Shown here: positions 1-64,000 of the stretch, piece by piece
Layout of the letters: each line of letters begins with the position of its first letter
Numbering within the stretch: position 1 is the first letter of the stretch
Assembly: GCA_018971835.1 (NCBI GenBank)
Contig: JAGWZW010000004.1
Span: forward strand, 1 to 64,000
DNA: 64,000 bases
Reading direction: 5' to 3'
Origin: Alphaproteobacteria bacterium
GTDB taxonomy: Bacteria > Pseudomonadota > Alphaproteobacteria > Micropepsales > Micropepsaceae
Made by a program: the position numbers and the translations under genes
Notes under the pieces: generated by a model
The model's database searches: none
What the model was told of the DNA's origin: nothing
What the model saw: the letters and a program-made list of their open reading frames with translations, nothing else

Positions 1-421
1 GGACCGCAGCCCCGGCTCCGTGTTGCGCGAAGCCGAAACGCTGGTCACGCTGGTGCCCGACAACGCGAAGCTTTACATCGCGGCCAGCATACCCGCACAC
101 GATATCGGTTACGTCAAAGCCGGGGAGACGGTCCGCGTCAAACTGGATGCCTACCCGTTCCAGCGCTACGGCACGCTCAACGGCCGCCTGGCAAGCATCA
201 GCCCGGATTCCCTGCCATTCAGCCCGGACAAACCCTCGCAACTCGTCTATCGCGCGCAGGTGCAACTCACGGATGCCACGCGCGCTCTTCTGCGGCGTGG
301 TATCCGGTTGCGGCCCGGAATGGTGGCCGCGGCCCAGATCAAGACGGGAAAACGCTCGATCATCTCCTATATTCTCAATCCCGTCCTGCGGATCGGAAAC
401 GAAAGCCTGAAGGAGCCTTAG
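1..421 (+). CDS. HlyD-family secretion adaptor, C-terminal fragment
   Basis: An open frame runs in from the left edge (codons in frame from base 2) and ends at TAG 419-421, giving about 139 residues of a periplasmic membrane-fusion adaptor. The fragment holds the C-terminal beta-barrel part (VRVKLDAYPFQRYGTLNGR, then LRPGMVAAAQIKTGKRS) and the closing hydrophilic tail ending in NESLKEP, which is typical of adaptors of type I/ABC peptide exporters. In the family it links an inner-membrane ABC transporter to an outer-membrane channel. The N-terminal membrane anchor and coiled-coil hairpin lie outside the window. The ATG at 20 is internal and not a start. The transporter partner should be upstream. 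Confidence 0.85.
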   Translation, partial: DRSPGSVLREAETLVTLVPDNAKLYIAASIPAHDIGYVKAGETVRVKLDAYPFQRYGTLNGRLASISPDSLPFSPDKPSQLVYRAQVQLTDATRALLRRGIRLRPGMVAAAQIKTGKRSIISYILNPVLRIGNESLKEP

Positions 422-1129
422 AGTCTGTCTCGAACACCGAACCCGGCATGGCGTGCAGAGTTCTTGCCATCTCGACGAGACCGCAAATCTTGATATGGGT
501 CAGTGTTGACCGCACACCCTGTCCTATTGTCCATTCAATATTGCGCAAAGCCCGACGATGCGGGCGACCGAGTGATCCGCAATATTTGTGACGTGTCTTC
601 CGCGGATACATGGCGCAACCCATCGCCCGAGATCGCCTGACCTCAAAATCCTGACGGCACATCATTGCGCCTGCCTTGTAATATCCGGATCTGGGAGTGG
701 GCCTGGCAGCCCAATCTGATGAAAATGAACGCTCCTGAGAATGCACGGCTTCTTGGATTCACCATCGACCGACCACGAACAACGTCGGTCTTGTACCAGT
801 GCGCCCTATGCCATGGCATATTCGAAAACGAAGGCAATGATGCGGATGCCAAGGCAGAGCTTGACGCGCTATTTCCAGGCTTCGAGCCGGAGGAACCCCC
901 TCCCGATATTCAAGGATGTCATTGATAATGCGTGTAAATCAGCGACGGAGGTGGGGTCGCGGTTGGATGCGAAGCTCGACGCTGGGAAACTCCACCTCTC
1001 GTAACAAATTCAATACGCTACGAACCTGTGCCGGTGGGGTTGATGTTGGGCGCAACTTCACAGTCTCGCGACCGCCGTGCCGCGCATGCTCTAGCCAGCG
1101 GCGATCCGTCCCCCTCTGCTGCTGTTGGA
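422..1129. other. Long intergenic stretch without an intact gene
   Basis: About 700 bases between the HlyD tail and the TonB receptor hold no convincing complete gene. The only protein-like segment is the CxxC fragment at 665-925, listed separately. Reading frames on both strands are short, lack good ribosome binding sites and overlap each other. The base composition looks less GC-rich than in the flanking genes, as expected for degraded or recently joined DNA at the edge of the catabolic block. Confidence 0.4.
665..925 (+). pseudogene. Possible remnant of a small CxxC zinc-ribbon-like protein
   Basis: The frame reads through a stretch with a CALC pair, then an acidic helix (ADAKAELDALFPGFEPEEPP) and ends soon after. 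Small phage and hypothetical proteins with a CxxC pair, an FPG motif and a second C-terminal Cys pair look like this, but here the expected second pair is absent: the frame ends in QGCH. The first 40 residues look unlike coding sequence and no ribosome binding site precedes the first ATG. I read it as a truncated relic. It could also be chance. Confidence 0.25.
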
Positions 1130-1161
1130 TTGACGCGGGAGGGAGGCCCCTCCCGCGTCAA
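1130..1161. terminator. Strong hairpin after the TonB-dependent receptor
   Basis: A perfect 14-bp stem (TTGACGCGGGAGGG against CCCTCCCGCGTCAA) closes a four-base loop, 15 bases downstream of the receptor stop codon. No T-run follows on the minus strand, so it may terminate weakly or act mainly as an mRNA 3'-end stabiliser. Confidence 0.6.
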
Positions 1162-1176
1162 CCCGTAATGCGATGG

Positions 1177-3516
1177 TTACCACTTGTAGGCGATGGAGCC
1201 CCCGAACCAACGTGGCGGACTAACCGTGTAGGTCTCCACGCCGTTGGTCGTCGTCAGGTCAAAGCCCGTGCTGGCAAATTCGGTATTGGAGAGGTTCTTG
1301 CCCCACAGCGAAAACTGCCAGCGGTCGTCATCGCCAGGCGAATAGGAGATGCTTGCGTTGACGATAGTATAGGCGCCGTTTTGCAGGGCCGGGTGGTTCA
1401 CAGTGTTGAAGTACCGTCGGCCCGTGTATTCCGCGTCGCTCGACACTGTCATATAGCCGCCGAGTGTATTCCACGTATAGCTTCCGGCGATGCTGAAGGA
1501 CCACGGCGGCGACTGGGGAATTCGCTGATCGCCGAGATCGACACCCGTGCCCAGCAGATTGGACGGCACATGATGCGCGACCGCGTCGAGATAGGCCGCT
1601 GACGCCGTAATGCTGAGCCCGGCAATGGGCCTGGTCCGCACCTCCAGCTCGGCGCCTTTGACGTTGGCATTCACATTGAAGACGGTCGGCGTCAACCCGG
1701 TGAGCGTAAACGCCTGGTAGTTGGCGTAGTCGTAGTAAAATACATCGCCGTCGATGTCCGTGGTGCCGCCCAGGATCGTTGATTTGACTCCGGTTTCGTA
1801 GGCCCACAATGTCTCCGGCTTGTACGATTCGGCACTCTCGGGAATACCCGCGATGGCGCCGGCATTGAAACCGCCGCCCTTCGTGCCACGCGAGGCGGTC
1901 GCGTAGATCAGCCAATCTTTTTCCGGATGGAAATTGAGGCCGAACTTGAGGGAGTACATGCCGTCGTTGCGCTTTCCGCTATAGCCGTCGCCCTGCACGG
2001 TTCCTGGCAGCGCTATGCCAATCGCACAGGCGGGAAGAATAGCCGGCATATCCGTGCATGACGGATTGATGTTGATCTTCTTGTTGTCGTCGCTCCAGCG
2101 CGCGCCGACGATCGCCGACCAATTCTCAGCGAACCGCCATTCGCCTTGCCCATAGACTGCCCAGGAGTCCGTCGTCTGGTGCACGGCGTTCTTGGTATAG
2201 AATGGAAACAGGACGTTGGGGTTGGCGTTTGCCAGCGTGTAGGCGTCGGGCATGCCGTCGATGCCCGTCAGGATGTGGTGATTGATGGTGATGTAGTACA
2301 GCCCGCCAACCCAGTCCCAGGCCTCGCTATGCCCCTGCACGCGAAGATCTTCCGAGAACTGGTCGCTGTCCATGTTGCTGAAGAAATTGAACAACCGGAG
2401 CCTGGTCCCATCCGTATCTTCTGACGAGTTGCGCTTCAGCTTGAGATAGTCGGTTACGGAGACCAGCTGTATCGAATCGGAGAGGTCAATGGTCGTAGAG
2501 AGCGTGGTGCCGTAAACGTCGCGCTTCATGAAGCCAGGATTGTCGAGCGCCGTGACATAAGGGTTGTTTGGGGCGGGGTTCACAGCGCCCGCGCAGTCGC
2601 TGTTGCCGGTCGGCACTGCGCCAAAGAACTGCGCCGCGCAGAAGGCTGCGTACTGCGCGTTGCTGCTCGCCAGGGAGACCATGCCGTTGGGCCCGATCAC
2701 GGCGTGCTTCGTATCGTATGCGATGGAGCCCTTCACATCGTCTCTGCCGCCGTGAATCTTGAGCAATATGTCAACATTGTCCTTGGGCTTGTATTCCAGC
2801 TGAAGCCGGCCGGACACATTGTTTGCGCCCTGCAATGCAGGGCCGCCCAACGTGTTTTTGATGTAACCGTCGCTCTGATCGGTGGAGACCGACAGTCGCC
2901 CGAGAAGATTGTCGCTCAACGGCCCGCTAACCGCGCCCTCGACATTCCAGAGATTGCGTTCGCCGAAATTGGCGCGCACATAACCCTCGAAATCCTCGGT
3001 CGGTTTCTTCGTGATGACCTGCATCAGGCCGCCGGTCGCGTTCCGGCCAAACAGGGTTCCCTGCGGTCCGCGCAGGACTTCCACGCGCTGAACGTCGTAC
3101 ATTGAAAAGCCGGCACCGCCTATGAAGCTGACATAGGCGCCATCCACATAGACGGCGTTGGGCGGCTCCTCCTGATCGCCAAAGTCGTTCTGATTGACGC
3201 CGCGTATTGTGAGCGTCGTCGTGGTGTCCGAATTGAAGCTCGAAATATAAACGCCCGGCACCCCCGCCAGCGCGTCGGTGGAGGTGATGCCGCGCGCAGC
3301 CAGCTGATCGCCGCTGATTGCGGTAATCGCGATCCCGACATCCTGGATGTTCTGGACCCGCTTTTGCGCGGTCACGACCACCTCTTCGATCTGGCCGCTG
3401 GCCGCAGCGGCGGCACTCTGAGCATGCGCGGCCATTGGTGCCGCAAGCGCGATAGTCGAAAATGCTGTCCCACCCAGCAAAATTGCTAATCTACAGTTCA
3501 TTTTTTGTGCAATCAC
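1177..3516 (-). CDS. TonB-dependent outer-membrane receptor
   Basis: About 779 residues. A signal peptide is followed by a TonB-box-like EEVVVTAQKR, a plug domain (LAGVPGVYIS, then VEVLRGPQGTLFGRNATGG near residues 140-160) and a long beta-barrel ending in an aromatic residue (AYKW). This is the Caulobacter/sphingomonad-type receptor common for plant- or aromatic-derived nutrients rather than a classical siderophore receptor. The start is uncertain: GTG 3516 has GGGGGAAAGAC just upstream, while ATG 3501 opens directly at the signal peptide (MNCRLAILLGG). It is divergent from a LysR gene and next to a catabolic operon, which suggests import of that operon's substrate. The ligand is not predictable. 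Confidence 0.93.
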   Translation of the reverse strand: MIAQKMNCRLAILLGGTAFSTIALAAPMAAHAQSAAAAASGQIEEVVVTAQKRVQNIQDVGIAITAISGDQLAARGITSTDALAGVPGVYISSFNSDTTTTLTIRGVNQNDFGDQEEPPNAVYVDGAYVSFIGGAGFSMYDVQRVEVLRGPQGTLFGRNATGGLMQVITKKPTEDFEGYVRANFGERNLWNVEGAVSGPLSDNLLGRLSVSTDQSDGYIKNTLGGPALQGANNVSGRLQLEYKPKDNVDILLKIHGGRDDVKGSIAYDTKHAVIGPNGMVSLASSNAQYAAFCAAQFFGAVPTGNSDCAGAVNPAPNNPYVTALDNPGFMKRDVYGTTLSTTIDLSDSIQLVSVTDYLKLKRNSSEDTDGTRLRLFNFFSNMDSDQFSEDLRVQGHSEAWDWVGGLYYITINHHILTGIDGMPDAYTLANANPNVLFPFYTKNAVHQTTDSWAVYGQGEWRFAENWSAIVGARWSDDNKKININPSCTDMPAILPACAIGIALPGTVQGDGYSGKRNDGMYSLKFGLNFHPEKDWLIYATASRGTKGGGFNAGAIAGIPESAESYKPETLWAYETGVKSTILGGTTDIDGDVFYYDYANYQAFTLTGLTPTVFNVNANVKGAELEVRTRPIAGLSITASAAYLDAVAHHVPSNLLGTGVDLGDQRIPQSPPWSFSIAGSYTWNTLGGYMTVSSDAEYTGRRYFNTVNHPALQNGAYTIVNASISYSPGDDDRWQFSLWGKNLSNTEFASTGFDLTTTNGVETYTVSPPRWFGGSIAYKW

Positions 3517-3739
3517 GTCTTTCCCCCTCTCAAGGCATTTTTTGACGCTATAACAATGCAAAAAAATATACAATGATTATCAGAAGCGTTATATTATTGT
3601 TTTTTTTAAACAATTGACCGGCGATATCCCGATACCGAAGCGTTGACTTCCCATGATGGTGGGACGCACATTCCCTCAAGAATCAGGCCATTGGCGGTTA
3701 CATTGTTGAAAATCTGGAAAGATGCGCGGGGGGTATGCC
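3517..3739. promoter_or_regulatory. Divergent control region, TonB receptor / LysR gene
   Basis: An AT-rich region lies between the two divergent genes. It contains an inverted repeat ATTGTTT (3596-3602) and AAACAAT (3608-3614) separated by a T-run, plus TATACAATGATTAT at 3568-3581. LysR regulators normally bind such divergent regions at T-N11-A type dyads, so this is the likely operator for the adjacent LysR protein. No confident -35/-10 pair could be assigned by eye. Confidence 0.45.
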
Positions 3740-4642
3740 TTGAGTGACAAACTCGAAATCGGCAACGCCGTTGCCCTGATGTCGTTTGCTGCCGTGGTGG
3801 ATTCCGGCAGTTTCTCGGCGGCGGCGGAGGCGCTTGGCTACTCCAAAGCGGCCGTGAGCCGGCAGATTTCACAACTCGAAGGCCGGATCGGGCTCAAACT
3901 GCTGGACCGGACGACCCGCAGCATCGCCCTGACGCCCGCGGGGCGCGAGATCTACAATCGCAGCGTGCGCATCATCGACGAGGTCAAGGAAACCAACGAC
4001 CTCCTCGCCGGCATCCAGTCCACGCCAAGCGGCAATCTTCGGATAAACGCCCCTGTGGTAGCCTCGATCTTTCGCATCACCGAGGTTATTCCGGAGTTTC
4101 TCGGAAAATATCCCGACATCAAACTTTTCATCAATCTGTCTGACAGCCAGGTCGACCTGCTGAAGGACGAATTCGATATCGCCTTCTGGGTCGGCGACAC
4201 ATATGATTCGTCGCTCGATGCGGTAAAACTCTGCGATTACGAAATGGTCTTGGCGGGCTCCAGGAAATATCTGCTCCGTCACGGCCGGCCGCGGACGCCA
4301 AGCGAACTGAAGGAACATGACTGCATTGTCGAGACGCATTTGTCGCGCCCCGGTGAATGGCGACTGTCCAGCGATCAGACCATTTCCATCAACCGCGTGC
4401 GCCTGACGTCCAACAGCGTGCGTGTCACGCGCGAGGCGTTGCTAGCCGACATGGGCATCGCCTTCCTGCCGCGCTTCCTTCTCGAGCAGGACATCACTGC
4501 GAAGAAACTCGAAATCGTGCTGGCCAACTACGTCACCAACCGCTTGCCCCTGTACCTCGTTTATCCGAAGGGCCATTACGTTCTGGCGAAGGTGAAGGCA
4601 TTTGTCGATTTCTTCTCGTCGGCCATCGAACGGCTTGAATAA
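3740..4642 (+). CDS. LysR-family transcriptional regulator
   Basis: About 300 residues, the usual family size. The N-terminal winged helix-turn-helix reads FAAVVDSGSFSAAAEALGYS and continues with KAAVSRQISQLE. The substrate-binding domain follows and includes the family-typical LRINAPV region. The TTG at 3740 sits about six bases after a GGGGGG block; an in-frame ATG at 3722 would add six residues. It is divergent from the TonB receptor and converges, 14 bases apart, with the cytochrome b561 gene that ends the large operon, so it is the obvious candidate local regulator. Its effector is unknown but is probably a pathway intermediate. Confidence 0.9.
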   Translation: MSDKLEIGNAVALMSFAAVVDSGSFSAAAEALGYSKAAVSRQISQLEGRIGLKLLDRTTRSIALTPAGREIYNRSVRIIDEVKETNDLLAGIQSTPSGNLRINAPVVASIFRITEVIPEFLGKYPDIKLFINLSDSQVDLLKDEFDIAFWVGDTYDSSLDAVKLCDYEMVLAGSRKYLLRHGRPRTPSELKEHDCIVETHLSRPGEWRLSSDQTISINRVRLTSNSVRVTREALLADMGIAFLPRFLLEQDITAKKLEIVLANYVTNRLPLYLVYPKGHYVLAKVKAFVDFFSSAIERLE

Positions 4643-4656
4643 CAAATAGCTGCCCC

Positions 4657-5229
4657 TCAGAGCATACGCGAGAGCGGATCGTCCCCTTTGCCACGGTCCA
4701 GCAGCCTGTGCTTCAGCGCGGCGAGCACGTGGATGACCACAACCGCCAGCAACGCATAGGCCAGATACTTGTGCGTCGTTTGAAGCATTGCCGAAACATG
4801 ATCGTCCTTTGGCAATAGTTCCGGCAGAGTGACGCCGAAGAAGTAGACGCCGTCGCTCTGCGAATAGGTGCTGGAACGGGCATAACCGACCAGCGGAACC
4901 GCGAACATCAAGGCATAAAGCGCCCGATGCAGCCATCGGGACAGGACGATCTCCGACGGAGTCAAAATCGTTGACGGCGGCGGAACACCGCCCTTGGTTC
5001 GCAAAATAAGCTGCGTCACGGCCAACAGAAAAACCAGGATGCCGAACGACTTGTGATACGGGTAAAAGAGTTCGAATTTGGCGGGCACATTGTCGTTCAT
5101 GGCAACCATCGTCAGACCGGCCCATATCATGCCGAAGATGATCAGCGCTCGCAGCCAATGAACAACGCGCATGGCTAGAGGATATTTTTTCGCCTCCACA
5201 CTCGTGTCTCTTGTTACCATCGAAGTCAT
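4657..5229 (-). CDS. Cytochrome b561-family membrane protein
   Basis: About 190 residues with four hydrophobic helices. Candidate haem-ligand histidines occur in RVVHWLRALI (His 24), YPYHKSFG, LHRALY, TTHKYLAY and VVVIHVLAALKH. Such dihaem proteins move electrons between the quinone pool and periplasmic or cytoplasmic partners. The ATG at 5229 is preferred over 5235 because GGAGGG lies directly against the upstream ATG but at good distance from the second one. It is the last gene of the operon that starts near 11.7 kb, 10-17 bases after the SDR stop. It may re-oxidise or supply electrons for an oxidoreductase of this pathway. Confidence 0.88.
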   Translation of the reverse strand: MTSMVTRDTSVEAKKYPLAMRVVHWLRALIIFGMIWAGLTMVAMNDNVPAKFELFYPYHKSFGILVFLLAVTQLILRTKGGVPPPSTILTPSEIVLSRWLHRALYALMFAVPLVGYARSSTYSQSDGVYFFGVTLPELLPKDDHVSAMLQTTHKYLAYALLAVVVIHVLAALKHRLLDRGKGDDPLSRML

Positions 5230-5245
5230 TTCCATCCCTCCTCAG

Positions 5246-6025
5246 TCAGAGATAGACGCCACGCGAATAGCCCCCATCGACAGCGATCGACTCGCCCGTT
5301 ATGCCGGCCCCGGCGCTCGATACCAGGAACGCGACGACCATGCCGATCTCCGCCGGCGTGAGAACCCGCCGAATGGGGATTCTTTCCACGAAACCGGCCT
5401 CGACCTCGTCCACACCAATGCGTCGCTTATCTGCCTCTTCTTCGAATAGCTCATCGAGATGAGGCGTACGCACGATCCCAGGATGGATTGCGTTGACAGT
5501 AATGCCGAACGGCCCCAGTTCATCCGCCAGGGTCTTCGTCAAATGGCTAACTGCGACATTGCGCAGTCCGCTTAAGCTCTCCGACCCTCGCCCCGTCAGT
5601 CCACCGATGTTGACGATTCGGCCCTGCCGCTGAGCCTTCATGGCCGGCACTGCGGCTTTCGCACAGCGAACATAGCCAACCACCTTGGTATTAAGGTCAT
5701 CCAGCAAGCGTTCAGACTGCACTGCTTCGACGGCGCCGGCTACGGCAGACGGGTTGGCTGCGCAATTCACCAGAACATCAATCCTCCCAAATTGGTCCAG
5801 GACCAATGCCATGAGCGCATCGACCTGTTCCTGATCCCTCGTGTCGGCAGGAACCGCTACGACCTTGTGGCCCGTGCCACCTGCCAGACGAGCTTTCGCG
5901 GCTTCCAGGCGATCAGCGTTTCTGGCGACGATGACGACATCAAAATCGCCTCCGCCAAGAACCTCGGCAATTGCATAACCTATCCCGGCACTGCCCCCCG
6001 TAATCACCGCAACCGGCCTGGTCAC
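5246..6025 (-). CDS. SDR-fold protein lacking the Ser-Tyr-Lys triad
   Basis: 259 residues with a Rossmann fold: TGGSAGIG for NAD(P) near residue 9, then VLVNCAANP and the C-terminal ITGESIAVDGG that closes classical SDRs. The YxxxK catalytic pair is replaced: by counting back from HLTKTL, Tyr becomes Ser and Lys becomes Asn (SGLRN). The usual catalytic Ser position reads IGGLTG. GTG 6025 has AGGAG upstream and overlaps the MFS stop by four bases (GTGA), so the two are translationally coupled. A paralogue with the same substitutions lies at 17888-18691. It may be a reductase with unusual chemistry or a non-enzymatic cofactor-binding protein. Confidence 0.9.
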   Translation of the reverse strand: MTRPVAVITGGSAGIGYAIAEVLGGGDFDVVIVARNADRLEAAKARLAGGTGHKVVAVPADTRDQEQVDALMALVLDQFGRIDVLVNCAANPSAVAGAVEAVQSERLLDDLNTKVVGYVRCAKAAVPAMKAQRQGRIVNIGGLTGRGSESLSGLRNVAVSHLTKTLADELGPFGITVNAIHPGIVRTPHLDELFEEEADKRRIGVDEVEAGFVERIPIRRVLTPAEIGMVVAFLVSSAGAGITGESIAVDGGYSRGVYL

Positions 6026-7200
6026 GATTCATTCTCCTGGAGAGAGACCGCCGGCACGACACTCTGCGATGTCAAAATCCCGACGAACATCACCACCAAA
6101 CTAATCGCAATCAATGCGGACGCCGACCAGATTACCGGCGAGAAATTCTGCTCATAGAGGATCGACGCAGCCAAGGCCGGTCCGAAGCCGAAACCGACAG
6201 TCTGAATGCTCCCCATTGCAACCACCACCCGGCCCTCGCGATCGGCTTCGCTGCACAGTCCCGAGATCAGCGGCTGGGCGACATTCCAGGCGAACGTCAT
6301 CGCTACCGCTGCCACGATCAAGCCAAGCGCAGAGATGTCGACGACGAGCATTTGGAAACTTACGATGGACACGAAACCGCTGACGAGAAGTGGCCAAATT
6401 CTTCCCCAATGCCGCGGTAACACGCCGGCCAAAGCGGCGCCCGCAACGCCACTCAGATTGGCCGCGGCCAAGGCCCAGGCGATCTGCGACGTCGCCACAT
6501 GGTGCACCTGGCCGATGCGCTCGACATAGCTCCAGGTTTCGCCCTGCGCGAGGAAATACAGGAAGGCGCCCACAAGCCCCCCGATTGCCAGACGCCAATG
6601 GATGGGAACGTCATGCGTGCTCGTAAATCCGGCAGGCTGACGCCCATCGGCAAACCAACGCAGGCTGATCGCAACCAGTCCGCACAACACCGCATTGCCC
6701 CCGAACACCGCAGCCACTCCGAAGGCCTCCTGCAGGTCCGGAAGAACGAGCAACAGAAGCGAACTGATAACAGCGCCGATGACCAGATAGATCGCGAACA
6801 TGCGATCCGGGTTCTCCGCGCGCCCCAGCGCGGCGAAGGACAACCCGACCGTGATCCCTTCGCCGGTGCCGGCGATGACACGGGAAATCAGCAATAGTAG
6901 GTAATCATGCGCAAAGGCCGTCGTGAAATTGCCGATGCAGATCAGTAAAAGACCGAAACCTACCAGGTATCGCCAGTCGAAACGGGTGAGCAGGAACGTG
7001 CTCACGCCGATCGTCACCGCCATGGCGTTGATTTCCCAGGATGCGATATAACCCAGCTGACTATCGGTCAGATGGGCCTGGCCTGCGAACAGGGCCATGA
7101 AGCCGGGCACCATCCATATGATCAGTGCTCCCTCGACTCCGATCGCGATCGCCGCTGCAAAAAAACCAATTCCCGGGCTTCGTGAAACTGTCTCGCTCAT
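6022..7200 (-). CDS. Major facilitator superfamily transporter
   Basis: 392 residues with about twelve hydrophobic helices. The start MSETVSRSPGIGFFAA at 7200 is preceded by GAGAAACC; the open frame further upstream lacks MFS features. Helices 4-5 carry VIAGTGEGITVGLSFAALG, typical of drug/metabolite MFS members. It sits between the TPP enzyme (35 bases upstream) and the SDR (4-base overlap), so it probably imports or exports the compound handled by this operon. The substrate cannot be read from sequence. Confidence 0.9.
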   Translation of the reverse strand: MSETVSRSPGIGFFAAAIAIGVEGALIIWMVPGFMALFAGQAHLTDSQLGYIASWEINAMAVTIGVSTFLLTRFDWRYLVGFGLLLICIGNFTTAFAHDYLLLLISRVIAGTGEGITVGLSFAALGRAENPDRMFAIYLVIGAVISSLLLLVLPDLQEAFGVAAVFGGNAVLCGLVAISLRWFADGRQPAGFTSTHDVPIHWRLAIGGLVGAFLYFLAQGETWSYVERIGQVHHVATSQIAWALAAANLSGVAGAALAGVLPRHWGRIWPLLVSGFVSIVSFQMLVVDISALGLIVAAVAMTFAWNVAQPLISGLCSEADREGRVVVAMGSIQTVGFGFGPALAASILYEQNFSPVIWSASALIAISLVVMFVGILTSQSVVPAVSLQENES

Positions 7201-7234
7201 GGTTTCTCGCAATTGTTTGTCCGCATGCGACGGA

Positions 7235-8782
7235 TCAGTCCAACTCGACCTGAATGAGATAAGGCCCATCCGTTTCAAGCGCGGTCCGCAGTGCCGTCCG
7301 GAACTCTTCCATGGTGGACACACTCCTGCCGGGAACGCCATAGCCATCCGCAAGCGAGACCCAATTGACGCGCGGATGCTCCAGATAAGTCAGCTCCCGC
7401 GGCACCGCGTCATCGGGATCGACGCCGGCACGACGCAGCTCGGTTTGCAGGATACCGTAGCGATGATTGGCCGCGATGATGATCGCCACCTTCAACTTCT
7501 CGCGCGCCATCGTCCATAGCGATTGCAGCGTGTATTGGGCGCTGCCGTCCGACTGCAATGCGATCACCCGCGCATCAGGTTCGGCCAGCGCAGCACCGAC
7601 CGCGCAGGGGAGCCCCTGACCGATGGCGCCACCGGTATTCGTCATCACCCGGTGCCGCTTTGCGCGGTGCGCTTGGCGCAGATAGGGACCGCCCAGCGTG
7701 GATCCCTCAAGAGAGACCACGGCGTTTTCCGGAACCTGCGCGGCGACTTCCTCGGCAATGCCCGCCGGCGCAAACTGCGCTGGGGCAGAGTTCGGAACCG
7801 GCGCCGCTGTGGCGCTGACCGTGCCCGTACAGGCGGGCAGCAGCGTCCCCAGCCTTTCCAAGGCGTCAGCGCAATCATCATCGGCATCAGCCAGGTCAAT
7901 CAGATGCGAACGCGCAACCAATTCGCTGGGCTCTCCTTCGTAGCCGAAATAGCTGATCGGCGCGCGGGCACCGGCGAGGATGATCTTGGCATCGCCCAAC
8001 TGAGCGCGAACGTCCTGCGAGAAATAGGCCAATCGTTCCAAAGCGGGCAGATCACCTCCGAGAGGAACAATCGCCGGATACGGCTCCATGATAAGGCGTG
8101 CGGAGAGACGATCCGCAACCCGTGCCGCCGCCCGCTGCGCGGGCTCCCGCAAACCGTTACCACCCAGCAGAAGGATGACGGGCCCTCCGCTGGAGAGTGC
8201 CGCCGCACAAGCCTTGATATGATCTTCCGCGACGCACCGCTTCTGACGCGGCGATGCGGTGAATGCTTGCACCGTCGAAACCTGCGCATCCATCAGATCG
8301 GTCGGGGCAATAATCGTCACAGAACCGTCAGCCGAGGCTTCGAATGCGGCATTCAGATCCCGCTGAAGCGTCAGCTCGGATTGAAGGCGCACCACCGAGC
8401 CGGACACCGGCCGGGCCAGGGACTCGATATCCGAATGCAAAGGCGCATCATAGCGCTGATGCCATGTCGCGTGCTCGCCCACGACATTGACGATTCGCGA
8501 GTGCGCCCGGCGCGCGTTGTGCAGGTTGGCAATGCCGTTCGCGAAGCCAGGCCCCAGATGCGTCAAGGTCAGGGCTACCGATCCCGACACCCGCGCATAA
8601 CCGTCCGCAGCGCCGGTGCACACCCCTTCGAAGAGACACAGTACCGGCCGAATGCGCTTTTCGGTTTCGAGTGCCCGCACCAGGGTCAGCTCGGTTGTTC
8701 CAGGATTGGCAAAGCAGATCCGGATCCCCGCGGTATGGGCCGCGGCGACGAGGAGCTCTGCACCGTTCATGCGGGCGGTCAT
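7235..8782 (-). CDS. Thiamine-pyrophosphate enzyme, IlvB/benzoylformate-decarboxylase-like
   Basis: 515 residues in the usual three-domain order: PYR domain (NPGTTELTL, catalytic-type Glu 52 in LFEGVCTGAADGYAR), central domain, and PP domain with the Mg/TPP motif SDGSAQYTLQSLW followed by an Asn (AANHRYGIL). The motif resembles benzoylformate decarboxylase and acetolactate-synthase-like proteins rather than true biosynthetic IlvB, and no small regulatory subunit is adjacent. The ATG at 8782 overlaps the aminotransferase stop (ATGA). In context it most likely decarboxylates a 2-keto acid formed by the aminotransferase or hydrolase. The substrate is inference only. Confidence 0.88.
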   Translation of the reverse strand: MTARMNGAELLVAAAHTAGIRICFANPGTTELTLVRALETEKRIRPVLCLFEGVCTGAADGYARVSGSVALTLTHLGPGFANGIANLHNARRAHSRIVNVVGEHATWHQRYDAPLHSDIESLARPVSGSVVRLQSELTLQRDLNAAFEASADGSVTIIAPTDLMDAQVSTVQAFTASPRQKRCVAEDHIKACAAALSSGGPVILLLGGNGLREPAQRAAARVADRLSARLIMEPYPAIVPLGGDLPALERLAYFSQDVRAQLGDAKIILAGARAPISYFGYEGEPSELVARSHLIDLADADDDCADALERLGTLLPACTGTVSATAAPVPNSAPAQFAPAGIAEEVAAQVPENAVVSLEGSTLGGPYLRQAHRAKRHRVMTNTGGAIGQGLPCAVGAALAEPDARVIALQSDGSAQYTLQSLWTMAREKLKVAIIIAANHRYGILQTELRRAGVDPDDAVPRELTYLEHPRVNWVSLADGYGVPGRSVSTMEEFRTALRTALETDGPYLIQVELD

Positions 8783-10149
8783 AGAATTTCGTTCGCCACC
8801 TTATCGAGACTGTCCTTGAAGATCGCGATCAACTCGGAGACATCGGCCTGCGTGGCCACCAGAGGCGGCGCGAAAACCAGCGTGTCGCCCAACGCGCGCG
8901 TGATCAAGCCGCGCTCAGCCGCCGCTTGCAGAACCCGGCGGCCCGTCCGGTTCGCTGCTGGAAAGGCCTCTTTTGTGGCTTTGTCCCTGACGAGTTCGAT
9001 GCCGATCATCATGCCGGCGCCACGCACATTGCCGACCAGCGGATGGGCACCAATGGCTTCCCGCATGACACGCTGGAGATGGGCGCCCTGAGCCGCCGCA
9101 TTCGCAACAATCCCTTCCTCATCGATAGCCTTCATCGTCGCCAGCGCCACGGCGGCACCGACCGGATGGGCGGAATAGGTATAGCCGTGGGCAAAGAGAC
9201 CGGCCTTGTCCGTGTGCTTTTCGATGACGTCCCAGATCTTCGGCGAAACCAGACAGGCCGACATCGGGAAATAGCCGCTGGTGATGCCCTTGGCGGCGGA
9301 AATCAGGTCTGGCCGGAGATTGTAGGTCTGGCTGCCCCAATAGGTGCCGAGGCGACCGAAGCCGGACACGACCTCATCAAGCACAAGCAGGACATCGTGG
9401 CGTTCCAGCACCGGCACGATCTCCTCGAAATAGCCTTCCGGGGGCGGCACCAGCCCCCCCGCCCCCATGACCGGCTCTGCGAAGAAGGCTGCCACCGTGT
9501 CGGCGCCCTCCCGCTTGATCGTGTCATCCAGTTCGGCCGCGAGCTGTTTGGAGAAATCGCGTTCAGACATGCCGGCCGGCGCATTCTTATAATAATTCGG
9601 ACTGGAGACATGCAAAATCGGTCCCAGCGGCAAATCGAACCGCGTATGCATGTTGGCCAGGCCGGTCAGCCCGCTGGTGACGATGCTAGAGCCGTGATAG
9701 GCATTCTGCCGCGCGATAATCTTCTTCTTCTTCGGGCGACCGAGCAGGTTGTTGTAGTACCAGATCAGCTTGATCTGGGTTTCATTGGCATCGCTGCCGG
9801 AGACACCGAAGAACACACGCGCCATCGGCACCGGTGCGTGCTTGAGGACTTCCTGCGCGCATTCGGCGGCCACATCGGTCGACATGCTGTTGAACGCGTG
9901 GAAAGACGACAGCTTGGCGCTTTGCTGAGCAAGCGCATCCACGATGTCCTTGCGACCATAGCCCAGATTCACGCACCACAGGCCCGCCATGCCGTCGAGA
10001 TATTCCTTGCCATGAATATCCTTCAGCCGCACGCCGCGCCCCTCGCTCATCAGCGTGGGGCCGTCGCGGTTGAGGTCGGAAATCCAGGTGAACGGATGGA
10101 ACAGGCTCTCGCGATCGATCTGCCCGGCGCGTTGGATGTCAATGGTCAT
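8779..10149 (-). CDS. Class III (omega) aminotransferase
   Basis: 456 residues. PLP-binding features are GVSGSDANET near 115-124, YHGSS at 151, catalytic Asp 258 in LVLDEVVSGFGRLG and Schiff-base Lys 287 in ISAAKGITSGYFP. This pattern matches omega-amino-acid or amine:pyruvate transaminases. ATG 10149 has GGAGATCC upstream; a long open frame continues further 5' but belongs to antisense of the hydrolase. It is 13 bases from the hydrolase stop and overlaps the TPP enzyme by four bases. It probably removes a terminal amino group from the pathway substrate, giving an aldehyde or keto acid. Confidence 0.92.
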   Translation of the reverse strand: MTIDIQRAGQIDRESLFHPFTWISDLNRDGPTLMSEGRGVRLKDIHGKEYLDGMAGLWCVNLGYGRKDIVDALAQQSAKLSSFHAFNSMSTDVAAECAQEVLKHAPVPMARVFFGVSGSDANETQIKLIWYYNNLLGRPKKKKIIARQNAYHGSSIVTSGLTGLANMHTRFDLPLGPILHVSSPNYYKNAPAGMSERDFSKQLAAELDDTIKREGADTVAAFFAEPVMGAGGLVPPPEGYFEEIVPVLERHDVLLVLDEVVSGFGRLGTYWGSQTYNLRPDLISAAKGITSGYFPMSACLVSPKIWDVIEKHTDKAGLFAHGYTYSAHPVGAAVALATMKAIDEEGIVANAAAQGAHLQRVMREAIGAHPLVGNVRGAGMMIGIELVRDKATKEAFPAANRTGRRVLQAAAERGLITRALGDTLVFAPPLVATQADVSELIAIFKDSLDKVANEIL

Positions 10150-10162
10150 GATGGATCTCCGG

Positions 10163-11056
10163 TTAGCTCGCCGCGGTGACAACGCGCGCAAGAAAGCCGC
10201 TGACGTGCCCGGCAAAAACCTCAGGCGCGTCATCGTGAACGTAATGGGTCGCGCCCGCGACGGTGACGGCGTCGATGTGGGGATTTCCACTGACCATCCG
10301 CGCAACCGTGTCGGCGGCACAGAAATCGGTGCGTTCGCCGCGAATGACCAGGGTGGGAACTGAAAGGCTCTCCACGACCGGCCACAGGTCCACGACCCGT
10401 GCAGGATCCGGCGCCATGCGCGTTCTGCTGATGCCGGCCGCGTCGTAGCGCCACTGGATCGTCCCGTCGGCACCTTCGCGCAGGCTTTCGGCCAGGCGCT
10501 CTTCCAATGCGTCCACGCCAACGCTCGGCCTGGCCTTCCGCCAATAGGCGCGTGCCTCGTCCCAGGACTTGAACGAAAGCGGCAGACTCGCCATCTCGCG
10601 CAAAATGCGCGACGCCCCCGCCCCCGCGGCGGACGAGCCTGGCGCAATATCTTCAATAATGAGCCCCAGAAGGCGCTGCGGATGTTTGGCGGCATAGACG
10701 TAGGACGTCGTCCCGCCCATCGAATGCCCGACCAGGACAAACCGCGGCAATGCGAGGCTGTCCACCACGGCTTCCAAGTCGGCCAGATAGGCATCTGTGT
10801 AATAGTTGCAGCCCGGATCCCACGCGCTCTCGCCACGGCCACGCTGATCGTAAGCGATCAGCCGAAAGTCGCTCGATAAGGCACTCGCCAAGCGTCGCCA
10901 TGTCCCGGAATAGCCACGAAGGCCGTGGAGCAGAACGATTGGCACCGCATCGGGCGGTCCCCATTCCCGGACCCGCAAGCGTAATCCGTTCGCCGTAAGA
11001 TATCCTTCGCGCTCTCCAGGGAGGCGACCGGCATCGAAAGAAGGGGCATGGCTCAT
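10163..11056 (-). CDS. Alpha/beta-fold hydrolase
   Basis: 297 residues. HG of the oxyanion hole appears in IVLLHGLRGYSGTW, the nucleophile elbow is VGHSMGG (Ser 112), and the C-terminal His is in ATHYVHDDAPE. This is the compact fold of C-C bond hydrolases, lactonases, esterases and amidases. The start MSHAPSFDAG (ATG 11056) was chosen because the alignable part begins soon after; the ribosome binding site is weak. It lies between the DUF1185 gene and the aminotransferase in one operon, so it may open a ring-fission product, lactone or amide. It resembles MhpC/BphD-type enzymes only in general architecture. Confidence 0.9.
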   Translation of the reverse strand: MSHAPSFDAGRLPGEREGYLTANGLRLRVREWGPPDAVPIVLLHGLRGYSGTWRRLASALSSDFRLIAYDQRGRGESAWDPGCNYYTDAYLADLEAVVDSLALPRFVLVGHSMGGTTSYVYAAKHPQRLLGLIIEDIAPGSSAAGAGASRILREMASLPLSFKSWDEARAYWRKARPSVGVDALEERLAESLREGADGTIQWRYDAAGISRTRMAPDPARVVDLWPVVESLSVPTLVIRGERTDFCAADTVARMVSGNPHIDAVTVAGATHYVHDDAPEVFAGHVSGFLARVVTAAS

Positions 11057-11093
11057 TGCGATCACACGGTCCCAATCGGCGCCACCATACCGG

Positions 11094-11702
11094 CTAGCGC
11101 AGCCCGTCCTTGCCAGAAATCTCATCGGCGGCAAGCCCCCCGAGGCGGGGATGCAGCCGCCCTCGCGTCGCCACCGCCATGGCAATCACCACTTCGTCGG
11201 GGCCAGGCGCATCGGCAAAGGTCACCGAGATCGTGTCATAATGGGAGCGCACATAGAGCGCATCCTTATGCGCGAGCGGAATGTCGATTTCCGTTCCTGG
11301 GCCGCCGCGCTTACCCGTCGAGGGAACCCAGGCCAGCGCCCCACCGACGGCGTCGCGGATAGGATTCGCAAAGGCCGTGGTGAGAAACGCATTTCCGTTC
11401 TCATATTCGCCATTGGCGCCGACGATGGCGGCCTTGCCATAGCTTTGGACGCTGCGCCCGTTCAACCGTGCGAGCAAGCGGCGGCCGAACTCGATACCTA
11501 GCGGCTCGGAAGCCGCTATCACCTCTGCAAAGGACTCGGCAAAGGCACCAGCATGCGGATTCTGAATGGCCGCAGCCACCACGATCTTCACCAGCGGGTC
11601 GCCATCGGCTAGGCGCCCGGCCTCCGTCGCCAGCACCTCCTCCTGAATCTCATACCACTTACGGATGTGTAAGCCGTGGAAGTTCGGCATTCGCGGCGAC
11701 AT
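11094..11702 (-). CDS. DUF1185 amino-acid-synthesis-family protein
   Basis: 202 residues. The sequence (start HGLHIRKWYEIQEEV, middle AAIVGANGEYENGNAF, end GPDEVVIAMAVATRGRLHPR) matches the family annotated as amino acid synthesis protein, whose biochemical role is not established. ATG 11702 has AAGGG nine bases upstream; ATG 11708 is too close to it. It is the first gene of the seven-gene minus-strand operon. The fold family binds small amides or amino compounds in the few structures I recall, so a role on a nitrogenous intermediate is plausible but unproven. Confidence 0.85.
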   Translation of the reverse strand: MSPRMPNFHGLHIRKWYEIQEEVLATEAGRLADGDPLVKIVVAAAIQNPHAGAFAESFAEVIAASEPLGIEFGRRLLARLNGRSVQSYGKAAIVGANGEYENGNAFLTTAFANPIRDAVGGALAWVPSTGKRGGPGTEIDIPLAHKDALYVRSHYDTISVTFADAPGPDEVVIAMAVATRGRLHPRLGGLAADEISGKDGLR

Positions 11703-11994
11703 ACCCATTACCCTTGACACGAATTGCTGCAAACCGGTCTCAAAAACCAATAGTACCGATATTGCAACAATAACACCATGTCAACACTATAATTGCGTTT
11801 CAGGAACAATCTGCTGTAGGCTGCCGCATCGCTGATTGTTTCGGATATCAGGAGCTCCGCACGCACCTCATTCGCGCCCACGCATCGGCAGCACAGATTC
11901 GATTTCACTGCCGCAACAGGCCGAACAAGTCGCACGAGGGCCCGGCCTCCGGGCACGACGGTATGGCGTCTCCGAATGCGAAGAAGAATGCAAC
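11703..11994. promoter_or_regulatory. Divergent promoter region with TATTG-N3-CAATA dyad
   Basis: The region separates the seven-gene operon (minus) from the kinase/phospholyase pair (plus). On the minus strand a consensus TTGACA (3' end near 11777) is followed, 17 bases on, by a weak TATCGG. The perfect dyad TATTGCAACAATA (11760-11772) lies in that spacer, the position expected for a repressor operator. Similar ATTG/CAAT half-sites occur in other control regions of the block. Confidence 0.45.
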
Positions 11995-13047
11995 ATGAAC
12001 ACAACGCCTTCCTCATCCCATTGCCAGCCGATCATCCGTTCTATGCTTGATGCGACCGCGCCATGTCCCGTCGGTGGACGCGTCGCCGCGCAGCTGCTCG
12101 ATGAGCATTACGGGTTGGTGGGCGAGCTATCGGAATTGACCGGCGAACGAGACGAGAACTTCCGTCTCAGGGTTCGAGACGGCAACGAACTCATATTAAA
12201 GGTTTTCGGGCTCTCGCAGCCGCGTGGAGAAGCAGAGCTTCTGGCGGCCGTGCTCGAACATCTGAGCCGGCACGCGCCGGATCTACCGGTGCCGCGGCTC
12301 ATCCCAAGCCGCGACGGCCTTGATACGCTCCGTTTCGTGGACAGCAAAGGCCATGAGCGGCACGCTGTGGTGTATAGCTTCCTCGCGGGCAAACCGCTCA
12401 TCGACGCGCGCCGATCCACGAGTCAGCATCGTCAATGCGGCGCTCTCCTTGCCCGAACGGCCATCGGTCTCAGGGACTTCGCCCACCCCGCAATGTACCG
12501 TCCCGTGATTTGGGATCTGCGCAATCTGACCTTGTTGCTCCCACTGATCCAGCAGCTCGACGAGTTGCCTTTCGAAGAATTCATATGTGCGTTTATCGAC
12601 GAATTCGCCTACAGCGTGTCCGCGCGTCTAGACCGCGCGCCCCGCCAGTTTGTGCATAATGACTTCAACGCGCGCAACATCATCGTGGACGCTCATGATG
12701 AGACTCGAGTCACAGGCGTCATCGATTTTGGCGACGCCGTTCATACCGCACGCATTGCCGATGTCGCTGTCGGCGTCATCGGCCAATTGTCGGCGCCTGA
12801 AGGGGCCGAAGACGCATTTCATGCGTTCGTCGAAGCCTATCAAGAGCTTTCACCTCTGGACACGGAGGAGTTCCTGTTGCTGCCATGGCTGGTGGCCGGC
12901 CGGACCGTGCAAAATGTGATCTTGACGTCCTGGTACCGAAGCCGCCACCCCGAAGAGGAACACTTCGCCGCCTTCGGTCGAGACTTTTTTGCCTGGCGGA
13001 TCGAATTCGCCAAGCACCTCTGCGCGCTGGCAAGAAGCAGCGGCTGA
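11995..13047 (+). CDS. APH-fold kinase, hydroxylysine/amino-alcohol kinase-like
   Basis: 350 residues of the aminoglycoside-phosphotransferase fold. An ATP-lobe Lys occurs in ELILKVFG, the catalytic loop is HNDFNARN (His 221, Asp 223, Asn 228) and the metal-binding motif is IDFGD (Asp 244). ATG 11995 was chosen over an in-frame ATG at 11836 because the extra 53 residues look non-coding. It is followed 52 bases later by a class III PLP enzyme of the phospholyase type. In animals hydroxylysine kinase works with a phospholyase, and bacteria fuse the same two domains, so this protein probably phosphorylates an amino alcohol rather than an antibiotic. Confidence 0.85.
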   Translation: MNTTPSSSHCQPIIRSMLDATAPCPVGGRVAAQLLDEHYGLVGELSELTGERDENFRLRVRDGNELILKVFGLSQPRGEAELLAAVLEHLSRHAPDLPVPRLIPSRDGLDTLRFVDSKGHERHAVVYSFLAGKPLIDARRSTSQHRQCGALLARTAIGLRDFAHPAMYRPVIWDLRNLTLLLPLIQQLDELPFEEFICAFIDEFAYSVSARLDRAPRQFVHNDFNARNIIVDAHDETRVTGVIDFGDAVHTARIADVAVGVIGQLSAPEGAEDAFHAFVEAYQELSPLDTEEFLLLPWLVAGRTVQNVILTSWYRSRHPEEEHFAAFGRDFFAWRIEFAKHLCALARSSG

Positions 13048-13099
13048 TGTTGCAGTCACACCGCCTAGAAACTGACGGTGACAAAAAGGAGCTGATGTG

Positions 13100-14350
13100 A
13101 TGCCTACAACCAGTCACGAGCACGACACGTTACTTGCACGGCGGCAGCGCGCTCTTTCGCCCAGTTACCGGCTTTTCTACGAGGAACCGATACACGCCAT
13201 CCGCGGCGAGGGCGTATGGATTTACGATGCCGAGGGCCGCCGCTATCTCGACGCCTATAACAATGTGCCCGTCGTGGGACATTGTCATCCGCACGTTGTC
13301 GAACAAATGGTCAGGCAGGCGTCAGTTCTCAACACACACACGCGCTATCTGACGGACAAACCGATCGAACTTGCCGAGCGGCTTCTTGGTACGATGCCCC
13401 CCGAACTCGGCTCTGTCATCTTCACGAACTCTGGCAGCGAAGCCAACGACCTTGCTGTCCGGATCAGCAGACTGGTGACAGGCAACAGCGGCATCATTGT
13501 CACCGATTGCGCGTACCATGGCACGACGGACTTGCTTTCGGGTCTTTCCCCGGTGACCGGCCTGCCTACCGGGCCCGGCGTCTTCACCGTCTCCCTCCCG
13601 CTTAAGATGACCGATGCCGCAGAATTCCGCGTCTTGGTACGCGGTGCGCTTGACAATATGCACGAGGCCGGAATCAAGCCTGCGGCACTTCTTGTCGATA
13701 CGATTTTCGGCAGCGACGGCGCCGTTTCCGACCCCGCAGGCTTCCTTAAGGACGCCGTGGACGACGTCCGCCGCGAGGGCGGTCTTTTCATCGCCGACGA
13801 GGTCCAGCCGGGATTCGGACGAACTGGCGCCGGCATGTGGGGCTTCGCACGCCACGGCGTCGTTCCGGATATCGTCACGATGGGCAAACCGATGGGAAAT
13901 GGCTATCCCGTCGCTTCGGCAGTGCTGAGACGAGAACTTGCCGACGCCTTTGGCCGTCACCAGCGCTACTTCAACACCTTCGGCGGAAGCACCGTGGGAT
14001 GCGTAGTCGCGCTGGCAGTGCTGGACGTGATACAGAACGAGAGCCTCATCGCACATGCGGCCGAAACCGGCGCCTATCTGAAGGACGGGCTGCAGAATCT
14101 CTGCGACCGCCACGATGTGTTCACAGACCTCCGTGGCACCGGCCTGTTCCTCGGCGTCCAGACCCCCTCTGGTGACATCGCCGCGCGCATCGTCAACGCC
14201 CTGCGGCGCGCGGGCGTGCTGATCGGAGCCGCGGGCCGGGGCAACGCCGCGCTCAAAATTCGGCCACCCCTTCCCATTTCGCGAAGCGATGCCGACTATC
14301 TCATCGGCACAATCGAGGATGTCCTCAGAAAAGATATCGAAGGAGCGTAA
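13100..14350 (+). CDS. PLP-dependent phospholyase-like class III enzyme
   Basis: 416 residues. Family marks include YNNVPVVGHCHPHVV (residues 53-67), FTNSGSEAND, Asp 233 in FIADEVQPGFGRTG and Schiff-base Lys 263 in TMGKPMGNGYP. The paired NNV..GHCHP and GKPMGNG motifs are typical of ethanolamine-phosphate and phosphohydroxylysine phospholyases, which eliminate phosphate and ammonia instead of transaminating. AAGGAG precedes the start; GTG 13097 is an alternative. It is in one transcript with the APH-fold kinase, giving a phosphorylate-then-eliminate pathway that turns an amino alcohol into an aldehyde. A plain transaminase remains possible. Confidence 0.88.
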   Translation: MPTTSHEHDTLLARRQRALSPSYRLFYEEPIHAIRGEGVWIYDAEGRRYLDAYNNVPVVGHCHPHVVEQMVRQASVLNTHTRYLTDKPIELAERLLGTMPPELGSVIFTNSGSEANDLAVRISRLVTGNSGIIVTDCAYHGTTDLLSGLSPVTGLPTGPGVFTVSLPLKMTDAAEFRVLVRGALDNMHEAGIKPAALLVDTIFGSDGAVSDPAGFLKDAVDDVRREGGLFIADEVQPGFGRTGAGMWGFARHGVVPDIVTMGKPMGNGYPVASAVLRRELADAFGRHQRYFNTFGGSTVGCVVALAVLDVIQNESLIAHAAETGAYLKDGLQNLCDRHDVFTDLRGTGLFLGVQTPSGDIAARIVNALRRAGVLIGAAGRGNAALKIRPPLPISRSDADYLIGTIEDVLRKDIEGA

Positions 14351-14493
14351 TAGAGCCTCATAAGTGATCCTTTCTGCCTCTCTTTGGTAGCGCATATCCA
14401 CGTCAGACATATCGAGACCTGTAGATCGGCGAGCCCATGCACGGCCCACGCGTCATCGACCTATCGGCATCGGCCGGCACTTGATGAAGCGCA

Positions 14494-14892
14494 TTACGGA
14501 AAGCGAGCTGCCACCACATCGATTTCCACATAAAGACCTTCGGCGGCCAGACGGGGTACATAGAGAAGCGTGGCGGCCGGTGCGATGTCGCCTAAGATCG
14601 AATGGCGAATGGCCCGCAACCTGTCGGCCGCTAGCGGTTTCACCAGATAGGTCGTCAGCTTGACGATGTTGCGCGGGGACAGCCCGCAATCCTTCAGGAT
14701 GTCGTCGATTGTCTGGACGGCCAGTTCATATTGCTCGTCGACAAAATCGGGGACCGAGCCGTCCTCACGCAGGCCAACCTGACCCGAGAAATACAGGAGT
14801 TCGGCGTTCGAGCGCACGGTGGCGACATGCGAATAGGGGCCGAAGGGGGGCGCCACCGTCGCGGGATTTCGAAAGGTTATGCTGTCGGCCAT
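14494..14892 (-). CDS. RidA-family protein without the deaminase arginine
   Basis: 132 residues with the family fold: an N-terminal GPYSH, central LLYFSGQVGLREDG and C-terminal LAAEGLYVEIDVVA. Canonical RidA (E. coli Arg 105, in PARSC) uses an arginine to bind 2-imino acids; here the equivalent position reads PAATL, so it is Ala. Such Arg-less members form other Rid subgroups, and at least one RidA-fold branch deaminates 2-aminomuconate in aminophenol catabolism. It stands alone, divergent from the amine dehydrogenase-like gene, with which it shares a control region. A deaminase of a pathway enamine is the best guess. Confidence 0.92.
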   Translation of the reverse strand: MADSITFRNPATVAPPFGPYSHVATVRSNAELLYFSGQVGLREDGSVPDFVDEQYELAVQTIDDILKDCGLSPRNIVKLTTYLVKPLAADRLRAIRHSILGDIAPAATLLYVPRLAAEGLYVEIDVVAARFP

Positions 14893-15185
14893 AGCGATTT
14901 CCTGCGGCGAGAGGGCTTCAAGTCCGAATACGACAGTTGTTCAAAAATAGCAACTATATAGTCTATACAATATTATTGTTGCGCTTTTTGACACAATAGA
15001 TATCCTCCCATCCACATGCTTCGCGGGCAGGCGCGCCCGATTCCGAGACCTCAAATTGCAGCCGTACGGCAGGAATCCCCACGGCGCGTCGTCCGGATGA
15101 ACATTGCAAATAGCCGCGCGCGCGACCGGCCGCTCTTGAAAAGCATTCATCGCCTTTCGCGCAGATACACATCTGGGAGATACCG
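14893..15185. promoter_or_regulatory. Divergent control region with ACAAT-N3-ATTGT dyad
   Basis: An AT-rich segment contains the dyad ACAATATTATTGT at 14968-14980, flanked by TATATAGTCTATA. It separates the RidA gene (minus) from the amine-dehydrogenase-like gene (plus). TTGACA occurs at 14989 on the plus strand but without a convincing -10 at 17 bases. This is a likely binding site for a regulator shared by both genes. Confidence 0.4.
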
Positions 15186-17255
15186 TTGAGAAGCCCGCAG
15201 TACGACATTCTTTTCGAACCCGTGCGGATCGGCCCTCTGAAGGCAAAGAACCGATTTTATCAGGTGCCTCATTGCAACGGCATGGGACATCGCGCGCCCT
15301 CCGGCATGGCAGGGATGCGCCGGGTCAAGGCTGAAGGCGGCTGGGCCGTCGTTTGCACGGAAGTCTGCGAGATTCATCCGTCAGCGGACATATCCCCACA
15401 TTCGGAAGCCCGCCTGTGGGATGACAGGGATATACCCGCCTTGGCGCGCGCGGCTGACGCGATCCATGAGTTCGGTGCTCTGGCCGGCGTGGAACTTGGC
15501 CATCATGGATTTCGCGCGCAGAACCGCACATCGCGCGAAGTGCCGATGGGCCCTTCGTCTCACACAGTGGTCTCCTACGATCCCGTACAATCGAGGGCGA
15601 TGGACAAGGAGGACATACGCAATATCCGGCGCTGGCATGTCGCGGCTGCCCGGCGCGCCAAGCGGGCGGGATTCGACTTGATCTATGTGTATGCGGCACA
15701 CGGTCTGGTTACGCCGATGCAGTTCCTCTCACGGCGCTATAATCAAAGGACGGACGAATATGGCGGCCCACTTGAGAACCGTGTGCGTCTTCTGCGCGAA
15801 TTAATCGTAGACACCAAAGACGCCGTCGGAGCGACATGCGCGGTCCCTGTGCGCATTTGCATCGATGAGCTGGTAGGCCCCAATGGCTTGTGCGCCGAAG
15901 ATGAAGGGCGCGACGTCATCGAGATGCTCGCCGATCTTCCAGATCTTTGGGACGTGACTGTGGGCGATTGGTCAAATGACTCCAGGCCATCCCGATTCGG
16001 CGGAGAAGGCGTCCATGAGCAATATGTCGCGCATGTGAAGGCTGTCACAGGCAAGCCTGTGGTCGGGGTGGGACGGTTCACCTCGCCTGACGCGATGGTT
16101 TCGCAAGTTCGGCGTGGCGTGCTGGATATGATTGGGGCTGCCAGGCCATCCATCGCCGATCCCTTCCTACCGAAAAAGGTTGAGGAAGGCCGCATTGATG
16201 ACATTCGCGAATGCATCGGCTGCAACATTTGCGCGGCCTCAGACAATACCTATACGCCGATCCGGTGTACACAAAACCCGACCATGGGCGAAGAATGGCG
16301 TCGGAATTGGCACCCGGAAAGAGTGCCTCCGCGCGAAAGCAAAGATCGCATTCTCGTGATCGGCGCCGGTCCTGCCGGGCTCGAATGCGCGATGACGCTG
16401 GGCAAGCGCGGTTATGAGGTAGGCTTGGCCGAGGCCGCCACGGAGCTGGGCGGCCGTGTTGCCCGCGAGGCAAAATTGCCAGGATTGTCTGCCTGGGGCC
16501 GGGTGCGCGATTATCGGGTCGGTCAACTACACCAATTGCCCAATGTGAGCATTTTCCTCGACAGCAAAATGTCGGCCCAGGACATCTTGGAGGCAGAATT
16601 CGACCGTGTTGTTCTGGCGGTGGGATCTTCGTGGCGCCGGGACGGCGTCGCCCGCTACCATCGCGTGCCGCCGCAGACGCTCGACGACACCAGGATCTTC
16701 ACGCCCGACGACATCATGGCTGGCGCGCAAATCGAAGGGCCGGTGGCGATCTATGACGACGATCATTACTATATGGGTGGCGCCATGGCTGAAATGCTCA
16801 GGCAGCGAGGCCTCGAGGTCACGTTGGTCACTCCAGCCCCGCTCGTATCCAATTGGGCCGTGAACACCTTGGAACAGCCAAAGATCCAGAGCCGGCTTCT
16901 GGAGCTCGGCGTGTCGATCAGGGCCAATGAAGCCCTGGTCGCCTTCGGCGAGCAGCACGCTGAGCTTGCCTGCGTGTTCACAGGGCGGCGTCAGACGATT
17001 CCCGCTGCCTCGGTACTGATGGTGACGTCACGCCTTTCGCGAACCGACCTACAACATGACCTGTTGTCGTCCGCCGCGCTCTGGCAAGACGCCCGTATCA
17101 AATCCGTCACCTCGATCGGCGATTGCCTTGCACCGGGCACCATTGCGCAAGCTGTCTTCGGTGGCCATCGTTATGCCCGCGAGTTTGAAGTACCCCCATC
17201 TGAAAGCGTTCCGTTCCAGCGCGAGATCGCAGCGCTCGGGGATTGGCCGAGTTAG
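15186..17255 (+). CDS. Trimethylamine/histamine-dehydrogenase-like iron-sulfur flavoprotein
   Basis: 689 residues: FMN TIM barrel (1-340), [4Fe-4S] segment and C-terminal FAD/ADP-binding domains (GAGPAGLECAMTLGKRGY). Cys 30 (FYQVPHCNG) aligns with the Cys that carries covalent 6-S-cysteinyl-FMN in trimethylamine dehydrogenase. Tyr 169, His 172 and a nearby Asp 265 (GDWSND) match its catalytic residues, and Cys 343, 346, 349 and 361 (CIGCNIC, then C) match its cluster. Tyr 60 of the substrate cage is Val here, so the amine differs from trimethylamine. The start is TTG 15186, with GGGAG upstream. It probably oxidises an amine and passes electrons to a flavoprotein or quinone. Cytoplasmic. Confidence 0.92.
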   Translation: MRSPQYDILFEPVRIGPLKAKNRFYQVPHCNGMGHRAPSGMAGMRRVKAEGGWAVVCTEVCEIHPSADISPHSEARLWDDRDIPALARAADAIHEFGALAGVELGHHGFRAQNRTSREVPMGPSSHTVVSYDPVQSRAMDKEDIRNIRRWHVAAARRAKRAGFDLIYVYAAHGLVTPMQFLSRRYNQRTDEYGGPLENRVRLLRELIVDTKDAVGATCAVPVRICIDELVGPNGLCAEDEGRDVIEMLADLPDLWDVTVGDWSNDSRPSRFGGEGVHEQYVAHVKAVTGKPVVGVGRFTSPDAMVSQVRRGVLDMIGAARPSIADPFLPKKVEEGRIDDIRECIGCNICAASDNTYTPIRCTQNPTMGEEWRRNWHPERVPPRESKDRILVIGAGPAGLECAMTLGKRGYEVGLAEAATELGGRVAREAKLPGLSAWGRVRDYRVGQLHQLPNVSIFLDSKMSAQDILEAEFDRVVLAVGSSWRRDGVARYHRVPPQTLDDTRIFTPDDIMAGAQIEGPVAIYDDDHYYMGGAMAEMLRQRGLEVTLVTPAPLVSNWAVNTLEQPKIQSRLLELGVSIRANEALVAFGEQHAELACVFTGRRQTIPAASVLMVTSRLSRTDLQHDLLSSAALWQDARIKSVTSIGDCLAPGTIAQAVFGGHRYAREFEVPPSESVPFQREIAALGDWPS

Positions 17256-17318
17256 CCGTTTAAACCGCTGCGCCGTTCGTGATCATTTGGGGGACAGCTC
17301 GAGGCCAGCCAAGGCATG

Positions 17319-17720
17319 TCATGCCGTCGCGCTGCTAGCACACTCTTTGGCCAGAACCTCGCTGGCGATCCGAAACGCTTCGACGCCGGCCGGAATTCCG
17401 CAATAGATGGCGACCTGGAAGAGCGCGTCCTGCAGCTCCTCCCGTGTCACACCATTGCGCAGCGCGGCGCGTACATGGAGCGCGAACTCCTCCGGCCGGT
17501 TGAGCGCGGAGAGCATTCCCAGATTCATGAGGCTCTTGTCCCGGCGGCTGAGCGCGGACCGCCCCCAGCCAGCACCCCAGCAATATTCCGTGACAAGTTC
17601 CTGGAACGCTCTATTAAAGCTGTCTGCACCGTCGAGCCGGCGTTGCACAGCGTCCTCGCCAAGTACTTCGGAGCGTATCCGCCGTCCCTCGATGAACCGT
17701 TCATTCATTGCCTGATCCAT
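17319..17720 (-). CDS. Carboxymuconolactone-decarboxylase-family protein
   Basis: 133 residues, the size of PcaC. The sequence includes RRIRSEVLGEDAVQRRL near the N terminus, EYCWGAGWGR, and the helical HVRAALRNGVTREELQDAL motif with a following IYCGIPAGVEAF. PcaC-type proteins decarboxylate gamma-carboxymuconolactone; relatives act on other cyclic acids or as AhpD-like peroxidases, and the CxxC of AhpD is absent here. It is the last gene of the minus-strand operon that starts near 22.6 kb, about 170 bases beyond the SDR. A decarboxylase step in the lower pathway is likely. Confidence 0.88.
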   Translation of the reverse strand: MDQAMNERFIEGRRIRSEVLGEDAVQRRLDGADSFNRAFQELVTEYCWGAGWGRSALSRRDKSLMNLGMLSALNRPEEFALHVRAALRNGVTREELQDALFQVAIYCGIPAGVEAFRIASEVLAKECASSATA

Positions 17721-17887
17721 AATCGCACCTCATTGGGACACTCACGCCTCGTCGAGCGCACTCTTGACCGTCGACCATCCGCACCGAGCGTCGAGGCTTA
17801 TATCGCGTCTATTCGATAGCACGATGGCGTCGGTCTATCTCAAGGGCATGATCGTGCAGCTCCAGGCCATGGGGGCGCCATCGTGCA

Positions 17888-18691
17888 TCACAGAAAGACC
17901 GCGCGCGACAAACCGCCGTCGACGGCAATGGACTCGCCGGTGATGCCGCTTGCCGCACGCGAGGCGAGAAACACGATGGCATTCGCCACTTCGTCCGCTT
18001 CCAGCATGCGGCCGATGGCGGCCGGATCGGCAGCCTCGCGCTTGATAAACGCTTCGAGTGAAATGCCTTCTTTCGCAGCCATGTCAGCGAACCAGGATTC
18101 CACATGCTCGGTCCGCGTCACGCCGGGATGCACGATGTTGACCGTAATACCGAACTTCCCAAGCTGATCCGACAAGGTCTTGGTCAGATGCACCAGCGCC
18201 GTGTTGCGCATACCGCTGAGCGCTTCGGTACAGCGCGCCGTCAGGCCGCCCACGTTTACGATGCGCCCCCAGCCGGCCTTGCGCATGAAGGGAACGCAGG
18301 CCTTGCACATGCGAAAATAACCGACCAGTTTCGTATTGAGATCTTGCAGCAGCCCCTCTTCGTCGGCCTCCTCGATGTTGTTGCGCACCAGCCCGCCCGG
18401 GGCCGCGGCGCAATTGACCAGTATCTCCACGCCACCGAACCTGCGCGCCGTCTCTGCCACCAGCGCATCGACCGAGGCCTTGCTGGTCGTATCGACGGCG
18501 ATCGGCACCACCGTGCCGCCGGTCTCGCTGCGAAGTTCCTCCGCCGCCGCCTCAAGCGCGGCTATAGTCCGCGCGGCGATAACGACATTGACGCCTTCGC
18601 GCGCGAATTGCCGCGCAGTCTCCTTGCCGATGCCAACGCTGCCGCCGGTCACGATAGCGGTTCTGCCCTTAAGCCCCAGCTCCATACTCAC
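17888..18691 (-). CDS. SDR-fold protein lacking the Ser-Tyr-Lys triad (paralogue)
   Basis: 267 residues with TGGSVGIGKET for cofactor binding, VEILVNCAAAPGG, LNTKLVGYFRMCK (conserved Asn of helix E kept) and the C-terminal ITGESIAVDGG. As in the SDR at 5246-6025, the catalytic segment reads SGMRNTALVHLTKTL, so the YxxxK Tyr and Lys are Ser and Asn, and the catalytic Ser is in VGGLTA. It overlaps the hydratase-like stop by four bases (ATGA). Two paralogues in two adjacent operons suggest parallel reactions or a heteromer. Confidence 0.9.
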   Translation of the reverse strand: MSMELGLKGRTAIVTGGSVGIGKETARQFAREGVNVVIAARTIAALEAAAEELRSETGGTVVPIAVDTTSKASVDALVAETARRFGGVEILVNCAAAPGGLVRNNIEEADEEGLLQDLNTKLVGYFRMCKACVPFMRKAGWGRIVNVGGLTARCTEALSGMRNTALVHLTKTLSDQLGKFGITVNIVHPGVTRTEHVESWFADMAAKEGISLEAFIKREAADPAAIGRMLEADEVANAIVFLASRAASGITGESIAVDGGLSRAVFL

Positions 18692-19515
18692 AGGCCGGTC
18701 TCCTCATCCTCAATTGGAACAAACACTGCTTGCGCGGCGCCGAACTCGCCAAATCGCGCCACCACCGTCTGGCCGACATCCACTTCGGTTACACCGGTGC
18801 AAGATCCGCTGGCCACGAACTGCCCGCGCTTCAATGCTTCTCCGCAGGTAGCGAGCCAATTCGCCAGCCAGGCCACCGACGCCACGGGATCTCCGAGCAC
18901 CCTGGCGCTGGAACCAGACACCACCGGCCTGCCCTCGCATGCCAGCGTGACGGGCAAATCGGCAAGGTCCACAGGCCGCAAACCGCTCAGCCTGTCCCCA
19001 AGCACCAGGCGATCGGCATTGCTGTTGTCCGCCACCAAATGCAGCAAAGACACATCTTCCGGGCCGAACCGCGAGTTGCAAATCTCGATACCCGCATAGA
19101 CGCTGGATATGGCTGAAAGGATGTCGGACCGGGCGTACGGCGTGCTCGATCCCGGAAGATCCTTGCCAATTTCAAATACGATCTCAGCTTCTACGATTCT
19201 AAGATGATGCGGAGCACGAATGCGAGCCGGCGATCGAATCAGGTCGTCCGCCGCCAATCGCCCGGCGACCGGCTCGCCCGCCCCTATCGCCTGTTGCGCG
19301 TCCACGTTGGTTAGGCCAATTTTATACGCGGCAACGGGTGCATGGCGCAGCGCAAACGCCGCGCATTGAATGTCGTGGGCTTCGCGCAAATCCTGCAGAT
19401 GGGGGAAAGCCGTGCGATGATCCAGAAATTGCGAACTCATGCGCGCTGCCGAGAGCAGCGCCGCGATGTCATCTACGCGTCCTGACGGTATCTTCTTATT
19501 CGTGCGCACGCGCAA
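18688..19515 (-). CDS. 2-keto-4-pentenoate hydratase/oxalocrotonate-decarboxylase-like protein
   Basis: About 275 residues of the MhpD/DmpH branch of the FAH superfamily. Metal ligands are visible in VEAEIVFEIGKDL and GIEICNSRF, followed by VADNSNADRLVLG, and the C terminus has GDPVASVAWLANWLA and VASGSCTGVTEVDVG as in 2-hydroxypenta-2,4-dienoate hydratases. The start is unsure: TTG 19515 follows GGGACTGC, GTG 19509 is also possible. Members hydrate 2-hydroxydienoates or decarboxylate 4-oxalocrotonate in meta-cleavage pathways. Its operon also has an aldehyde dehydrogenase and a VOC protein, the company such enzymes usually keep. The aldolase that normally follows is not in this window. Confidence 0.87.
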   Translation of the reverse strand: MRVRTNKKIPSGRVDDIAALLSAARMSSQFLDHRTAFPHLQDLREAHDIQCAAFALRHAPVAAYKIGLTNVDAQQAIGAGEPVAGRLAADDLIRSPARIRAPHHLRIVEAEIVFEIGKDLPGSSTPYARSDILSAISSVYAGIEICNSRFGPEDVSLLHLVADNSNADRLVLGDRLSGLRPVDLADLPVTLACEGRPVVSGSSARVLGDPVASVAWLANWLATCGEALKRGQFVASGSCTGVTEVDVGQTVVARFGEFGAAQAVFVPIEDEETGL

Positions 19516-19542
19516 GCAGTCCCAAATCCATAGGAATGTCAG

Positions 19543-20019
19543 TTAATCGAACAACGGCTCGAGCTGCGTCGGTTCGGCCATGCCTTCGTCATTCTTGAAT
19601 TTTTCCCTGGTAGCGGCGCCGGCGGGCATCCGCTGCGCAAATATCTCCAGCATATGGCCATCGGGATCGTAGAAGTAGATGCCCGTCGAGATTCCATGAT
19701 CGAGGATTTCCGCGATCCTGACATTGTTCTTGAGCAAATTCCCATAGGCCCGCCTCAACTGGGTGATGTCCCCGCCGCAATCAAGCTCAAGGCCTACGTG
19801 TTCGAATTCCTTTCCGGTGGTCGCGCTTTCCGGCCGGGGAAACAGCGCAATGTCATGATCGCTCTCGCCAAAGGTCATGAAAATGCCGCCGGCATAGGGT
19901 CCACCGCCGGCGCGCGCACTCTCCTGCATACCCAGAACCTTGGCGTACCACGCGGCGGAGACCTCCGGATCGCGGACGAAGAGAACGATATGCGCGATTC
20001 GCCTGATTTTAATGTCCAT
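19543..20019 (-). CDS. VOC-superfamily (glyoxalase/extradiol-dioxygenase-fold) protein
   Basis: 158 residues, one pair of beta-alpha-beta-beta-beta modules. Likely metal ligands are the His in RRIAHIVLFV, the His in EFEHVGLEL and the Glu in HMLEIFAQ. This places it with glyoxalase I, fosfomycin-resistance or small extradiol dioxygenase proteins; the length fits a single-domain member acting as a dimer. Its start overlaps the propeller gene stop by 11 bases. In this operon a ring-opening dioxygenase or an isomerase is plausible, but sequence alone does not decide. Confidence 0.88.
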   Translation of the reverse strand: MDIKIRRIAHIVLFVRDPEVSAAWYAKVLGMQESARAGGGPYAGGIFMTFGESDHDIALFPRPESATTGKEFEHVGLELDCGGDITQLRRAYGNLLKNNVRIAEILDHGISTGIYFYDPDGHMLEIFAQRMPAGAATREKFKNDEGMAEPTQLEPLFD

Positions 20020-21046
20020 GGTGCCCGCCTCCCGTGTTGGCAGGGATCGCCGGGATCCACGCTACGTCCGTGATCTCGCTGAACTCGCGCCATTCCTTGC
20101 GCCAGCTCGTGCCACCGTCGACACTGCGATAAAGCTCGCCATACTTCGTGCCCGCAAGGACCAGTTTCGGGTTCGCCGGATTGCTCGCGATCCCCCAAAC
20201 GCAGGAATTGGGCTGGACCGGAAAAGGCAAGTTGCACCACGTTGCGCCCCGGTCGGTTGAACGGAAAAACAGGGACGTCGTACCGGGGGTACCATCCGAG
20301 ATGGCGAGAAACACCTCGTTGTCGCTGCCCGGACTGCGAAAAGCAATGCGGGAGTAGTAGATGCCCCATTTGTCTTTGGCATCGGTGCGCTGCCACGTCT
20401 TGCCACCGTCAACGGAACGATAGATCCCGGTGACAACGACGACGACGATGGTCTTCGGTTCACCCGGGAACACGACGATGCTATGCACATCCGAATTGCC
20501 GCGGAACTGTGCCGGCCAATTCTTGTCGAGGCGCTCCCAACTGTCGCCGGCATCGGAGGAGTGAAAAAAGCCTCCCTCCTCGACCCCGACCCAAACGCTG
20601 TCCGCGTTGTCGGGATCGATGGCGATGGCGAGCATGCGGGGGCGACTGACGCCGGCGCATTTGGGCGGCATCTCGAGCGAAGTCCGTTCCCAGGTGCGCC
20701 CGGCGTCGCGAGAGCGGAAGAAGATTGAACGCGTCGGGGATCCCGTGCCGGCGTACATGATGTCCGGATTCGTCTCGTCGGATACGAGTTTCCACACCGC
20801 ATAGCCGTTTAGCCCGCAATCGACACGGCGCCAATTGACCCCGCAGTCTTCGGTGCGAAACAGCCCGCTTTCCGCGCCCGCCAGCACGACATTGGGATTG
20901 CGCCGGTCGGGCAAGAGACAGCGCACGCAGTCGTCGAACTCCAGATCCTGGTCCGGGGTGATCCGCTGCCACGATTCACCGTCGTTGTGGCTACGAAGCA
21001 CCGCCTGACCGTCGGTGGCGACCAGGAATGTCCGCTGAGAACTCAT
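20009..21046 (-). CDS. BNR/Asp-box beta-propeller protein (sialidase-like fold)
   Basis: 345 residues with seven Asp-box repeats: SHNDGESW, TEDCGVNW, SRDAGRTW, SSDAGDSW, SVDGGKTW, STDRGATW and SVDGGTSW, spaced 40-55 residues apart. This is the fold of sialidases, VPS10 and Ycf48-like proteins. No signal peptide is present and the Arg triad of true sialidases is not evident, so it is probably cytoplasmic and not a glycosidase. It ends in GGGHHGH, a possible metal-binding tail. It sits between aldehyde dehydrogenase and VOC genes with an 11-base overlap. A scaffold, or a lactonase-like propeller enzyme, would fit the setting. Confidence 0.87.
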   Translation of the reverse strand: MSSQRTFLVATDGQAVLRSHNDGESWQRITPDQDLEFDDCVRCLLPDRRNPNVVLAGAESGLFRTEDCGVNWRRVDCGLNGYAVWKLVSDETNPDIMYAGTGSPTRSIFFRSRDAGRTWERTSLEMPPKCAGVSRPRMLAIAIDPDNADSVWVGVEEGGFFHSSDAGDSWERLDKNWPAQFRGNSDVHSIVVFPGEPKTIVVVVVTGIYRSVDGGKTWQRTDAKDKWGIYYSRIAFRSPGSDNEVFLAISDGTPGTTSLFFRSTDRGATWCNLPFPVQPNSCVWGIASNPANPKLVLAGTKYGELYRSVDGGTSWRKEWREFSEITDVAWIPAIPANTGGGHHGH

Positions 21047-21118
21047 TATTATCTCTCCTGCTTATCTATCTCCAGGCAAGACGCCTGGCGGGGCAGCCTC
21101 AGACCTCACCACGGCGGA

Positions 21119-22624
21119 TCAGGTCAGGTTCACCCAGACGCTTTTGGTCTCGCTGTACATTTCCATCGCTTGCCGGCCATGTTCGCGCCCCCATCCCGAT
21201 TGCTTGAAACCGCCGAACGGGGTGGCCGGATCGACAAGGTTGAAGCAGTTGACCCAGACAGTGCCCGCCTGAAGGGCTGCCGCCGCGCGATGGGCGTTCC
21301 TGAGATTGTTGGTCCAAATTCCGGCGGAGAGACCGTAGTCGGAGTCATTGGCTTGCCGTATCAGGTCGTCTTCGTCTGTCCAGCGCAGCACGCTCAGGAC
21401 CGGCCCGAATATCTCTTCACGGACAATGCGCATGCTTGCATCGGCGTCAGCGAATATCGTCGGCTCGAAAAAGTAGCCGCGGTCGAGATGGGGCGGACGG
21501 CGCCCGCCAGCGATCAGTTTCGCGCCCTGCTTGGAACCAACCTCGACATAGCCGCTCACCCGGTCCCACTGTTCCTGGCTGATCAGCGGACCAAAATCAC
21601 TGTCCGGGTCCAGCCCGTTGCCGATCTTCAGCTTTGCCGCGTGGTCCGAAACCGCGGCAATGAGGCGATCATAACAGTCGCGATGCGCGTAGACGCGGGA
21701 ACCGGCCGTGCAGGTTTGTCCCTGGTTGAAGAAGATGCCTTGGGCGATCGCCGCTGCGGCATCGCCAAGGTGGGCGTCGGGAAAAACGATTTGCGGCGAC
21801 TTGCCGCCAAGTTCCAGGGACACTTTCTTGAGGTTCCCAGCCGCTGCGCGGACAATGGCCTTGCCCACTTCCGTCGACCCTGTAAAGGCAACCTTGTCGA
21901 CGCCGGGATGTTCGACCAATGCCGCTCCGGCGTCGCCAAACCCCGTTACGACGTTGAATACGCCTTCCGGAAATCCGGCTTCCAGGGCCAATTCGCCAAG
22001 CCGAAGAGCTGTGAGCGGGGTCTGCTCGGCCGGTTTCAACACCACCGTGCAGCCCGCCGCGAGAGCCGGCGCAACTTTCCACGCCGCCATGGACAGCGGA
22101 TAATTCCACGGGATTATCAAGGCCGCAACGCCCACGGGTTCTCGTGTCGTGTAGTTGAGGATGCGCACACCGCCGCGGGGAGACACCGGCAGCGTTTCAC
22201 CACCGAATTTCGTCGGCCAGCCGGCAAAATAGCGGAAGGTCTTGATGGAGCCCTCGACTTCGACCAACCGCGTGAGCTTTGCCGGCTTGCCGTTGTTCAA
22301 ACATTCGAGAACGGCGAGTTCCTCGGCGTCACGCTCAATCAAATCGGCCAAACGCAACAGCAGTTTTGTGCGATCCATCGCATTCATCTGACGCCACGCT
22401 GGACTTTCATACGCGCGGCGCGCAGCGGACACGGCCAGGTCGACATCGGCCGGCCCGCCACGGGCCACTTGCGCCAGAACCTCCCCCGTGGCGGGATTGA
22501 AGGTGGAGAATGTCTTCCCCGACGCGGCCTCAACCCAGCGGCCATCGATCAGCAGCCGCTGCGGCGCGGCCGCCAGGCTGGCTTGCAATCTGTCCGCTTT
22601 CTCGACGGTGGTGGTCGAAATCAT
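21119..22624 (-). CDS. NAD(P)-dependent aldehyde dehydrogenase
   Basis: 501 residues, standard length. Key features are IIPWNYPLSMAAWKVAPAL, FTGSTEVGKAI, the general-base Glu in LELGGKSPQIVF, the catalytic Cys in NQGQTCTAGSRV and EEIFGPVLSVL. ATG 22624 is preceded by AGAGAGAGAA. It is the first gene of the minus-strand operon ending at 17.3 kb. The class resembles betaine-aldehyde, aminobutyraldehyde or hydroxymuconic-semialdehyde dehydrogenases. It could oxidise the aldehyde made by the aminotransferases, the phospholyase or the amine dehydrogenase nearby. Confidence 0.94.
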   Translation of the reverse strand: MISTTTVEKADRLQASLAAAPQRLLIDGRWVEAASGKTFSTFNPATGEVLAQVARGGPADVDLAVSAARRAYESPAWRQMNAMDRTKLLLRLADLIERDAEELAVLECLNNGKPAKLTRLVEVEGSIKTFRYFAGWPTKFGGETLPVSPRGGVRILNYTTREPVGVAALIIPWNYPLSMAAWKVAPALAAGCTVVLKPAEQTPLTALRLGELALEAGFPEGVFNVVTGFGDAGAALVEHPGVDKVAFTGSTEVGKAIVRAAAGNLKKVSLELGGKSPQIVFPDAHLGDAAAAIAQGIFFNQGQTCTAGSRVYAHRDCYDRLIAAVSDHAAKLKIGNGLDPDSDFGPLISQEQWDRVSGYVEVGSKQGAKLIAGGRRPPHLDRGYFFEPTIFADADASMRIVREEIFGPVLSVLRWTDEDDLIRQANDSDYGLSAGIWTNNLRNAHRAAAALQAGTVWVNCFNLVDPATPFGGFKQSGWGREHGRQAMEMYSETKSVWVNLT

Positions 22625-22931
22625 CAAATTCTCTCTCTGGTGGCCGTTCGCGACCCAGCGGGCCGACTGCCATGTTGTCTAGCACCTTCTCGTTTAAGTG
22701 ACAATACACCTAGTTTGAGCTATATTGTTCGATAAAATATACAGTTTGCCAGGCCATTCGAAAGGAGCGCGTTCACAATGAGGGATGTCTTATGGCGCTG
22801 CGGAAATTGAGGCCGGCAGACGAGCGTCCGAGGTTCGGCGGCGAGACGATCGCTAGCACCGAACAGAATAACGCTGTGATGATCTCCGCTTGCAGATCCG
22901 TCCCGGCGTGCGGCGCTTGGGGATCGCCTTG
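22625..22931. promoter_or_regulatory. Divergent control region, aldehyde dehydrogenase operon / flavin reductase
   Basis: This region contains a perfect inverted repeat TATATT-N9-AATATA at 22721-22741, enclosing ATTGTTCGATA, with ACAATACACC just before it. It resembles the AT-rich ATTG/CAAT dyads at 11.76, 14.97 and 3.60 kb. No coding potential was seen apart from a possible earlier in-frame start of the flavin reductase at 22890. Confidence 0.4.
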
Positions 22932-23471
22932 ATGGACGTTGCCGCGCGCCACCCAAGCGGACTTTGGGTCACCTATGAAGCAGGGCAGGATCCTCGTGTC
23001 TTGCGCGACGCCTTGGGCTGCTACAGCACCGGTGTCATCCTCGCCACCGCCAACGATAGCGAGGGGGTGCCGGTCGGGCTCACCGCGAACTCCTTCACTT
23101 CCGTTTCGCTGGATCCGCCACTTCTATTGTTTTGCCTGGCAAAATCCCCGTCCCGACTAAAGACCTTCGAAAGCACGGACTTCTTTGCAATCAACGTTCT
23201 TCATGCGGGCCAGCAGCAGATTGCCTCACACTTTGCAAAACGCGGAGCTATGCGGTTCGGAGAAGGTCGCTGCGAGCGCGGGATTTCCGGGCTTCCTATC
23301 ATCGCAGATTCTCTCGCCGTGTTCGAGTGCGCGCGCTATTCCCGACATGATGCAGGCGACCACGTGATCTTCGTTGGCCTAATTGAGCGCGCGCGTTTCA
23401 CAGAGAACGGCGAACCACTCGTCTACTATCAAGGCAAATTTCGCCCCATAGAATTTGGCAAGTTCGACTAA
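22932..23471 (+). CDS. Flavin reductase-like protein (two-component monooxygenase reductase family)
   Basis: About 179 residues from ATG 22932 (an in-frame start at 22890 would add 14). The FMN-binding split-barrel pattern is clear: LGCYSTGVILATAND, VGLTANSFTSVSLDPPLLLFCLAK and, towards the end, GDHVIFVGLIERAR. These proteins supply reduced FMN to a separate oxygenase, or bind flavin themselves. It is divergent from the aldehyde dehydrogenase operon. No matching flavin-dependent oxygenase is in the window, so either the partner is elsewhere or the protein serves another flavoenzyme. Confidence 0.9.
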   Translation: MDVAARHPSGLWVTYEAGQDPRVLRDALGCYSTGVILATANDSEGVPVGLTANSFTSVSLDPPLLLFCLAKSPSRLKTFESTDFFAINVLHAGQQQIASHFAKRGAMRFGEGRCERGISGLPIIADSLAVFECARYSRHDAGDHVIFVGLIERARFTENGEPLVYYQGKFRPIEFGKFD

Positions 23472-23951
23472 TCCCACCAACGGAGGCGCTGAGATCCGGC
23501 CGGCATGTCTGTCCGGTGACTAGAGTGGCGGATGATGTCGGCCCAGCGGACCGCCGCCAGTGGGTTTCCAAGCATTTCACGGGTTCACCAGAATCAGCGC
23601 CCGTGGTTTCCAAGATTCCGCAGAGTTCTTGAATCCAGGCACCCAAAAAGACGATTTGGCCGCCGTCCACACGAATTTTTTCGACGGTATTTCTGACGGC
23701 ACTAAGGAAAATTGCTCAATAAAATCAATGCCTATGTATCCTAGTCCCCAGCCAATCCGCATCGTTTCTGAAATTTTATGAGTCGATAATCCCGCCTTGC
23801 ATTCGCAATCGTGCAGGCGCTATCAGCACCCATGAGCGGTTCGGCCGACGCCCGGCCCATCGCCTCGCCGCTGAAGGTCGCCGGGTCAACGAAGGCTGCA
23901 GCCGACCGCATGTCCCGGAGCTGAGCAGGCTTCAGCATAAGGAGTTTTGCC
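23472..23951. other. Intergenic region before ilvD
   Basis: About 480 bases with no convincing gene. Two partial direct repeats (GTGGGTTTCCAAG near 23558 and GTGGTTTCCAAG near 23608) are visible. A 17-codon frame at 23728-23781 ends in IRIVSEIL and could be a branched-chain-amino-acid leader peptide, but this is weak. The block edge lies here: upstream genes are catabolic and downstream is ilvD. Confidence 0.35.
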
Positions 23952-25802
23952 GTGCCGCCCTATCGCTCCAGAACCTCCACCCATGGCCGCAACATGGCGG
24001 GCGCCCGCGGCCTGTGGCGCGCCACCGGCATGAAGGATGCCGATTTCGGCAAGCCGATCATCGCGGTGGTGAATTCCTTCACGCAGTTCGTGCCCGGCCA
24101 TGTGCATCTGAAAGATCTCGGCCAGCTCGTTGCCCGCCAGATCGAGGCAGCCGGCGGCGTGGCCAAGGAATTCAACACCATCGCCATCGACGACGGCATC
24201 GCCATGGGCCATGACGGCATGCTCTACAGCCTGCCCTCGCGCGAGCTGATTGCCGACAGCGTGGAGTACATGGCCAATGCCCATTGCGCGGACGCGATGG
24301 TCTGCATCTCCAATTGCGACAAGATCACGCCCGGCATGCTGATGGCGGCGCTGCGCCTCAATATCCCCTCGATCTTCGTTTCCGGCGGGCCGATGGAAGC
24401 GGGCAAGGTGGTGCTGAAAGGCAAGGAGGTCGCGCTCGACCTGATCGACGCCATGGTCGCCGCCGCCGACGAAAAGGTGAGCGATGCCGAGGTGGCCGCC
24501 ATCGAGCGCTCGGCCTGCCCGACCTGCGGCTCCTGCTCGGGCATGTTCACCGCCAACTCGATGAACTGCCTGACCGAGGCGCTGGGCCTGTCCCTGCCCG
24601 GCAATGGCTCGATGCTCGCCACCCATGCCGACCGCGAGGGCCTGTTCCGTGAGGCCGGGCGGCGGATCGTGGAGCTGGCCCGCCGCTATTACGAACAGAA
24701 CGACGAACGCGCGCTGCCGCGCACCATCGCCAGCTTCGCGGCGTTCGAGAATGCCATGAGCCTCGACATCGCCATGGGCGGCTCCACCAACACGGTGCTG
24801 CACCTGCTGGCCGCCGCCAACGAGGCAGGCGTGGACTTCACGATGGACGATATCGACCGGCTGTCGCGCCGCGTGCCCTGCCTGTGCAAGGTGGCGCCCT
24901 CGAAGTCCGACGTGCATCTGGAAGACGTGCATCGCGCCGGCGGCATCATGGCGATCCTGGGCGAGATGGAACGCGCCAACCTGCTCAACACCTCGGTGCC
25001 GACCGTACACAGCGCCACGCTGGGCGAAGCGCTGCAGCGCTGGGACGTGCGCCGCGCCAACAGCGACGACGTGCAGAGCTTCTATCGCGCCGCGCCGGGC
25101 GGCGTGCCGACCCAGGTGGCCTTCAGCCAGAACCGGCGCTGGGGGGCGCTAGACCTGGACCGCGCTTCCGGCGTGATCCGCGATGCCGAACACGCCTTCT
25201 CGACGGATGGCGGGCTGGCTGTGCTGAAAGGCAACCTGGCCGAGGACGGCTGCATCGTGAAGACCGCGGGCGTGGACGACAGCATCCTCACCTTCACCGG
25301 CCCCGCGCGCGTGTTCGAAAGCCAGGACGCGGCGGTCAGCGGCATCCTCACCGGCAAGGTCGTTGCCGGCGACATCGTGGTGATCCGCTATGAAGGGCCG
25401 CGCGGCGGGCCCGGCATGCAGGAGATGCTCTATCCCACCAGCTATCTGAAATCGAAAGGGCTGGGCAAAGCCTGCGCGCTGATTACGGACGGACGCTTCT
25501 CTGGCGGCACCTCCGGGCTTTCCATCGGCCATGTCTCGCCCGAGGCGGCCGAGGGCGGGCTGATCGCGCTGGTGGAAGACGGCGACGCTATCGCCATCGA
25601 TATCCCGAACCGGAAGATCGAATTGCAGGTCGATGATTCGGTGCTCGCTTCGCGCCGCGCCGCGATGGCAGCGAAGGGCGACGATGCCTGGAAACCCGCC
25701 AGGCGCGAGCGCAAGGTTTCTGCTGCACTCCGGGCCTATGCCGCTTTCGCCACCAGCGCGGCCAGGGGCGCAGTACGGGATTTAGAGCGGAACAATCTCT
25801 GA
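23952..25802 (+). CDS. ilvD: Dihydroxy-acid dehydratase
   Basis: 616 residues, identical in length to E. coli IlvD. It dehydrates 2,3-dihydroxy-isovalerate and -methylvalerate to the keto acids in valine/isoleucine synthesis. Iron-sulfur and metal motifs are [13 protein letters not shown] and [31 protein letters not shown] and [10 protein letters not shown] close the C-terminal domain. The GTG start at 23952 has AAGGAG six bases upstream. Base usage is more GC-rich and uniform than in the preceding block. Paralogous sugar-acid dehydratases exist, but the motifs and length fit IlvD. Confidence 0.96.
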
Positions 25803-25823
25803 GGATTTGCTGCGTTTATGAAA

Positions 25824-25858
25824 TTCCGTATTGTAGGTTTAAATTTCATAATACGGAA
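25824..25858. repeat. Inverted repeat between ilvD and the tetR remnant
   Basis: TTCCGTATT (25824-25832) and AATACGGAA (25850-25858) form a 9-bp stem with a 17-base loop. A second pair, TATGAAATT and AATTTCATA, interleaves with it. The repeat abuts the stop codon of the truncated tetR gene. It could be a TetR operator or a bidirectional terminator; no T-run follows. Confidence 0.5.
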
Positions 25859-26136
25859 CTAGGTGACCAGCGCGCCTTCCAGCGCAGAAATCGCAAAACG
25901 AGCAAGTTGTTGCGCGGCACCTGCGCTCACGCCGCCGCGGATCAACGCCTCCGATAAGATCTGTGTCCATGTTGCAAAGGCCTCGCGCCCCGCCTGGGCG
26001 ATGGATGACAACTCCGGTACCGTTTCGAGCAGCGTCGTGGTGATGGGGCAGCCGTCGCGAAAGCCGGATCTGGTCATCCAGCCGGCGAGCAACCCTGCAT
26101 AGGCGCCCGGCGCAACACGGGTACCATGACAAGAGC
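25859..26136 (-). pseudogene. TetR-family regulator, C-terminal remnant
   Basis: Only the ligand-binding half survives: the frame reads TRVAPGAYAGLLAGWMTRSG, then FRDGCPITTTLLETVPELS and FATWTQILSEALIRGG, up to TAG at 25859. The GCPI motif and following helices match the LmrA/YxaF-like TetR group. The DNA-binding N terminus is gone; upstream the frame runs into the terminus of an IS66-family element at 26137. The lost regulator may once have controlled the cytochrome b561/transporter genes or ilvD. Confidence 0.8.
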
Positions 26137-26370
26137 GTAAGCGTGAAGGCGGGGCCGTTCAGGCTTGGGCTGCGTAATTCCAGGGCATGAGAGCGTAGAG
26201 ATCATGGTTGGGCCAGCCCGCGGCGATACGCTCGAGCGTGGGCTTCGCCCACGCGTAAGGATCGACGCCATTGATCGTGGCCTTGGTCAGCGGGGTGGCG
26301 GTGATTGCCCATGCGCGGCCACCGCCATCCGATCCGGCGAAGAGTACATTCTTGCGCGTAATGGCCTGGA
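26137..26370 (-). mobile_element. IS66-family insertion sequence remnant (one end)
   Basis: The left boundary carries GTAAGCG (26137-26143), the hallmark terminal sequence of IS66 elements. Inside it, on the minus strand, lies the C-terminal part of the TnpC transposase: AITRKNVLFAGSDGGGRAWA, then TINGVDPYAW and LERIAAGWPNHDL, ending at TGA 26159. Upstream of AITRKN the sequence stops resembling transposase, just before the cytochrome b561 stop, so the rest was deleted. The element is inactive and marks a past insertion-deletion event. Confidence 0.85.
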
Positions 26371-26400
26371 TCCCCGTTTCCCATCGCCTGGCAACCCCGG

Positions 26401-26949
26401 TCAGATTCTCGCGGTGGCGCGCGCCATCCTGAGCAGCGCGCCGTCCTTCAGCACGAACTGGTGGAAGAGTGCCACGCCGGCGTGCCCGAAGGCTACGGCC
26501 ATCAGCAGGTGCGCCGACCATTTGTGGACTTCGATGAGGGTGCTCGACAGCGGCTTATATCCGGCAAGGACAGGCGCGATCGTGAACAGCCCGGCCAGCG
26601 GCCAGCCGCGCAGCAGAATGATGACGATCCCCAGGCCGATCAGCCACAGCACCAGCGCGTAGAGCAGGCCATGCACCGCGCGCGCTACGCGTTCGGCCAG
26701 CCCCTCGCCCAGCGGCGGCAGCACAAGGCCGCGTGTCGTCCGCCACCACAGCCGCGCCGCGATCACCGCAAAGAGCGCCAGGCCGAAGCCGAAATGCACC
26801 GTCCAGTAGATCATGCGGAGCGGCCGCTCCTGCTCCAGAAAAATCAGCGAAGCACTGGCCCATTGCAGCAGGATCATGGCCGCCGTCAGCCAATGCAGCG
26901 AGACTGTCACCCGGTCATATTGCCGGGGTGTCGAGTCGAGATTCGCCAT
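26401..26949 (-). CDS. Cytochrome b561-family membrane protein
   Basis: 182 residues with four membrane helices. Haem-ligand candidates are the His in RVTVSLHWLTAAM, TVHFGFGLAL, RAVHGLLYAL and EVHKWSAHLL. The C terminus HQFVLKDGALLRM is typical and intact, although the IS66 scar begins just downstream. ATG 26949 has AAGGGG upstream and lies 13 bases after the transporter stop, so it is the last gene of the receptor operon. It could feed electrons into the PepSY-reductase or dispose of them. Confidence 0.92.
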   Translation of the reverse strand: MANLDSTPRQYDRVTVSLHWLTAAMILLQWASASLIFLEQERPLRMIYWTVHFGFGLALFAVIAARLWWRTTRGLVLPPLGEGLAERVARAVHGLLYALVLWLIGLGIVIILLRGWPLAGLFTIAPVLAGYKPLSSTLIEVHKWSAHLLMAVAFGHAGVALFHQFVLKDGALLRMARATARI

Positions 26950-26962
26950 GCTCTGTTTCCCC

Positions 26963-28321
26963 TTACGGCATGACGTTGAAATGCGCCATCGCGATCAGCG
27001 CCAGCACCACGGTGATGGCTCCGCCGATACGGGTTCCGATCTGCACGAAAGGCATCAATTGCAGCCGTTCGGCGGCAGTCAGGATGGCGACATCGCCGGT
27101 GCCGCCCTGGCTGCAGCGGCTGGCGCTGACGATCGCCACGTCTATGGGATACATCTTGAGCAGCCGCCCGACATAAAAGCCGGTCGCGATCATCGCCGCC
27201 ACCGTGGCGAAGATGGTGATCAGATTGGGAACCGCGAGCGAGGACACCAGCTTGTCCCACGGCGTCATCGTCACACCGATGGCGAAGAGGAGCGGATAGG
27301 TCACCGCAACGGCAAAGAAGCGATAGACCACGAAGGCGCCGTGCTCCAGTTTCGGCGAGGCCAGGCGCAGCAGCTTGATCGCCACCACCGCGAACAGCAT
27401 CACCACCGGCGCCGGCCACCCCCAAAGGTGCTGGGTCAGCACACCGAAGAGATAGAATGTCACTGTCATCACCGCCGCGCCGGCCACCGTTGCGATATCC
27501 GGGGCCAGGGCGGGCTTCTCCTGCGCCATCACGGCGTCCATCGCTTCGCCCGGCTGCAGCCGCCCTTCACCCGTCAGATGCGGAAAGCGCTTGCCGAGAA
27601 AATTGAGCAAGCCGGAAAGAACGATGGCAACCAGGCTTCCCAGCATCACCGGCGGCAGCACCAGTGCCAGCACGCCGCCATGAACCGGATGCAGGATGGA
27701 ACCATAGCCGACGGACAACGGGATTGCGCCCTCTCCCACGCCGCCGGCCATGATCGGGACGACGACATAGAAGAAGGTGTGCGCCGCGCCCAAACCCAGA
27801 AGGGTTCCCACCAGCGTACCGACGGCACCGGCTACAATCGATCCGATCGCCAGCGGCACGAAGATCTTCAAAAATCCCGCGATCAAGACATGCCGGTCCA
27901 TCCCCAGGATCGAACCGACAATGATCGACGAGATAAACAGATATAGAAAATTGCTCGAACGCGTGAAGGCCGAGATCGAATCCACCACCGGCACCGGAAT
28001 GAAATGGGCGAAGGCGAGATAAGAGGGAATGAAGGTGGCAAAGATCGCCGCCGCACCGATATGCCTTAGCAGCGGCAGGCGCTTGCCCAGTTCGGCGCAG
28101 GCGAAGCCGCCGACCGCCAGGACCGCCATGTTCGTCAAGATGTCCGACGGCACATGCCCGTTGCGGACGAAGGCCGCAACCAACCCGAGAATGCCGACAA
28201 ACACCGGCAGCGGCACGATGCCGATCTTGAAATCGACCGCCTTCCACCACCAGCACAGAAGGACTCCGCCGGGAATTTTCTTCGAGGTATCCGGCTCGGT
28301 GAGCGTGGGATTTTCCAACAC
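26963..28321 (-). CDS. 2-hydroxycarboxylate (citrate/malate) transporter, 2HCT family
   Basis: 452 residues, about eleven hydrophobic segments in two halves. Both re-entrant GGxG loops are visible: IMAGGVGEGAIPLS and ASRCSQGGTGDVAILTA, as in CitS, CimH and MaeN. Those proteins move citrate, malate or lactate with Na+ or H+ or by exchange. The GTG start at 28321 has AGAGGA upstream. It lies 20 bases after the PepSY-reductase gene and 13 before cytochrome b561. Its place behind a TonB receptor suggests that a hydroxycarboxylate is co-imported with, or released from, an iron complex. Confidence 0.93.
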   Translation of the reverse strand: MLENPTLTEPDTSKKIPGGVLLCWWWKAVDFKIGIVPLPVFVGILGLVAAFVRNGHVPSDILTNMAVLAVGGFACAELGKRLPLLRHIGAAAIFATFIPSYLAFAHFIPVPVVDSISAFTRSSNFLYLFISSIIVGSILGMDRHVLIAGFLKIFVPLAIGSIVAGAVGTLVGTLLGLGAAHTFFYVVVPIMAGGVGEGAIPLSVGYGSILHPVHGGVLALVLPPVMLGSLVAIVLSGLLNFLGKRFPHLTGEGRLQPGEAMDAVMAQEKPALAPDIATVAGAAVMTVTFYLFGVLTQHLWGWPAPVVMLFAVVAIKLLRLASPKLEHGAFVVYRFFAVAVTYPLLFAIGVTMTPWDKLVSSLAVPNLITIFATVAAMIATGFYVGRLLKMYPIDVAIVSASRCSQGGTGDVAILTAAERLQLMPFVQIGTRIGGAITVVLALIAMAHFNVMP

Positions 28322-28341
28322 GGGAGTCCTCTACAATTAGC

Positions 28342-30402
28342 CTAAAGATCGAGAACCAGCAGCGGGCTGCGGGCTCTGGAACAACAGGGTGTGAATTGAT
28401 CATTCCTGGCGCGCTCTTCACCGGTCAGGAAAACGTCGTTGTGCTCGATTTCGCCTTCGATCACGCGCGTAACGCAGGTGCCGCACACGCCTTCGGAACA
28501 GGAAGTGGGAATCAGAATCCCCTGGCGGGCGAGAGCCACGACCGCAGTTTCGTCACGCTCGACGCGGATGGTCTGCCCCGTGCTGGCGATGCGGACGTCG
28601 AAGGCGGTGTCCCGCGCGCTGTCGTGCGCAGCGGCGGCAAAATATTCGCGATGGATCAAGGTTTCCGGCCAGCCGCGTGCCGCCGCCGCGGCGATGACTG
28701 CGTCCATGAAGCCGGCCGGGCCGCATATATAAAGATGGCTGTCCCGCGGCTCCGAATCAAGCAGGGCATCAATATCGAGACGCGTGCCTTCGTCGCTGAC
28801 ATGCAGCTGCGCGCGCCTGGCGAAGTCCGAGGCCGCGATGCGTTCCAGAAACGCCGCCTGGCCGCGCGAGCGCATGCAATAATGCAGGCGGAAATCGGCG
28901 CCGCCGTTTGCCAGCCGCTCCGCCATGCACAGGATCGGCGTGATGCCGATGCCACCGGCGATCAGCAGCGAACGCGCGGCCGAATGGGCCAGCGGAAAAT
29001 GGTTTCGCGGCACGCTGACCTCTACCAGATCGCCGGCCTTGAGCACCTCGTGCATCGCCTGCGAGCCGCCGCGCGAATCCGCACAGCGCAGCACGGCAAT
29101 CACGTAGCGGTGGGTGTCGTTCGGATCGTTGCACAGCGAATATTGCCGGGTCAGCCCGGGAAGGGGCGTCACGTCGATGTGCGAGCCGGCGCTGAACGGC
29201 GGCAAGCTGCGCCCGTCCGGGTGGGTGAATTCGAAGCTCGCGATGCTCTCGGCTTCCTTCATCTTGCGAACCAGGCGAAGCCTGAGCGTGGCAGCCGGCG
29301 GTGCCTTGCGGAATTTGCGCCTGAGCCAGACGCTTGCGCCGGAATAGACCTGCACGGGAATGCCCAGAACCGCGAGCAGCAGCAATAGTTGATAGCCCAG
29401 CCCGCCGACCAGGCCGGAATGCAGCGCCAGCAAATACAGGTAAACCTTCCGCCCCGCCGGCATGCCGGTGGCGTAGCGGCTGAGGCGAATCGTTTCTCCG
29501 TTATAGGCATTCAGATAGAGAAAGCTCTTGGCGTTTGCATGCGGCGCACCGCGTTGCAGGATCTCGACTTCCGCCACCGCGCTGGTCGCGGCTGGCCGAT
29601 AGAGCGAGGCCCAGGCGATATCGCCCACGCGCGCCTCGGCCAGCTGCCACAATTCCTGCAACGGCAGCGGCTTGCCATGCGCCGGGCGCGACAGCCCGGG
29701 CGGCGGCGCCGAGGCGACAGGCGAATTCGTGGCCCAGCCGATCAGATCGCGGAACGGCTGGAACGAAAGCGGCAGCGCCGTCAGCGTGATGAGCAGCAAC
29801 AGCAGGGCGCTGTAGAGCCCAACGACCTTGTGCAGGCTCAAGGTTCGGGCGCTACCGCGGCGGCGCCACTGGAAGGCCGCCGCATTTTTCCACTCGCCGC
29901 GCGTGCGCGGCCACCACAGCAGCAGACCGCCCACAATCAGCAGAACAAGAAAGACGGCGGTGATCAGCCCGCCGGTGATCTTGCCGCTCAGGTCATGCTC
30001 AGGGTTACCGATGAACCGGAAGCGGTGCAGCCAGTCGAGCGTTCCGAAAAATCCGGCGTAGTGGTTCTTGATGCCGAGTATCTCGGCGCTGCAGGGATTG
30101 AGATAGACATAGGTATCGTCGGCAAAGCGCACGGCGAGCGAGGCCGTCGGATCGGCGGTGATCTCGACGGCACGGAACTCCCCGTTCGGATAGGCCCGCT
30201 CGGCATCGCGCACAAGCCGATCGAGCGGCCGGGGCGCGTTGCACGCCGGAACGGCGAGCAAATGGCGATTGACGAACACATCCAGGTTCGGCCGCAGAAC
30301 CAGCCCGGCCCCCGTAATCGCAAACAAGGCGATCGCCAGCCCGAGGACAAGTCCGGACCAGGTATGAAGCCAGGAGAGCGACTCGCGGAACTGCAGTTTC
30401 AT
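28342..30402 (-). CDS. PepSY membrane protein fused to FAD/NAD(P) reductase and 2Fe-2S ferredoxin
   Basis: 686 residues. The N-terminal PepSY-TM part has helices near 10-36, 140-165, 190-215 and 330-355 with His residues facing them (LHTWSGL, LHRFRF, LHKVVGLYSALL, LHSGLVGGL). After residue 365 a ferredoxin reductase follows: FAD motif RQYSLC, NAD motif IAGGIGITPI, CGPAGFMDAV, then a plant-type 2Fe-2S domain (CSEGVCGTC, final Cys in FTPCC). The fusion could carry electrons from NADH across the membrane, as proposed for ferrisiderophore-reducing PepSY proteins. It lies between the receptor and the 2HCT transporter. Confidence 0.92.
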   Translation of the reverse strand: MKLQFRESLSWLHTWSGLVLGLAIALFAITGAGLVLRPNLDVFVNRHLLAVPACNAPRPLDRLVRDAERAYPNGEFRAVEITADPTASLAVRFADDTYVYLNPCSAEILGIKNHYAGFFGTLDWLHRFRFIGNPEHDLSGKITGGLITAVFLVLLIVGGLLLWWPRTRGEWKNAAAFQWRRRGSARTLSLHKVVGLYSALLLLLITLTALPLSFQPFRDLIGWATNSPVASAPPPGLSRPAHGKPLPLQELWQLAEARVGDIAWASLYRPAATSAVAEVEILQRGAPHANAKSFLYLNAYNGETIRLSRYATGMPAGRKVYLYLLALHSGLVGGLGYQLLLLLAVLGIPVQVYSGASVWLRRKFRKAPPAATLRLRLVRKMKEAESIASFEFTHPDGRSLPPFSAGSHIDVTPLPGLTRQYSLCNDPNDTHRYVIAVLRCADSRGGSQAMHEVLKAGDLVEVSVPRNHFPLAHSAARSLLIAGGIGITPILCMAERLANGGADFRLHYCMRSRGQAAFLERIAASDFARRAQLHVSDEGTRLDIDALLDSEPRDSHLYICGPAGFMDAVIAAAAARGWPETLIHREYFAAAAHDSARDTAFDVRIASTGQTIRVERDETAVVALARQGILIPTSCSEGVCGTCVTRVIEGEIEHNDVFLTGEERARNDQFTPCCSRARSPLLVLDL

Positions 30403-30535
30403 CGTCTCGTCTGCCGGGTGTTTCCCGATATCGTTGATAAGCGCCTCGCAGGACAGAAAACGTATCGCTGCAACCTGAAATGAACCTGTCGTCGAGCCAA
30501 ATCCCGAATACGGTTCAACGATATTCTGCCGAACA

Positions 30536-30558
30536 GGGCCCGCGACTGGCGCGGGCCC
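30536..30558. terminator. GC-rich hairpin between receptor and reductase genes
   Basis: GGGCCCGCG and CGCGGGCCC form a perfect 9-bp stem with a 5-base loop, starting 28 bases after the receptor stop on the minus strand. No T-run follows. It could attenuate transcription so that the outer-membrane receptor is made in excess over the downstream inner-membrane proteins. Confidence 0.55.
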
Positions 30559-30585
30559 ACATTGGCTGCTTGCTTGCCCGCCGGA

Positions 30586-32775
30586 CTAGAAATGCGCCGT
30601 CATGGCAACGGTGAAGGCTCGCGGCGTTCCGGGCATGATGGTGTACTGCCCCTGCGCACCGGCGCTGGCATAGTAGCGCTCGTCGAACAGGTTGGAGACC
30701 TTGAATGTCAGGTCGTACTGGTCGCCCAAGGCATAATAGAGCGCAGCATCCACCAGCGTGTAACCGGGCAGATCGAGCACCTTGGTCGATGTCGCGGTGG
30801 GCAGGGTGCCGTTGCGGTCGGAGATGTAGGTGACGCCCGCCCCCACGCCGAAGCCTGTCAGCGCGCCCGACGGAATGTCGTAGCGCGTCCAGAGATGGAA
30901 ATCGTGCGTCGGCACGTTGGAAAGCCGCGCACCCACCTGGTTGGCGATGTTGGTCGAGGTTACGGTGGCGTTGGTATAGGCGTAACCGGCGAGGATTTGC
31001 CAACTCGCCACGGGACGGACGTTCAACTCCACTTCCGCACCTTGCGAACGTTCCTTGCCGACCGGCTCGGAGCAGGTGCCGATGGCACATGCGAAGGTAT
31101 TCAGTACATTCGATTCGTCGATCTGAAAAAGCGCCATAGTCACGTTTGCGCGCTGGCCCCAGAAGGTATCCTTGGTGCCGACTTCGTACCCCCTGGCTTC
31201 CACCGGCGCGAAGTTGCTGTTGCCGTTGATATCCTGCGCCGACGAAGATTGCGGTACATAGGAGGTGCTGTAGCTGGCGTAGAAGGACAGATTGTCATTA
31301 GGCTGATAGATCACGCCGCCCATCGGCAGCCAGGCCTGGTTGGTGCTCTGCGTCGTGCTGTTGGCCGCGCCGGGCGTCAGCGTGAGCTGGGACTGGTACT
31401 GCGTGGCATAGCGCAGTCCGAACATGGCCTTGAGCTGCTTGGTGAAGGTCATCAGATCCGAAAAATAGACACCCTTCTCGACATAGTTGGTGATGCGATC
31501 ATTGAGCGGGCCGAGCGGATAGGCCGACAGGGGCAGTGCCGTCGAATAATCGGGGTTGATGAACGAGATGTCGGCCGTGAGCGGATTCGGTGCCTGGGGT
31601 GCATTGTAGAACTGCAGGCGTCCGAAATCGTCCACCTCTTCGCCGATCTGGGCGCCGACGATCATCTTGTTGGAGATGAAGCCCAGGTCGAACGGAACAG
31701 TGACATAGGTATCGCCGAAGTCATAATGCCGGTGGTTGAGCTGGCCGCGCGCGCGCCGCTCCAGGGTAGCATTGCCTTTCCAGAACTTGACGACGTCGAA
31801 GCCGCGCGCCGAGTCCTGATGGGTAACGTGGCGATAATGCACGGTCCACGAAATGCCATGCGAGAAATCGTGGGTGAAGGTGACCGTGGCGGTCTTGCCG
31901 GTTTCGCGCTGCCAGCCGTTCGGCTGGTTGTAGAGCGTCCAGATGTCCTGCACCTTGGTAATGTCGTTGTTGGGCGCCACCAGGTAGGTGTCGTAATCCG
32001 TCATGGTGTGACGGTATTCGAACTGCAGCAGTAGCTGCGTGTTGTCGTCGATGTTCCAGGTGAAGCTGGGTGCCAGATAGACCGGCCGCTCAAAGTCGTA
32101 GTCGCGGAAATGCTGGACGTAACCTACCTCGCCGATCACGCGATAGAGATACTTGCCTTCCTTGTCGAGCGGGCCGGTGACGTCGAAATCGGTATCGAGG
32201 CCCCATTTCTCGGCGGAGCGGCCCTCTTCACCCGTGCCGATGACCTTGAGTTCGCCGGCGAACTGGTCCTGGGGCTTCTTGGTAATCAGGTTGACGAAGC
32301 CACCCGGTTGCTCCTGGCCGTAAAGAATGGAGGCGGCGCCCTTGACCACTTCGACGTGATCGATGCCGATGGTGGGCGGCGAGCCGAAGCGCACGGTGAG
32401 GCCGGGCAGGCCGTCGGTCATGATGGCGTTGCGGTCGTTGCCGCCGGTCTGGAAGCCGCGGATCACCATGTCGTAGCCGGTGTTGCCCGCGCGTTCGATG
32501 CCGGTCATGTATTGATAAAGATCGGCGACATTGGTGGTTTCGATCGCTTTCATGAAGTCGCCGGTGTAGCTGGACACCGACAACGGCACGTCGCGCACCG
32601 GGATGTTGAGCTTGGTCGCAGAAATGGCGCCCTTCGAAACGAAGCCCGTCACGGTAACGGTTTCGATCTGGCTGCCGTTGTCGGATGTGGCGGCGTCCTG
32701 TGCCTGCGCCAGTTGCGTCAGGCCGAGCGAGGCCCCGACCATCACGGCCGAGAGTGCTGCAGTTCTGATTCTCAT
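30586..32775 (-). CDS. TonB-dependent siderophore-type receptor
   Basis: 729 residues. A signal peptide (MRIRTAALSAVMVGASLG) is followed by TonB-box-like IETVTVTGF, plug motifs PLSVSSYTGDFMKAIE, MVIRGFQTGG, VEVVKGAASILYGQEQPGG and VNLITKKP, and a barrel ending in VAMTAHF. The plug pattern belongs to the ferrichrome/ferric-siderophore receptor group. ATG 32775 has AGGAGGGGG upstream. It is the first gene of a four-gene operon behind a -24/-12 promoter and divergent from a DctBD-type system. Ferric-carboxylate is a plausible ligand from the neighbours, but unproven. Confidence 0.94.
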   Translation of the reverse strand: MRIRTAALSAVMVGASLGLTQLAQAQDAATSDNGSQIETVTVTGFVSKGAISATKLNIPVRDVPLSVSSYTGDFMKAIETTNVADLYQYMTGIERAGNTGYDMVIRGFQTGGNDRNAIMTDGLPGLTVRFGSPPTIGIDHVEVVKGAASILYGQEQPGGFVNLITKKPQDQFAGELKVIGTGEEGRSAEKWGLDTDFDVTGPLDKEGKYLYRVIGEVGYVQHFRDYDFERPVYLAPSFTWNIDDNTQLLLQFEYRHTMTDYDTYLVAPNNDITKVQDIWTLYNQPNGWQRETGKTATVTFTHDFSHGISWTVHYRHVTHQDSARGFDVVKFWKGNATLERRARGQLNHRHYDFGDTYVTVPFDLGFISNKMIVGAQIGEEVDDFGRLQFYNAPQAPNPLTADISFINPDYSTALPLSAYPLGPLNDRITNYVEKGVYFSDLMTFTKQLKAMFGLRYATQYQSQLTLTPGAANSTTQSTNQAWLPMGGVIYQPNDNLSFYASYSTSYVPQSSSAQDINGNSNFAPVEARGYEVGTKDTFWGQRANVTMALFQIDESNVLNTFACAIGTCSEPVGKERSQGAEVELNVRPVASWQILAGYAYTNATVTSTNIANQVGARLSNVPTHDFHLWTRYDIPSGALTGFGVGAGVTYISDRNGTLPTATSTKVLDLPGYTLVDAALYYALGDQYDLTFKVSNLFDERYYASAGAQGQYTIMPGTPRAFTVAMTAHF

Positions 32776-32881
32776 TTTCCCCCTCCTGGGCAATTTCGAT
32801 GCTGCAAATCAATCCAGCGCGCCTGCGACTGGCGGCCGGCTATAGGCCTGCCCGGTCACATACTTGCAAATAATTCCTAAT

Positions 32882-32897
32882 TGCAAAATGCTTCCCA
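32882..32897 (-). promoter_or_regulatory. Sigma-54 (-24/-12) promoter for the receptor operon
   Basis: The minus strand reads TGGGAAGCATTTTGCA, matching the sigma-54 consensus TGGCACG-N4-TTGCA in the invariant GG and GC and in their 10-base separation. Transcription would start near 32871, leaving a leader of about 95 bases before ATG 32775. The adjacent DctD-type activator is the natural partner. Confidence 0.7.
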
Positions 32898-33083
32898 CGG
32901 ACCTTTCGCTTCCTCCAGATCGCGCCGGCCGGCTCCCCGGCTGTGGTACAGGATCGTGCTACATGCCTGTCCAACGCGCTTATGCTGATGTGCCGAGCAA
33001 ATTTGGTGCCAATCGGAAAGATATTTTTAACTATTGATAATAAAGGGGAAATTTCAATCCCAGAGACTTCTTGATCGAAATTT

Positions 33084-33130
33084 GTGCGAATCATCGCCGC
33101 CCGGAATTGCCAACGTGCGAAATTCCGCAT
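33084..33130. promoter_or_regulatory. Tandem activator sites (two TGCG-N6-CGC dyads)
   Basis: GTGCGAATCATCGCC (33084-33098) and GTGCGAAATTCCGCAT (33115-33130) share TGCG-N6-CGC and are 31 bases apart, close to three helical turns. They lie roughly 190-250 bases upstream of the -24/-12 promoter and just before dctB, which suits an enhancer for a DctD-like protein that also controls its own operon. Confidence 0.55.
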
Positions 33131-33149
33131 AGCAATTTCGGGAGGAGGA

Positions 33150-34985
33150 ATGAATCTGGTGGGCAACGCATTTTCCGGCGCGAACCGGCGCTTTGCCGTG
33201 CAGTGGGCCGTCCTCGTCATCCTCGGGACTGCGGTGGCGTCCCTGGCGATCTGGCAGGCCGGGCGCCTGGGATTGAAAACGGCGCATCAGGCCCTGCGCG
33301 CCCAGGCAGCCAGCAGCGTGGCGCTCAACGCCGCGGTACTGCGCAGCGAGTTGGAAAAGCAGCGTTCGCTGCCGTTTGTGCTGTCGCAGGATCCGGACCT
33401 GCGCAACGCCTTGGCCAAGCCCACGAACGCCGGGATCACGGCACTCAACATCAAGCTCGAGCGGCTGGCCGCGGCGACCCATGCGGCCGTTATCTTTCTG
33501 CTCGACGACAAGGGCAACGCCGTGGCTGCCAGCAACTGGAACAGGCCGGCCAGCCCGGTTGGCAGCGATTACCGCTTCCGCTCCTATTTCCAGCACGCCA
33601 TCAAGCAAGGCGGCGCAGAGTATTTTGCGCTCGGCACCCTGACGCGGCAGCCCGGTTTGTATATCACCCGCCGCATTGGCCCGCCGGAAGCGCCGCTTGG
33701 CGTCATCGTCGTAAAGGTCCGCTTCGATCAGGTCGAAGCCGATTGGCGCCGTTCGGATTCCTACGTCTATGTCACCGATCCGCAAGGCATCGTCATCATC
33801 TCAAGCGTGGCCGACTGGCATTTCATGCGCAACGTTCCGATGAATGCCAGGGAAGCGCGCGCCATCCGCGCCAGCCGCCAGTTCGGCAAGGCGCCGCTCG
33901 ATCCCCTGCCCGTCCGCGTGGCCCAGCGCAGCAACTCGCAAGGCGATCTGGTTCGTATGGCCGGTCGCGGCCTGTTCCTGGCAGAGGACGCCGGCATTGC
34001 CACCACGCCGTGGCGCTTGCATGTGCTGGTGGCGGCACAGAGTGCCATGAACAGCGAGGCGCGCAGCGCGCGCTCCACTGCCATGCTGGCGCTGATGCCG
34101 CTGCTGGCGTTGGGCGGCATCCTGCTCTACCGGCGCCAGCGCGCCGAGCGGCGCGCCGCCGAGGCGATCGCCACGCGCGCCGAACTGGAGCACCGCGTCG
34201 AAATCCGCACCGCCGAATTGCGCGCCATAAACAGCCAGCTCAGTGCCGAAATGGACGAACGGCAGAAAGCAGAGGGCAGGCTGCAGACCACGCGGGACGA
34301 ACTTGTGCAGGCCAATCGCCTGGCGCTGCTCGGCCAGGTCACCGCCGGAGTGGCGCACGAAGTCAACCAGCCGGTGGCCGCCATCAGAAGCTATGCCGAT
34401 AATGCCGCCGTCCTGCTGACACGCGGCCAGACCGAAGCCGTCCGCCAGAACCTGGCCACCATTGCCGGCCTCACCGCCCGCATCGGAGACATTACCCAGG
34501 AGCTGCGCAACTTTTCGCGCAAGGGAGGCGACCAGACCGGCCCCACCAGCCTTGTCGAAGTCATTGACGGCGCGCTTCTGCTCCTCGCCGGGAAAATCCG
34601 CGATCAGGGCATCGCCGTCATCGTCGAACGGCCACCGGCGTCGCTCTGCGCTTCGGGCAAGCTGATCCGGCTTGAGCAGGTGCTGGTCAATCTGCTGCAA
34701 AATGCCCTCGAGGCGCTGGAGGGCCGCAGCGGCGCGGAAGTCCGCATCGGCACCAGCTGTTGCGGCGACGGCGTGCAACTCACTGTCGCCGACAACGGCC
34801 CCGGAATCCCCGACAGCGTTGCCGCCGACCTGTTCACGCCGTTCACAACAAGCAAGCCGCGGGGCCTCGGCCTGGGCCTGGTGATCTGCCAGGACATCGT
34901 CACCGAACTGGGCGGAAGGCTGGAGCTGACCCGCACCGGCGCGGACGGAACGCTTTTCACCATTCACCTCAGGAGAGCCCTGTGA
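33150..34985 (+). CDS. DctB-type sensor histidine kinase
   Basis: 611 residues. Membrane helices at about 16-36 and 309-327 flank a periplasmic double-PDC sensor region (for example [20 protein letters not shown]), as in DctB for C4-dicarboxylates. A coiled-coil linker follows, then the H-box with His 403 ([19 protein letters not shown]), an N-box ([10 protein letters not shown]) and G-boxes ([16 protein letters not shown]). ATG 33150 lies right after GGAGGAGGA. Its TGA overlaps the regulator's GTG by four bases. It should phosphorylate the adjacent response regulator; the ligand is probably a small carboxylate. Confidence 0.92.
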
Positions 34986-36391
34986 GCATCGAGCCTTCCA
35001 TTGCCGTCGCGTTCATCGATGACGATGCCGCACTGCGCAACGCCAATGTCCAAACGCTCGAACTGACGGGTTTCCGCGCCCAGCCCTTCGAATCGGCGGA
35101 AGCGGCGCTCGCCGTGATCGACCGGGACTTCGAAGGCGTGATCGTGACCGACGTGCGCATGCCGCGCATCGATGGCCTGCAGCTTTTCCAGCGGATCAAG
35201 GCGATCGATCCCGATCTCCCGGTGATTCTGATTTCCGGGCATGGCGACATCGACATGGCCGTTTCGGCGATGCACGACGGCGCCTACGATTTTCTCACCA
35301 AGCCATTCGCGGCCGAACGTCTGGTGGAAAGCGTGCGGCGCGCCGCGGAGAAGCGCGGCCTTGTCATGGCCAACCGCCGGCTTCGCCAGCTCGCGCAGCA
35401 ATCGGGCGACGGCGGCAGCCTGATCGGCCAGGCACCTTCCATCCTGCGCCTGCGCGAAACGCTGCGGCACATCGCCGAAGCCGATGTGGACGTGCTGGTC
35501 GTGGGCGAAACCGGCAGCGGCAAAGAGGTCGCGGCGCAGCTGCTGCACGACTGGAGCAAGCGCAAGGACAAGCGCTTTGTTGCACTCAATTGCGGCGCCC
35601 TGCCAGAAACCGTGATCGAAAGCGAACTCTTCGGCCACGAGCCCGGCGCCTTTACCGGCGCGCAATCGCGCCGCATCGGGCTCATCGAACATGCCAGCGG
35701 CGGCACGCTCTTCCTCGACGAAATCGAAAGCATGCCGTTGGCCACGCAGGTCAAGCTGCTGCGCGTCCTCGAACAGCGCACGATCACCCCGCTGGGCTCC
35801 AATACCCCGCGCAGCGTGGACTTGCGGGTGGTAGCCGCAGCCAAGGTCGATCTTGGCGCGCCGTCGCAACGCGAACGCTTCCGCGAGGATCTCTTCTACC
35901 GTCTCAACGTGGTGACGCTGCGCATCCCGCCGCTACGCGAGCGGCGCGAGGACGTGCCGCTGCTCTTCGCTCATTTCCTGGCGCAGGCTACGGCACGCTT
36001 TGGCCGCCCCATGCCGCCGCTGACCGATACATTGCGCGCCCATCTGAACACCCACGATTGGCCGGGCAACGTGCGCGAACTTTCGCACTTTGCCGAGCGC
36101 ATTGCGCTGGGCGTCGGCGATCTGGAGCTGTTGCAATCCGATCCTCAATCGCAGGATCTTGCGCTGCCCCAACGCATGGAACGCTACGAAGCACAGCTCA
36201 TCCGCGAGGCTCTCGCCTTCTGCAAAGGCGATGTCCAGGCGACCATCGAAACGCTTGGCATCCCGCGCAAGACTTTCTACGACAAGCTCAACCGCCACGG
36301 CATCGACCGGACCAGCTTCGTGCCCGCATCCCAGCGTGCCACAAAACCCGACGCCGGCGAACAGATACCCCGGCGCCAGCCTCCCTGTTGA
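34982..36391 (+). CDS. DctD-type sigma-54-dependent response regulator
   Basis: 469 residues from GTG 34982. Receiver domain with phospho-acceptor Asp 57 ([13 protein letters not shown]) and Lys 107; AAA+ domain with Walker A GETGSGKE (175-182), the sigma-54-contacting GAFTGA loop (222-227), Walker [13 protein letters not shown] and sensor [11 protein letters not shown]-terminal Fis-type helix-turn-helix ([16 protein letters not shown]). This is the full DctD layout. It most likely binds the tandem dyads before dctB and activates the -24/-12 promoter of the divergent receptor operon. The last 20 residues are poorly conserved. Confidence 0.93.
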
Positions 36392-36475
36392 AGCGCACGA
36401 GCCCCCCGCGAAGATGACGAGGCGAACGCCGCCGCGCGCGGCCAGCTCGATTTCTCGGATTTTCGTGGTCTGGAA

Positions 36476-36550
36476 TGGTGGGCGGTACTGGGATTGAACC
36501 AGTGACCCCTACGATGTCAACGTAGTGCTCTCCCGCTGAGCTAACCGCCC
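36476..36550 (-). tRNA. tRNA-Val (anticodon GAC)
   Basis: The minus strand gives a complete 75-base cloverleaf. The acceptor stem GGGCGGT pairs with ACCGCCC, followed by encoded CCA; the D arm contains TTAGCTCAGC, the anticodon stem-loop CTACG-TTGACAT-CGTAG reads GAC, and the T arm is CTGGTTCAATCCCAG. It stands between dctD and cpdR with no sign of an integrated element at its 3' end. Confidence 0.96.
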
Positions 36551-36621
36551 GTCCCGTCGGGGCGGCCTCTATAGCGCCCGGCCGCCGCCCGGGCAAGCCG
36601 CAATGGGCCGGGGCCGGCGCG

Positions 36622-36981
36622 TCAGGCCGCGATCATGCGGTCGATCTCCGCCACGATCTCGCGCAGGTGGAAGGGCTTGGACAGCACCTTGGCCTGCCGG
36701 GGCGCATTGGAGGAGGGATGCAGCGCCACCGCGGCAAAGCCGGTGATGAACATGATCTTGAGTTCGCTGTGCCGCTCGGCGGCGCGCTTGGCCAGTTCGA
36801 TGCCGTCGAGCCCGGGCATGACGATGTCGGTGAGCAGCAGGTCGAAGCGGAAACCCTTCAGGCATTCCCAGGCCTCGGCGCCGTCACCGAAATCGGTGAC
36901 CTCGTGGCCGGCCTTGACGAGCGCCTGCGCCAGGAACCGGCGCAGCGATTCGTCGTCTTCTGCCAAAAGGATATGGGCCAT
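36622..36981 (-). CDS. cpdR: CpdR-like single-domain response regulator
   Basis: 119 residues, receiver domain only: acidic pocket AEDDESLRRF, phospho-acceptor Asp in LLLTDIVMPGLDGIEL, and KPFHLREIV. The stretch MFITGFAAVALHPSSNAPRQ and the KVLSKPFHLRE ending are distinctive for CpdR, the ClpXP adaptor that, when unphosphorylated, directs PdeA and CtrA turnover in Caulobacter. Phosphate comes from CckA through ChpT, and a chpT-like gene is at 56051-56665. The divergent N-formylglutamate amidohydrolase gene is, as I recall, a common cpdR neighbour in alphaproteobacteria. Confidence 0.9.
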   Translation of the reverse strand: MAHILLAEDDESLRRFLAQALVKAGHEVTDFGDGAEAWECLKGFRFDLLLTDIVMPGLDGIELAKRAAERHSELKIMFITGFAAVALHPSSNAPRQAKVLSKPFHLREIVAEIDRMIAA

Positions 36982-37124
36982 AGCCGCGCCCCGCGCCTCC
37001 CGCCTGACTTAACCTTATAATTGCGCGACGGTAAATGCCGGGTTTCGGCGGTTCGCGAAAACCTTGATTGCGCGCCAAGCCGATGATCCACTTGGGCTGC
37101 AGACAGGCTGAAGCGCAAGGCGGC

Positions 37125-38036
37125 ATGGCAGAAAAGGCGGCAGGCAGAGCGGGCGATGCGGCGCTGGCCGCGCTCTACGCCGTGCCTGCGCTGGTCAGCC
37201 GGCCGGCAGAGCAGACTATCCCCTTTATCTTCGCCTCGCCGCATTCGGGCCGGCTTTACCCGGCAGGCTTCGTGGCCTCCAGCCGGCTTTCCCCGCTCTT
37301 CCTGCGCCGCTCGGAAGACGCCTTCGCGGACCTGCTGTTCGGCGCAGCGGTGGCGCTGGGTGCGCCCATGATCGCGGCGCGGTTTCCGCGCGCCCTGGTG
37401 GACGTCAACCGCGGCCCGGCCGAGCTGGATGCGGCGATGTTCGATGGCCCGTTGACGGTGCCGGTCGATGCGTCCTCGGCGCGGGTGCAGGCGGGGCTGG
37501 GCGTGATCCCGCGCGTGGTGCGCGACGGTGCCGAGATCTATCGCGCCAAGCTGGCGCCCGTCGAAGCCGCCGAGCGGCTGGAGCGGCTCTACCGGCCCTA
37601 TCATGCGGCGCTGGCGGCTCTGGTGGCCGAGACGCAGGCGCGCTTCGGCGTGGCGGTGGTGGTGGATTGTCATTCGATGCCCTCTGCGGCAACCGCCCCC
37701 GATGTAGTGTTGGGCGACCGCTACGGCACTTCGGCAATGCCCGCGCTGGTCCGCCATGCCCAGCAATCTTTCGAACTGAAGGCCTTCATGGTGGCGCGCA
37801 ACCAGCCTTACGCGGGCGGCCATACCACCGAGCGTTACGGCCGCCCGGCCGATGGCGTGCAGGCGCTGCAGATCGAGATCAACCGCGCGCTGTACCTTGA
37901 TGAGGAACGGGTCACACCCAACGCCAACTTCGATGCCGTTTGCGCGCGCCTCGGCGAGGTTCTCGCCAGCCTGACGGCGATGACGCCGGCGGCGCTGCGC
38001 GCCGGGGCCCAAGCGATGCCGTGGGCGGCCGAATAA
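37125..38036 (+). CDS. N-formylglutamate amidohydrolase family protein
   Basis: 303 residues from ATG 37125 (AAGGCGG upstream); an in-frame ATG at 37083 would add 14. The family is recognised by FIFASPHSGRLYP (zinc His), DVNRGPAELD, VVVDCHSMPS (zinc Asp/His) and GGHTTERYG near the C terminus. In histidine breakdown the enzyme releases formate from N-formylglutamate, but many members lie outside hut operons and have unknown substrates. No other hut gene is present, and it is divergent from cpdR. Confidence 0.9.
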   Translation: MAEKAAGRAGDAALAALYAVPALVSRPAEQTIPFIFASPHSGRLYPAGFVASSRLSPLFLRRSEDAFADLLFGAAVALGAPMIAARFPRALVDVNRGPAELDAAMFDGPLTVPVDASSARVQAGLGVIPRVVRDGAEIYRAKLAPVEAAERLERLYRPYHAALAALVAETQARFGVAVVVDCHSMPSAATAPDVVLGDRYGTSAMPALVRHAQQSFELKAFMVARNQPYAGGHTTERYGRPADGVQALQIEINRALYLDEERVTPNANFDAVCARLGEVLASLTAMTPAALRAGAQAMPWAAE

Positions 38037-38126
38037 AACATTAGATGAAGTGAATGTTGCGGTGCGCGGATGCGCTTCGCTTCGAGCGTTTCCCATATCG
38101 AGCGGTGTTGAACCTGCAAACCGCTG

Positions 38127-38158
38127 AAAGAAAAATGGCCGCCCCCGAGGGAGCGGCC
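38127..38158 (-). terminator. Intrinsic terminator
   Basis: Minus strand: GGCCGC, loop, GCGGCC (38137-38158) followed by ATTTTTCTTT. The stem plus T-run orientation supports a transcript running on the minus strand towards lower coordinates. Confidence 0.7.
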
Positions 38159-38310
38159 AAGTTCAGGGAGGAAACGCCCAGGAAGGGCGGCGGTGTCGCA
38201 GAGAGGAAACCCGCAATACCGCGCTGCAGCAATATGGCAGAGGCGCCAGGGGAGTGCAAGAAAAAATTTAGCCTCCCAGACCGCCAAATAAGTTCCCTAA
38301 ACCAAGACAA
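38127..38310 (-). ncRNA. Candidate small RNA with two UUUCCUCYCUG motifs
   Basis: On the minus strand, an AT-rich leader is followed by GTTTCCTCTCTG (38199-38210) and GTTTCCTCCCTG (38164-38175), 35 bases apart and separated by a GCCC/GGGC hairpin. An intrinsic terminator closes it. The repeated pyrimidine motifs are complementary to Shine-Dalgarno-like GGGAGGAAA sequences, as in trans-acting sRNAs of alphaproteobacteria. The 5' end is a guess because no clear promoter was found. Confidence 0.45.
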
Positions 38311-38515
38311 ATTCTAAAGAAAAAGCTGTCATCTGGCGGGATGACAAGGCGGCTGCCCAAGCCTTGTGCAACGCAGCATATTTGCTGGCCAGATGGCCAT
38401 TCGGCCGTCATTTCACGAAAGGATTACGCCCCTGCAATACAACCTTCGTGTTTCGCAGGCAGGCAGAGGCTAAGCGGACTTGTGGCTGATTCGCAGGTTC
38501 TGCCAGGAGGAGCCG

Positions 38516-39481
38516 ATGGCCGAGACAGCCTGGTCTGAGACCCGAAGCTTCCGCCGCCTGCCGCGGCGCAGCGAAATTGCCGAGCCGTTTCTGGCAGCGC
38601 GCCGGGGCCGCAGCGCCGGGACGGGCGGCGGCCATCAAAATCCCGGCGGCGCTGGCGAGGGCCGCGCCGCTTTGCCGCAGCGCCACCACCGCACCATCTT
38701 CATCTCCGACACCCATCTGGGCACCCGCGGCTGCAAGGCCGAAATGCTGGCGGACTTCCTGGCCCGCAACGCCTGCGACACCCTCTTCCTGGTGGGCGAC
38801 ATCGTGGACGGCTGGCGGCTCCGCCAGCGCTGGTACTGGCCTGAGGCACACAGCCGCGTGGTGCAGGAGCTGCTGCACAAGATCGATGCCGGCACGCGCG
38901 TGATCTACGTGCCGGGCAATCACGACGAGGTGCTGCGCGCCTATTGCGGGCGGGCCATTGCGGGCGTGGAGGTGATGCGCGAGGCGGTTCACGAAACCGC
39001 GGACGGGCGGCGCTTTCTGGTGCTGCACGGCGATCAGTATGACGGCGTTATCGCTTATGCGCGCTGGTTGGCGCTCATGGGCGACTGGGCCTACACGCTG
39101 GCGCTCCACCTCAACGACGTCTTCAACGCGGCGCGGCGGGCCATCGGCCTGCCCTACTGGTCGCTTTCGGCCTATCTCAAGCAGAAGGTGAAGAATGCCG
39201 TCGAATTTGTCTGCCGCTACGAGGAAGCTGTGGCCCGCGAGGTCCATGACAAAGGCCTCGACGGCGTCGTGTGCGGTCATATTCATCAGGCGGCGATCAA
39301 GCAGATCGGCGCCATCACCTACCACAACGACGGCGACTGGGTTGAAAGCTGCACCGCCCTTGTCGAAGATGCCTGCGGAAACATGGAGATTCTCGCCTGG
39401 GCCTCTTCGCACAGCGATGCGCGAACCCCTGCCTTCGCCGGTGCTGGAGCAGCAGGCGAAGCCGCAGCCGTTCCCGCCTGA
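38516..39481 (+). CDS. LpxH-like metallophosphoesterase
   Basis: 321 residues. The metallophosphatase motifs are in order: DTHLGTRGC, GDIVDGWRL, GNHDE, HGDQYD and GHIHQA. This pattern is that of UDP-2,3-diacylglucosamine diphosphatase-like proteins; the first ~60 residues are an unconserved Arg/Gly-rich extension. AGGAGGAG precedes ATG 38516. It is followed after 10 bases by a glycosyltransferase gene, a pairing that suggests a job in envelope lipid or glycolipid metabolism. Many alphaproteobacteria use LpxI for lipid A, so the true substrate may be another pyrophosphate or phospholipid. Confidence 0.88.
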   Translation: MAETAWSETRSFRRLPRRSEIAEPFLAARRGRSAGTGGGHQNPGGAGEGRAALPQRHHRTIFISDTHLGTRGCKAEMLADFLARNACDTLFLVGDIVDGWRLRQRWYWPEAHSRVVQELLHKIDAGTRVIYVPGNHDEVLRAYCGRAIAGVEVMREAVHETADGRRFLVLHGDQYDGVIAYARWLALMGDWAYTLALHLNDVFNAARRAIGLPYWSLSAYLKQKVKNAVEFVCRYEEAVAREVHDKGLDGVVCGHIHQAAIKQIGAITYHNDGDWVESCTALVEDACGNMEILAWASSHSDARTPAFAGAGAAGEAAAVPA

Positions 39482-39491
39482 GGATTTCCTC

Positions 39492-40529
39492 ATGACGCCC
39501 GGCAGCGAGCCGGGCGCCGGAACCGCGCAGAAATTCCTCATCGTCACCGATGCCTGGGCACCGCAGGTCAACGGCGTGGTGCGCACACTCGAAATCCTCG
39601 GCGACGATCTCGCGGCGATGGGCCACGACGTACGCTACGCCACGCCCGAGGGCCGCTTCACGCTGCCGCTGCCGAGCTATCCGGAAATCCGGCTGGCCGT
39701 GTTCCCGCGCCGGAGCCTGGCGCGCATGATCGACTCCTTCGGCCCCAATGCCATCCACATCGCCACCGAGGGCACGCTGGGCCTGAGCGCGCGCGCGCTC
39801 TGCGTGAAGCGCGGCATCCCCTTCACCACCTCGTTCCACACGCGCTTTCCCGAATACGTCCATGCGCGCCTGCCGCTGATTCCCGAGGCGCTGGTGTACC
39901 GCTTCCTGCGCTGGTTCCACGGCCCGGCCACGGCAATGATGGTGGCCACGCCCTCGCTTCAGCACGAACTCGAAGCGCACGGCTTCCGCAATGTGCGCAT
40001 CTGGTCGCGCGGCGTGGATGTGAAGATGTTCCGCCCCGTTCCGGGCGCCAGACTGCCTTATCCCGGGCCGATCTGGCTCTATGTCGGCCGCGTGGCGGTG
40101 GAGAAGAACATCGAGGCGTTTCTCTCGCTCGAGCTGCCGGGCACCAAGGTGGTGGTAGGCGACGGGCCGGCCCGCGCCCAGCTCGAGAAACGCTATCCCG
40201 AAGCGAAATTCCTCGGCCCCAAGACCGGCGAAGACCTGGTGCGCCACTACGCGGCCAGCGACGTCTTCGTTTTCCCCTCCAAGACCGACACCTTCGGCCT
40301 GGTGGTGCTGGAGGCGCTGGCCTGCGGCGTGCCGGTGGCGGCCTATCCGGTGCAGGGCCCGCGCGACGTGATTGGCGATGCGCCGGTGGGGGCGCTCAAG
40401 GAAAACCTGGCCGAGGCCTGCGCCCAGGCGCTGACGATCTCCCGCCAAGCCTGCCGCACCTTTGCCCTTACCCGCTCCTGGCGGGCCTGCACCGAGCAGT
40501 TCCTGGCCAACCTGCCGCCGGAGCCGTAA
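39492..40529 (+). CDS. GT-B fold (GT4) glycosyltransferase
   Basis: 345 residues from ATG 39492. It shows VTDAWAPQVNGVVRTLE (donor-loop start typical of the MgtA/SqdX-like group), TSFHTRFPEYV, GRVAVEKNIEAFL, and the nucleotide-sugar motif FPSKTDTFGLVVLEALACGVPV with the EX7E pattern. Such enzymes transfer mannose, glucose or sulfoquinovose from nucleotide sugars to lipids at the cytoplasmic face. It is co-transcribed with the LpxH-like phosphatase, so a glycolipid product is likely. Confidence 0.92.
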   Translation: MTPGSEPGAGTAQKFLIVTDAWAPQVNGVVRTLEILGDDLAAMGHDVRYATPEGRFTLPLPSYPEIRLAVFPRRSLARMIDSFGPNAIHIATEGTLGLSARALCVKRGIPFTTSFHTRFPEYVHARLPLIPEALVYRFLRWFHGPATAMMVATPSLQHELEAHGFRNVRIWSRGVDVKMFRPVPGARLPYPGPIWLYVGRVAVEKNIEAFLSLELPGTKVVVGDGPARAQLEKRYPEAKFLGPKTGEDLVRHYAASDVFVFPSKTDTFGLVVLEALACGVPVAAYPVQGPRDVIGDAPVGALKENLAEACAQALTISRQACRTFALTRSWRACTEQFLANLPPEP

Positions 40530-40596
40530 CGCGTGCCCTGATGCGCTTTCCGGCAAACCTGCTAAATTCCGCCGTTCGCAGGATCGCCGGTAACAC

Positions 40597-42204
40597 ATGA
40601 CATCGTCCGACAGGCCTCTTACCCGGCCGGAGTGGCTGTTCCTCGGCCTCGTTGTGCTCGGCTGGGCGGGGTTCGTCGTCGCCCTCGGCAAGGACATGTC
40701 GTGGGACTTCCGCAATTACCATTGGTACATTCCTTACGCCTTCCTGCACGGGCGCATGGGCTTCGATATCGCCGTTGCCCATCACGCCACCTATTACAAT
40801 CCGCTGATCGACATCCCGTTCTTTCTGGCGGCCGAGCATCTGCCGTCATGGCTGGCGCTGGGCCTGCTGGGCGCAGTGCAGGGCGCCAACATCATCCCGC
40901 TTTACCTCATCGCGCGGTCGCTGATCCGCGTCGAACACAACATGCAGATGGCGGCGATCGCGGCGCTGCTCGGCGTCACCGGCGGGCTGAACATCAGCCT
41001 GGCCGGCATGACGCTGTACGACAACGTGATGAGCCTGTTCGCGCTCAGCGGGCTGGCGCTGCTCATCGTCCGGCGCGACGTGCTGGCGAACGGCCCGCTG
41101 AAACGGGCGCTCGCGATCGCGGCACTGGCGGGCTTCATCCTCGGCAGCGCGGTCGGGCTCAAGCTGCCCGAAGCGCCCTATGCGATCGGCTTTGCGGCGG
41201 CGCTGGCGGTCGTTCCGGGCGATGCCAAGCGGCGCCTGCAACGGCTGCTGGCGGGCGGCGCGGGCGGCGTGGCAGGCGTGGCGGTGTTCGCGGGCTACTG
41301 GTTCGTGCACATGGCGCATGTCACCGGCAATCCGCTTTTCCCCTATTTCAACGAACTCTTCCATTCGCCGCTGGCGCTCACCACCTCCTATCGCGACACG
41401 CGTTTCCTGCCGCAGGACATCTGGCACGTCCTCTTTGATCCGATCTATTTCGCCCTCGACTGGCATGCGGCCGACGATATCCCCAATCAGGACATGCGCG
41501 TGGCGTTGGCCTATCTCGGCATCCTTGCCGCCGCCGGGATCTGGTTCTTCCGTCGGCGCGCGAAGGAACCGCTGGCCGCGCCGGACGGCAGCCTCATCCT
41601 CTTCGCCTTCTGGGCCGCAAGCTATGCGAGCTGGCTCATGGTGTTCGGCATCTACCGCTACATCCTGACGCTGGAAATGCTTTCGCCCGTCGCGGTGGTC
41701 GCCGCGGCGGGAAGTTTTCCCTTGCCGCGGCAGGTGCGGCTTTGGGCGCTGGGCGCGCTGGCACTGGTCACCCTCGCCTATACGCGCGCCGAGAAAGTGC
41801 AGCCGCGCGCGCCGCTCGGCGATCCCTATGTGCAGGTGAAGATGCCCGGGATCGCCGACCCGGCACACACCATGATCCTGATGACCGGGATCGAGCCGTT
41901 GGGCTTCCTGGTGCCCGAATTGCCGCCGCAGATTCCGGTACTGCGCATCGACGGCTGGCTGATCCAGCCGAACGACGGCTCGACCCTGACGGCCGATACT
42001 CGCGCACGCGTGGCCGGCTTCCGGGGCGATCTCTATCTCATTGCCGCGCCCGACGAGATCGCCCGCGCGCACGGGGCGGTGGGCGCCTACGGACTTGGCT
42101 TCACGAACATCGCCTGCGCTGATATCACTACCAATCTCGGCGGGCCCTATCTCTTCTGCCCGCTTACCCGCAACGCGAAACCCGCACCCAACGCAAAATC
42201 ATGA
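40597..42204 (+). CDS. Polytopic membrane glycosyltransferase-like protein (GT-C type)
   Basis: 535 residues with roughly ten to twelve hydrophobic helices. Near the N terminus, between helices 1 and 2, lies WDFRNYHWYIPYA and an acidic/aromatic loop with YNPLIDIPFF, the layout of GT-C enzymes that use polyprenyl-phosphate sugars on the periplasmic side. ATG 40597 starts 67 bases after the GT4 gene; the stop overlaps the next gene's ATG. Together with the GT2 and GtrA genes it forms a GtrC-GtrB-GtrA-like set. The acceptor (O-antigen, capsule or protein) is unknown. Confidence 0.8.
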   Translation: MTSSDRPLTRPEWLFLGLVVLGWAGFVVALGKDMSWDFRNYHWYIPYAFLHGRMGFDIAVAHHATYYNPLIDIPFFLAAEHLPSWLALGLLGAVQGANIIPLYLIARSLIRVEHNMQMAAIAALLGVTGGLNISLAGMTLYDNVMSLFALSGLALLIVRRDVLANGPLKRALAIAALAGFILGSAVGLKLPEAPYAIGFAAALAVVPGDAKRRLQRLLAGGAGGVAGVAVFAGYWFVHMAHVTGNPLFPYFNELFHSPLALTTSYRDTRFLPQDIWHVLFDPIYFALDWHAADDIPNQDMRVALAYLGILAAAGIWFFRRRAKEPLAAPDGSLILFAFWAASYASWLMVFGIYRYILTLEMLSPVAVVAAAGSFPLPRQVRLWALGALALVTLAYTRAEKVQPRAPLGDPYVQVKMPGIADPAHTMILMTGIEPLGFLVPELPPQIPVLRIDGWLIQPNDGSTLTADTRARVAGFRGDLYLIAAPDEIARAHGAVGAYGLGFTNIACADITTNLGGPYLFCPLTRNAKPAPNAKS

Positions 42205-43145
42205 GCAAGACGCTGGCCACCGTGGCCGTTCTGATTCCCTGCTACAACGAGGAAGCCGCCATCGCCCGCGTGGTCACGGATTTCCGCGCCGCGCTGCCGG
42301 ACGCGGAGATCTACGTCTACGATAACAATTCCAAGGACGCCACGGTGGCGCGCGCGCGCGAGGCCGGCGCCGTCGTGCGCCACGAGACGCGCCAGGGCAA
42401 AGGCAATGTGGTGCGCCGCATGTTCGCGGACATCGAAGCCGACATCTATGTGCTGGTGGACGGCGACGACACCTATGACGCCGCCGCCGCGCCGATGCTG
42501 GTGAAGAAGCTGGCGGACGAAGACCTCGACATCGTCTCGGCCCGGCGTGTCGCCACCGGCGAGGCGGCCTATCGGCCCGGGCATGTTCTGGGCAACCGGC
42601 TGCTCACCGGGCTCACCGCGCTGATGTTCGACGTGCATCTGGGCGACATGCTGAGCGGCTATCGCATCATGTCGCGCCGCTTCGTCAAGTCCTTCCCCTT
42701 CACAGCGGAAGGCTTCGGCATCGAAACCGAACTGACCGTCCATGCCGTGCGCATGCTGGTGCCGATGGCCGAGGTCGACACAAGCTACAAGGAGCGCCCC
42801 GCCGGCTCGGTGAGCAAGCTCAACACCTGGCGCGACGGTTTCCGCATCCTCTTCACCATCGCCGCGCTGGTGCGCGAGGAGCGGCCGCTGGTCTTCTTCT
42901 CGATCCTGTTCGTCCTCTTGGCGGCGACCTCGCTGATCCTGGGAACGCCAGTGGTGATGGAATATCTGCGCACCGGCCTGGTGCCGCGCCTGCCCACGGC
43001 GGTGCTCTCCACCGGGCTGATGCTGCTGGCCTTCCTGTTGCTCGCCAGTGGGCTCATCCTCGACACCGTAACGCGAGGGCGCTGGGAACTGAAGCGCCTC
43101 GCCTATCTTTCCATGCGCGGCCCGCAGGATCTGACGCGGCCGTGA
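42201..43145 (+). CDS. GtrB/DPM1-like family 2 glycosyltransferase
   Basis: 314 residues. GT-A fold with VLIPCYNEEAAIARVV, DNNSKDAT, a DXD-like VDGDDTYD and GYRIMSRRFVKSF. Two C-terminal membrane helices (about 230-255 and 265-295) follow, as in GtrB-type undecaprenyl-phosphate glycosyltransferases. It overlaps its neighbours by four bases on both sides (ATGA and GTGA), so translation is coupled. It should load a sugar on the lipid carrier in the cytoplasm. Confidence 0.92.
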   Translation: MSKTLATVAVLIPCYNEEAAIARVVTDFRAALPDAEIYVYDNNSKDATVARAREAGAVVRHETRQGKGNVVRRMFADIEADIYVLVDGDDTYDAAAAPMLVKKLADEDLDIVSARRVATGEAAYRPGHVLGNRLLTGLTALMFDVHLGDMLSGYRIMSRRFVKSFPFTAEGFGIETELTVHAVRMLVPMAEVDTSYKERPAGSVSKLNTWRDGFRILFTIAALVREERPLVFFSILFVLLAATSLILGTPVVMEYLRTGLVPRLPTAVLSTGLMLLAFLLLASGLILDTVTRGRWELKRLAYLSMRGPQDLTRP

Positions 43146-43582
43146 AGACACCATCCCTTGTCGAAGTGCTGATGCGTTCGCGCTTCCTGCGCTTCGGGCT
43201 GGTAGGTACGGCGGGCTTCGTCGTCAACGAAGCCGCGCTCTGGTCCGTGATCGCGCTGTTCGATATGGGCGCGCGGCTCGCGCAGATTCCGGCTTTTGTC
43301 GTCGCCGTTACCTTCACCTGGTGGGGCAACCGCGTACTCACTTTTCGCGAACATGCCGCGCAGACGAATCTGGTCAACGAATGGGCGAAATTCGTGGTCG
43401 CAAACGGTCTCGGCGGCGTGGCCAATTATGCGCTTTACGTGGCGCTTTTGACCTTCGCGCCATATCCCTTCGACATTCCCTACCTGGCGCTTGCGGCGGG
43501 CACGCTTCTGGGCCTGGTGTTCAACTTCACGCTGTCGAAGACGCTGGTGTTCCGCGCCCACCGTCACGACGCGGGTGGCTGA
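43142..43582 (+). CDS. GtrA-family membrane protein
   Basis: 146 residues, four membrane helices. The family start LRFGLVGTAGFVVNEAALWS and the FTWWGNRVLTF and KFVVANGLGGVANYALYV segments are typical. GtrA proteins are thought to flip polyprenyl-phosphate sugars across the inner membrane. The GTG start overlaps the GT2 stop, and its 3' end overlaps the convergent AhpD-like gene by 19 bases. Confidence 0.92.
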   Translation: MKTPSLVEVLMRSRFLRFGLVGTAGFVVNEAALWSVIALFDMGARLAQIPAFVVAVTFTWWGNRVLTFREHAAQTNLVNEWAKFVVANGLGGVANYALYVALLTFAPYPFDIPYLALAAGTLLGLVFNFTLSKTLVFRAHRHDAGG

Positions 43583-44139
43583 CCGGTGCTTTTCACCAGC
43601 GTGTCCAGCACTTCCATGCCGCCGGAGGCATCGATCTCCACGCGCAGGGTTTCGGTGAGGCGCGCCACCGTCATGTAAAAGCCGCAGGTGCAGATGATCT
43701 CGACGATCTCCTGCGGCGAGAAATGCGCTTTGGCCTGCGCCACGTTTTCCTCGCTGGCGGCGACATTGCGGATCACGTCTTCGGATAACGCCAGCAGCGC
43801 CTGCTCCCGCGCGTCGAAACAGGATGCAGCGAAATCGCCCTGCTCCAGCGCCGCGATCTGCTCCTTCGTGCAGCCGCAGACCTCGGCGATGGGCACATGC
43901 TGGTGCCACTCGTATGCGCCGCGCTCAAGCTTCGCCACTTGAAGGATCACCAGCTCGCGCAAATTCGCCGCCAGCTGCTGGCGGCCGAGGATGGCGCCGC
44001 CGAAGCGCATCCCGTGCTTGAAGCAGGCCGGCGCATTGGCCCACATGCGGAAGATGTTGAGCTTCCTGGGCAGCTTCTCGAAGGCCTCGCGGGCATCGGC
44101 GGGCAAGGCTTCGATGTCGGCATAGGGAATGAGCGGCAT
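43564..44139 (-). CDS. Carboxymuconolactone-decarboxylase/AhpD-fold protein
   Basis: 191 residues. Helical CMD core: FKHGMRFGGAILGRQQL, LRELVILQVAKLERGAYEW, HVPIAEVCGCTKEQIAALE and a C-terminal EIICTCGFYMTVARL. The AhpD catalytic CxxC is not present in the usual place; the Cys pairs visible are CGC and CTC. Its role is unknown; family members act as peroxidases, thiol relays or decarboxylases. It is a single gene, separated from modC by 61 bases on the same strand. Confidence 0.85.
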   Translation of the reverse strand: MPLIPYADIEALPADAREAFEKLPRKLNIFRMWANAPACFKHGMRFGGAILGRQQLAANLRELVILQVAKLERGAYEWHQHVPIAEVCGCTKEQIAALEQGDFAASCFDAREQALLALSEDVIRNVAASEENVAQAKAHFSPQEIVEIICTCGFYMTVARLTETLRVEIDASGGMEVLDTLVKSTGQPPAS

Positions 44140-44200
44140 GGGCGTTTCTCCGAATGGCGTTGCCGGAGCTTTGCCGGGAAAAGCCGCCTGCGCAACCGCG

Positions 44201-45295
44201 CTAAACTTCCGGCGCGGGCAGGATGCGCGAATCCACCGTCACCGATTTTATGATGGCGAAGACCGGTACGCCGGCCGCCAGCGCCAGCCGCTTCACCGAA
44301 GCCTGCGTGATGCGCGCCACCAGCTTGGCGCCGCCGCAATCGAGCTGCACGTCGGCCTCGCCCTCCGGCCCGGCATGGACGGCGCTGATCGTCGCCGCCA
44401 GCACATTGTTGGCGCTGATGGCCCTGGGTTCCTCGCGCGCCAGCATCACGTCCTCGGCGCGGATGCGCACGCGCAGCCGCGTGCCCTTCGCGCGCGCCAG
44501 CCTGCCCACCACCAACGTGCCCCCGGCGAAGGCAAGCCGCGTCAGGCCGTGCTCGGTATCCTCCACCGTCACCTCGAACACTGCGCCGTAGGGCGGCGCG
44601 CCGGTAGCGGCGGAAAACTCCAGATCGCCCAACAGGTCGAACACCGTGCCCTCGGCCGCCACCAGGCCCTGCTTAAGCAGGATCACGCGATCGGCCAGCC
44701 GCGTCACCTCGTCGAGCGAGTGGCTGACATAGAGCATCGGCGTGCGCGTTTCGTCCCGCAGCCGTTCCAGATAGGGCAGGATCTCGGCCTTGCGCGCGGC
44801 GTCGAGCGCGGCCAGCGGCTCGTCCAGCAGCAGCAGCTCGGGCGAGGACAGCAGCGCCCGGCCCAGTGCCACGCGCCCCTTCTCGCCGCCGGAGAGCTTG
44901 CCGGGTTTGCGCACCAGCAGGTGTTCGAGGCCGAGCAGCGCGATCACATGGTCGATGCGCGCTTCGTCCGCCTTCACCGGCGCCCGCCGCCAGCCGAAGC
45001 GCAGATTGGCCATCACGCTCATATGCGGGAACAACCGCGCGTCCTGAAACACCACGCCCACCCGCCGCGCCTCGGGCCGTACGAAGATGCCCGCGGCAGT
45101 ATCGAGCAGCGGCCTGCCGTTCAGGCGGATGTGCCCATCATCAGGCTTCAGGAGCCCCGCCAGCGCCGCCACGACGGTGGACTTGCCGGCGCCAGAAGGG
45201 CCGAACAGCGCCGTCACCTGTGCCTCGGGCACCGCGAAGGCGGCATCGAGCGTAAAGCCGCCGAAACGGTGGCGCAGCGAAAGCTCCACGCTCAT
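44201..45295 (-). CDS. modC: Molybdate ABC transporter ATP-binding protein
   Basis: 364 residues. ABC ATPase: Walker A FGPSGAGKST, signature LSGGEKGRVALGRALL, Walker B LLLLDEPLAALD and H-loop VSHSLDEV. The C-terminal third has a molybdate-binding TOBE/Mop domain (ISANNVLAATISAVHAGPEG and VARITQASVKRLAL). ATG 45295 overlaps the modB stop (ATGA). It energises molybdate or tungstate uptake. No modA-type binding protein is adjacent. Confidence 0.95.
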   Translation of the reverse strand: MSVELSLRHRFGGFTLDAAFAVPEAQVTALFGPSGAGKSTVVAALAGLLKPDDGHIRLNGRPLLDTAAGIFVRPEARRVGVVFQDARLFPHMSVMANLRFGWRRAPVKADEARIDHVIALLGLEHLLVRKPGKLSGGEKGRVALGRALLSSPELLLLDEPLAALDAARKAEILPYLERLRDETRTPMLYVSHSLDEVTRLADRVILLKQGLVAAEGTVFDLLGDLEFSAATGAPPYGAVFEVTVEDTEHGLTRLAFAGGTLVVGRLARAKGTRLRVRIRAEDVMLAREEPRAISANNVLAATISAVHAGPEGEADVQLDCGGAKLVARITQASVKRLALAAGVPVFAIIKSVTVDSRILPAPEV

Positions 45296-45999
45296 GACAG
45301 CATTGCACGCGCGCGGCGCTGGGCCAGCTCTGCCAGCCCCACGCCGGCCAGCGCCAGCACGATGGCGAGGATGGTGAGGCGCGCGGCCTGCGCTTCGCCG
45401 CCCGGCGTCTCCAGCGCGCTGTAGATGGCCAGCGGCAAGGTGCGCGTCTCGCCCGGGATGTTGGAAACGAAGGTGATGATGGCGCCGAACTCGCCCAGGC
45501 TGGTGGCGAAGGCCGTGATCGCGCCCGCCACCACGCCGGGCAGGGCCAAGGGCAGGATGACGTTCCAGAAGCGATCGAGCGGACCGGCGCCCAGGGTAGC
45601 GGCAGCCTGCCCCAGCCCGCGGTCCACCGCCTCCAGCGCCAACCGGATCGCCCGCAATTGCAGCGGAAAGGTGATGAGGCCCGCGGCCAGCGCCGCCCCG
45701 GTCCACGAAAAGACGAAGCGGATGCCGAACTGGCTGTAGAGCCAGCCGCCGAGCCCGCCGCGGGTGCCCAGCGCCACCAGCAGGATGTAACCCATCACCA
45801 CCGGCGGCAGCACCAGCGGCAGCGTCAGCATGCCCTCGACCAGCGTTTTGCCGGGAAAGCTGCGATGGGCCAGCGCCAGCGCCGCCAGCAGCGCGAAAGG
45901 AAAGGCCCAGCAGATAGCCACCAGCGACACCTTGAGGCTGAGCAGCAGGGCCTCGATCTCGGCCGGTGTCAAAAGCAGCGGGTTGGTGGCTGTCCCCAT
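45292..45999 (-). CDS. modB: Molybdate ABC transporter permease
   Basis: 235 residues, five to six membrane helices. The EAA loop with conserved Gly reads LEAVDRGLGQAAATLGAGPL; GEFGAIITFVSNIPGETRTLPLAIY is the ModB signature. ATG 45999 is preceded by GGCGGGGC. It pairs with ModC to form the membrane channel. A perfect dyad lies just upstream. Confidence 0.94.
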   Translation of the reverse strand: MGTATNPLLLTPAEIEALLLSLKVSLVAICWAFPFALLAALALAHRSFPGKTLVEGMLTLPLVLPPVVMGYILLVALGTRGGLGGWLYSQFGIRFVFSWTGAALAAGLITFPLQLRAIRLALEAVDRGLGQAAATLGAGPLDRFWNVILPLALPGVVAGAITAFATSLGEFGAIITFVSNIPGETRTLPLAIYSALETPGGEAQAARLTILAIVLALAGVGLAELAQRRARAMLS

Positions 46000-46010
46000 G
46001 CCCCGCCTTA

Positions 46011-46024
46011 TATCCGAACGGATA
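46011..46024. promoter_or_regulatory. Inverted repeat upstream of modB
   Basis: TATCCGAACGGATA is a near-perfect palindrome (TATCCG/CGGATA arms, AA centre), 12 bases before the modB start. It may be an operator for a metal-responsive regulator; it does not closely match the E. coli ModE box, so the regulator is open. Confidence 0.45.
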
Positions 46025-46107
46025 CTACGTGACGAGAAACAAACTCGTCTTGACCGGCAAAATGCGCGGCTTACCGTATCGGCGGCGGGGCGGCCGAGGG
46101 GGGCCGG

Positions 46108-47949
46108 ATGCGGTTGGTCACCATCGCATTGGGGGTTGCGGCATTCGGCGCGGCTTATCTGAGCCCGGCACCGCAGATACCAGCGCGCTGGCAGGCATGG
46201 CTGCAACCCACAGCCGTTTCACCGGGCGGGACTGGCGTTCATCGCTCGGCATCGGCCGCCACGTCACCGGCTAGCGGCGCCGCAGTGATCCGGCCGGTCG
46301 CCGAGGCCCCTGCGGCGGCAACTCAGCCGGCACCAGCGGCCGATCCGGCACTGACCGCGGCAATGGCGCGCTCGCCGGTCTACTACATCCGCTACGATCA
46401 CTGGAGCGAGGCGGACGAGCGCGGCTTCGGCGAGTTCCTGCGTTCGCTCGGCGATTCGAACTGCCACACGGTCAATTCCTGCCTGCACGGGCCGGGCAAT
46501 CCGTTCCGCGCCAGCGATCCGGTGAATGTCGTCTTCCGTTCCGACTGCGCGGACCTGCCCTACATCCTGCGCGCCTATTATGCCTGGAAGCGCGGCCTGC
46601 CCTTCTCCTACGAGAGCGAGGTGGAACCGCGCGGGGCCTCGCGCGACATCCGCTACACGCCGGACGGCAACGAAGTGACCGCGCGGCACGACGTGCTGTC
46701 CGGCTCCACCACCGGCTACGCGCTGCTGGAGACGCTGCGCGATGCGGTGTCGTCTGCCACCTACCGCATCCATCCCGATGGTGAGACGCCGCTCCAGCAG
46801 GATTTCTATTCGCCGGCGCTCAGGCCCGGGTCGATCCGGCCGGGCACGGTGATCTACGATCCCAACGGCCACCTCGCCACCGTCTATCGCATCGACCCGG
46901 ACGGGCGCATCTTCTATCTCGACGCCCATCCCGATGAATCGGTGACGCATGGCAGCTACGACATGCGCTTCGTGCGCGCGCGGCCCGGCATGGGCGCCGG
47001 CTTCAAGAACTGGCGGCCGCAAACGCTCGTCGGCGCCACGCGGACGCCCGACGGCGCGCTGACGGGCGGCCATGTCGTGCTGACGAAAAACGCCGATCTG
47101 AAGGACTTTTCCGACACGCAGTATTTCGGCACCGGCCCGCGCCCCGCTGCGGATCGCGACTGGGCGGCGGGCAGCTTCACGCTGAACGGGCAGGCGCTCA
47201 ATTATTACGATTACGTGCGCGCGATGATGGCGGGCGGCAAGCTCGAATTCGATCCGATGAAGGAAGTGGCCGAGATGGTGGATTCCAACTGCGCCGATCT
47301 GCATTATCGCGCCGACGCGGTGAAAGTCGCCATCGAAGCGGGCACCGAAAACCTGCCGGAGCCGGAGCGCCTGCCGCCCAACATCTACGGCACCGAGGGA
47401 TTGTGGGAAATCTACTCCACGCCCTCGCGCGACGCCCGGCTCAAGACCGCGTTCAAGGAACTGCGCGACCAGACCGGGCGGTTCATTCGCCTCTACGTGG
47501 CGCGCGACCAGCGGCTCAACTATCGCGGCAGCGATCTGGCCGCCGACCTCCTGCGCGTTTACGACCGGCAAACTGCCGCCTGCAAGATCACCTATACGCG
47601 CAGCGACGGTTCTGAGGTCAGCTTCGGCTACGAAGAGGCGCGGCGGCGGCTGTTCCGCCTGTCGTTCGATCCCTATCAATGCGTGGAGCATCGCTGGGGT
47701 GCCGACAGCCCGGCGGAACTTGCCACCTGCAAGGACGGCGCGGTGAAGCGCGCCTGGTACGCCGCCGAACAGAACCTGCGCAACCAGATCGACCGCACCT
47801 ACGAGGCGCGCATGGATTTCACGCTCGGCGAGCTGACGACGCCCGGCCCGGGCAAGGGTGTGGCCGCGCCGCCCGATATCGACGTGCGCGCCTATCTGCT
47901 CTCCGTGCAGGGCGTCAGGCGCGGTGCGCCGGTGGCGCAAGGAAAATGA
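46108..47949 (+). CDS. Secreted protein of unknown family with cysteine-hydrolase-like features
   Basis: 613 residues; I do not recognise a named family. A signal or anchor helix (MRLVTIALGVAAFGAAYLS) and an Ala/Pro-rich linker to about residue 85 precede the domain. Then come VVFRSDCADLPYILRAYYAW, which looks like the Cys-bearing helix of papain/transglutaminase/NlpC folds, and about 110 residues later HLATVYRID and FYLDAHPD, which could give the His and Asp. A second NCADL motif (SNCADLHYRADAVK) occurs near residue 390. It stands alone, divergent from modB. A cell-envelope peptidase or amidase is possible; no function is assigned. Confidence 0.75.
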   Translation: MRLVTIALGVAAFGAAYLSPAPQIPARWQAWLQPTAVSPGGTGVHRSASAATSPASGAAVIRPVAEAPAAATQPAPAADPALTAAMARSPVYYIRYDHWSEADERGFGEFLRSLGDSNCHTVNSCLHGPGNPFRASDPVNVVFRSDCADLPYILRAYYAWKRGLPFSYESEVEPRGASRDIRYTPDGNEVTARHDVLSGSTTGYALLETLRDAVSSATYRIHPDGETPLQQDFYSPALRPGSIRPGTVIYDPNGHLATVYRIDPDGRIFYLDAHPDESVTHGSYDMRFVRARPGMGAGFKNWRPQTLVGATRTPDGALTGGHVVLTKNADLKDFSDTQYFGTGPRPAADRDWAAGSFTLNGQALNYYDYVRAMMAGGKLEFDPMKEVAEMVDSNCADLHYRADAVKVAIEAGTENLPEPERLPPNIYGTEGLWEIYSTPSRDARLKTAFKELRDQTGRFIRLYVARDQRLNYRGSDLAADLLRVYDRQTAACKITYTRSDGSEVSFGYEEARRRLFRLSFDPYQCVEHRWGADSPAELATCKDGAVKRAWYAAEQNLRNQIDRTYEARMDFTLGELTTPGPGKGVAAPPDIDVRAYLLSVQGVRRGAPVAQGK

Positions 47950-47980
47950 TTCAACCCGATCATCTGTTGCTCCGGGCAAA

Positions 47981-48009
47981 AACAAAGGGCCGCCCAGCGG
48001 GCGGCCCTT
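47981..48009 (-). terminator. Intrinsic terminator of the TonB/ExbBD/TPR operon
   Basis: GGGCCGCCC (47987-47995) pairs with GGGCGGCCC (47999-48007). On the minus strand the hairpin is followed by TTTGTTTTTG. It lies 25 bases beyond the TPR gene stop and between convergent genes. Confidence 0.8.
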
Positions 48010-48034
48010 CGCATGCGCTGCTGGCGCGAACCGG

Positions 48035-49186
48035 TCAGTGGCTGCGGACGTAGATCGACCACAGGCGGGCATCCACCTTCGCCTTGGTATCCTTCACCGC
48101 CGCGAAGGCCTTGAGCGCCTGCGGCTTCTTCTTCGCATCCATATAGGCGATGCCGAGGCGGATCTGCGCGTCGTCGGGATCCTTCACGCCCTTCTTGATG
48201 CCGGCCTCAATCGCGGCCACTGCATCGTCGGCCCGGCCGATACCGCTATAGACGTTGCCGAGATGAACCAGCGCATCGCCGGTCTTGGCGGCTTCGGCCT
48301 GCTTGGCGAGCGCGGGGAGCTGCGCAGCCTGCTGGGTGGCCTGCGCCTTGACCAGATCGAGCAGGCGCTGCTGGCGGGCACCGGACAGCACCTTGGCATC
48401 GAAGCCCTTTTGCTCGATCGCCGCCGCCTCCTGCGGCAGTTGCAGCACCATGCCGAGCTGGGCGGCGTTGGAATAATCGTCGGCATTGCGCATGTTGCCG
48501 GTGAGCAGGCGCAGACGATAGACGTCGAACCGCTGCGGATCGGTGAGACCCGAGGTGTTGTCGGCAGCGATGAAGAGATAAGGCCAGTACTTCGCCTGCC
48601 CCTTCAGGACGAGCTGCTCGGCCGCATCGCGCTGGGCGTTCGTATCGCCGAGCTTGCCAGCAATATACAGCTTCTGCGACAGCACCGTGTCGCCGTTGCC
48701 CAACCCGTCTAGGACGTGCAGGGCGCTCTTGTAATCGCCCATCTCGGTATAGGCCTGCGCCACGATGAGCTGGCTCTGCGCATCGAGCACGCCGTACTTC
48801 TTCAGGTAGTCCTGATCGGTGGTGACGACGTCGTGGTATTTGCGGCGGTTGTAGTCCGACGCGAACTTGGCCTTGGCCGTGGTGGCGTTGGTCACGCCGC
48901 CGGAGAAATCACCGGTTTTCACCGCAACGAACTGCTCGGTCTGGCTGATGACCTGCTTTTCGGCGGCGGTCAGGCCCGGCACGCGCTCGGCCTCATGCAC
49001 CTTCTCCATCGCGGCGCTGCCCTTGCCCGCATTGGCCAGGGCAATGGCTTCCTGAAGCGGTTTGCCGACCTGGGGGCGTACGCCGGCGGCCTCGGCCACA
49101 CTGGCAGTGGAAAGCATGGCGAGCGGAACCGCGGAGGTTCCGATCAGAAGCGCAACCGCGATTCCGCGCAAAGACTTGGAAATCAT
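48035..49186 (-). CDS. Secreted TPR-repeat protein of the TonB cluster
   Basis: 383 residues with a signal peptide (SLRGIAVALLIGTSAVPLAML) and helical TPR-like repeats, clearest at LIVAQAYTEMGDYKSALHVL and LVHLGNVYSGIGRADDAVAA. ATG 49186 has TGAGGAT about eight bases upstream and is preferred over ATG 49198. It is the last gene after tonB-exbB-exbD-exbD. TPR proteins at this place (as with TtpC-type helpers in other bacteria) are thought to assist TonB energy transfer in the periplasm. Confidence 0.88.
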   Translation of the reverse strand: MISKSLRGIAVALLIGTSAVPLAMLSTASVAEAAGVRPQVGKPLQEAIALANAGKGSAAMEKVHEAERVPGLTAAEKQVISQTEQFVAVKTGDFSGGVTNATTAKAKFASDYNRRKYHDVVTTDQDYLKKYGVLDAQSQLIVAQAYTEMGDYKSALHVLDGLGNGDTVLSQKLYIAGKLGDTNAQRDAAEQLVLKGQAKYWPYLFIAADNTSGLTDPQRFDVYRLRLLTGNMRNADDYSNAAQLGMVLQLPQEAAAIEQKGFDAKVLSGARQQRLLDLVKAQATQQAAQLPALAKQAEAAKTGDALVHLGNVYSGIGRADDAVAAIEAGIKKGVKDPDDAQIRLGIAYMDAKKKPQALKAFAAVKDTKAKVDARLWSIYVRSH

Positions 49187-49273
49187 CTCAATCCTCATTT
49201 CGCAGGGCACGGGGCCCGGAAGACATGCGACCGCATGAAACCGGCCCCGCGGTCAATCGCCCCTCGCTTAATC

Positions 49274-49702
49274 TTACTGAACGTATTGTTCCGTACCGAC
49301 GATACCGATGTGGACCACGCCGCGGCGCTGCGCATCGGCCATAACCTTTGCAACGGTATCATAACGGGCCAGCCGATTGACCGAAATATGGACTTCGGGC
49401 TGGACCGTCGGATCCTTCTGGCCAGCATCGTAGAAATAGCTGTCCAGCGTCGGCATCGTGACAACCTGATTGTTCCAGGACACCGAGCCATCGAAATCGA
49501 CATAGATGTTGACGACCTGCGGCGGGATCGGCGGCGGCTGGTTGTGCGGCTGCGGCATATCGAGCTTCACCGCATTGGTCTGAATTGGAATCGTGATGAT
49601 GAGCATGACAAGGAGCACGAGCATGACGTCGATCAACGGCGTCGTGTTCATCTCCACCATGACTTCGCCTTCACCGGAGGCGTCGCCAACATTCATTGCC
49701 AT
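49274..49702 (-). CDS. exbD: ExbD-family biopolymer transport protein
   Basis: 142 residues: cytoplasmic N terminus, one helix with the key Asp in MNTTPLIDVMLVLLVMLIIT, then a periplasmic domain (VVNIYVDFDGSVSWNNQVV, VHISVNRLARY). It forms the proton-driven ExbB/ExbD motor that energises TonB. It is the second of two exbD copies, 36 bases after the first. Their sequences differ enough to suggest separate roles. Confidence 0.94.
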   Translation of the reverse strand: MAMNVGDASGEGEVMVEMNTTPLIDVMLVLLVMLIITIPIQTNAVKLDMPQPHNQPPPIPPQVVNIYVDFDGSVSWNNQVVTMPTLDSYFYDAGQKDPTVQPEVHISVNRLARYDTVAKVMADAQRRGVVHIGIVGTEQYVQ

Positions 49703-49738
49703 AGCATTACTACCTTTTTGGTCGGGGCCGACGCAGGA

Positions 49739-50188
49739 TCAGTCTTGCGGAACGTTGACGGGTTCGGTGAGGAAGCCCACCTTCGGAATAGCGGCCCGCT
49801 GAGCGTCGTACACCACGCGGCCGACGGCCTCGAAGCGCACATCCTTGTCGCCGCGGATATGCACCTCCGGCAGCTGCTGCCCTTTGGCAGCAGCGCGCCG
49901 GACGGCATCTTCCATTCTCGTGATCAGCTCGTTGTTGTCTTTGACGAGCCCGTTGTTCCAGTAAACGTTCTCGTCCTTGTCGACAGCGATCACGATGTTT
50001 TCAGGCTTGGTCAGCGTCGGAATGTTCTTCGCATTGGGAAGTTGAACCGGGACCGCCTTCAGCACAACCGGAACCGTGATGAGGAAGATGATGAGCAGAA
50101 CCAGCATCACGTCCACCAGCGGCGTCGTGTTGATGGCTGTGTTCAGATCCGCGTCATCGTGGTCCGCTGACGTAACATTCATCGCCAT
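49739..50188 (-). CDS. exbD: ExbD-family biopolymer transport protein (first copy)
   Basis: 149 residues with the same layout: NTTPLVDVMLVLLIIFLITV holds the proton-channel Asp, and the periplasmic part reads IVIAVDKDENVYWNNGLVKD. It follows exbB after 41 bases and precedes the second exbD. Double exbD genes are usual in this type of alphaproteobacterial TonB cluster. Confidence 0.94.
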   Translation of the reverse strand: MAMNVTSADHDDADLNTAINTTPLVDVMLVLLIIFLITVPVVLKAVPVQLPNAKNIPTLTKPENIVIAVDKDENVYWNNGLVKDNNELITRMEDAVRRAAAKGQQLPEVHIRGDKDVRFEAVGRVVYDAQRAAIPKVGFLTEPVNVPQD

Positions 50189-50229
50189 AGGCGCTTACTC
50201 CAAATCCAATACGAGTGTTCCGGGGCCGC

Positions 50230-51159
50230 TTACTTCTTGTTGGTGATGAGATAGGTCTGCAGATCGGCCGCGAAGCTGCGCAGCTTCTCGTTGATGATCT
50301 TGTTGCGGCGGACCAGGAAGTTATAGAGCAGCACGGCCGGAACAGCGGTGAACAGACCGATGGCGGTCATGATCAGCGCCTCACCGACCGGGCCGGCCAC
50401 CTTGTCGATCGAGGCCTGACCGGCGACGCCGATGGCCACGAGCGCGTTCAGGATGCCCCAGACGGTGCCGAACAGACCGACGAACGGCGCCGTGGAACCC
50501 ACCGAGGCGAGGAAGGCGATACCGCCCTGCAGGCGGGAATTGATCTCTTCGAGCTGGCGGTTCAGCGACATGCCGATCCAGTCATTGGCATTGACCAGGC
50601 CCGTGGCCGGGCTGGTCGAGGCCTGCACGCCCGATTCCGCGACGGCACGGAAAACGCTGTTCTTGGCCAGCTTGTCGATGCCTTCGTTGAGATTGCTCGA
50701 ACTCCAGAAGCGCTTCTCGACCTGGCCGGCCTGAGAGATCATGCGGCTCTGTTCCCAGAACTTCGTGAAGAAGATGTACCAGGTGCCGACCGACATGACC
50801 GCGAGCAGGATCATGACGCCACGGGCCACCCAGTCCGCATGACCGTTATGGCCCGCCCACAGCGCACCCAGACCATAGGGATTCTCCTGCGGGGCCGGAG
50901 CCGCGGCCGGAGGAGTCGCCGCCGGGGCGGCAGGAGCGGCTGACTGATCGCCGGCAGCCGGAGCGGCCGACTGGTTGCCGCCAGCCGGAGCAGCGGACTG
51001 ATCGCCAGCGGCAGGGGTTGTCGTGCCCGCGGCCGGAGTGGCCGGTGCGGCCTGCGCCACCTGCGTGGACGCGGCCTGGGTCTGGGCGAGAGCCTGACCG
51101 GCGCCGAAGCCGGACAGGAGGACGAAGGCCGCAGCGATCGTCAGGTGCTTGAAATTCAT
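50230..51159 (-). CDS. exbB: ExbB/TolQ-family proton channel protein
   Basis: 309 residues. A signal-like N terminus and a long Ala/Pro/Gln-rich repeat region (several AAPAAGDQSAAPAG-like units, residues 25-90) precede three membrane helices. The ExbB core is seen in IAFLASVGSTAPFVGLFGTV and MTAIGLFTAVPAVLLYNFLV. The N-terminal extension is longer than in E. coli ExbB but common in alphaproteobacteria, where it may reach TonB in the periplasm. It lies 57 bases after tonB. Confidence 0.94.
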   Translation of the reverse strand: MNFKHLTIAAAFVLLSGFGAGQALAQTQAASTQVAQAAPATPAAGTTTPAAGDQSAAPAGGNQSAAPAAGDQSAAPAAPAATPPAAAPAPQENPYGLGALWAGHNGHADWVARGVMILLAVMSVGTWYIFFTKFWEQSRMISQAGQVEKRFWSSSNLNEGIDKLAKNSVFRAVAESGVQASTSPATGLVNANDWIGMSLNRQLEEINSRLQGGIAFLASVGSTAPFVGLFGTVWGILNALVAIGVAGQASIDKVAGPVGEALIMTAIGLFTAVPAVLLYNFLVRRNKIINEKLRSFAADLQTYLITNKK

Positions 51160-51216
51160 ATCTTCGCTACTCCGTAGGTGAGATGAAGCTAAACTGATGG
51201 TCCAAGCGGACCGCTC

Positions 51217-51843
51217 TTATTCGTTGAGTTGGTAGAGAACCTTCGCCTCGTAGGTGATGGCGAGCGGTTTGCCGCCTCGCGTGGCGGGATTGTACTCCCA
51301 GCGCGAAGCACAGGACACGGCGGCTTCGTCCAGGCGGGAATAACCGCTGGACTTGGCAACGGAGACATTCGTCACCGAGCCATCCACATTCACCGTGAAC
51401 CGAACCAGCACGACGCCCGTTTCGCCGAGACGCCGCGAAATCGGCGGGTAACCGGCTTCGCAGCTATGCGAGCGGCCGCGCGGCGTGGGGTAGGTAGCCG
51501 GAACCTGCGGCGCCGCCTTGTGCGACTGCACATCGGAGATCGCATTGGTCTCGGTGGTCGTGGTCTGGATATTGATGTCCGGCGGCGGCACGAAGGGCGG
51601 CGGCGGCTTGACAGTATCCGGCGGCGGCGGAGGAGGAGTTTTCTCCTGCTCCGGCGGCTTCTGCTGAACCACCTCGGCCTTGATGATCTCGGGCATCTTG
51701 TTGAACACCGACTGCGCAAGTCCGGTGGCCAAGGCCCAGATCACGACAACGTGGATGAGCCCGACAAGCCCGATGCTGATGTAGCGGCGGGGGCTGGCGA
51801 TCCCGGCGTGGGTCGATTTGAGAAGATGTTCAGGTTGCTGCAT
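51217..51843 (-). CDS. tonB: TonB energy-transducer protein
   Basis: 208 residues. One N-terminal membrane helix (ISIGLVGLIHVVVIWALATG), a Pro-rich spacer (EKTPPPPPPDTVKPPPPFVP) and a C-terminal TonB domain (YPPISRRLGETGVVLVRFTV, ASRWEYNPATRGGKPL). It carries proton-motive energy to outer-membrane receptors, of which this window has three. It is the first gene of the tonB-exbB-exbD-exbD-TPR operon. Confidence 0.94.
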   Translation of the reverse strand: MQQPEHLLKSTHAGIASPRRYISIGLVGLIHVVVIWALATGLAQSVFNKMPEIIKAEVVQQKPPEQEKTPPPPPPDTVKPPPPFVPPPDINIQTTTTETNAISDVQSHKAAPQVPATYPTPRGRSHSCEAGYPPISRRLGETGVVLVRFTVNVDGSVTNVSVAKSSGYSRLDEAAVSCASRWEYNPATRGGKPLAITYEAKVLYQLNE

Positions 51844-52403
51844 GGGTTATCAGGACCAAACATGGCTGAGCCCGGCACGATCGCACCGGGCCAGGGGATT
51901 ATGAACCAAGCGCACGCGTTTCCCTTTCACCGGCACCAGCGATGCGGCGCCTGTTGCTGTTATTTTTATACATCGTAATCATCGTTCTCGACCCGGTCTA
52001 GCGCTTCGGATGGTAAACGGCATTCTTTAATCAGCAGTCGGCCAAGTCGCACCGCTAATATTATGTCTCCACCATGCCCGCGCCACGCTCAGTCGCCGTG
52101 CGCCATGAAGCAGCTGGGCAATTCTCCCTGTTCCCCGCGCTAATACAGGCAACACCGTGTCCGCTGCAAGTAGGACGTTCTTGTTAGTCATCGCCAACCG
52201 GCCCTGCTCGCAGCCAACAGCGCGGCGAAACGCGCTATTGGCTGCAGTTCGGTCTAAAATCCTAAGACAATAACGTGGCAATAATACGATAAGGATTGGT
52301 CACCGCGGCTCCGAAAAGCGCGGACCATGCGGAAAACCGCCCAAAATCAGGCAGAACCCCGGCATTGACCCTGCCCCGGCCGGTCGCTAAGTCTTCAAAT
52401 TCG
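51844..52403. other. Intergenic region before the cobalamin riboswitch
   Basis: About 560 bases between divergent tonB and btuB units. No gene-like frame was found. The tonB promoter is expected in the AT-rich stretch near 51955-52030, and the btuB promoter shortly before 52400, but no confident -35/-10 pair was identified. Confidence 0.4.
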
Positions 52404-52582
52404 CGCGAGGTTCCCGCAAGGGATGGTGCCCGGAGCCTTTGTCCTGGCGCCAAAGGGAACGCGGTGAAAATCCGCGGCTGCCCCCGCAACTGTAACCGGT
52501 CAGCGACCGTCCATTGAGCCACTGAGGTTTCCTTGGGAAGGCGGACGGAACGCGAAAACCCGGAAGTCAGGAGACCTGCTTC
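52404..52582 (+). promoter_or_regulatory. Cobalamin (adenosylcobalamin) riboswitch
   Basis: The conserved core is plain: an initial GAGGTTCCCGCAAGGGA, AAAGGGAACGCGGTGAAAAT, the B12-box-like GCCCCCGCAACTGTAACCGG, GCCACTG, GGGAAGGC and the closing GGAAGTCAGGAGACCTGC. It lies about 170 bases before the btuB-like start. Binding of cobalamin normally reduces expression of the downstream receptor. Confidence 0.96.
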
Positions 52583-52752
52583 GCGACGTCGTCCTGTTTT
52601 CGGCCGGGGGTATGCCGGAAACTGCGGAGATCACCGCAGCGGCGACGAAGTCGGAGTCGTCGCTGCGGGGATTGTCATGCCTGTCCCGTCGAAAACTTGG
52701 GAAATGCCGGCACGTTCGCGACGGCTCCTGGATTGCACACCAGGGGACCACA

Positions 52753-54684
52753 ATGCACAAACTTTCAGCAGTTCCATTGTCGCTCGCGTTCATCGCGCTT
52801 GCCGGCACCGCCGCTTTTGCTGATTCACAAGATAGCGCGCCTGAAATCGTCGTCGTCAGCGCCACGCGCACGGCCGAGCCGCTGTCGCGCACCGGTGAGT
52901 CGATCGACGTCATCACCGCCGCCGACCTCACTGCCCAGCAGACGCTGATCGTCAGCAACGCCCTCGGCCGCACGCCGGGCCTGACCGTGGTGCGCAACGG
53001 CGGCCCCGGACAGGTCACCACCGTCGGCCTGCGCGGTGCCGGCGCCGGTCAGACGCTGATGCTGGTTGACGGCGTGCGCCTCAACGATCCCAGCACCACC
53101 GACGGCGAAGCCCTGCTCGGCGATCTGTTCGTGAACGACATCGACCGGATCGAAGTCCTACGCGGGCCGCAGAGCACGCTCTACGGCAGCGATGCCATCG
53201 GCGGAGTGGTCGACATCGTGACCAAAAGGGGCGGCACTACGCCGCTGGCCCTCACCGCCAGCGCCGAAGGCGGCAGCTTCGACACCTACCGGCTCAACGC
53301 CGCCGCCAATGGCAGCCTGGCGGATTTCGACTACGGCGCGGCCGTGAATTACTTTCACTCCAACGGCATTTCCGCCGCCGATTCGCGCAACGGCAACAGC
53401 GAAAAGGACGGCACCGGCAATCTCGGCCTCGCCGCCAACACGCGCTATCGGTTCAATTCGCAAATCAGCCTCGACCTGCGCGGGTTCTACAGCAACGCCC
53501 GCACCGAATTTGACGACAACTACCTGCCGCCTAGCTACCGCCTCGCCGATTCGCCGGTTTATTCGCGCGATGTGCTGTTTTCCGGCTATGCGGGCCTGAA
53601 TGTGGCGCTGTTCGACGGGCGCTGGAGAAACCGCGTGGCCTATATCGGCATGCTGAGCCGGCGCACAACCTACGATTCGCCCTATTACCTGCCGTTGCAA
53701 CAAGACTATTTTTACCGCGGCGCCACCGAGCGTTTCGAGTATCAGGGCATCGTCGATCTGTCGCAGGACGAACAGATCACCTACGGCGCCGAAACCGAGC
53801 GGCGCAATCTGACCTCGACGATTGCAGGATATCCCGACGCCGCCGGGCACACGCGCACCACCGGCTATTACGCCCAGATGCAGAGCACGCTGTTCTCGCA
53901 GCTCACGCTCACCGGGGGCGTGCGCTACGACGACGATCAGGAATTCGGCGGGCATACCTCGCTCAAATTCGCCGGCGCCTGGACGCCCAACAACGGCGCC
54001 ACGGTGCTGCGCGCCAATTACGGCGACGGCTTCAAGGCGCCTACGCTCTATGAGCTGTTCTCGGTCTACTCCAATCCGCTGACGGCACTGAAACCGGAGA
54101 GCGCGCATGGCTGGGAAGCGGGTATCGATCAGTCCGTCTTCGGCGATGCCGTGCGCGCCTCGCTGACCTATTTCGAGCGGCGCACCAGCAACCAGATCGA
54201 TTTCTTCTCCTGCTACTTCGTGACTTCGGCGGCGTGCGCGCTCCGAAGCACGGTGGGCGGCTATTACTACAATATCGGCCGCTCGCGCGCGGAGGGGATC
54301 GAGGCGGAAGTGCACGCCCGCATCGGCCAGACGCTGAGCCTCTCGCTCAACCTCACCGACATGCACGCCATCGACCTTGCCAGCAGCACCGATCTGGCGC
54401 GGCGCCCGCATCTGCTGGCCCATGCCTATGCGGACTGGACGCCGCTGAAGGACTGGTCGTTCGGCCTCGGCCTCGACTACACGGGAAAGCGTTTCGACAG
54501 TGCGGGCGGCTATTCGCCGCTGCCCGATTACACGCTGGTGGATCTCTATGTGAGCCGCAGGATCGGCAGCGATCTCGAACTCTATGGCCGGATCGACAAC
54601 CTGTTCGATCATCGCTACGAGCCGGTGGCGGGCTACGGCGCGATGGGCCGCGCGCTCTATGCGGGCATCCGCGCGACGTATTGA
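52753..54684 (+). CDS. btuB: BtuB-like TonB-dependent vitamin B12 receptor
   Basis: 643 residues. Signal peptide MHKLSAVPLSLAFIALAG, TonB box PEIVVVSATRT, plug with LGRTPGLTVVRNGGPGQ, LRGAGAGQTLMLVDGVRLND and VEVLRGPQSTLYGSDAIGGV, and a 22-strand barrel ending in AGIRATY. Length and plug fit BtuB, and the cobalamin riboswitch in front makes cobalamin or another corrinoid the clear ligand. AGGGGA precedes ATG 52753. No BtuFCD genes follow. Confidence 0.95.
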   Translation: MHKLSAVPLSLAFIALAGTAAFADSQDSAPEIVVVSATRTAEPLSRTGESIDVITAADLTAQQTLIVSNALGRTPGLTVVRNGGPGQVTTVGLRGAGAGQTLMLVDGVRLNDPSTTDGEALLGDLFVNDIDRIEVLRGPQSTLYGSDAIGGVVDIVTKRGGTTPLALTASAEGGSFDTYRLNAAANGSLADFDYGAAVNYFHSNGISAADSRNGNSEKDGTGNLGLAANTRYRFNSQISLDLRGFYSNARTEFDDNYLPPSYRLADSPVYSRDVLFSGYAGLNVALFDGRWRNRVAYIGMLSRRTTYDSPYYLPLQQDYFYRGATERFEYQGIVDLSQDEQITYGAETERRNLTSTIAGYPDAAGHTRTTGYYAQMQSTLFSQLTLTGGVRYDDDQEFGGHTSLKFAGAWTPNNGATVLRANYGDGFKAPTLYELFSVYSNPLTALKPESAHGWEAGIDQSVFGDAVRASLTYFERRTSNQIDFFSCYFVTSAACALRSTVGGYYYNIGRSRAEGIEAEVHARIGQTLSLSLNLTDMHAIDLASSTDLARRPHLLAHAYADWTPLKDWSFGLGLDYTGKRFDSAGGYSPLPDYTLVDLYVSRRIGSDLELYGRIDNLFDHRYEPVAGYGAMGRALYAGIRATY

Positions 54685-54706
54685 AAGTAGACGCGAACGC
54701 CCGGCC

Positions 54707-54734
54707 CTTCCTCCCCCGCTTGCGGGGGAGGAAG
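54707..54734. repeat. Palindromic repeat, copy 1 (also terminator-like)
   Basis: CTTCCTCCCCCGC (54707-54719) and GCGGGGGAGGAAG (54722-54734) form a 13-bp perfect stem with a two-base centre, between convergent btuB and cheR. A near-identical palindrome is at 58669-58694, so it is a dispersed extragenic repeat. Confidence 0.75.
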
Positions 54735-54753
54735 ACGCTGTCGCGTAAACTGA

Positions 54754-55590
54754 TTATCCCGCCATCCGCATCGGCCGCTGCGGTGCGCCGCGGACATAGA
54801 CACCGCGTACAGCGCCGGACACCAGGCGCGTGCAGGAGCCGGCACTCTCGCTGGCGCCCAGCACCAGCCAGCCGTCCGGCGCCAAGGCGCGTTCCAGCCG
54901 CATCAGAACCTCCAGCTTCGACTGGTGGTCGAAATAGAGAAAGACGTTGCGGCAGAAGATGGCGTCGAGCTGGCCCAGCCAGCCGTAATGATCCAGCAGG
55001 TTGAACCGGCGCACACGCAGCGCACAGCGCAGCCGCTCGGCGATGCGCCAGTTTGTGCCGTCGCGCGTGAAATAGCGCGACAGCCGTGCCGCCGTCAGCC
55101 CGCGCTCGATCTCATGTTGCGTGTACACGCCCTCACGGATGCGATCGACGGCGCTCTCGGACAGGTCGGTGGCGAACAGATCGATCTTCCAGCCCTGTTC
55201 CAGCAGCTTCTCTTCGTCGAGAATCATCGCCAGCGAATAGGGCTCCTGTCCGGTGGAGGCCGCGGCGCACCAGATGCGCAAACGCCGCGCGCTGGCGCGT
55301 GCCTCGATCAGCGCGGGCAGAATCTCGTTCTGGAAATGGTTGAAACAGGCGCGGTCGCGGAAGAACGACGTCTCGTTCGTGGTCATCGCCTCGGTGACGG
55401 CGGCAGCCAGTTCCTCCGGCTCGTCGGCCAGTTCGTCGAGCAGCGCGCTCACATTCCGGAAGCCGAAGCGCGCGGCCACCGGCGCCAGCTTGCCGGTGAC
55501 GAAGGCGGGTTTGGCCGATGCCAGCGCGATGCCGGCGCGCCGCTGCACGACGTTGCTCAGCAATGCCAGTTGTGCCGGCGTAAAGCCCAC
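54754..55590 (-). CDS. cheR: CheR-type protein-glutamate methyltransferase
   Basis: 278 residues. N-terminal helical domain, then the SAM-binding domain: TNETSFFRD, WCAAASTGQEPYSLAM (motif I), FATDLSESAVDRIREGVY, and NVFLYFDHQSKLEVL. It methylates glutamates of chemoreceptors or similar sensory proteins. It is the last gene of the chpT-cheY-cheR operon, 9 bases after cheY. No receptors or cheB are nearby. Confidence 0.93.
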   Translation of the reverse strand: MGFTPAQLALLSNVVQRRAGIALASAKPAFVTGKLAPVAARFGFRNVSALLDELADEPEELAAAVTEAMTTNETSFFRDRACFNHFQNEILPALIEARASARRLRIWCAAASTGQEPYSLAMILDEEKLLEQGWKIDLFATDLSESAVDRIREGVYTQHEIERGLTAARLSRYFTRDGTNWRIAERLRCALRVRRFNLLDHYGWLGQLDAIFCRNVFLYFDHQSKLEVLMRLERALAPDGWLVLGASESAGSCTRLVSGAVRGVYVRGAPQRPMRMAG

Positions 55591-55599
55591 GGCCCCCCC

Positions 55600-55965
55600 T
55601 CAGATCGCGCCGATCTGCGCCAGCTTGGTTTCGATCAGCGGGCCGTCATAGGGCTTGAGCACGAATTCGTCGGCGCCGGCCATCATCGCTTCGGTGATCT
55701 GGCCCAGATCGTTTTCGGTGGTGCAGAAGATCACGACAGGCTCCGTGCCCCCCGGTTCGCGGCGCAGGCCGCGCAGGAATTCGAGGCCGCCACTGCCGGG
55801 CATGTTCCAGTCGAGCAGCACCAGATCGGGCATCTGCCGGCGGCAGGCTTCGAGCGCCGAAGCGGCATCCTCGGCCTCTTCGGCCTCGATGTGCAGCGAT
55901 TCGAGGATGCGGCAAGCCACCTTGCGAATGACGCGGCTGTCCTCGACGACCAGGCAATGTTTCAT
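55600..55965 (-). CDS. CheY-like response regulator
   Basis: 121 residues, receiver only: VVEDSRVIRKVACRIL, phospho-acceptor Asp in LVLLDWNMPGSGGLEFL, Thr in IFCTTEN and Lys in FVLKPYDG. The start is ATG 55965. It is encoded between chpT and cheR, so it may be a phosphate target of ChpT or of a chemotaxis kinase. Its output partner is unknown. Confidence 0.92.
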   Translation of the reverse strand: MKHCLVVEDSRVIRKVACRILESLHIEAEEAEDAASALEACRRQMPDLVLLDWNMPGSGGLEFLRGLRREPGGTEPVVIFCTTENDLGQITEAMMAGADEFVLKPYDGPLIETKLAQIGAI

Positions 55966-56050
55966 GGCGTCCCGCCAGACCAAGAATGAGGCGTCTGGCG
56001 CCAGCTTACGGGCAAAGCCGTAAACGCCTTCTAAAGACCAGTGGTCCGAT

Positions 56051-56665
56051 TCAGCCGGCCGCCACTTCGACCGCACCGTCCAACGCGGTCAGCGTCAGCC
56101 CGGCATTGAGTGCGCGCGCCAGTTTGTAGGTGAAGAAGGCCTGGATGCTGCGGCTTTCCACGCCCGTGTCGTCGCCGCGGGCGGCGCGTTCGCTGTCTTC
56201 GCGGAAGCGCGCGTTGAGGCCGGTTCCGCGCACGGTGAAGCGCGGCGCCGCCGGGTCTTCGGACGTTTCGACCGCGATCCGGCCGCCGCGCGGCAGGCTG
56301 TCGGCGACCACCAGCGCGGCATTCATCAGGAGCTTGGCCCAGTTCTTGGGCCAGTTGAGCGGCGGCGCCTGCCAGGCCAGCTCCATCTTGGTGCCCAGGA
56401 ACACGCCGTCGATCAGGCGGCAAACTTCGGTCAGGTCCAGCTCCGCACCCACTGCACCGGCGGCGCCGAAGGCGATGCGCGAGAACTTGAGTCGGGCAGC
56501 GACCTGCTCGGCGGAGCTGGTCACCAGCGCAAGAGCGTCGGCGCGCATGCCGGCGTCGCGCTCGTCCGCCAGGACTTCCAGGCCATTGCCTACGGCGCTC
56601 ACGGGGCTTACCAGATCGTGGCAGACGCGGCTGACGAGCAGGGCGGCGAATTCGATGTCGTTCAT
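56051..56665 (-). CDS. chpT: Histidine phosphotransferase ChpT-like
   Basis: 204 residues. The phosphorylatable His lies in ALLVSRVCHDLVSPVSAVGNGLEVL (first helices of the four-helix dimer), followed by a degenerate ATPase-like domain without kinase boxes (NWPKNWAKLLMNAALVVADSL). This is the ChpT layout, which passes phosphate from CckA to CtrA and CpdR. A cpdR gene is at 36622-36981 of the same window. It leads an operon with a CheY-like protein and CheR. Confidence 0.88.
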   Translation of the reverse strand: MNDIEFAALLVSRVCHDLVSPVSAVGNGLEVLADERDAGMRADALALVTSSAEQVAARLKFSRIAFGAAGAVGAELDLTEVCRLIDGVFLGTKMELAWQAPPLNWPKNWAKLLMNAALVVADSLPRGGRIAVETSEDPAAPRFTVRGTGLNARFREDSERAARGDDTGVESRSIQAFFTYKLARALNAGLTLTALDGAVEVAAG

Positions 56666-56815
56666 GGCTCCTCGCGCACTATCCTTGGTTTGGTCGCAAT
56701 TCCGGACGGAAAACCGCTGCCCACTTTTCCTGGAATTGCTCCATGCCGCTTCGCTTTGACTTGCAGATGGTTACTGTGCGAATCCCCTCTTAACGAAGGA
56801 TTAAGAAGCCGCCAA

Positions 56816-57616
56816 ATGACCGACGATCAGACCGCACCGACCTATTTTGCCCGCACTCTGGCCGAGATCGCCTGGCAGGCCGGCGAGATCATCCTGGCCC
56901 ATTACGAGGCCGGGGTCGAAATCCGCCGCAAAGAGGACCACTCCCCCGTCACCGCGGCCGACGAGGAGGCCGAGGCCCACATCCTCGCCCGCCTCAAGGA
57001 GATGTCGCCCGAGTCGGCGGTGATCGCCGAGGAGGAAGCCGCGGCCGGCCGCCTGCAGACCATCGGCCGGCGTTTCTTTCTGGTCGACCCGCTCGACGGC
57101 ACCAAGGAATTCATCAGCCACAACGGCGAGTTCACGGTCAATATCGCCGAGGTCATGGACGGCAAGCCCATCCTTGGCGTGGTCTATGCCCCGGCCAAGG
57201 GCCGGCTGTTCCTGGGCGAGGCCGGCGCCGGCGCCTTCGAGATCGACACCACGGCGCATACGCCGCCGGACTTCTCGGGCTTCAGGCCGATTGCGGCGCG
57301 CCCCGCACCGGCCGACGGGCTGGTCGCCGTGGCCAGCCGCTCCCACCGCGACAGCAAGACCGAGGAATACCTGACTCATTACCCGGTGAAGGAATTCGTG
57401 ACGGCGGGCTCGTCGCTGAAATTCTGCCTGGTGGCAGCCGGCGAAGCCGACATCTATCCCCGTCACGGCACCACGATGGAATGGGATACGGCGGCAGGCC
57501 ACGCCGTGCTGGCGGCGGCGGGCGGCAGCGTCACGCAAGTGGACGGCGCCCCCTTCGTCTACGGCAAGACTGCCGAAGGCTTCAAGAACCCCTACTTCGT
57601 GGCCAGAGGGCGCTGA
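56816..57616 (+). CDS. cysQ: 3'(2'),5'-bisphosphate nucleotidase
   Basis: 266 residues of the inositol-monophosphatase superfamily. Metal-binding motifs are EDHSPVTAADEEAE, AEEEAA, LVDPLDGTKEFI and MEWDTAAGHAVL. The DPLDGTKEF and EDHSPVT patterns fit CysQ, which hydrolyses 3'-phosphoadenosine 5'-phosphate left from sulfate activation. ATG 56816 was chosen because family homology begins there; it is divergent from chpT. Confidence 0.93.
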   Translation: MTDDQTAPTYFARTLAEIAWQAGEIILAHYEAGVEIRRKEDHSPVTAADEEAEAHILARLKEMSPESAVIAEEEAAAGRLQTIGRRFFLVDPLDGTKEFISHNGEFTVNIAEVMDGKPILGVVYAPAKGRLFLGEAGAGAFEIDTTAHTPPDFSGFRPIAARPAPADGLVAVASRSHRDSKTEEYLTHYPVKEFVTAGSSLKFCLVAAGEADIYPRHGTTMEWDTAAGHAVLAAAGGSVTQVDGAPFVYGKTAEGFKNPYFVARGR

Positions 57617-57679
57617 ATACAGGCCGCAGGCCCGAAGCTGCGTTGGCGCGGCCATTCATCGGCATTCGGTTAAAGGCAC

Positions 57680-57892
57680 TCAGCCCCGGGCCGAGAACAC
57701 GCTGGCCAGCGCGCCGATGCCGGAGAGCAGCCAGCCCACCGGGCTGGTGGCAATGCCCAGAAGCTGCAGCAAGATTTGCAGTACCAGCCAGGCCGCCGCC
57801 GCGGCGAGCAGCAGGACGGCCGCCAGTGTAAGCGGCGTCAGGCGCCGGCGGGGCGCAGTCAGCGGTCGGGCACCGGGGTCTGGCATGGACAT
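57680..57892 (-). CDS. Small membrane protein of unknown function
   Basis: About 70 residues (start uncertain: ATG 57910, 57892 or 57886). A basic N-terminal part (PRRRLTP) precedes one long or two short hydrophobic helices (AAVLLLAAAAAWLVLQILLQ, PVGWLLSGIGALASVF). No family recognised and no strong ribosome binding site. It converges with cysQ. Confidence 0.45.
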   Translation of the reverse strand: MSMPDPGARPLTAPRRRLTPLTLAAVLLLAAAAAWLVLQILLQLLGIATSPVGWLLSGIGALASVFSARG

Positions 57893-58063
57893 GGCCAAGA
57901 GAAGCATCAATTGCCCGTTGGGTCAAAGCGCATCGCCTCGGCCTTCCTGCCTCAAAAATGTCGCGATGCCGGGGTGTCGTCGTTGTCATAATTCCCTGCA
58001 GGCATGGAAGATTCCCGCCGTGCTAAACGTGTTGCCTTTGTCCCCTTAGCAAGGAGAGTTCCG

Positions 58064-58645
58064 ATGAGACTGTTTCGCCTGGTGTCCGCGGCCGCCTTCC
58101 TGATCGGCAGCCTCGCCGTTGCGCTGCCCGCTGCCGCCACGCCAACCGCCGGCAACAAGGGCGACAAGTTCAGCCAGAACGAAGTGGTGCAGGCCGCCGC
58201 CGGCTTCTTCGGCGCCACCAGCGAAGCCGCGGCCAAGGCGGTGCAGCACGTCTTCCAGGACAACGGCGAGCCGGACGCCTACATCAAGGGCGACGAGGGT
58301 TCGGGCGCCATCGTGGTCGGCCTGCGCTACGGTTCGGGCTGGCTGATCCGCAAGGGCTACGAGCCGGTGAAGGTTTACTGGCAGGGCCCCAGCGTCGGCT
58401 TCGATTTCGGCGCCAACGCCTCCAAGGCCTTCATCCTGGTGTACAACCTGCAAAGCCAGGACCGGATCTACCAGAAATTCCCCGGCGTCGAGGGCAGCAT
58501 CTACTTCGTTGCCGGCATCGGCGTGAACTACATGCGCGCCGATGGCATCACCCTCGCCCCGATGCGCACCGGCGTGGGCCTGAGGGCGGGCGCCAATGTC
58601 GGCTACCTGACCTTCACGCGCGAGGAATCGATCAACCCGTTCTGA
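58064..58645 (+). CDS. DUF1134/EipA-family envelope protein
   Basis: 193 residues with a signal peptide (RLVSAAAFLIGSLAVALPAAA). The body matches DUF1134: EVVQAAAGFFGATSEAAAKA, GSGAIVVGLRYGSGWL, VYWQGPSVGFDFGANASKAF and VGLRAGANVGYLTFTREESI. The Brucella member EipA is a periplasmic beta-barrel-like protein needed for envelope integrity. AAGGAGAG precedes ATG 58064. Single gene. Confidence 0.92.
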   Translation: MRLFRLVSAAAFLIGSLAVALPAAATPTAGNKGDKFSQNEVVQAAAGFFGATSEAAAKAVQHVFQDNGEPDAYIKGDEGSGAIVVGLRYGSGWLIRKGYEPVKVYWQGPSVGFDFGANASKAFILVYNLQSQDRIYQKFPGVEGSIYFVAGIGVNYMRADGITLAPMRTGVGLRAGANVGYLTFTREESINPF

Positions 58646-58668
58646 ACAACGTGAATTGCGGAACCGTA

Positions 58669-58694
58669 TTCCTCCCCCGTGAGCGGGGGAGGAA
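58669..58694. repeat. Palindromic repeat, copy 2 (also terminator-like)
   Basis: TTCCTCCCCC (58669-58678) and GGGGGAGGAA (58685-58694) flank GTGAGC. It lies between convergent eipA-like and secF genes and shares its arms with the repeat at 54707-54734. It may end both transcripts. Confidence 0.75.
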
Positions 58695-58700
58695 ATTCCT

Positions 58701-59645
58701 TTATCCCGTCGTGGCTTCCGTCGCACCGCCGCCGACATGGCCGGCGGGCGCTGGCAGATAGAGCAGCAGCGCCGAGGCCACGTAGATCGAAGAGAACGTT
58801 CCCACCACGATGCCGAACAGGATCGCGGCGGTGAACTGGAACAGCGCCGGCCCGCCGAACAGCAGCAGCGGCACGATCGAGATCGCGGTGACGAACGAGG
58901 TCAAGACCGTTCGCGTCAGCATCTGGTTGGTGGAAAGATTGATCAGATCGCCCAGCGGCATCTTCTTGTATTTGCGCCGGTTCTCGCGGATCCGGTCGAA
59001 CACCACCACGGTGTCGTTGATCGAATAGCCCGCCAGGGTAAGCAGCGCCGCGATCGAGGTCAGCGTGAAATCCCAGTGCAGCACGGAGAACAGTCCCGCC
59101 GTCACCAGCACGTCGTGGCCGGTGGCGACCACCGCGCCGATGCCGTATTGCCACTCGAAGCGCACCGCCACATAGACCGCGATCATCAGCACCGCCAGAA
59201 GCGTGGCCATGACGCCGGCATGGAACAGTTCCTGCGAAACCTTGGGGCCGATCACCTGGGCGTTGCGCGACGTGAAGGACGGCCCGAGCTTGGCCCGGAT
59301 TTCGGACGCCGCCTCCTCGCCCGACTGGCCGATCTTGGGCTTGACGCGGATCAGCACGCAGGAATTGGCCGGCACATCGCAGGCGCCGCCGCCGATATAC
59401 TGGATCTCGGCGTCGCCGAAATTCAGGCTGTCGACCTGCGCACGCGCCTGGGCGACGTCGATGGCGTGCTGCGACTTGACCTGCAGCAACACGCCGCCGG
59501 TGAAATCGATGCCCAGATTGAAGCCGTGAATGGCGATCGAGGCGATGGTGATCAGAACCAGAAGACCGTCGAGGGCGAAGGCGTAATAGCGCGCACCGAC
59601 GAAGTTGATCTTGGTATTGTCCGGCAGGAAGCGGATAAGCGGCAT
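58701..59645 (-). CDS. secF: Protein translocase subunit SecF
   Basis: 314 residues, six membrane helices with a large first periplasmic loop. SecF motifs: NLGIDFTGGVLLQVK, AVYVAVRFEWQYGIGAVVAT, GYSINDTVVVFDRIRENRR and NQMLTRTVLTSFVTAISIVP. With SecD it uses the proton gradient to pull proteins out of the SecYEG channel. ATG 59645 opens MPLIRFLPDNTKINFVG; the 23 codons upstream look non-conserved. SecD is not adjacent, which is unusual. Confidence 0.95.
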   Translation of the reverse strand: MPLIRFLPDNTKINFVGARYYAFALDGLLVLITIASIAIHGFNLGIDFTGGVLLQVKSQHAIDVAQARAQVDSLNFGDAEIQYIGGGACDVPANSCVLIRVKPKIGQSGEEAASEIRAKLGPSFTSRNAQVIGPKVSQELFHAGVMATLLAVLMIAVYVAVRFEWQYGIGAVVATGHDVLVTAGLFSVLHWDFTLTSIAALLTLAGYSINDTVVVFDRIRENRRKYKKMPLGDLINLSTNQMLTRTVLTSFVTAISIVPLLLFGGPALFQFTAAILFGIVVGTFSSIYVASALLLYLPAPAGHVGGGATEATTG

Positions 59646-59750
59646 GGGCGGAAACCGGGCCTCGGCTGGAAAACACGGGGGGGCAGACATAGCCTCTGGC
59701 GCCCCCCGGGACAAGGCGGGGGACCGTAACCTTCCCCGAGCGTCGCGCCG

Positions 59751-62561
59751 CTAGCGGTTCTCCGCCGCCAGACTCAAATCCTTGCCGGAGCGTTCGGCGG
59801 GATAGGGCCGGCCCGGTGCCAGCGCCTGCCACAGCAGCCGGTTGAAGGCCGGGGTGTCGATCTTGTCCTCGCCCGTCCAGTCGTAGCCGCGGGTCTTGGC
59901 CGCCCACCACGCCGCATCCGGCCCCTGCTCTAGCCCGGCATGGCCGGCGCCGGGCGCTGCCGGCGGCAGGGGCAGCCTGGTGTCGCGCAGCAGCGGCGAG
60001 GGCGTGGCCGCGTAGGTCCAGTTCTTCTGCGACAGGTCGAACACCGCGCTCATCGGCCGCTGATGGGCGTCGTAAATGCTCATGGGCTTGATGCCGAGGA
60101 TGTCCTCGATGGTGCGCAGCATGTTGACCGTGCTGTAGCGCGCCGAGATCACCTTGCCCTGCTTTACGTAAGGCCCGATGACGAAGGCCGTGCTGCGATG
60201 GGCATCGACGTGATCGGGCCCGTCCTGCGCATCGTCCTCGATGATGAAGATGAGGGTGGAATCGGCGTAAGGCGAATGCGCCACCGCCTGCACCAGTTCG
60301 CCGACGGCGTAATCATTGTCCGCCACCTGGCGCGAGGGCGTGTTGACGCCGTCGACGGCGTCCTTGAAGCCGCCCATATGGTCTTCCATCAGGCGCACCA
60401 GCGAGAGTGCGGGCATGTCGTGGTGCTGCACCTGAAGCTCGAACTCGCGCTGCCATTCGCGCTCGCGCCAGAAATCGGGGAAACGCACGTCGAAGCCGCG
60501 GAAATAGGGATCGGTGCGGGCATCGAGCGAGGCTTCGCTGGGAAAGGCCACGCGCGCCTTGCTGGCGAAAGGATCGCGATCCAGCGGCACCGGATCGGGC
60601 GCCTTCGCGTCGAAGCGCGTCAGGTCGAGATGAAAGCCGTAATTGCGCACGGACAGATGCGCGCGGATCGCCGCGTCCCACAGATGGCCCTGGCCCTTCT
60701 GGCCTTCGTTGCCGTCCGGTGCGCCGACATCGGCGGTGCCCGGCAGCAGATCGGGATCGTTGGGCGTCACCGGGTTGGCCTTCAACCGCTCCGCCAGCGA
60801 GGCGATGCCGACATTGACGTTACGGTTCTGGCCCTCGACGTCGTACGACTGGCCGCGATCGGCATATTGCATCGGGATCTGCTTGGCGCCGACATCGGTT
60901 TCGCGGGCGTCGGTGCTCCAGGGCCAGCCTTCGCCGGAGACTTCGCCCGAATCCATGAAATTGTCGAGATCGACGAACTGGCGCGCCAGCGCATGCTCGT
61001 TGGGCGTGACCTTTTCGCCGAACAGCGTCAGCGACGGATCGGAATTGCCGCGACCCAGATCGCCCAGCACCTGATCGTAGGTGCGGTTCTCTTTCACGAT
61101 ATAGATGACATGCTTGATGCGCTTCCTGAGTTCCGCCATCAGCTTGGCATCCTCGGGGAAGACCCGCGAAGCGAGCCCGTCGTTCGCCGCCACCGTGTCG
61201 GTGAGCTGGACGAGGTCGTGCGACTTGGGCACCGGCAGGGTCAGGAAGCCGGCATGGGAAAGCTGCAGGATGTAGTGCCCGCCCGCATTGCAGGCGAAGG
61301 CCTTCATCGGCTCGTAGTTGTTGTGCGCGCAGCCCTTGGGATTGGGGCCCGGGTCGCTGCGGCCGTTGACGACATAGAGCATGCCGTTCGCCGCGCTGAC
61401 CGAATTGGGATACCAGCCGGTGGGCACCAGGCCCGCAACATGCAGCGCGCCCTTGCCTTCGAGCGGAATGACGGCCAGCGCATTGGTGCCGCCGTCGGTG
61501 ACGTACAGCGTCTTGCCGTCGGGCGAAAGGGCGAGGCTGTTGGGGTCGGCGCCGCCGAAATGCGATTTGCCGGCGATCAGACCGGGCGGAGCTTCGGCGT
61601 CGATGGTGGCGAGCACGCGGTTCGACTTCGTATCGATGACGCTGACGATATCGGCGTTGTCGCTCGTCACGTAGAGCCGCGTACCGGCCTTGTTCAGCAG
61701 CATGCGGTTGGGCACGCCCTTGACGGCGATGCGTTTCACCACGCGCGGGCTGTGTGCGAAATCCACCACGTCGATCTCGCGCTCGCGCTGGCTGGAGACG
61801 TAGGCGGTGCGGTCCTTGATCTGCACCCAGAGCGGATATTCGCCGCCCGGCACACCGTGCTCTTTCGGGTTCTCCTTGCCGGGGCGAAGGTCGAGTTCGC
61901 CCACCACCTTGCGCGCGACCGGATCGACGAGCGTGACGGCATCGTTGTAGCGGTCGGCCACCACGATCAATTTGCCGTCCGCCGTCACGTCGAGCCCGGC
62001 GGCGCTCGGCTTCACGTCGATGCCGTTGCCGTCTTTGTGGCCGAGCTTGATGGCCGCGCCGTCCTCGGCCCAGGTATCGCCCGTCTTGGCGAAGATATGC
62101 ACGTCGTCGTCCACGCCGCCGGAGACGTAAAAATGCGTGCCGTCCGGCGCGAACACGAGGCCCATGTCGGAATTGGGCACGCCCAGAACCTGCAGCTTCT
62201 TCGGCGTGCGCTGGCTGATGTCGTAGACGAAGATGTATTCGTTGCTGTGGGCCGGCACCATCGGATGCTTGCCGGTGGGATCGGCCAAGAGGTTGAAGCC
62301 CGAGGTCAGGATCAACAGCGTCTTGCCGTCGGGGCTCACCGCCGTCGTCACCGCCATGTTGACGCGGAAATCGGGAAAGTCCGGCAGTTCGGGATTGAGT
62401 TCCTGAAACAGCGCGCCGGTGGCGGCCTCCGGCGTCAGGCCCTGGCCGGTGGGCAGCCATTGGCGGGGCGCGTCGTCGCTGTCCGCCAGGCCGGCAGAGG
62501 TGGCGAGTGCCATCATACCGAGCGCCAGCACGCCCAACCGAAAAACCTTACGCGCGGTCAT
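59751..62561 (-). CDS. YncE-like beta-propeller fused to a phosphoesterase domain
   Basis: 936 residues with a signal peptide (KVFRLGVLALGMMALATSAG). Residues to about 430 form a YncE-type propeller (repeats such as GTRLYVTSDNADIVSVID and GKTLYVTDGGTNALAVIPL). The second half is an acid-phosphatase/phospholipase-C-like domain: IYIVKENRTYDQVLGDLG, NFMDSGEVSGEGWPW, FIIEDDAQDGPDHVDAHRST. GAGGGG precedes ATG 62561. Periplasmic; probably hydrolyses a phosphoester. The substrate and propeller role are unknown. Confidence 0.88.
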   Translation of the reverse strand: MTARKVFRLGVLALGMMALATSAGLADSDDAPRQWLPTGQGLTPEAATGALFQELNPELPDFPDFRVNMAVTTAVSPDGKTLLILTSGFNLLADPTGKHPMVPAHSNEYIFVYDISQRTPKKLQVLGVPNSDMGLVFAPDGTHFYVSGGVDDDVHIFAKTGDTWAEDGAAIKLGHKDGNGIDVKPSAAGLDVTADGKLIVVADRYNDAVTLVDPVARKVVGELDLRPGKENPKEHGVPGGEYPLWVQIKDRTAYVSSQREREIDVVDFAHSPRVVKRIAVKGVPNRMLLNKAGTRLYVTSDNADIVSVIDTKSNRVLATIDAEAPPGLIAGKSHFGGADPNSLALSPDGKTLYVTDGGTNALAVIPLEGKGALHVAGLVPTGWYPNSVSAANGMLYVVNGRSDPGPNPKGCAHNNYEPMKAFACNAGGHYILQLSHAGFLTLPVPKSHDLVQLTDTVAANDGLASRVFPEDAKLMAELRKRIKHVIYIVKENRTYDQVLGDLGRGNSDPSLTLFGEKVTPNEHALARQFVDLDNFMDSGEVSGEGWPWSTDARETDVGAKQIPMQYADRGQSYDVEGQNRNVNVGIASLAERLKANPVTPNDPDLLPGTADVGAPDGNEGQKGQGHLWDAAIRAHLSVRNYGFHLDLTRFDAKAPDPVPLDRDPFASKARVAFPSEASLDARTDPYFRGFDVRFPDFWREREWQREFELQVQHHDMPALSLVRLMEDHMGGFKDAVDGVNTPSRQVADNDYAVGELVQAVAHSPYADSTLIFIIEDDAQDGPDHVDAHRSTAFVIGPYVKQGKVISARYSTVNMLRTIEDILGIKPMSIYDAHQRPMSAVFDLSQKNWTYAATPSPLLRDTRLPLPPAAPGAGHAGLEQGPDAAWWAAKTRGYDWTGEDKIDTPAFNRLLWQALAPGRPYPAERSGKDLSLAAENR

Positions 62562-62656
62562 CTGCCATCCCCTCATGAGCGTGTCCCGCCTTAGCCCAAC
62601 TCTATGGCAGATGCGCGACGGCGGCGAGAGCGCGCCGCTTCACAAATCGCTCATGT

Positions 62657-63571
62657 TCACCTCACAAGCCGCGCCGGCACGGGGGCAAGGCAGACGTCGA
62701 GCACCTTCGGCGGCTGGCGCACATAGAAACCCGGCGCCGGATCGATGCGCGCTTTCATCCAGGCGGCGAAGGCCGGCGTGCCGGTGCGCATGACCTGATA
62801 ATGCGGACGGTCTTTCGCCGGCAGGTCGGCGGCCAGGCGCACGCGCAGGATCGGATCGCGCCGCTTCACATCCTCAATCACGCCGTTGTCCACCTTGGGG
62901 TCGCCGCGATGGAGCTTCTGCACATAGCGCATGCCGGCGATGACGCGGCCGAAGGCGGTCAGGTTGCGGTCGAGCCTGCGCGGCGCCTCGCCGATCACGA
63001 TGTAGAATTCGGTGCTGGCGGTATCCGGCGCATTGTCGCGCGCGAAGGCGAAGGTGCCGGGGCAATGGATGAGCCATTCCCGGCCTTCCTTCGGATCGCG
63101 GCCCACCGCAAAACCTTCCACATAGCCCACCTCGGGCGCGAACAGGTCCGGCGTGCCGCTGGACGTGAAGCTCTCGGGGATGTCTGCGATGGGCCGGTCG
63201 AACTCGGCCTGGAGCGGCGGCCATTGGCCGAGCGCCTTGGCCCGCTGGGGGTGATATTTCGCGGCATCGGCGTCCTCGCCGATCCCGCCCTGGGCCACGA
63301 AACCGTCGATCACGCGGTAGAAGGACAGTCCGTCATAGAAATGGGCGCGCGCCAGCGCCCGCAGCCGGGCCACATGACGAGGCGCGAAGTCCGGCGCCAG
63401 TTCCACGGCGACGCGGCCGTAACGCGTATCGATCAAAAGCAGGTTGGCCGGATCGACCTGGCGCCAGTTGGCGGCATCGTCCGCCGAATTTGTTGACGCT
63501 GCGGCAACATGAAAGAGAGGCACAGCCAGCAACGCCGCAACTATCCATGTCGTCAGAGCAAGCCGCTTCAT
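62657..63571 (-). CDS. Secreted cyclophilin-type peptidyl-prolyl isomerase
   Basis: 304 residues with a signal peptide (RLALTTWIVAALLAVPLFHV). Cyclophilin core: FYRVIDGFVAQGG, FAFARDNAPDTASTEFYIVI and NLTAFGRVIAGMRYV. A large insertion (about 110-190) and a C-terminal extension make it longer than PpiA. GGGAGGG precedes ATG 63571. Likely a periplasmic folding helper. Confidence 0.9.
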   Translation of the reverse strand: MKRLALTTWIVAALLAVPLFHVAAASTNSADDAANWRQVDPANLLLIDTRYGRVAVELAPDFAPRHVARLRALARAHFYDGLSFYRVIDGFVAQGGIGEDADAAKYHPQRAKALGQWPPLQAEFDRPIADIPESFTSSGTPDLFAPEVGYVEGFAVGRDPKEGREWLIHCPGTFAFARDNAPDTASTEFYIVIGEAPRRLDRNLTAFGRVIAGMRYVQKLHRGDPKVDNGVIEDVKRRDPILRVRLAADLPAKDRPHYQVMRTGTPAFAAWMKARIDPAPGFYVRQPPKVLDVCLAPVPARLVR

Positions 63572-63661
63572 CGAACCCTCCCCAAAATTCGCCACTGTTG
63601 CGCACTAGCACTTCCGCAGCTTCCCGGCGCTGATTAGAACGTTTGAACGCTCCAGACCAAC

Positions 63662-64000
63662 ATGACCACAGCTTCGCCCGCCCCCGCGTCCACCTCAAGA
63701 TCGCAAGCCGCGCTGACCACGCTGCTGGCGGTGATGTTCATCAACCTGTTGGGTTTCGGGATCGTCATCCCGCTCTTGCCATTCTACGGCAAGTCGTTCA
63801 ACGCGCCCGCCTGGCAGATCGCGCTGGTATTCTCGGCCTATGCCGTTGGCGCCTTCTTCGGCGAGCCGTTCTGGGGCCGGCTGTCGGACCGCATCGGCCG
63901 CAAGCCCATCCTGATTTCCACCGTCTCGGGCAATTGCCTGTGCTACATCGCGATGGCGCTGGCGCCCAACGTGTACGTCGCGTTTCTGGTGCGCATGCTG
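63662..64000 (+). CDS. MFS transporter, TetA-like, N-terminal part
   Basis: The frame opens with MTTASPAPASTSRSQAAL and continues to the window edge (113 residues). Helix 1 (LLAVMFINLLGFGIVIPLLP) and the loop motif GRLSDRIGRKPIL are characteristic of the TetA/DHA1 drug:H+ antiporter group. The remainder lies beyond the window. Divergent from the cyclophilin gene. Confidence 0.9.
   Translation, partial: MTTASPAPASTSRSQAALTTLLAVMFINLLGFGIVIPLLPFYGKSFNAPAWQIALVFSAYAVGAFFGEPFWGRLSDRIGRKPILISTVSGNCLCYIAMALAPNVYVAFLVRML

Follow-up and report, generated by a model that had tools for sequence, protein, structure and literature searches.

A rhizobial dctA-type DctB-DctD control region that probably drives a TonB receptor operon in a Micropepsaceae genome

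Results

Positions 32775-33150 of the window (the whole 64,000-nucleotide stretch analysed) form an intergenic region that splits a divergent pair, with dctB-dctD on the plus strand and a run of genes headed by a TonB receptor on the minus strand. The genes and predicted regulatory features are as follows.

26401..26949, minus strand: cytochrome b561-type membrane protein
26963..28321, minus strand: 2-hydroxycarboxylate transporter (2HCT family), of citrate/malate type
28342..30402, minus strand: PepSY_TM protein fused to a ferredoxin-reductase module
30586..32775, minus strand: TonB-dependent receptor, siderophore-receptor type; first gene 3' of the predicted sigma-54 promoter
32882..32897, minus strand: earlier -24/-12 candidate TGGGAAGCATTTTGCA, within the predicted leader; probably a chance match
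32996..33011, minus strand: predicted sigma-54 -24/-12 promoter TGGCACCAAATTTGCT, from its dctA-promoter matrix rank and conserved position
33012..33082, no strand: AT-rich spacer between promoter and enhancer (70% AT)
33083..33100, no strand: proximal DctD site TGTGCGAATCATCGCCGC (9/12 arm bases)
33114..33131, no strand: distal DctD site CGTGCGAAATTCCGCATA (10/12 arm bases), the best dyad of the window
33150..34985, plus strand: dctB, sensor kinase with dCache domain; ATG at 33150
34982..36391, plus strand: dctD, sigma-54 activator with GAFTGA motif and Fis-type helix-turn-helix

The PepSY-reductase, 2HCT and cytochrome b561 genes almost abut (gaps of ~20 and 13 bp); the gap between the receptor and PepSY genes is 183 bp and could hold a second promoter. 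The receptor has Plug and barrel domains only in Pfam, with no N-terminal signalling domain, and was rejected as a ferric citrate transducing receptor of the FecA type (53.7 bits against a cut-off of 1100). The transporter belongs to the 2HCT family (PF03390, 438.8 bits; cut-off, 26.2) and was rejected as a CitS citrate/sodium symporter (NCBIfam equivalog, 188 bits against 600). With FecA rejected for the receptor and a transporter score under the CitS cut-off, ferric citrate is treated as a possible substrate and not as a finding. The reductase half of the PepSY fusion resembles phthalate dioxygenase reductase (2pia), and its membrane half weakly resembles the PepSY structure 7abw. The whole genome (3.67 Mb) has 43 matches to the TonB plug domain, a large receptor set.

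Of 143 near-invariant positions in DctD, 141 were kept, and neither GAFTGA nor the recognition helix had changed. DctB kept 42/47 near-invariant residues in its sensor region and 65/65 elsewhere; the sensor region aligned with the Sinorhizobium meliloti DctB structure 3e4o (E value, 5e-64). Its changes include F136P and S165T, so a shifted ligand preference is possible. In a tree of DctB and DctD, the window pair fell within the dctA-linked pairs, and its neighbour was Microvirga (support, 0.92), which indicates that linkage to dctA is ancestral. A tRNA-Val(gac) gene lies directly 3' of dctD (36476-36550, minus strand); it was rejected as the end of an island, with no flanking repeat of at least 13 nt.

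Orthologous dctB-dctD loci were collected by a DctB scan of named genomes (nine close relatives: Microvirga, Paramesorhizobium, Brucella endophytica, Mesorhizobium, a Methylobacterium bin, two Bosea, and two other Rhizobiales), a class-wide draw of 385 genomes (nine further orthologues), and plasmid records (S. meliloti pSymB, Phyllobacterium, Rhizobium tropici, and Pararhizobium), giving 22 loci in total. All 22 have dctA divergent to dctB where the window has its receptor. The suggestion that a sigma-54 arrangement is unusual for a TonB receptor gene was right. Twenty of the 22, S. meliloti included, share one layout: a TGGCA-type -24/-12 element facing dctA, 73-85 bp, a DctD dyad, 30-33 bp, and a second dyad; a clear -24/-12 element was missing in the other two (L073 and L076). 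The window, with spacings of 72 bp from promoter to proximal site and 31 bp between sites, fits this layout only with TGGCACCAAATTTGCT as promoter. The sequence of the orthologue spacers is not conserved, though most are more AT-rich than their own flanks, and the orthologous kinases are only ~38-54% identical to the window DctB; retention of the promoter and both sites against this background suggests selection.

The dyad cores, TGCGAATCATCGC at 33085-33097 and TGCGAAATTCCGC at 33116-33128, start 31 bp apart. The two TGCG-N6-CGC dyads of the original prediction are thus real and lie one base from the positions it gave (33084 and 33115). Such a dyad on its own lacks significance (the window has 48, with ~57 expected); the pair scored 19/24 arm matches, against 17-22 for orthologue pairs and a maximum of 18 in 1000 Markov sequences, with published half-sites TGTGCG/CGCACA alone used for scoring (PMC11077940). 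The published Rhizobium meliloti DctD site is TGTGCGgaaatCCGCACA, and two such sites lie upstream of dctA (PMC11077940). With a matrix built from the orthologues, the site at 33114 was the top match in 64 kb and the best tandem started at 33083; with orthologue matrices, the triple arrangement of promoter and two sites scored 41.8, and 30 simulations of 64 kb reached 13.9 at most. The orthologue matrix was trained on sites first chosen by a consensus template, and the published-arm scoring is the cleaner test. The pair matches the published Rhizobium site and lies beside authentic dctB-dctD genes. The proposal of tandem DctD-type enhancer sites adjoining dctB-dctD holds.

On the minus strand, TGGCACCAAATTTGCT (33011-32996) ranked 2 of ~128,000 window positions with a matrix made from dctA promoters. 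Genome-wide scans, which are pattern searches only, placed it among 11 perfect TGGCAC-N5-TTGC cores in 3.67 Mb, and it alone of these is preceded, at no more than 260 bp, by a strong DctD dyad (22.4 bits; next best, 7.7). A relaxed-palindrome scan of the genome for further DctD targets gave 296 matches against 252 in the control. The genome has one rpoN gene. Transcription is predicted to start near 32985, which would leave a leader of ~210 nt before the receptor.

The original prediction had named another -24/-12 element, TGGGAAGCATTTTGCA at 32897-32882 on the minus strand. It exists, with GG-N10-GC spacing and a TTGCA -12 part, and sigma-54 enhancers can act across distances such as the 186 bp that separate it from the proximal site, so that sigma-54 polymerase might use it as sole or second promoter with DctD acting from upstream. 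This is very unlikely: its class, TGG-N10-GCA, occurs at chance frequency (53 in the window, 50 expected), it ranked 51 with the matrix in which 33011 ranked 2, and its position departs from the 73-85 bp of the orthologue promoters. A sigma-54 promoter directed towards the receptor was correct in class and direction and wrong in coordinate, the better TGGCACCAAATTTGCT having been overlooked. Orthologous loci do conserve GG/GC and the dyads, but the -24/-12 element that they conserve lies 114 bp upstream of the candidate first proposed.

The same element had also been proposed to serve dctB autoregulation, and activation of dctB is not supported. On the plus strand upstream of dctB, GG-N10-GC occurs only at 32833-32868, with none starting TGG, and no TGG-N10-GC faces dctB close upstream. 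The distal site ends 18 bp ahead of the dctB ATG (~10 bp in Bosea-type relatives), so DctD bound there would be more likely to impede dctB than to activate it, and on geometric grounds its repression of dctB is plausible.

A search for C4-dicarboxylate carriers that covered the DctA family (PF00375) found no member of it, either at this locus or elsewhere in the assembly, which is 96.7% complete. Most likely, the ancestral target dctA was replaced by the TonB receptor operon. It is also conceivable that the DctD region is a relic left after dctA was lost, the receptor operon having its own sigma-70 or iron-controlled promoter in the leader and DctD activation being incidental or absent; receptors of this type are commonly iron-regulated, as in Fur-regulated hiuABC (PMC12424826), the proximal site has drifted to 9/12 arm bases, and an inverted repeat, TTGCAAATAATTCCTAATTGCAA (32864-32886), lies in the predicted leader as a possible operator. 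We consider a relic unlikely, since the promoter, the pair of sites and the two regulators all survive intact, the near-invariant residues are retained, and the leader yielded no sigma-70-like promoter. A Fur-type operator at 32864-32886 was rejected: the genome contains no good second copy of the repeat, and a search for palindromic motifs upstream of 30 TonB receptors yielded nothing convincing in common.

Replacement of dctA would be illusory if the dctB-dctD contig had been misjoined to the receptor operon, with a junction between 32775 and 32996. The draft genome has 162 contigs and a contamination estimate of 2.4%, and both DctBD and the PepSY-reductase are rare in the family. Such an artefact is nevertheless extremely improbable: GC content shows no step across the junction, the window lies wholly within one 76.8-kb contig, and no DctA gene occurs anywhere in the assembly, as fits a true replacement.

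In a survey of 96 genomes of the family, a DctB homologue at an E value of 1e-60 or better was present in only one other (41% identity), and the PepSY-reductase in no other member. That second DctBD homologue (L003, 1-900) lies opposite an MFS-like transporter gene with no DctD dyads visible by eye, and is possibly another change of target. The 2HCT-cytochrome b561 pair is present in two congeners (L036 and L037), in which a search for DctB gave no match; in L036, an unrelated TonB receptor of 972 aa precedes the pair. A search for the origin of the receptor and PepSY gene gave distant plasmid matches only. The patchy distribution of DctBD, PepSY-reductase and the 2HCT pair would fit a locus that was gained horizontally and assembled locally.

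Discussion

The region is very probably an authentic rhizobial dctA-type DctB-DctD control region that now drives a receptor operon. It has the -24/-12 element, two spaced sites, cognate DctB and DctD, and rpoN of a DctD-activated sigma-54 promoter; a TonB receptor stands where dctA would be, and because no dctA is under its control we class it as a DctD-type promoter and not as a dctA promoter. The element is of a known kind, and the cargo is the new part.

From the sites, their conserved geometry, DctBD orthology and the absence of dctA, all read from sequence, we infer DctD binding, activation, operon extent, signal and substrate as follows. DctB would sense periplasmic C4-dicarboxylates and phosphorylate DctD, which would bind 33083-33100 and 33114-33131 and, looping over the AT-rich spacer, drive open-complex formation by sigma-54 polymerase at 33011-32996. 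Rhizobial DctBD is known for C4-dicarboxylate sensing, phosphorylation, two-site binding, and activation of sigma-54 polymerase (PMC4077058, PMC11077940). The transcript would run from ~32985 through the leader into the TonB receptor, and would probably continue across the genes for the PepSY-reductase, the 2HCT transporter and cytochrome b561. Judging by gene content, the receptor may carry a metal chelate over the outer membrane, the PepSY-reductase may reduce the metal, and the 2HCT protein may import the organic acid; uptake of an organic acid, or of its metal complex, is the probable role of the cargo. The weak points of this reading are the long leader and the 162-contig assembly. With the DctD recognition helix and most conserved DctB sensor residues kept, an old signal and old DNA recognition with a new cargo are likely.

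The closest known system is the dctA promoter of S. meliloti and Rhizobium leguminosarum (Ledebur and Nixon 1992, as cited in PMC11077940), which shares the sigma-54 core, enhancer geometry, site sequence and divergent dctB-dctD; it drives dctA, whereas the window element faces a TonB receptor, and the better DctD site is proximal in S. meliloti and distal in the window. DctD targets other than dctA are likewise found in Vibrio vulnificus, where DctBD controls exopolysaccharide clusters, with other cargo, other site spacing, and IIAGlc as partner (PMC11077940). The hiuABC operon of Caulobacter crescentus, like the window, joins a TonB receptor and a PepSY-domain inner-membrane protein (FoxB-like reductase) in one operon, but is Fur-regulated, and the abstract (PMC12424826) describes no organic-acid transporter or ferredoxin-reductase fusion. 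The fciTABC ferric citrate operon was rejected as a relative: it is Fur-controlled, and the available description mentions no PepSY protein or symporter. In Paraburkholderia largidicola (L104, 4914-9645), cimH (2HCT) has a sigma-54-like TGGCATGGGCCTTGCG ahead of it and a kinase and sigma-54 regulator, both DctBD-like, behind it; this cluster differs in its kinase (33% identical), regulator (50%) and same-strand layout, and has no DctD dyads and no receptor. Here a 2HCT transporter and sigma-54 control have come together independently. A literature search by title or abstract found no example of a DctD-controlled, organic-acid-induced TonB receptor.

More tentatively, and with greater doubt than confidence, we propose that a sensor of C4-dicarboxylates has been redirected from dctA to a route across the whole envelope, made up of the TonB receptor, a membrane reductase driven by NADH and a 2-hydroxycarboxylate symporter, such that organic acids would induce uptake of their own metal complexes. 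If true, carbon and iron acquisition would be coupled via sigma-54 instead of Fur or FecIR. The locus has the look of a naturally occurring promoter-cargo swap: the target operon changed, and the sensor, the regulator, the enhancer geometry and the sigma-54 element were all retained. It would offer a clean system for testing how two-component regulons gain new targets, with the prediction that the TonB receptor is induced by organic acids.
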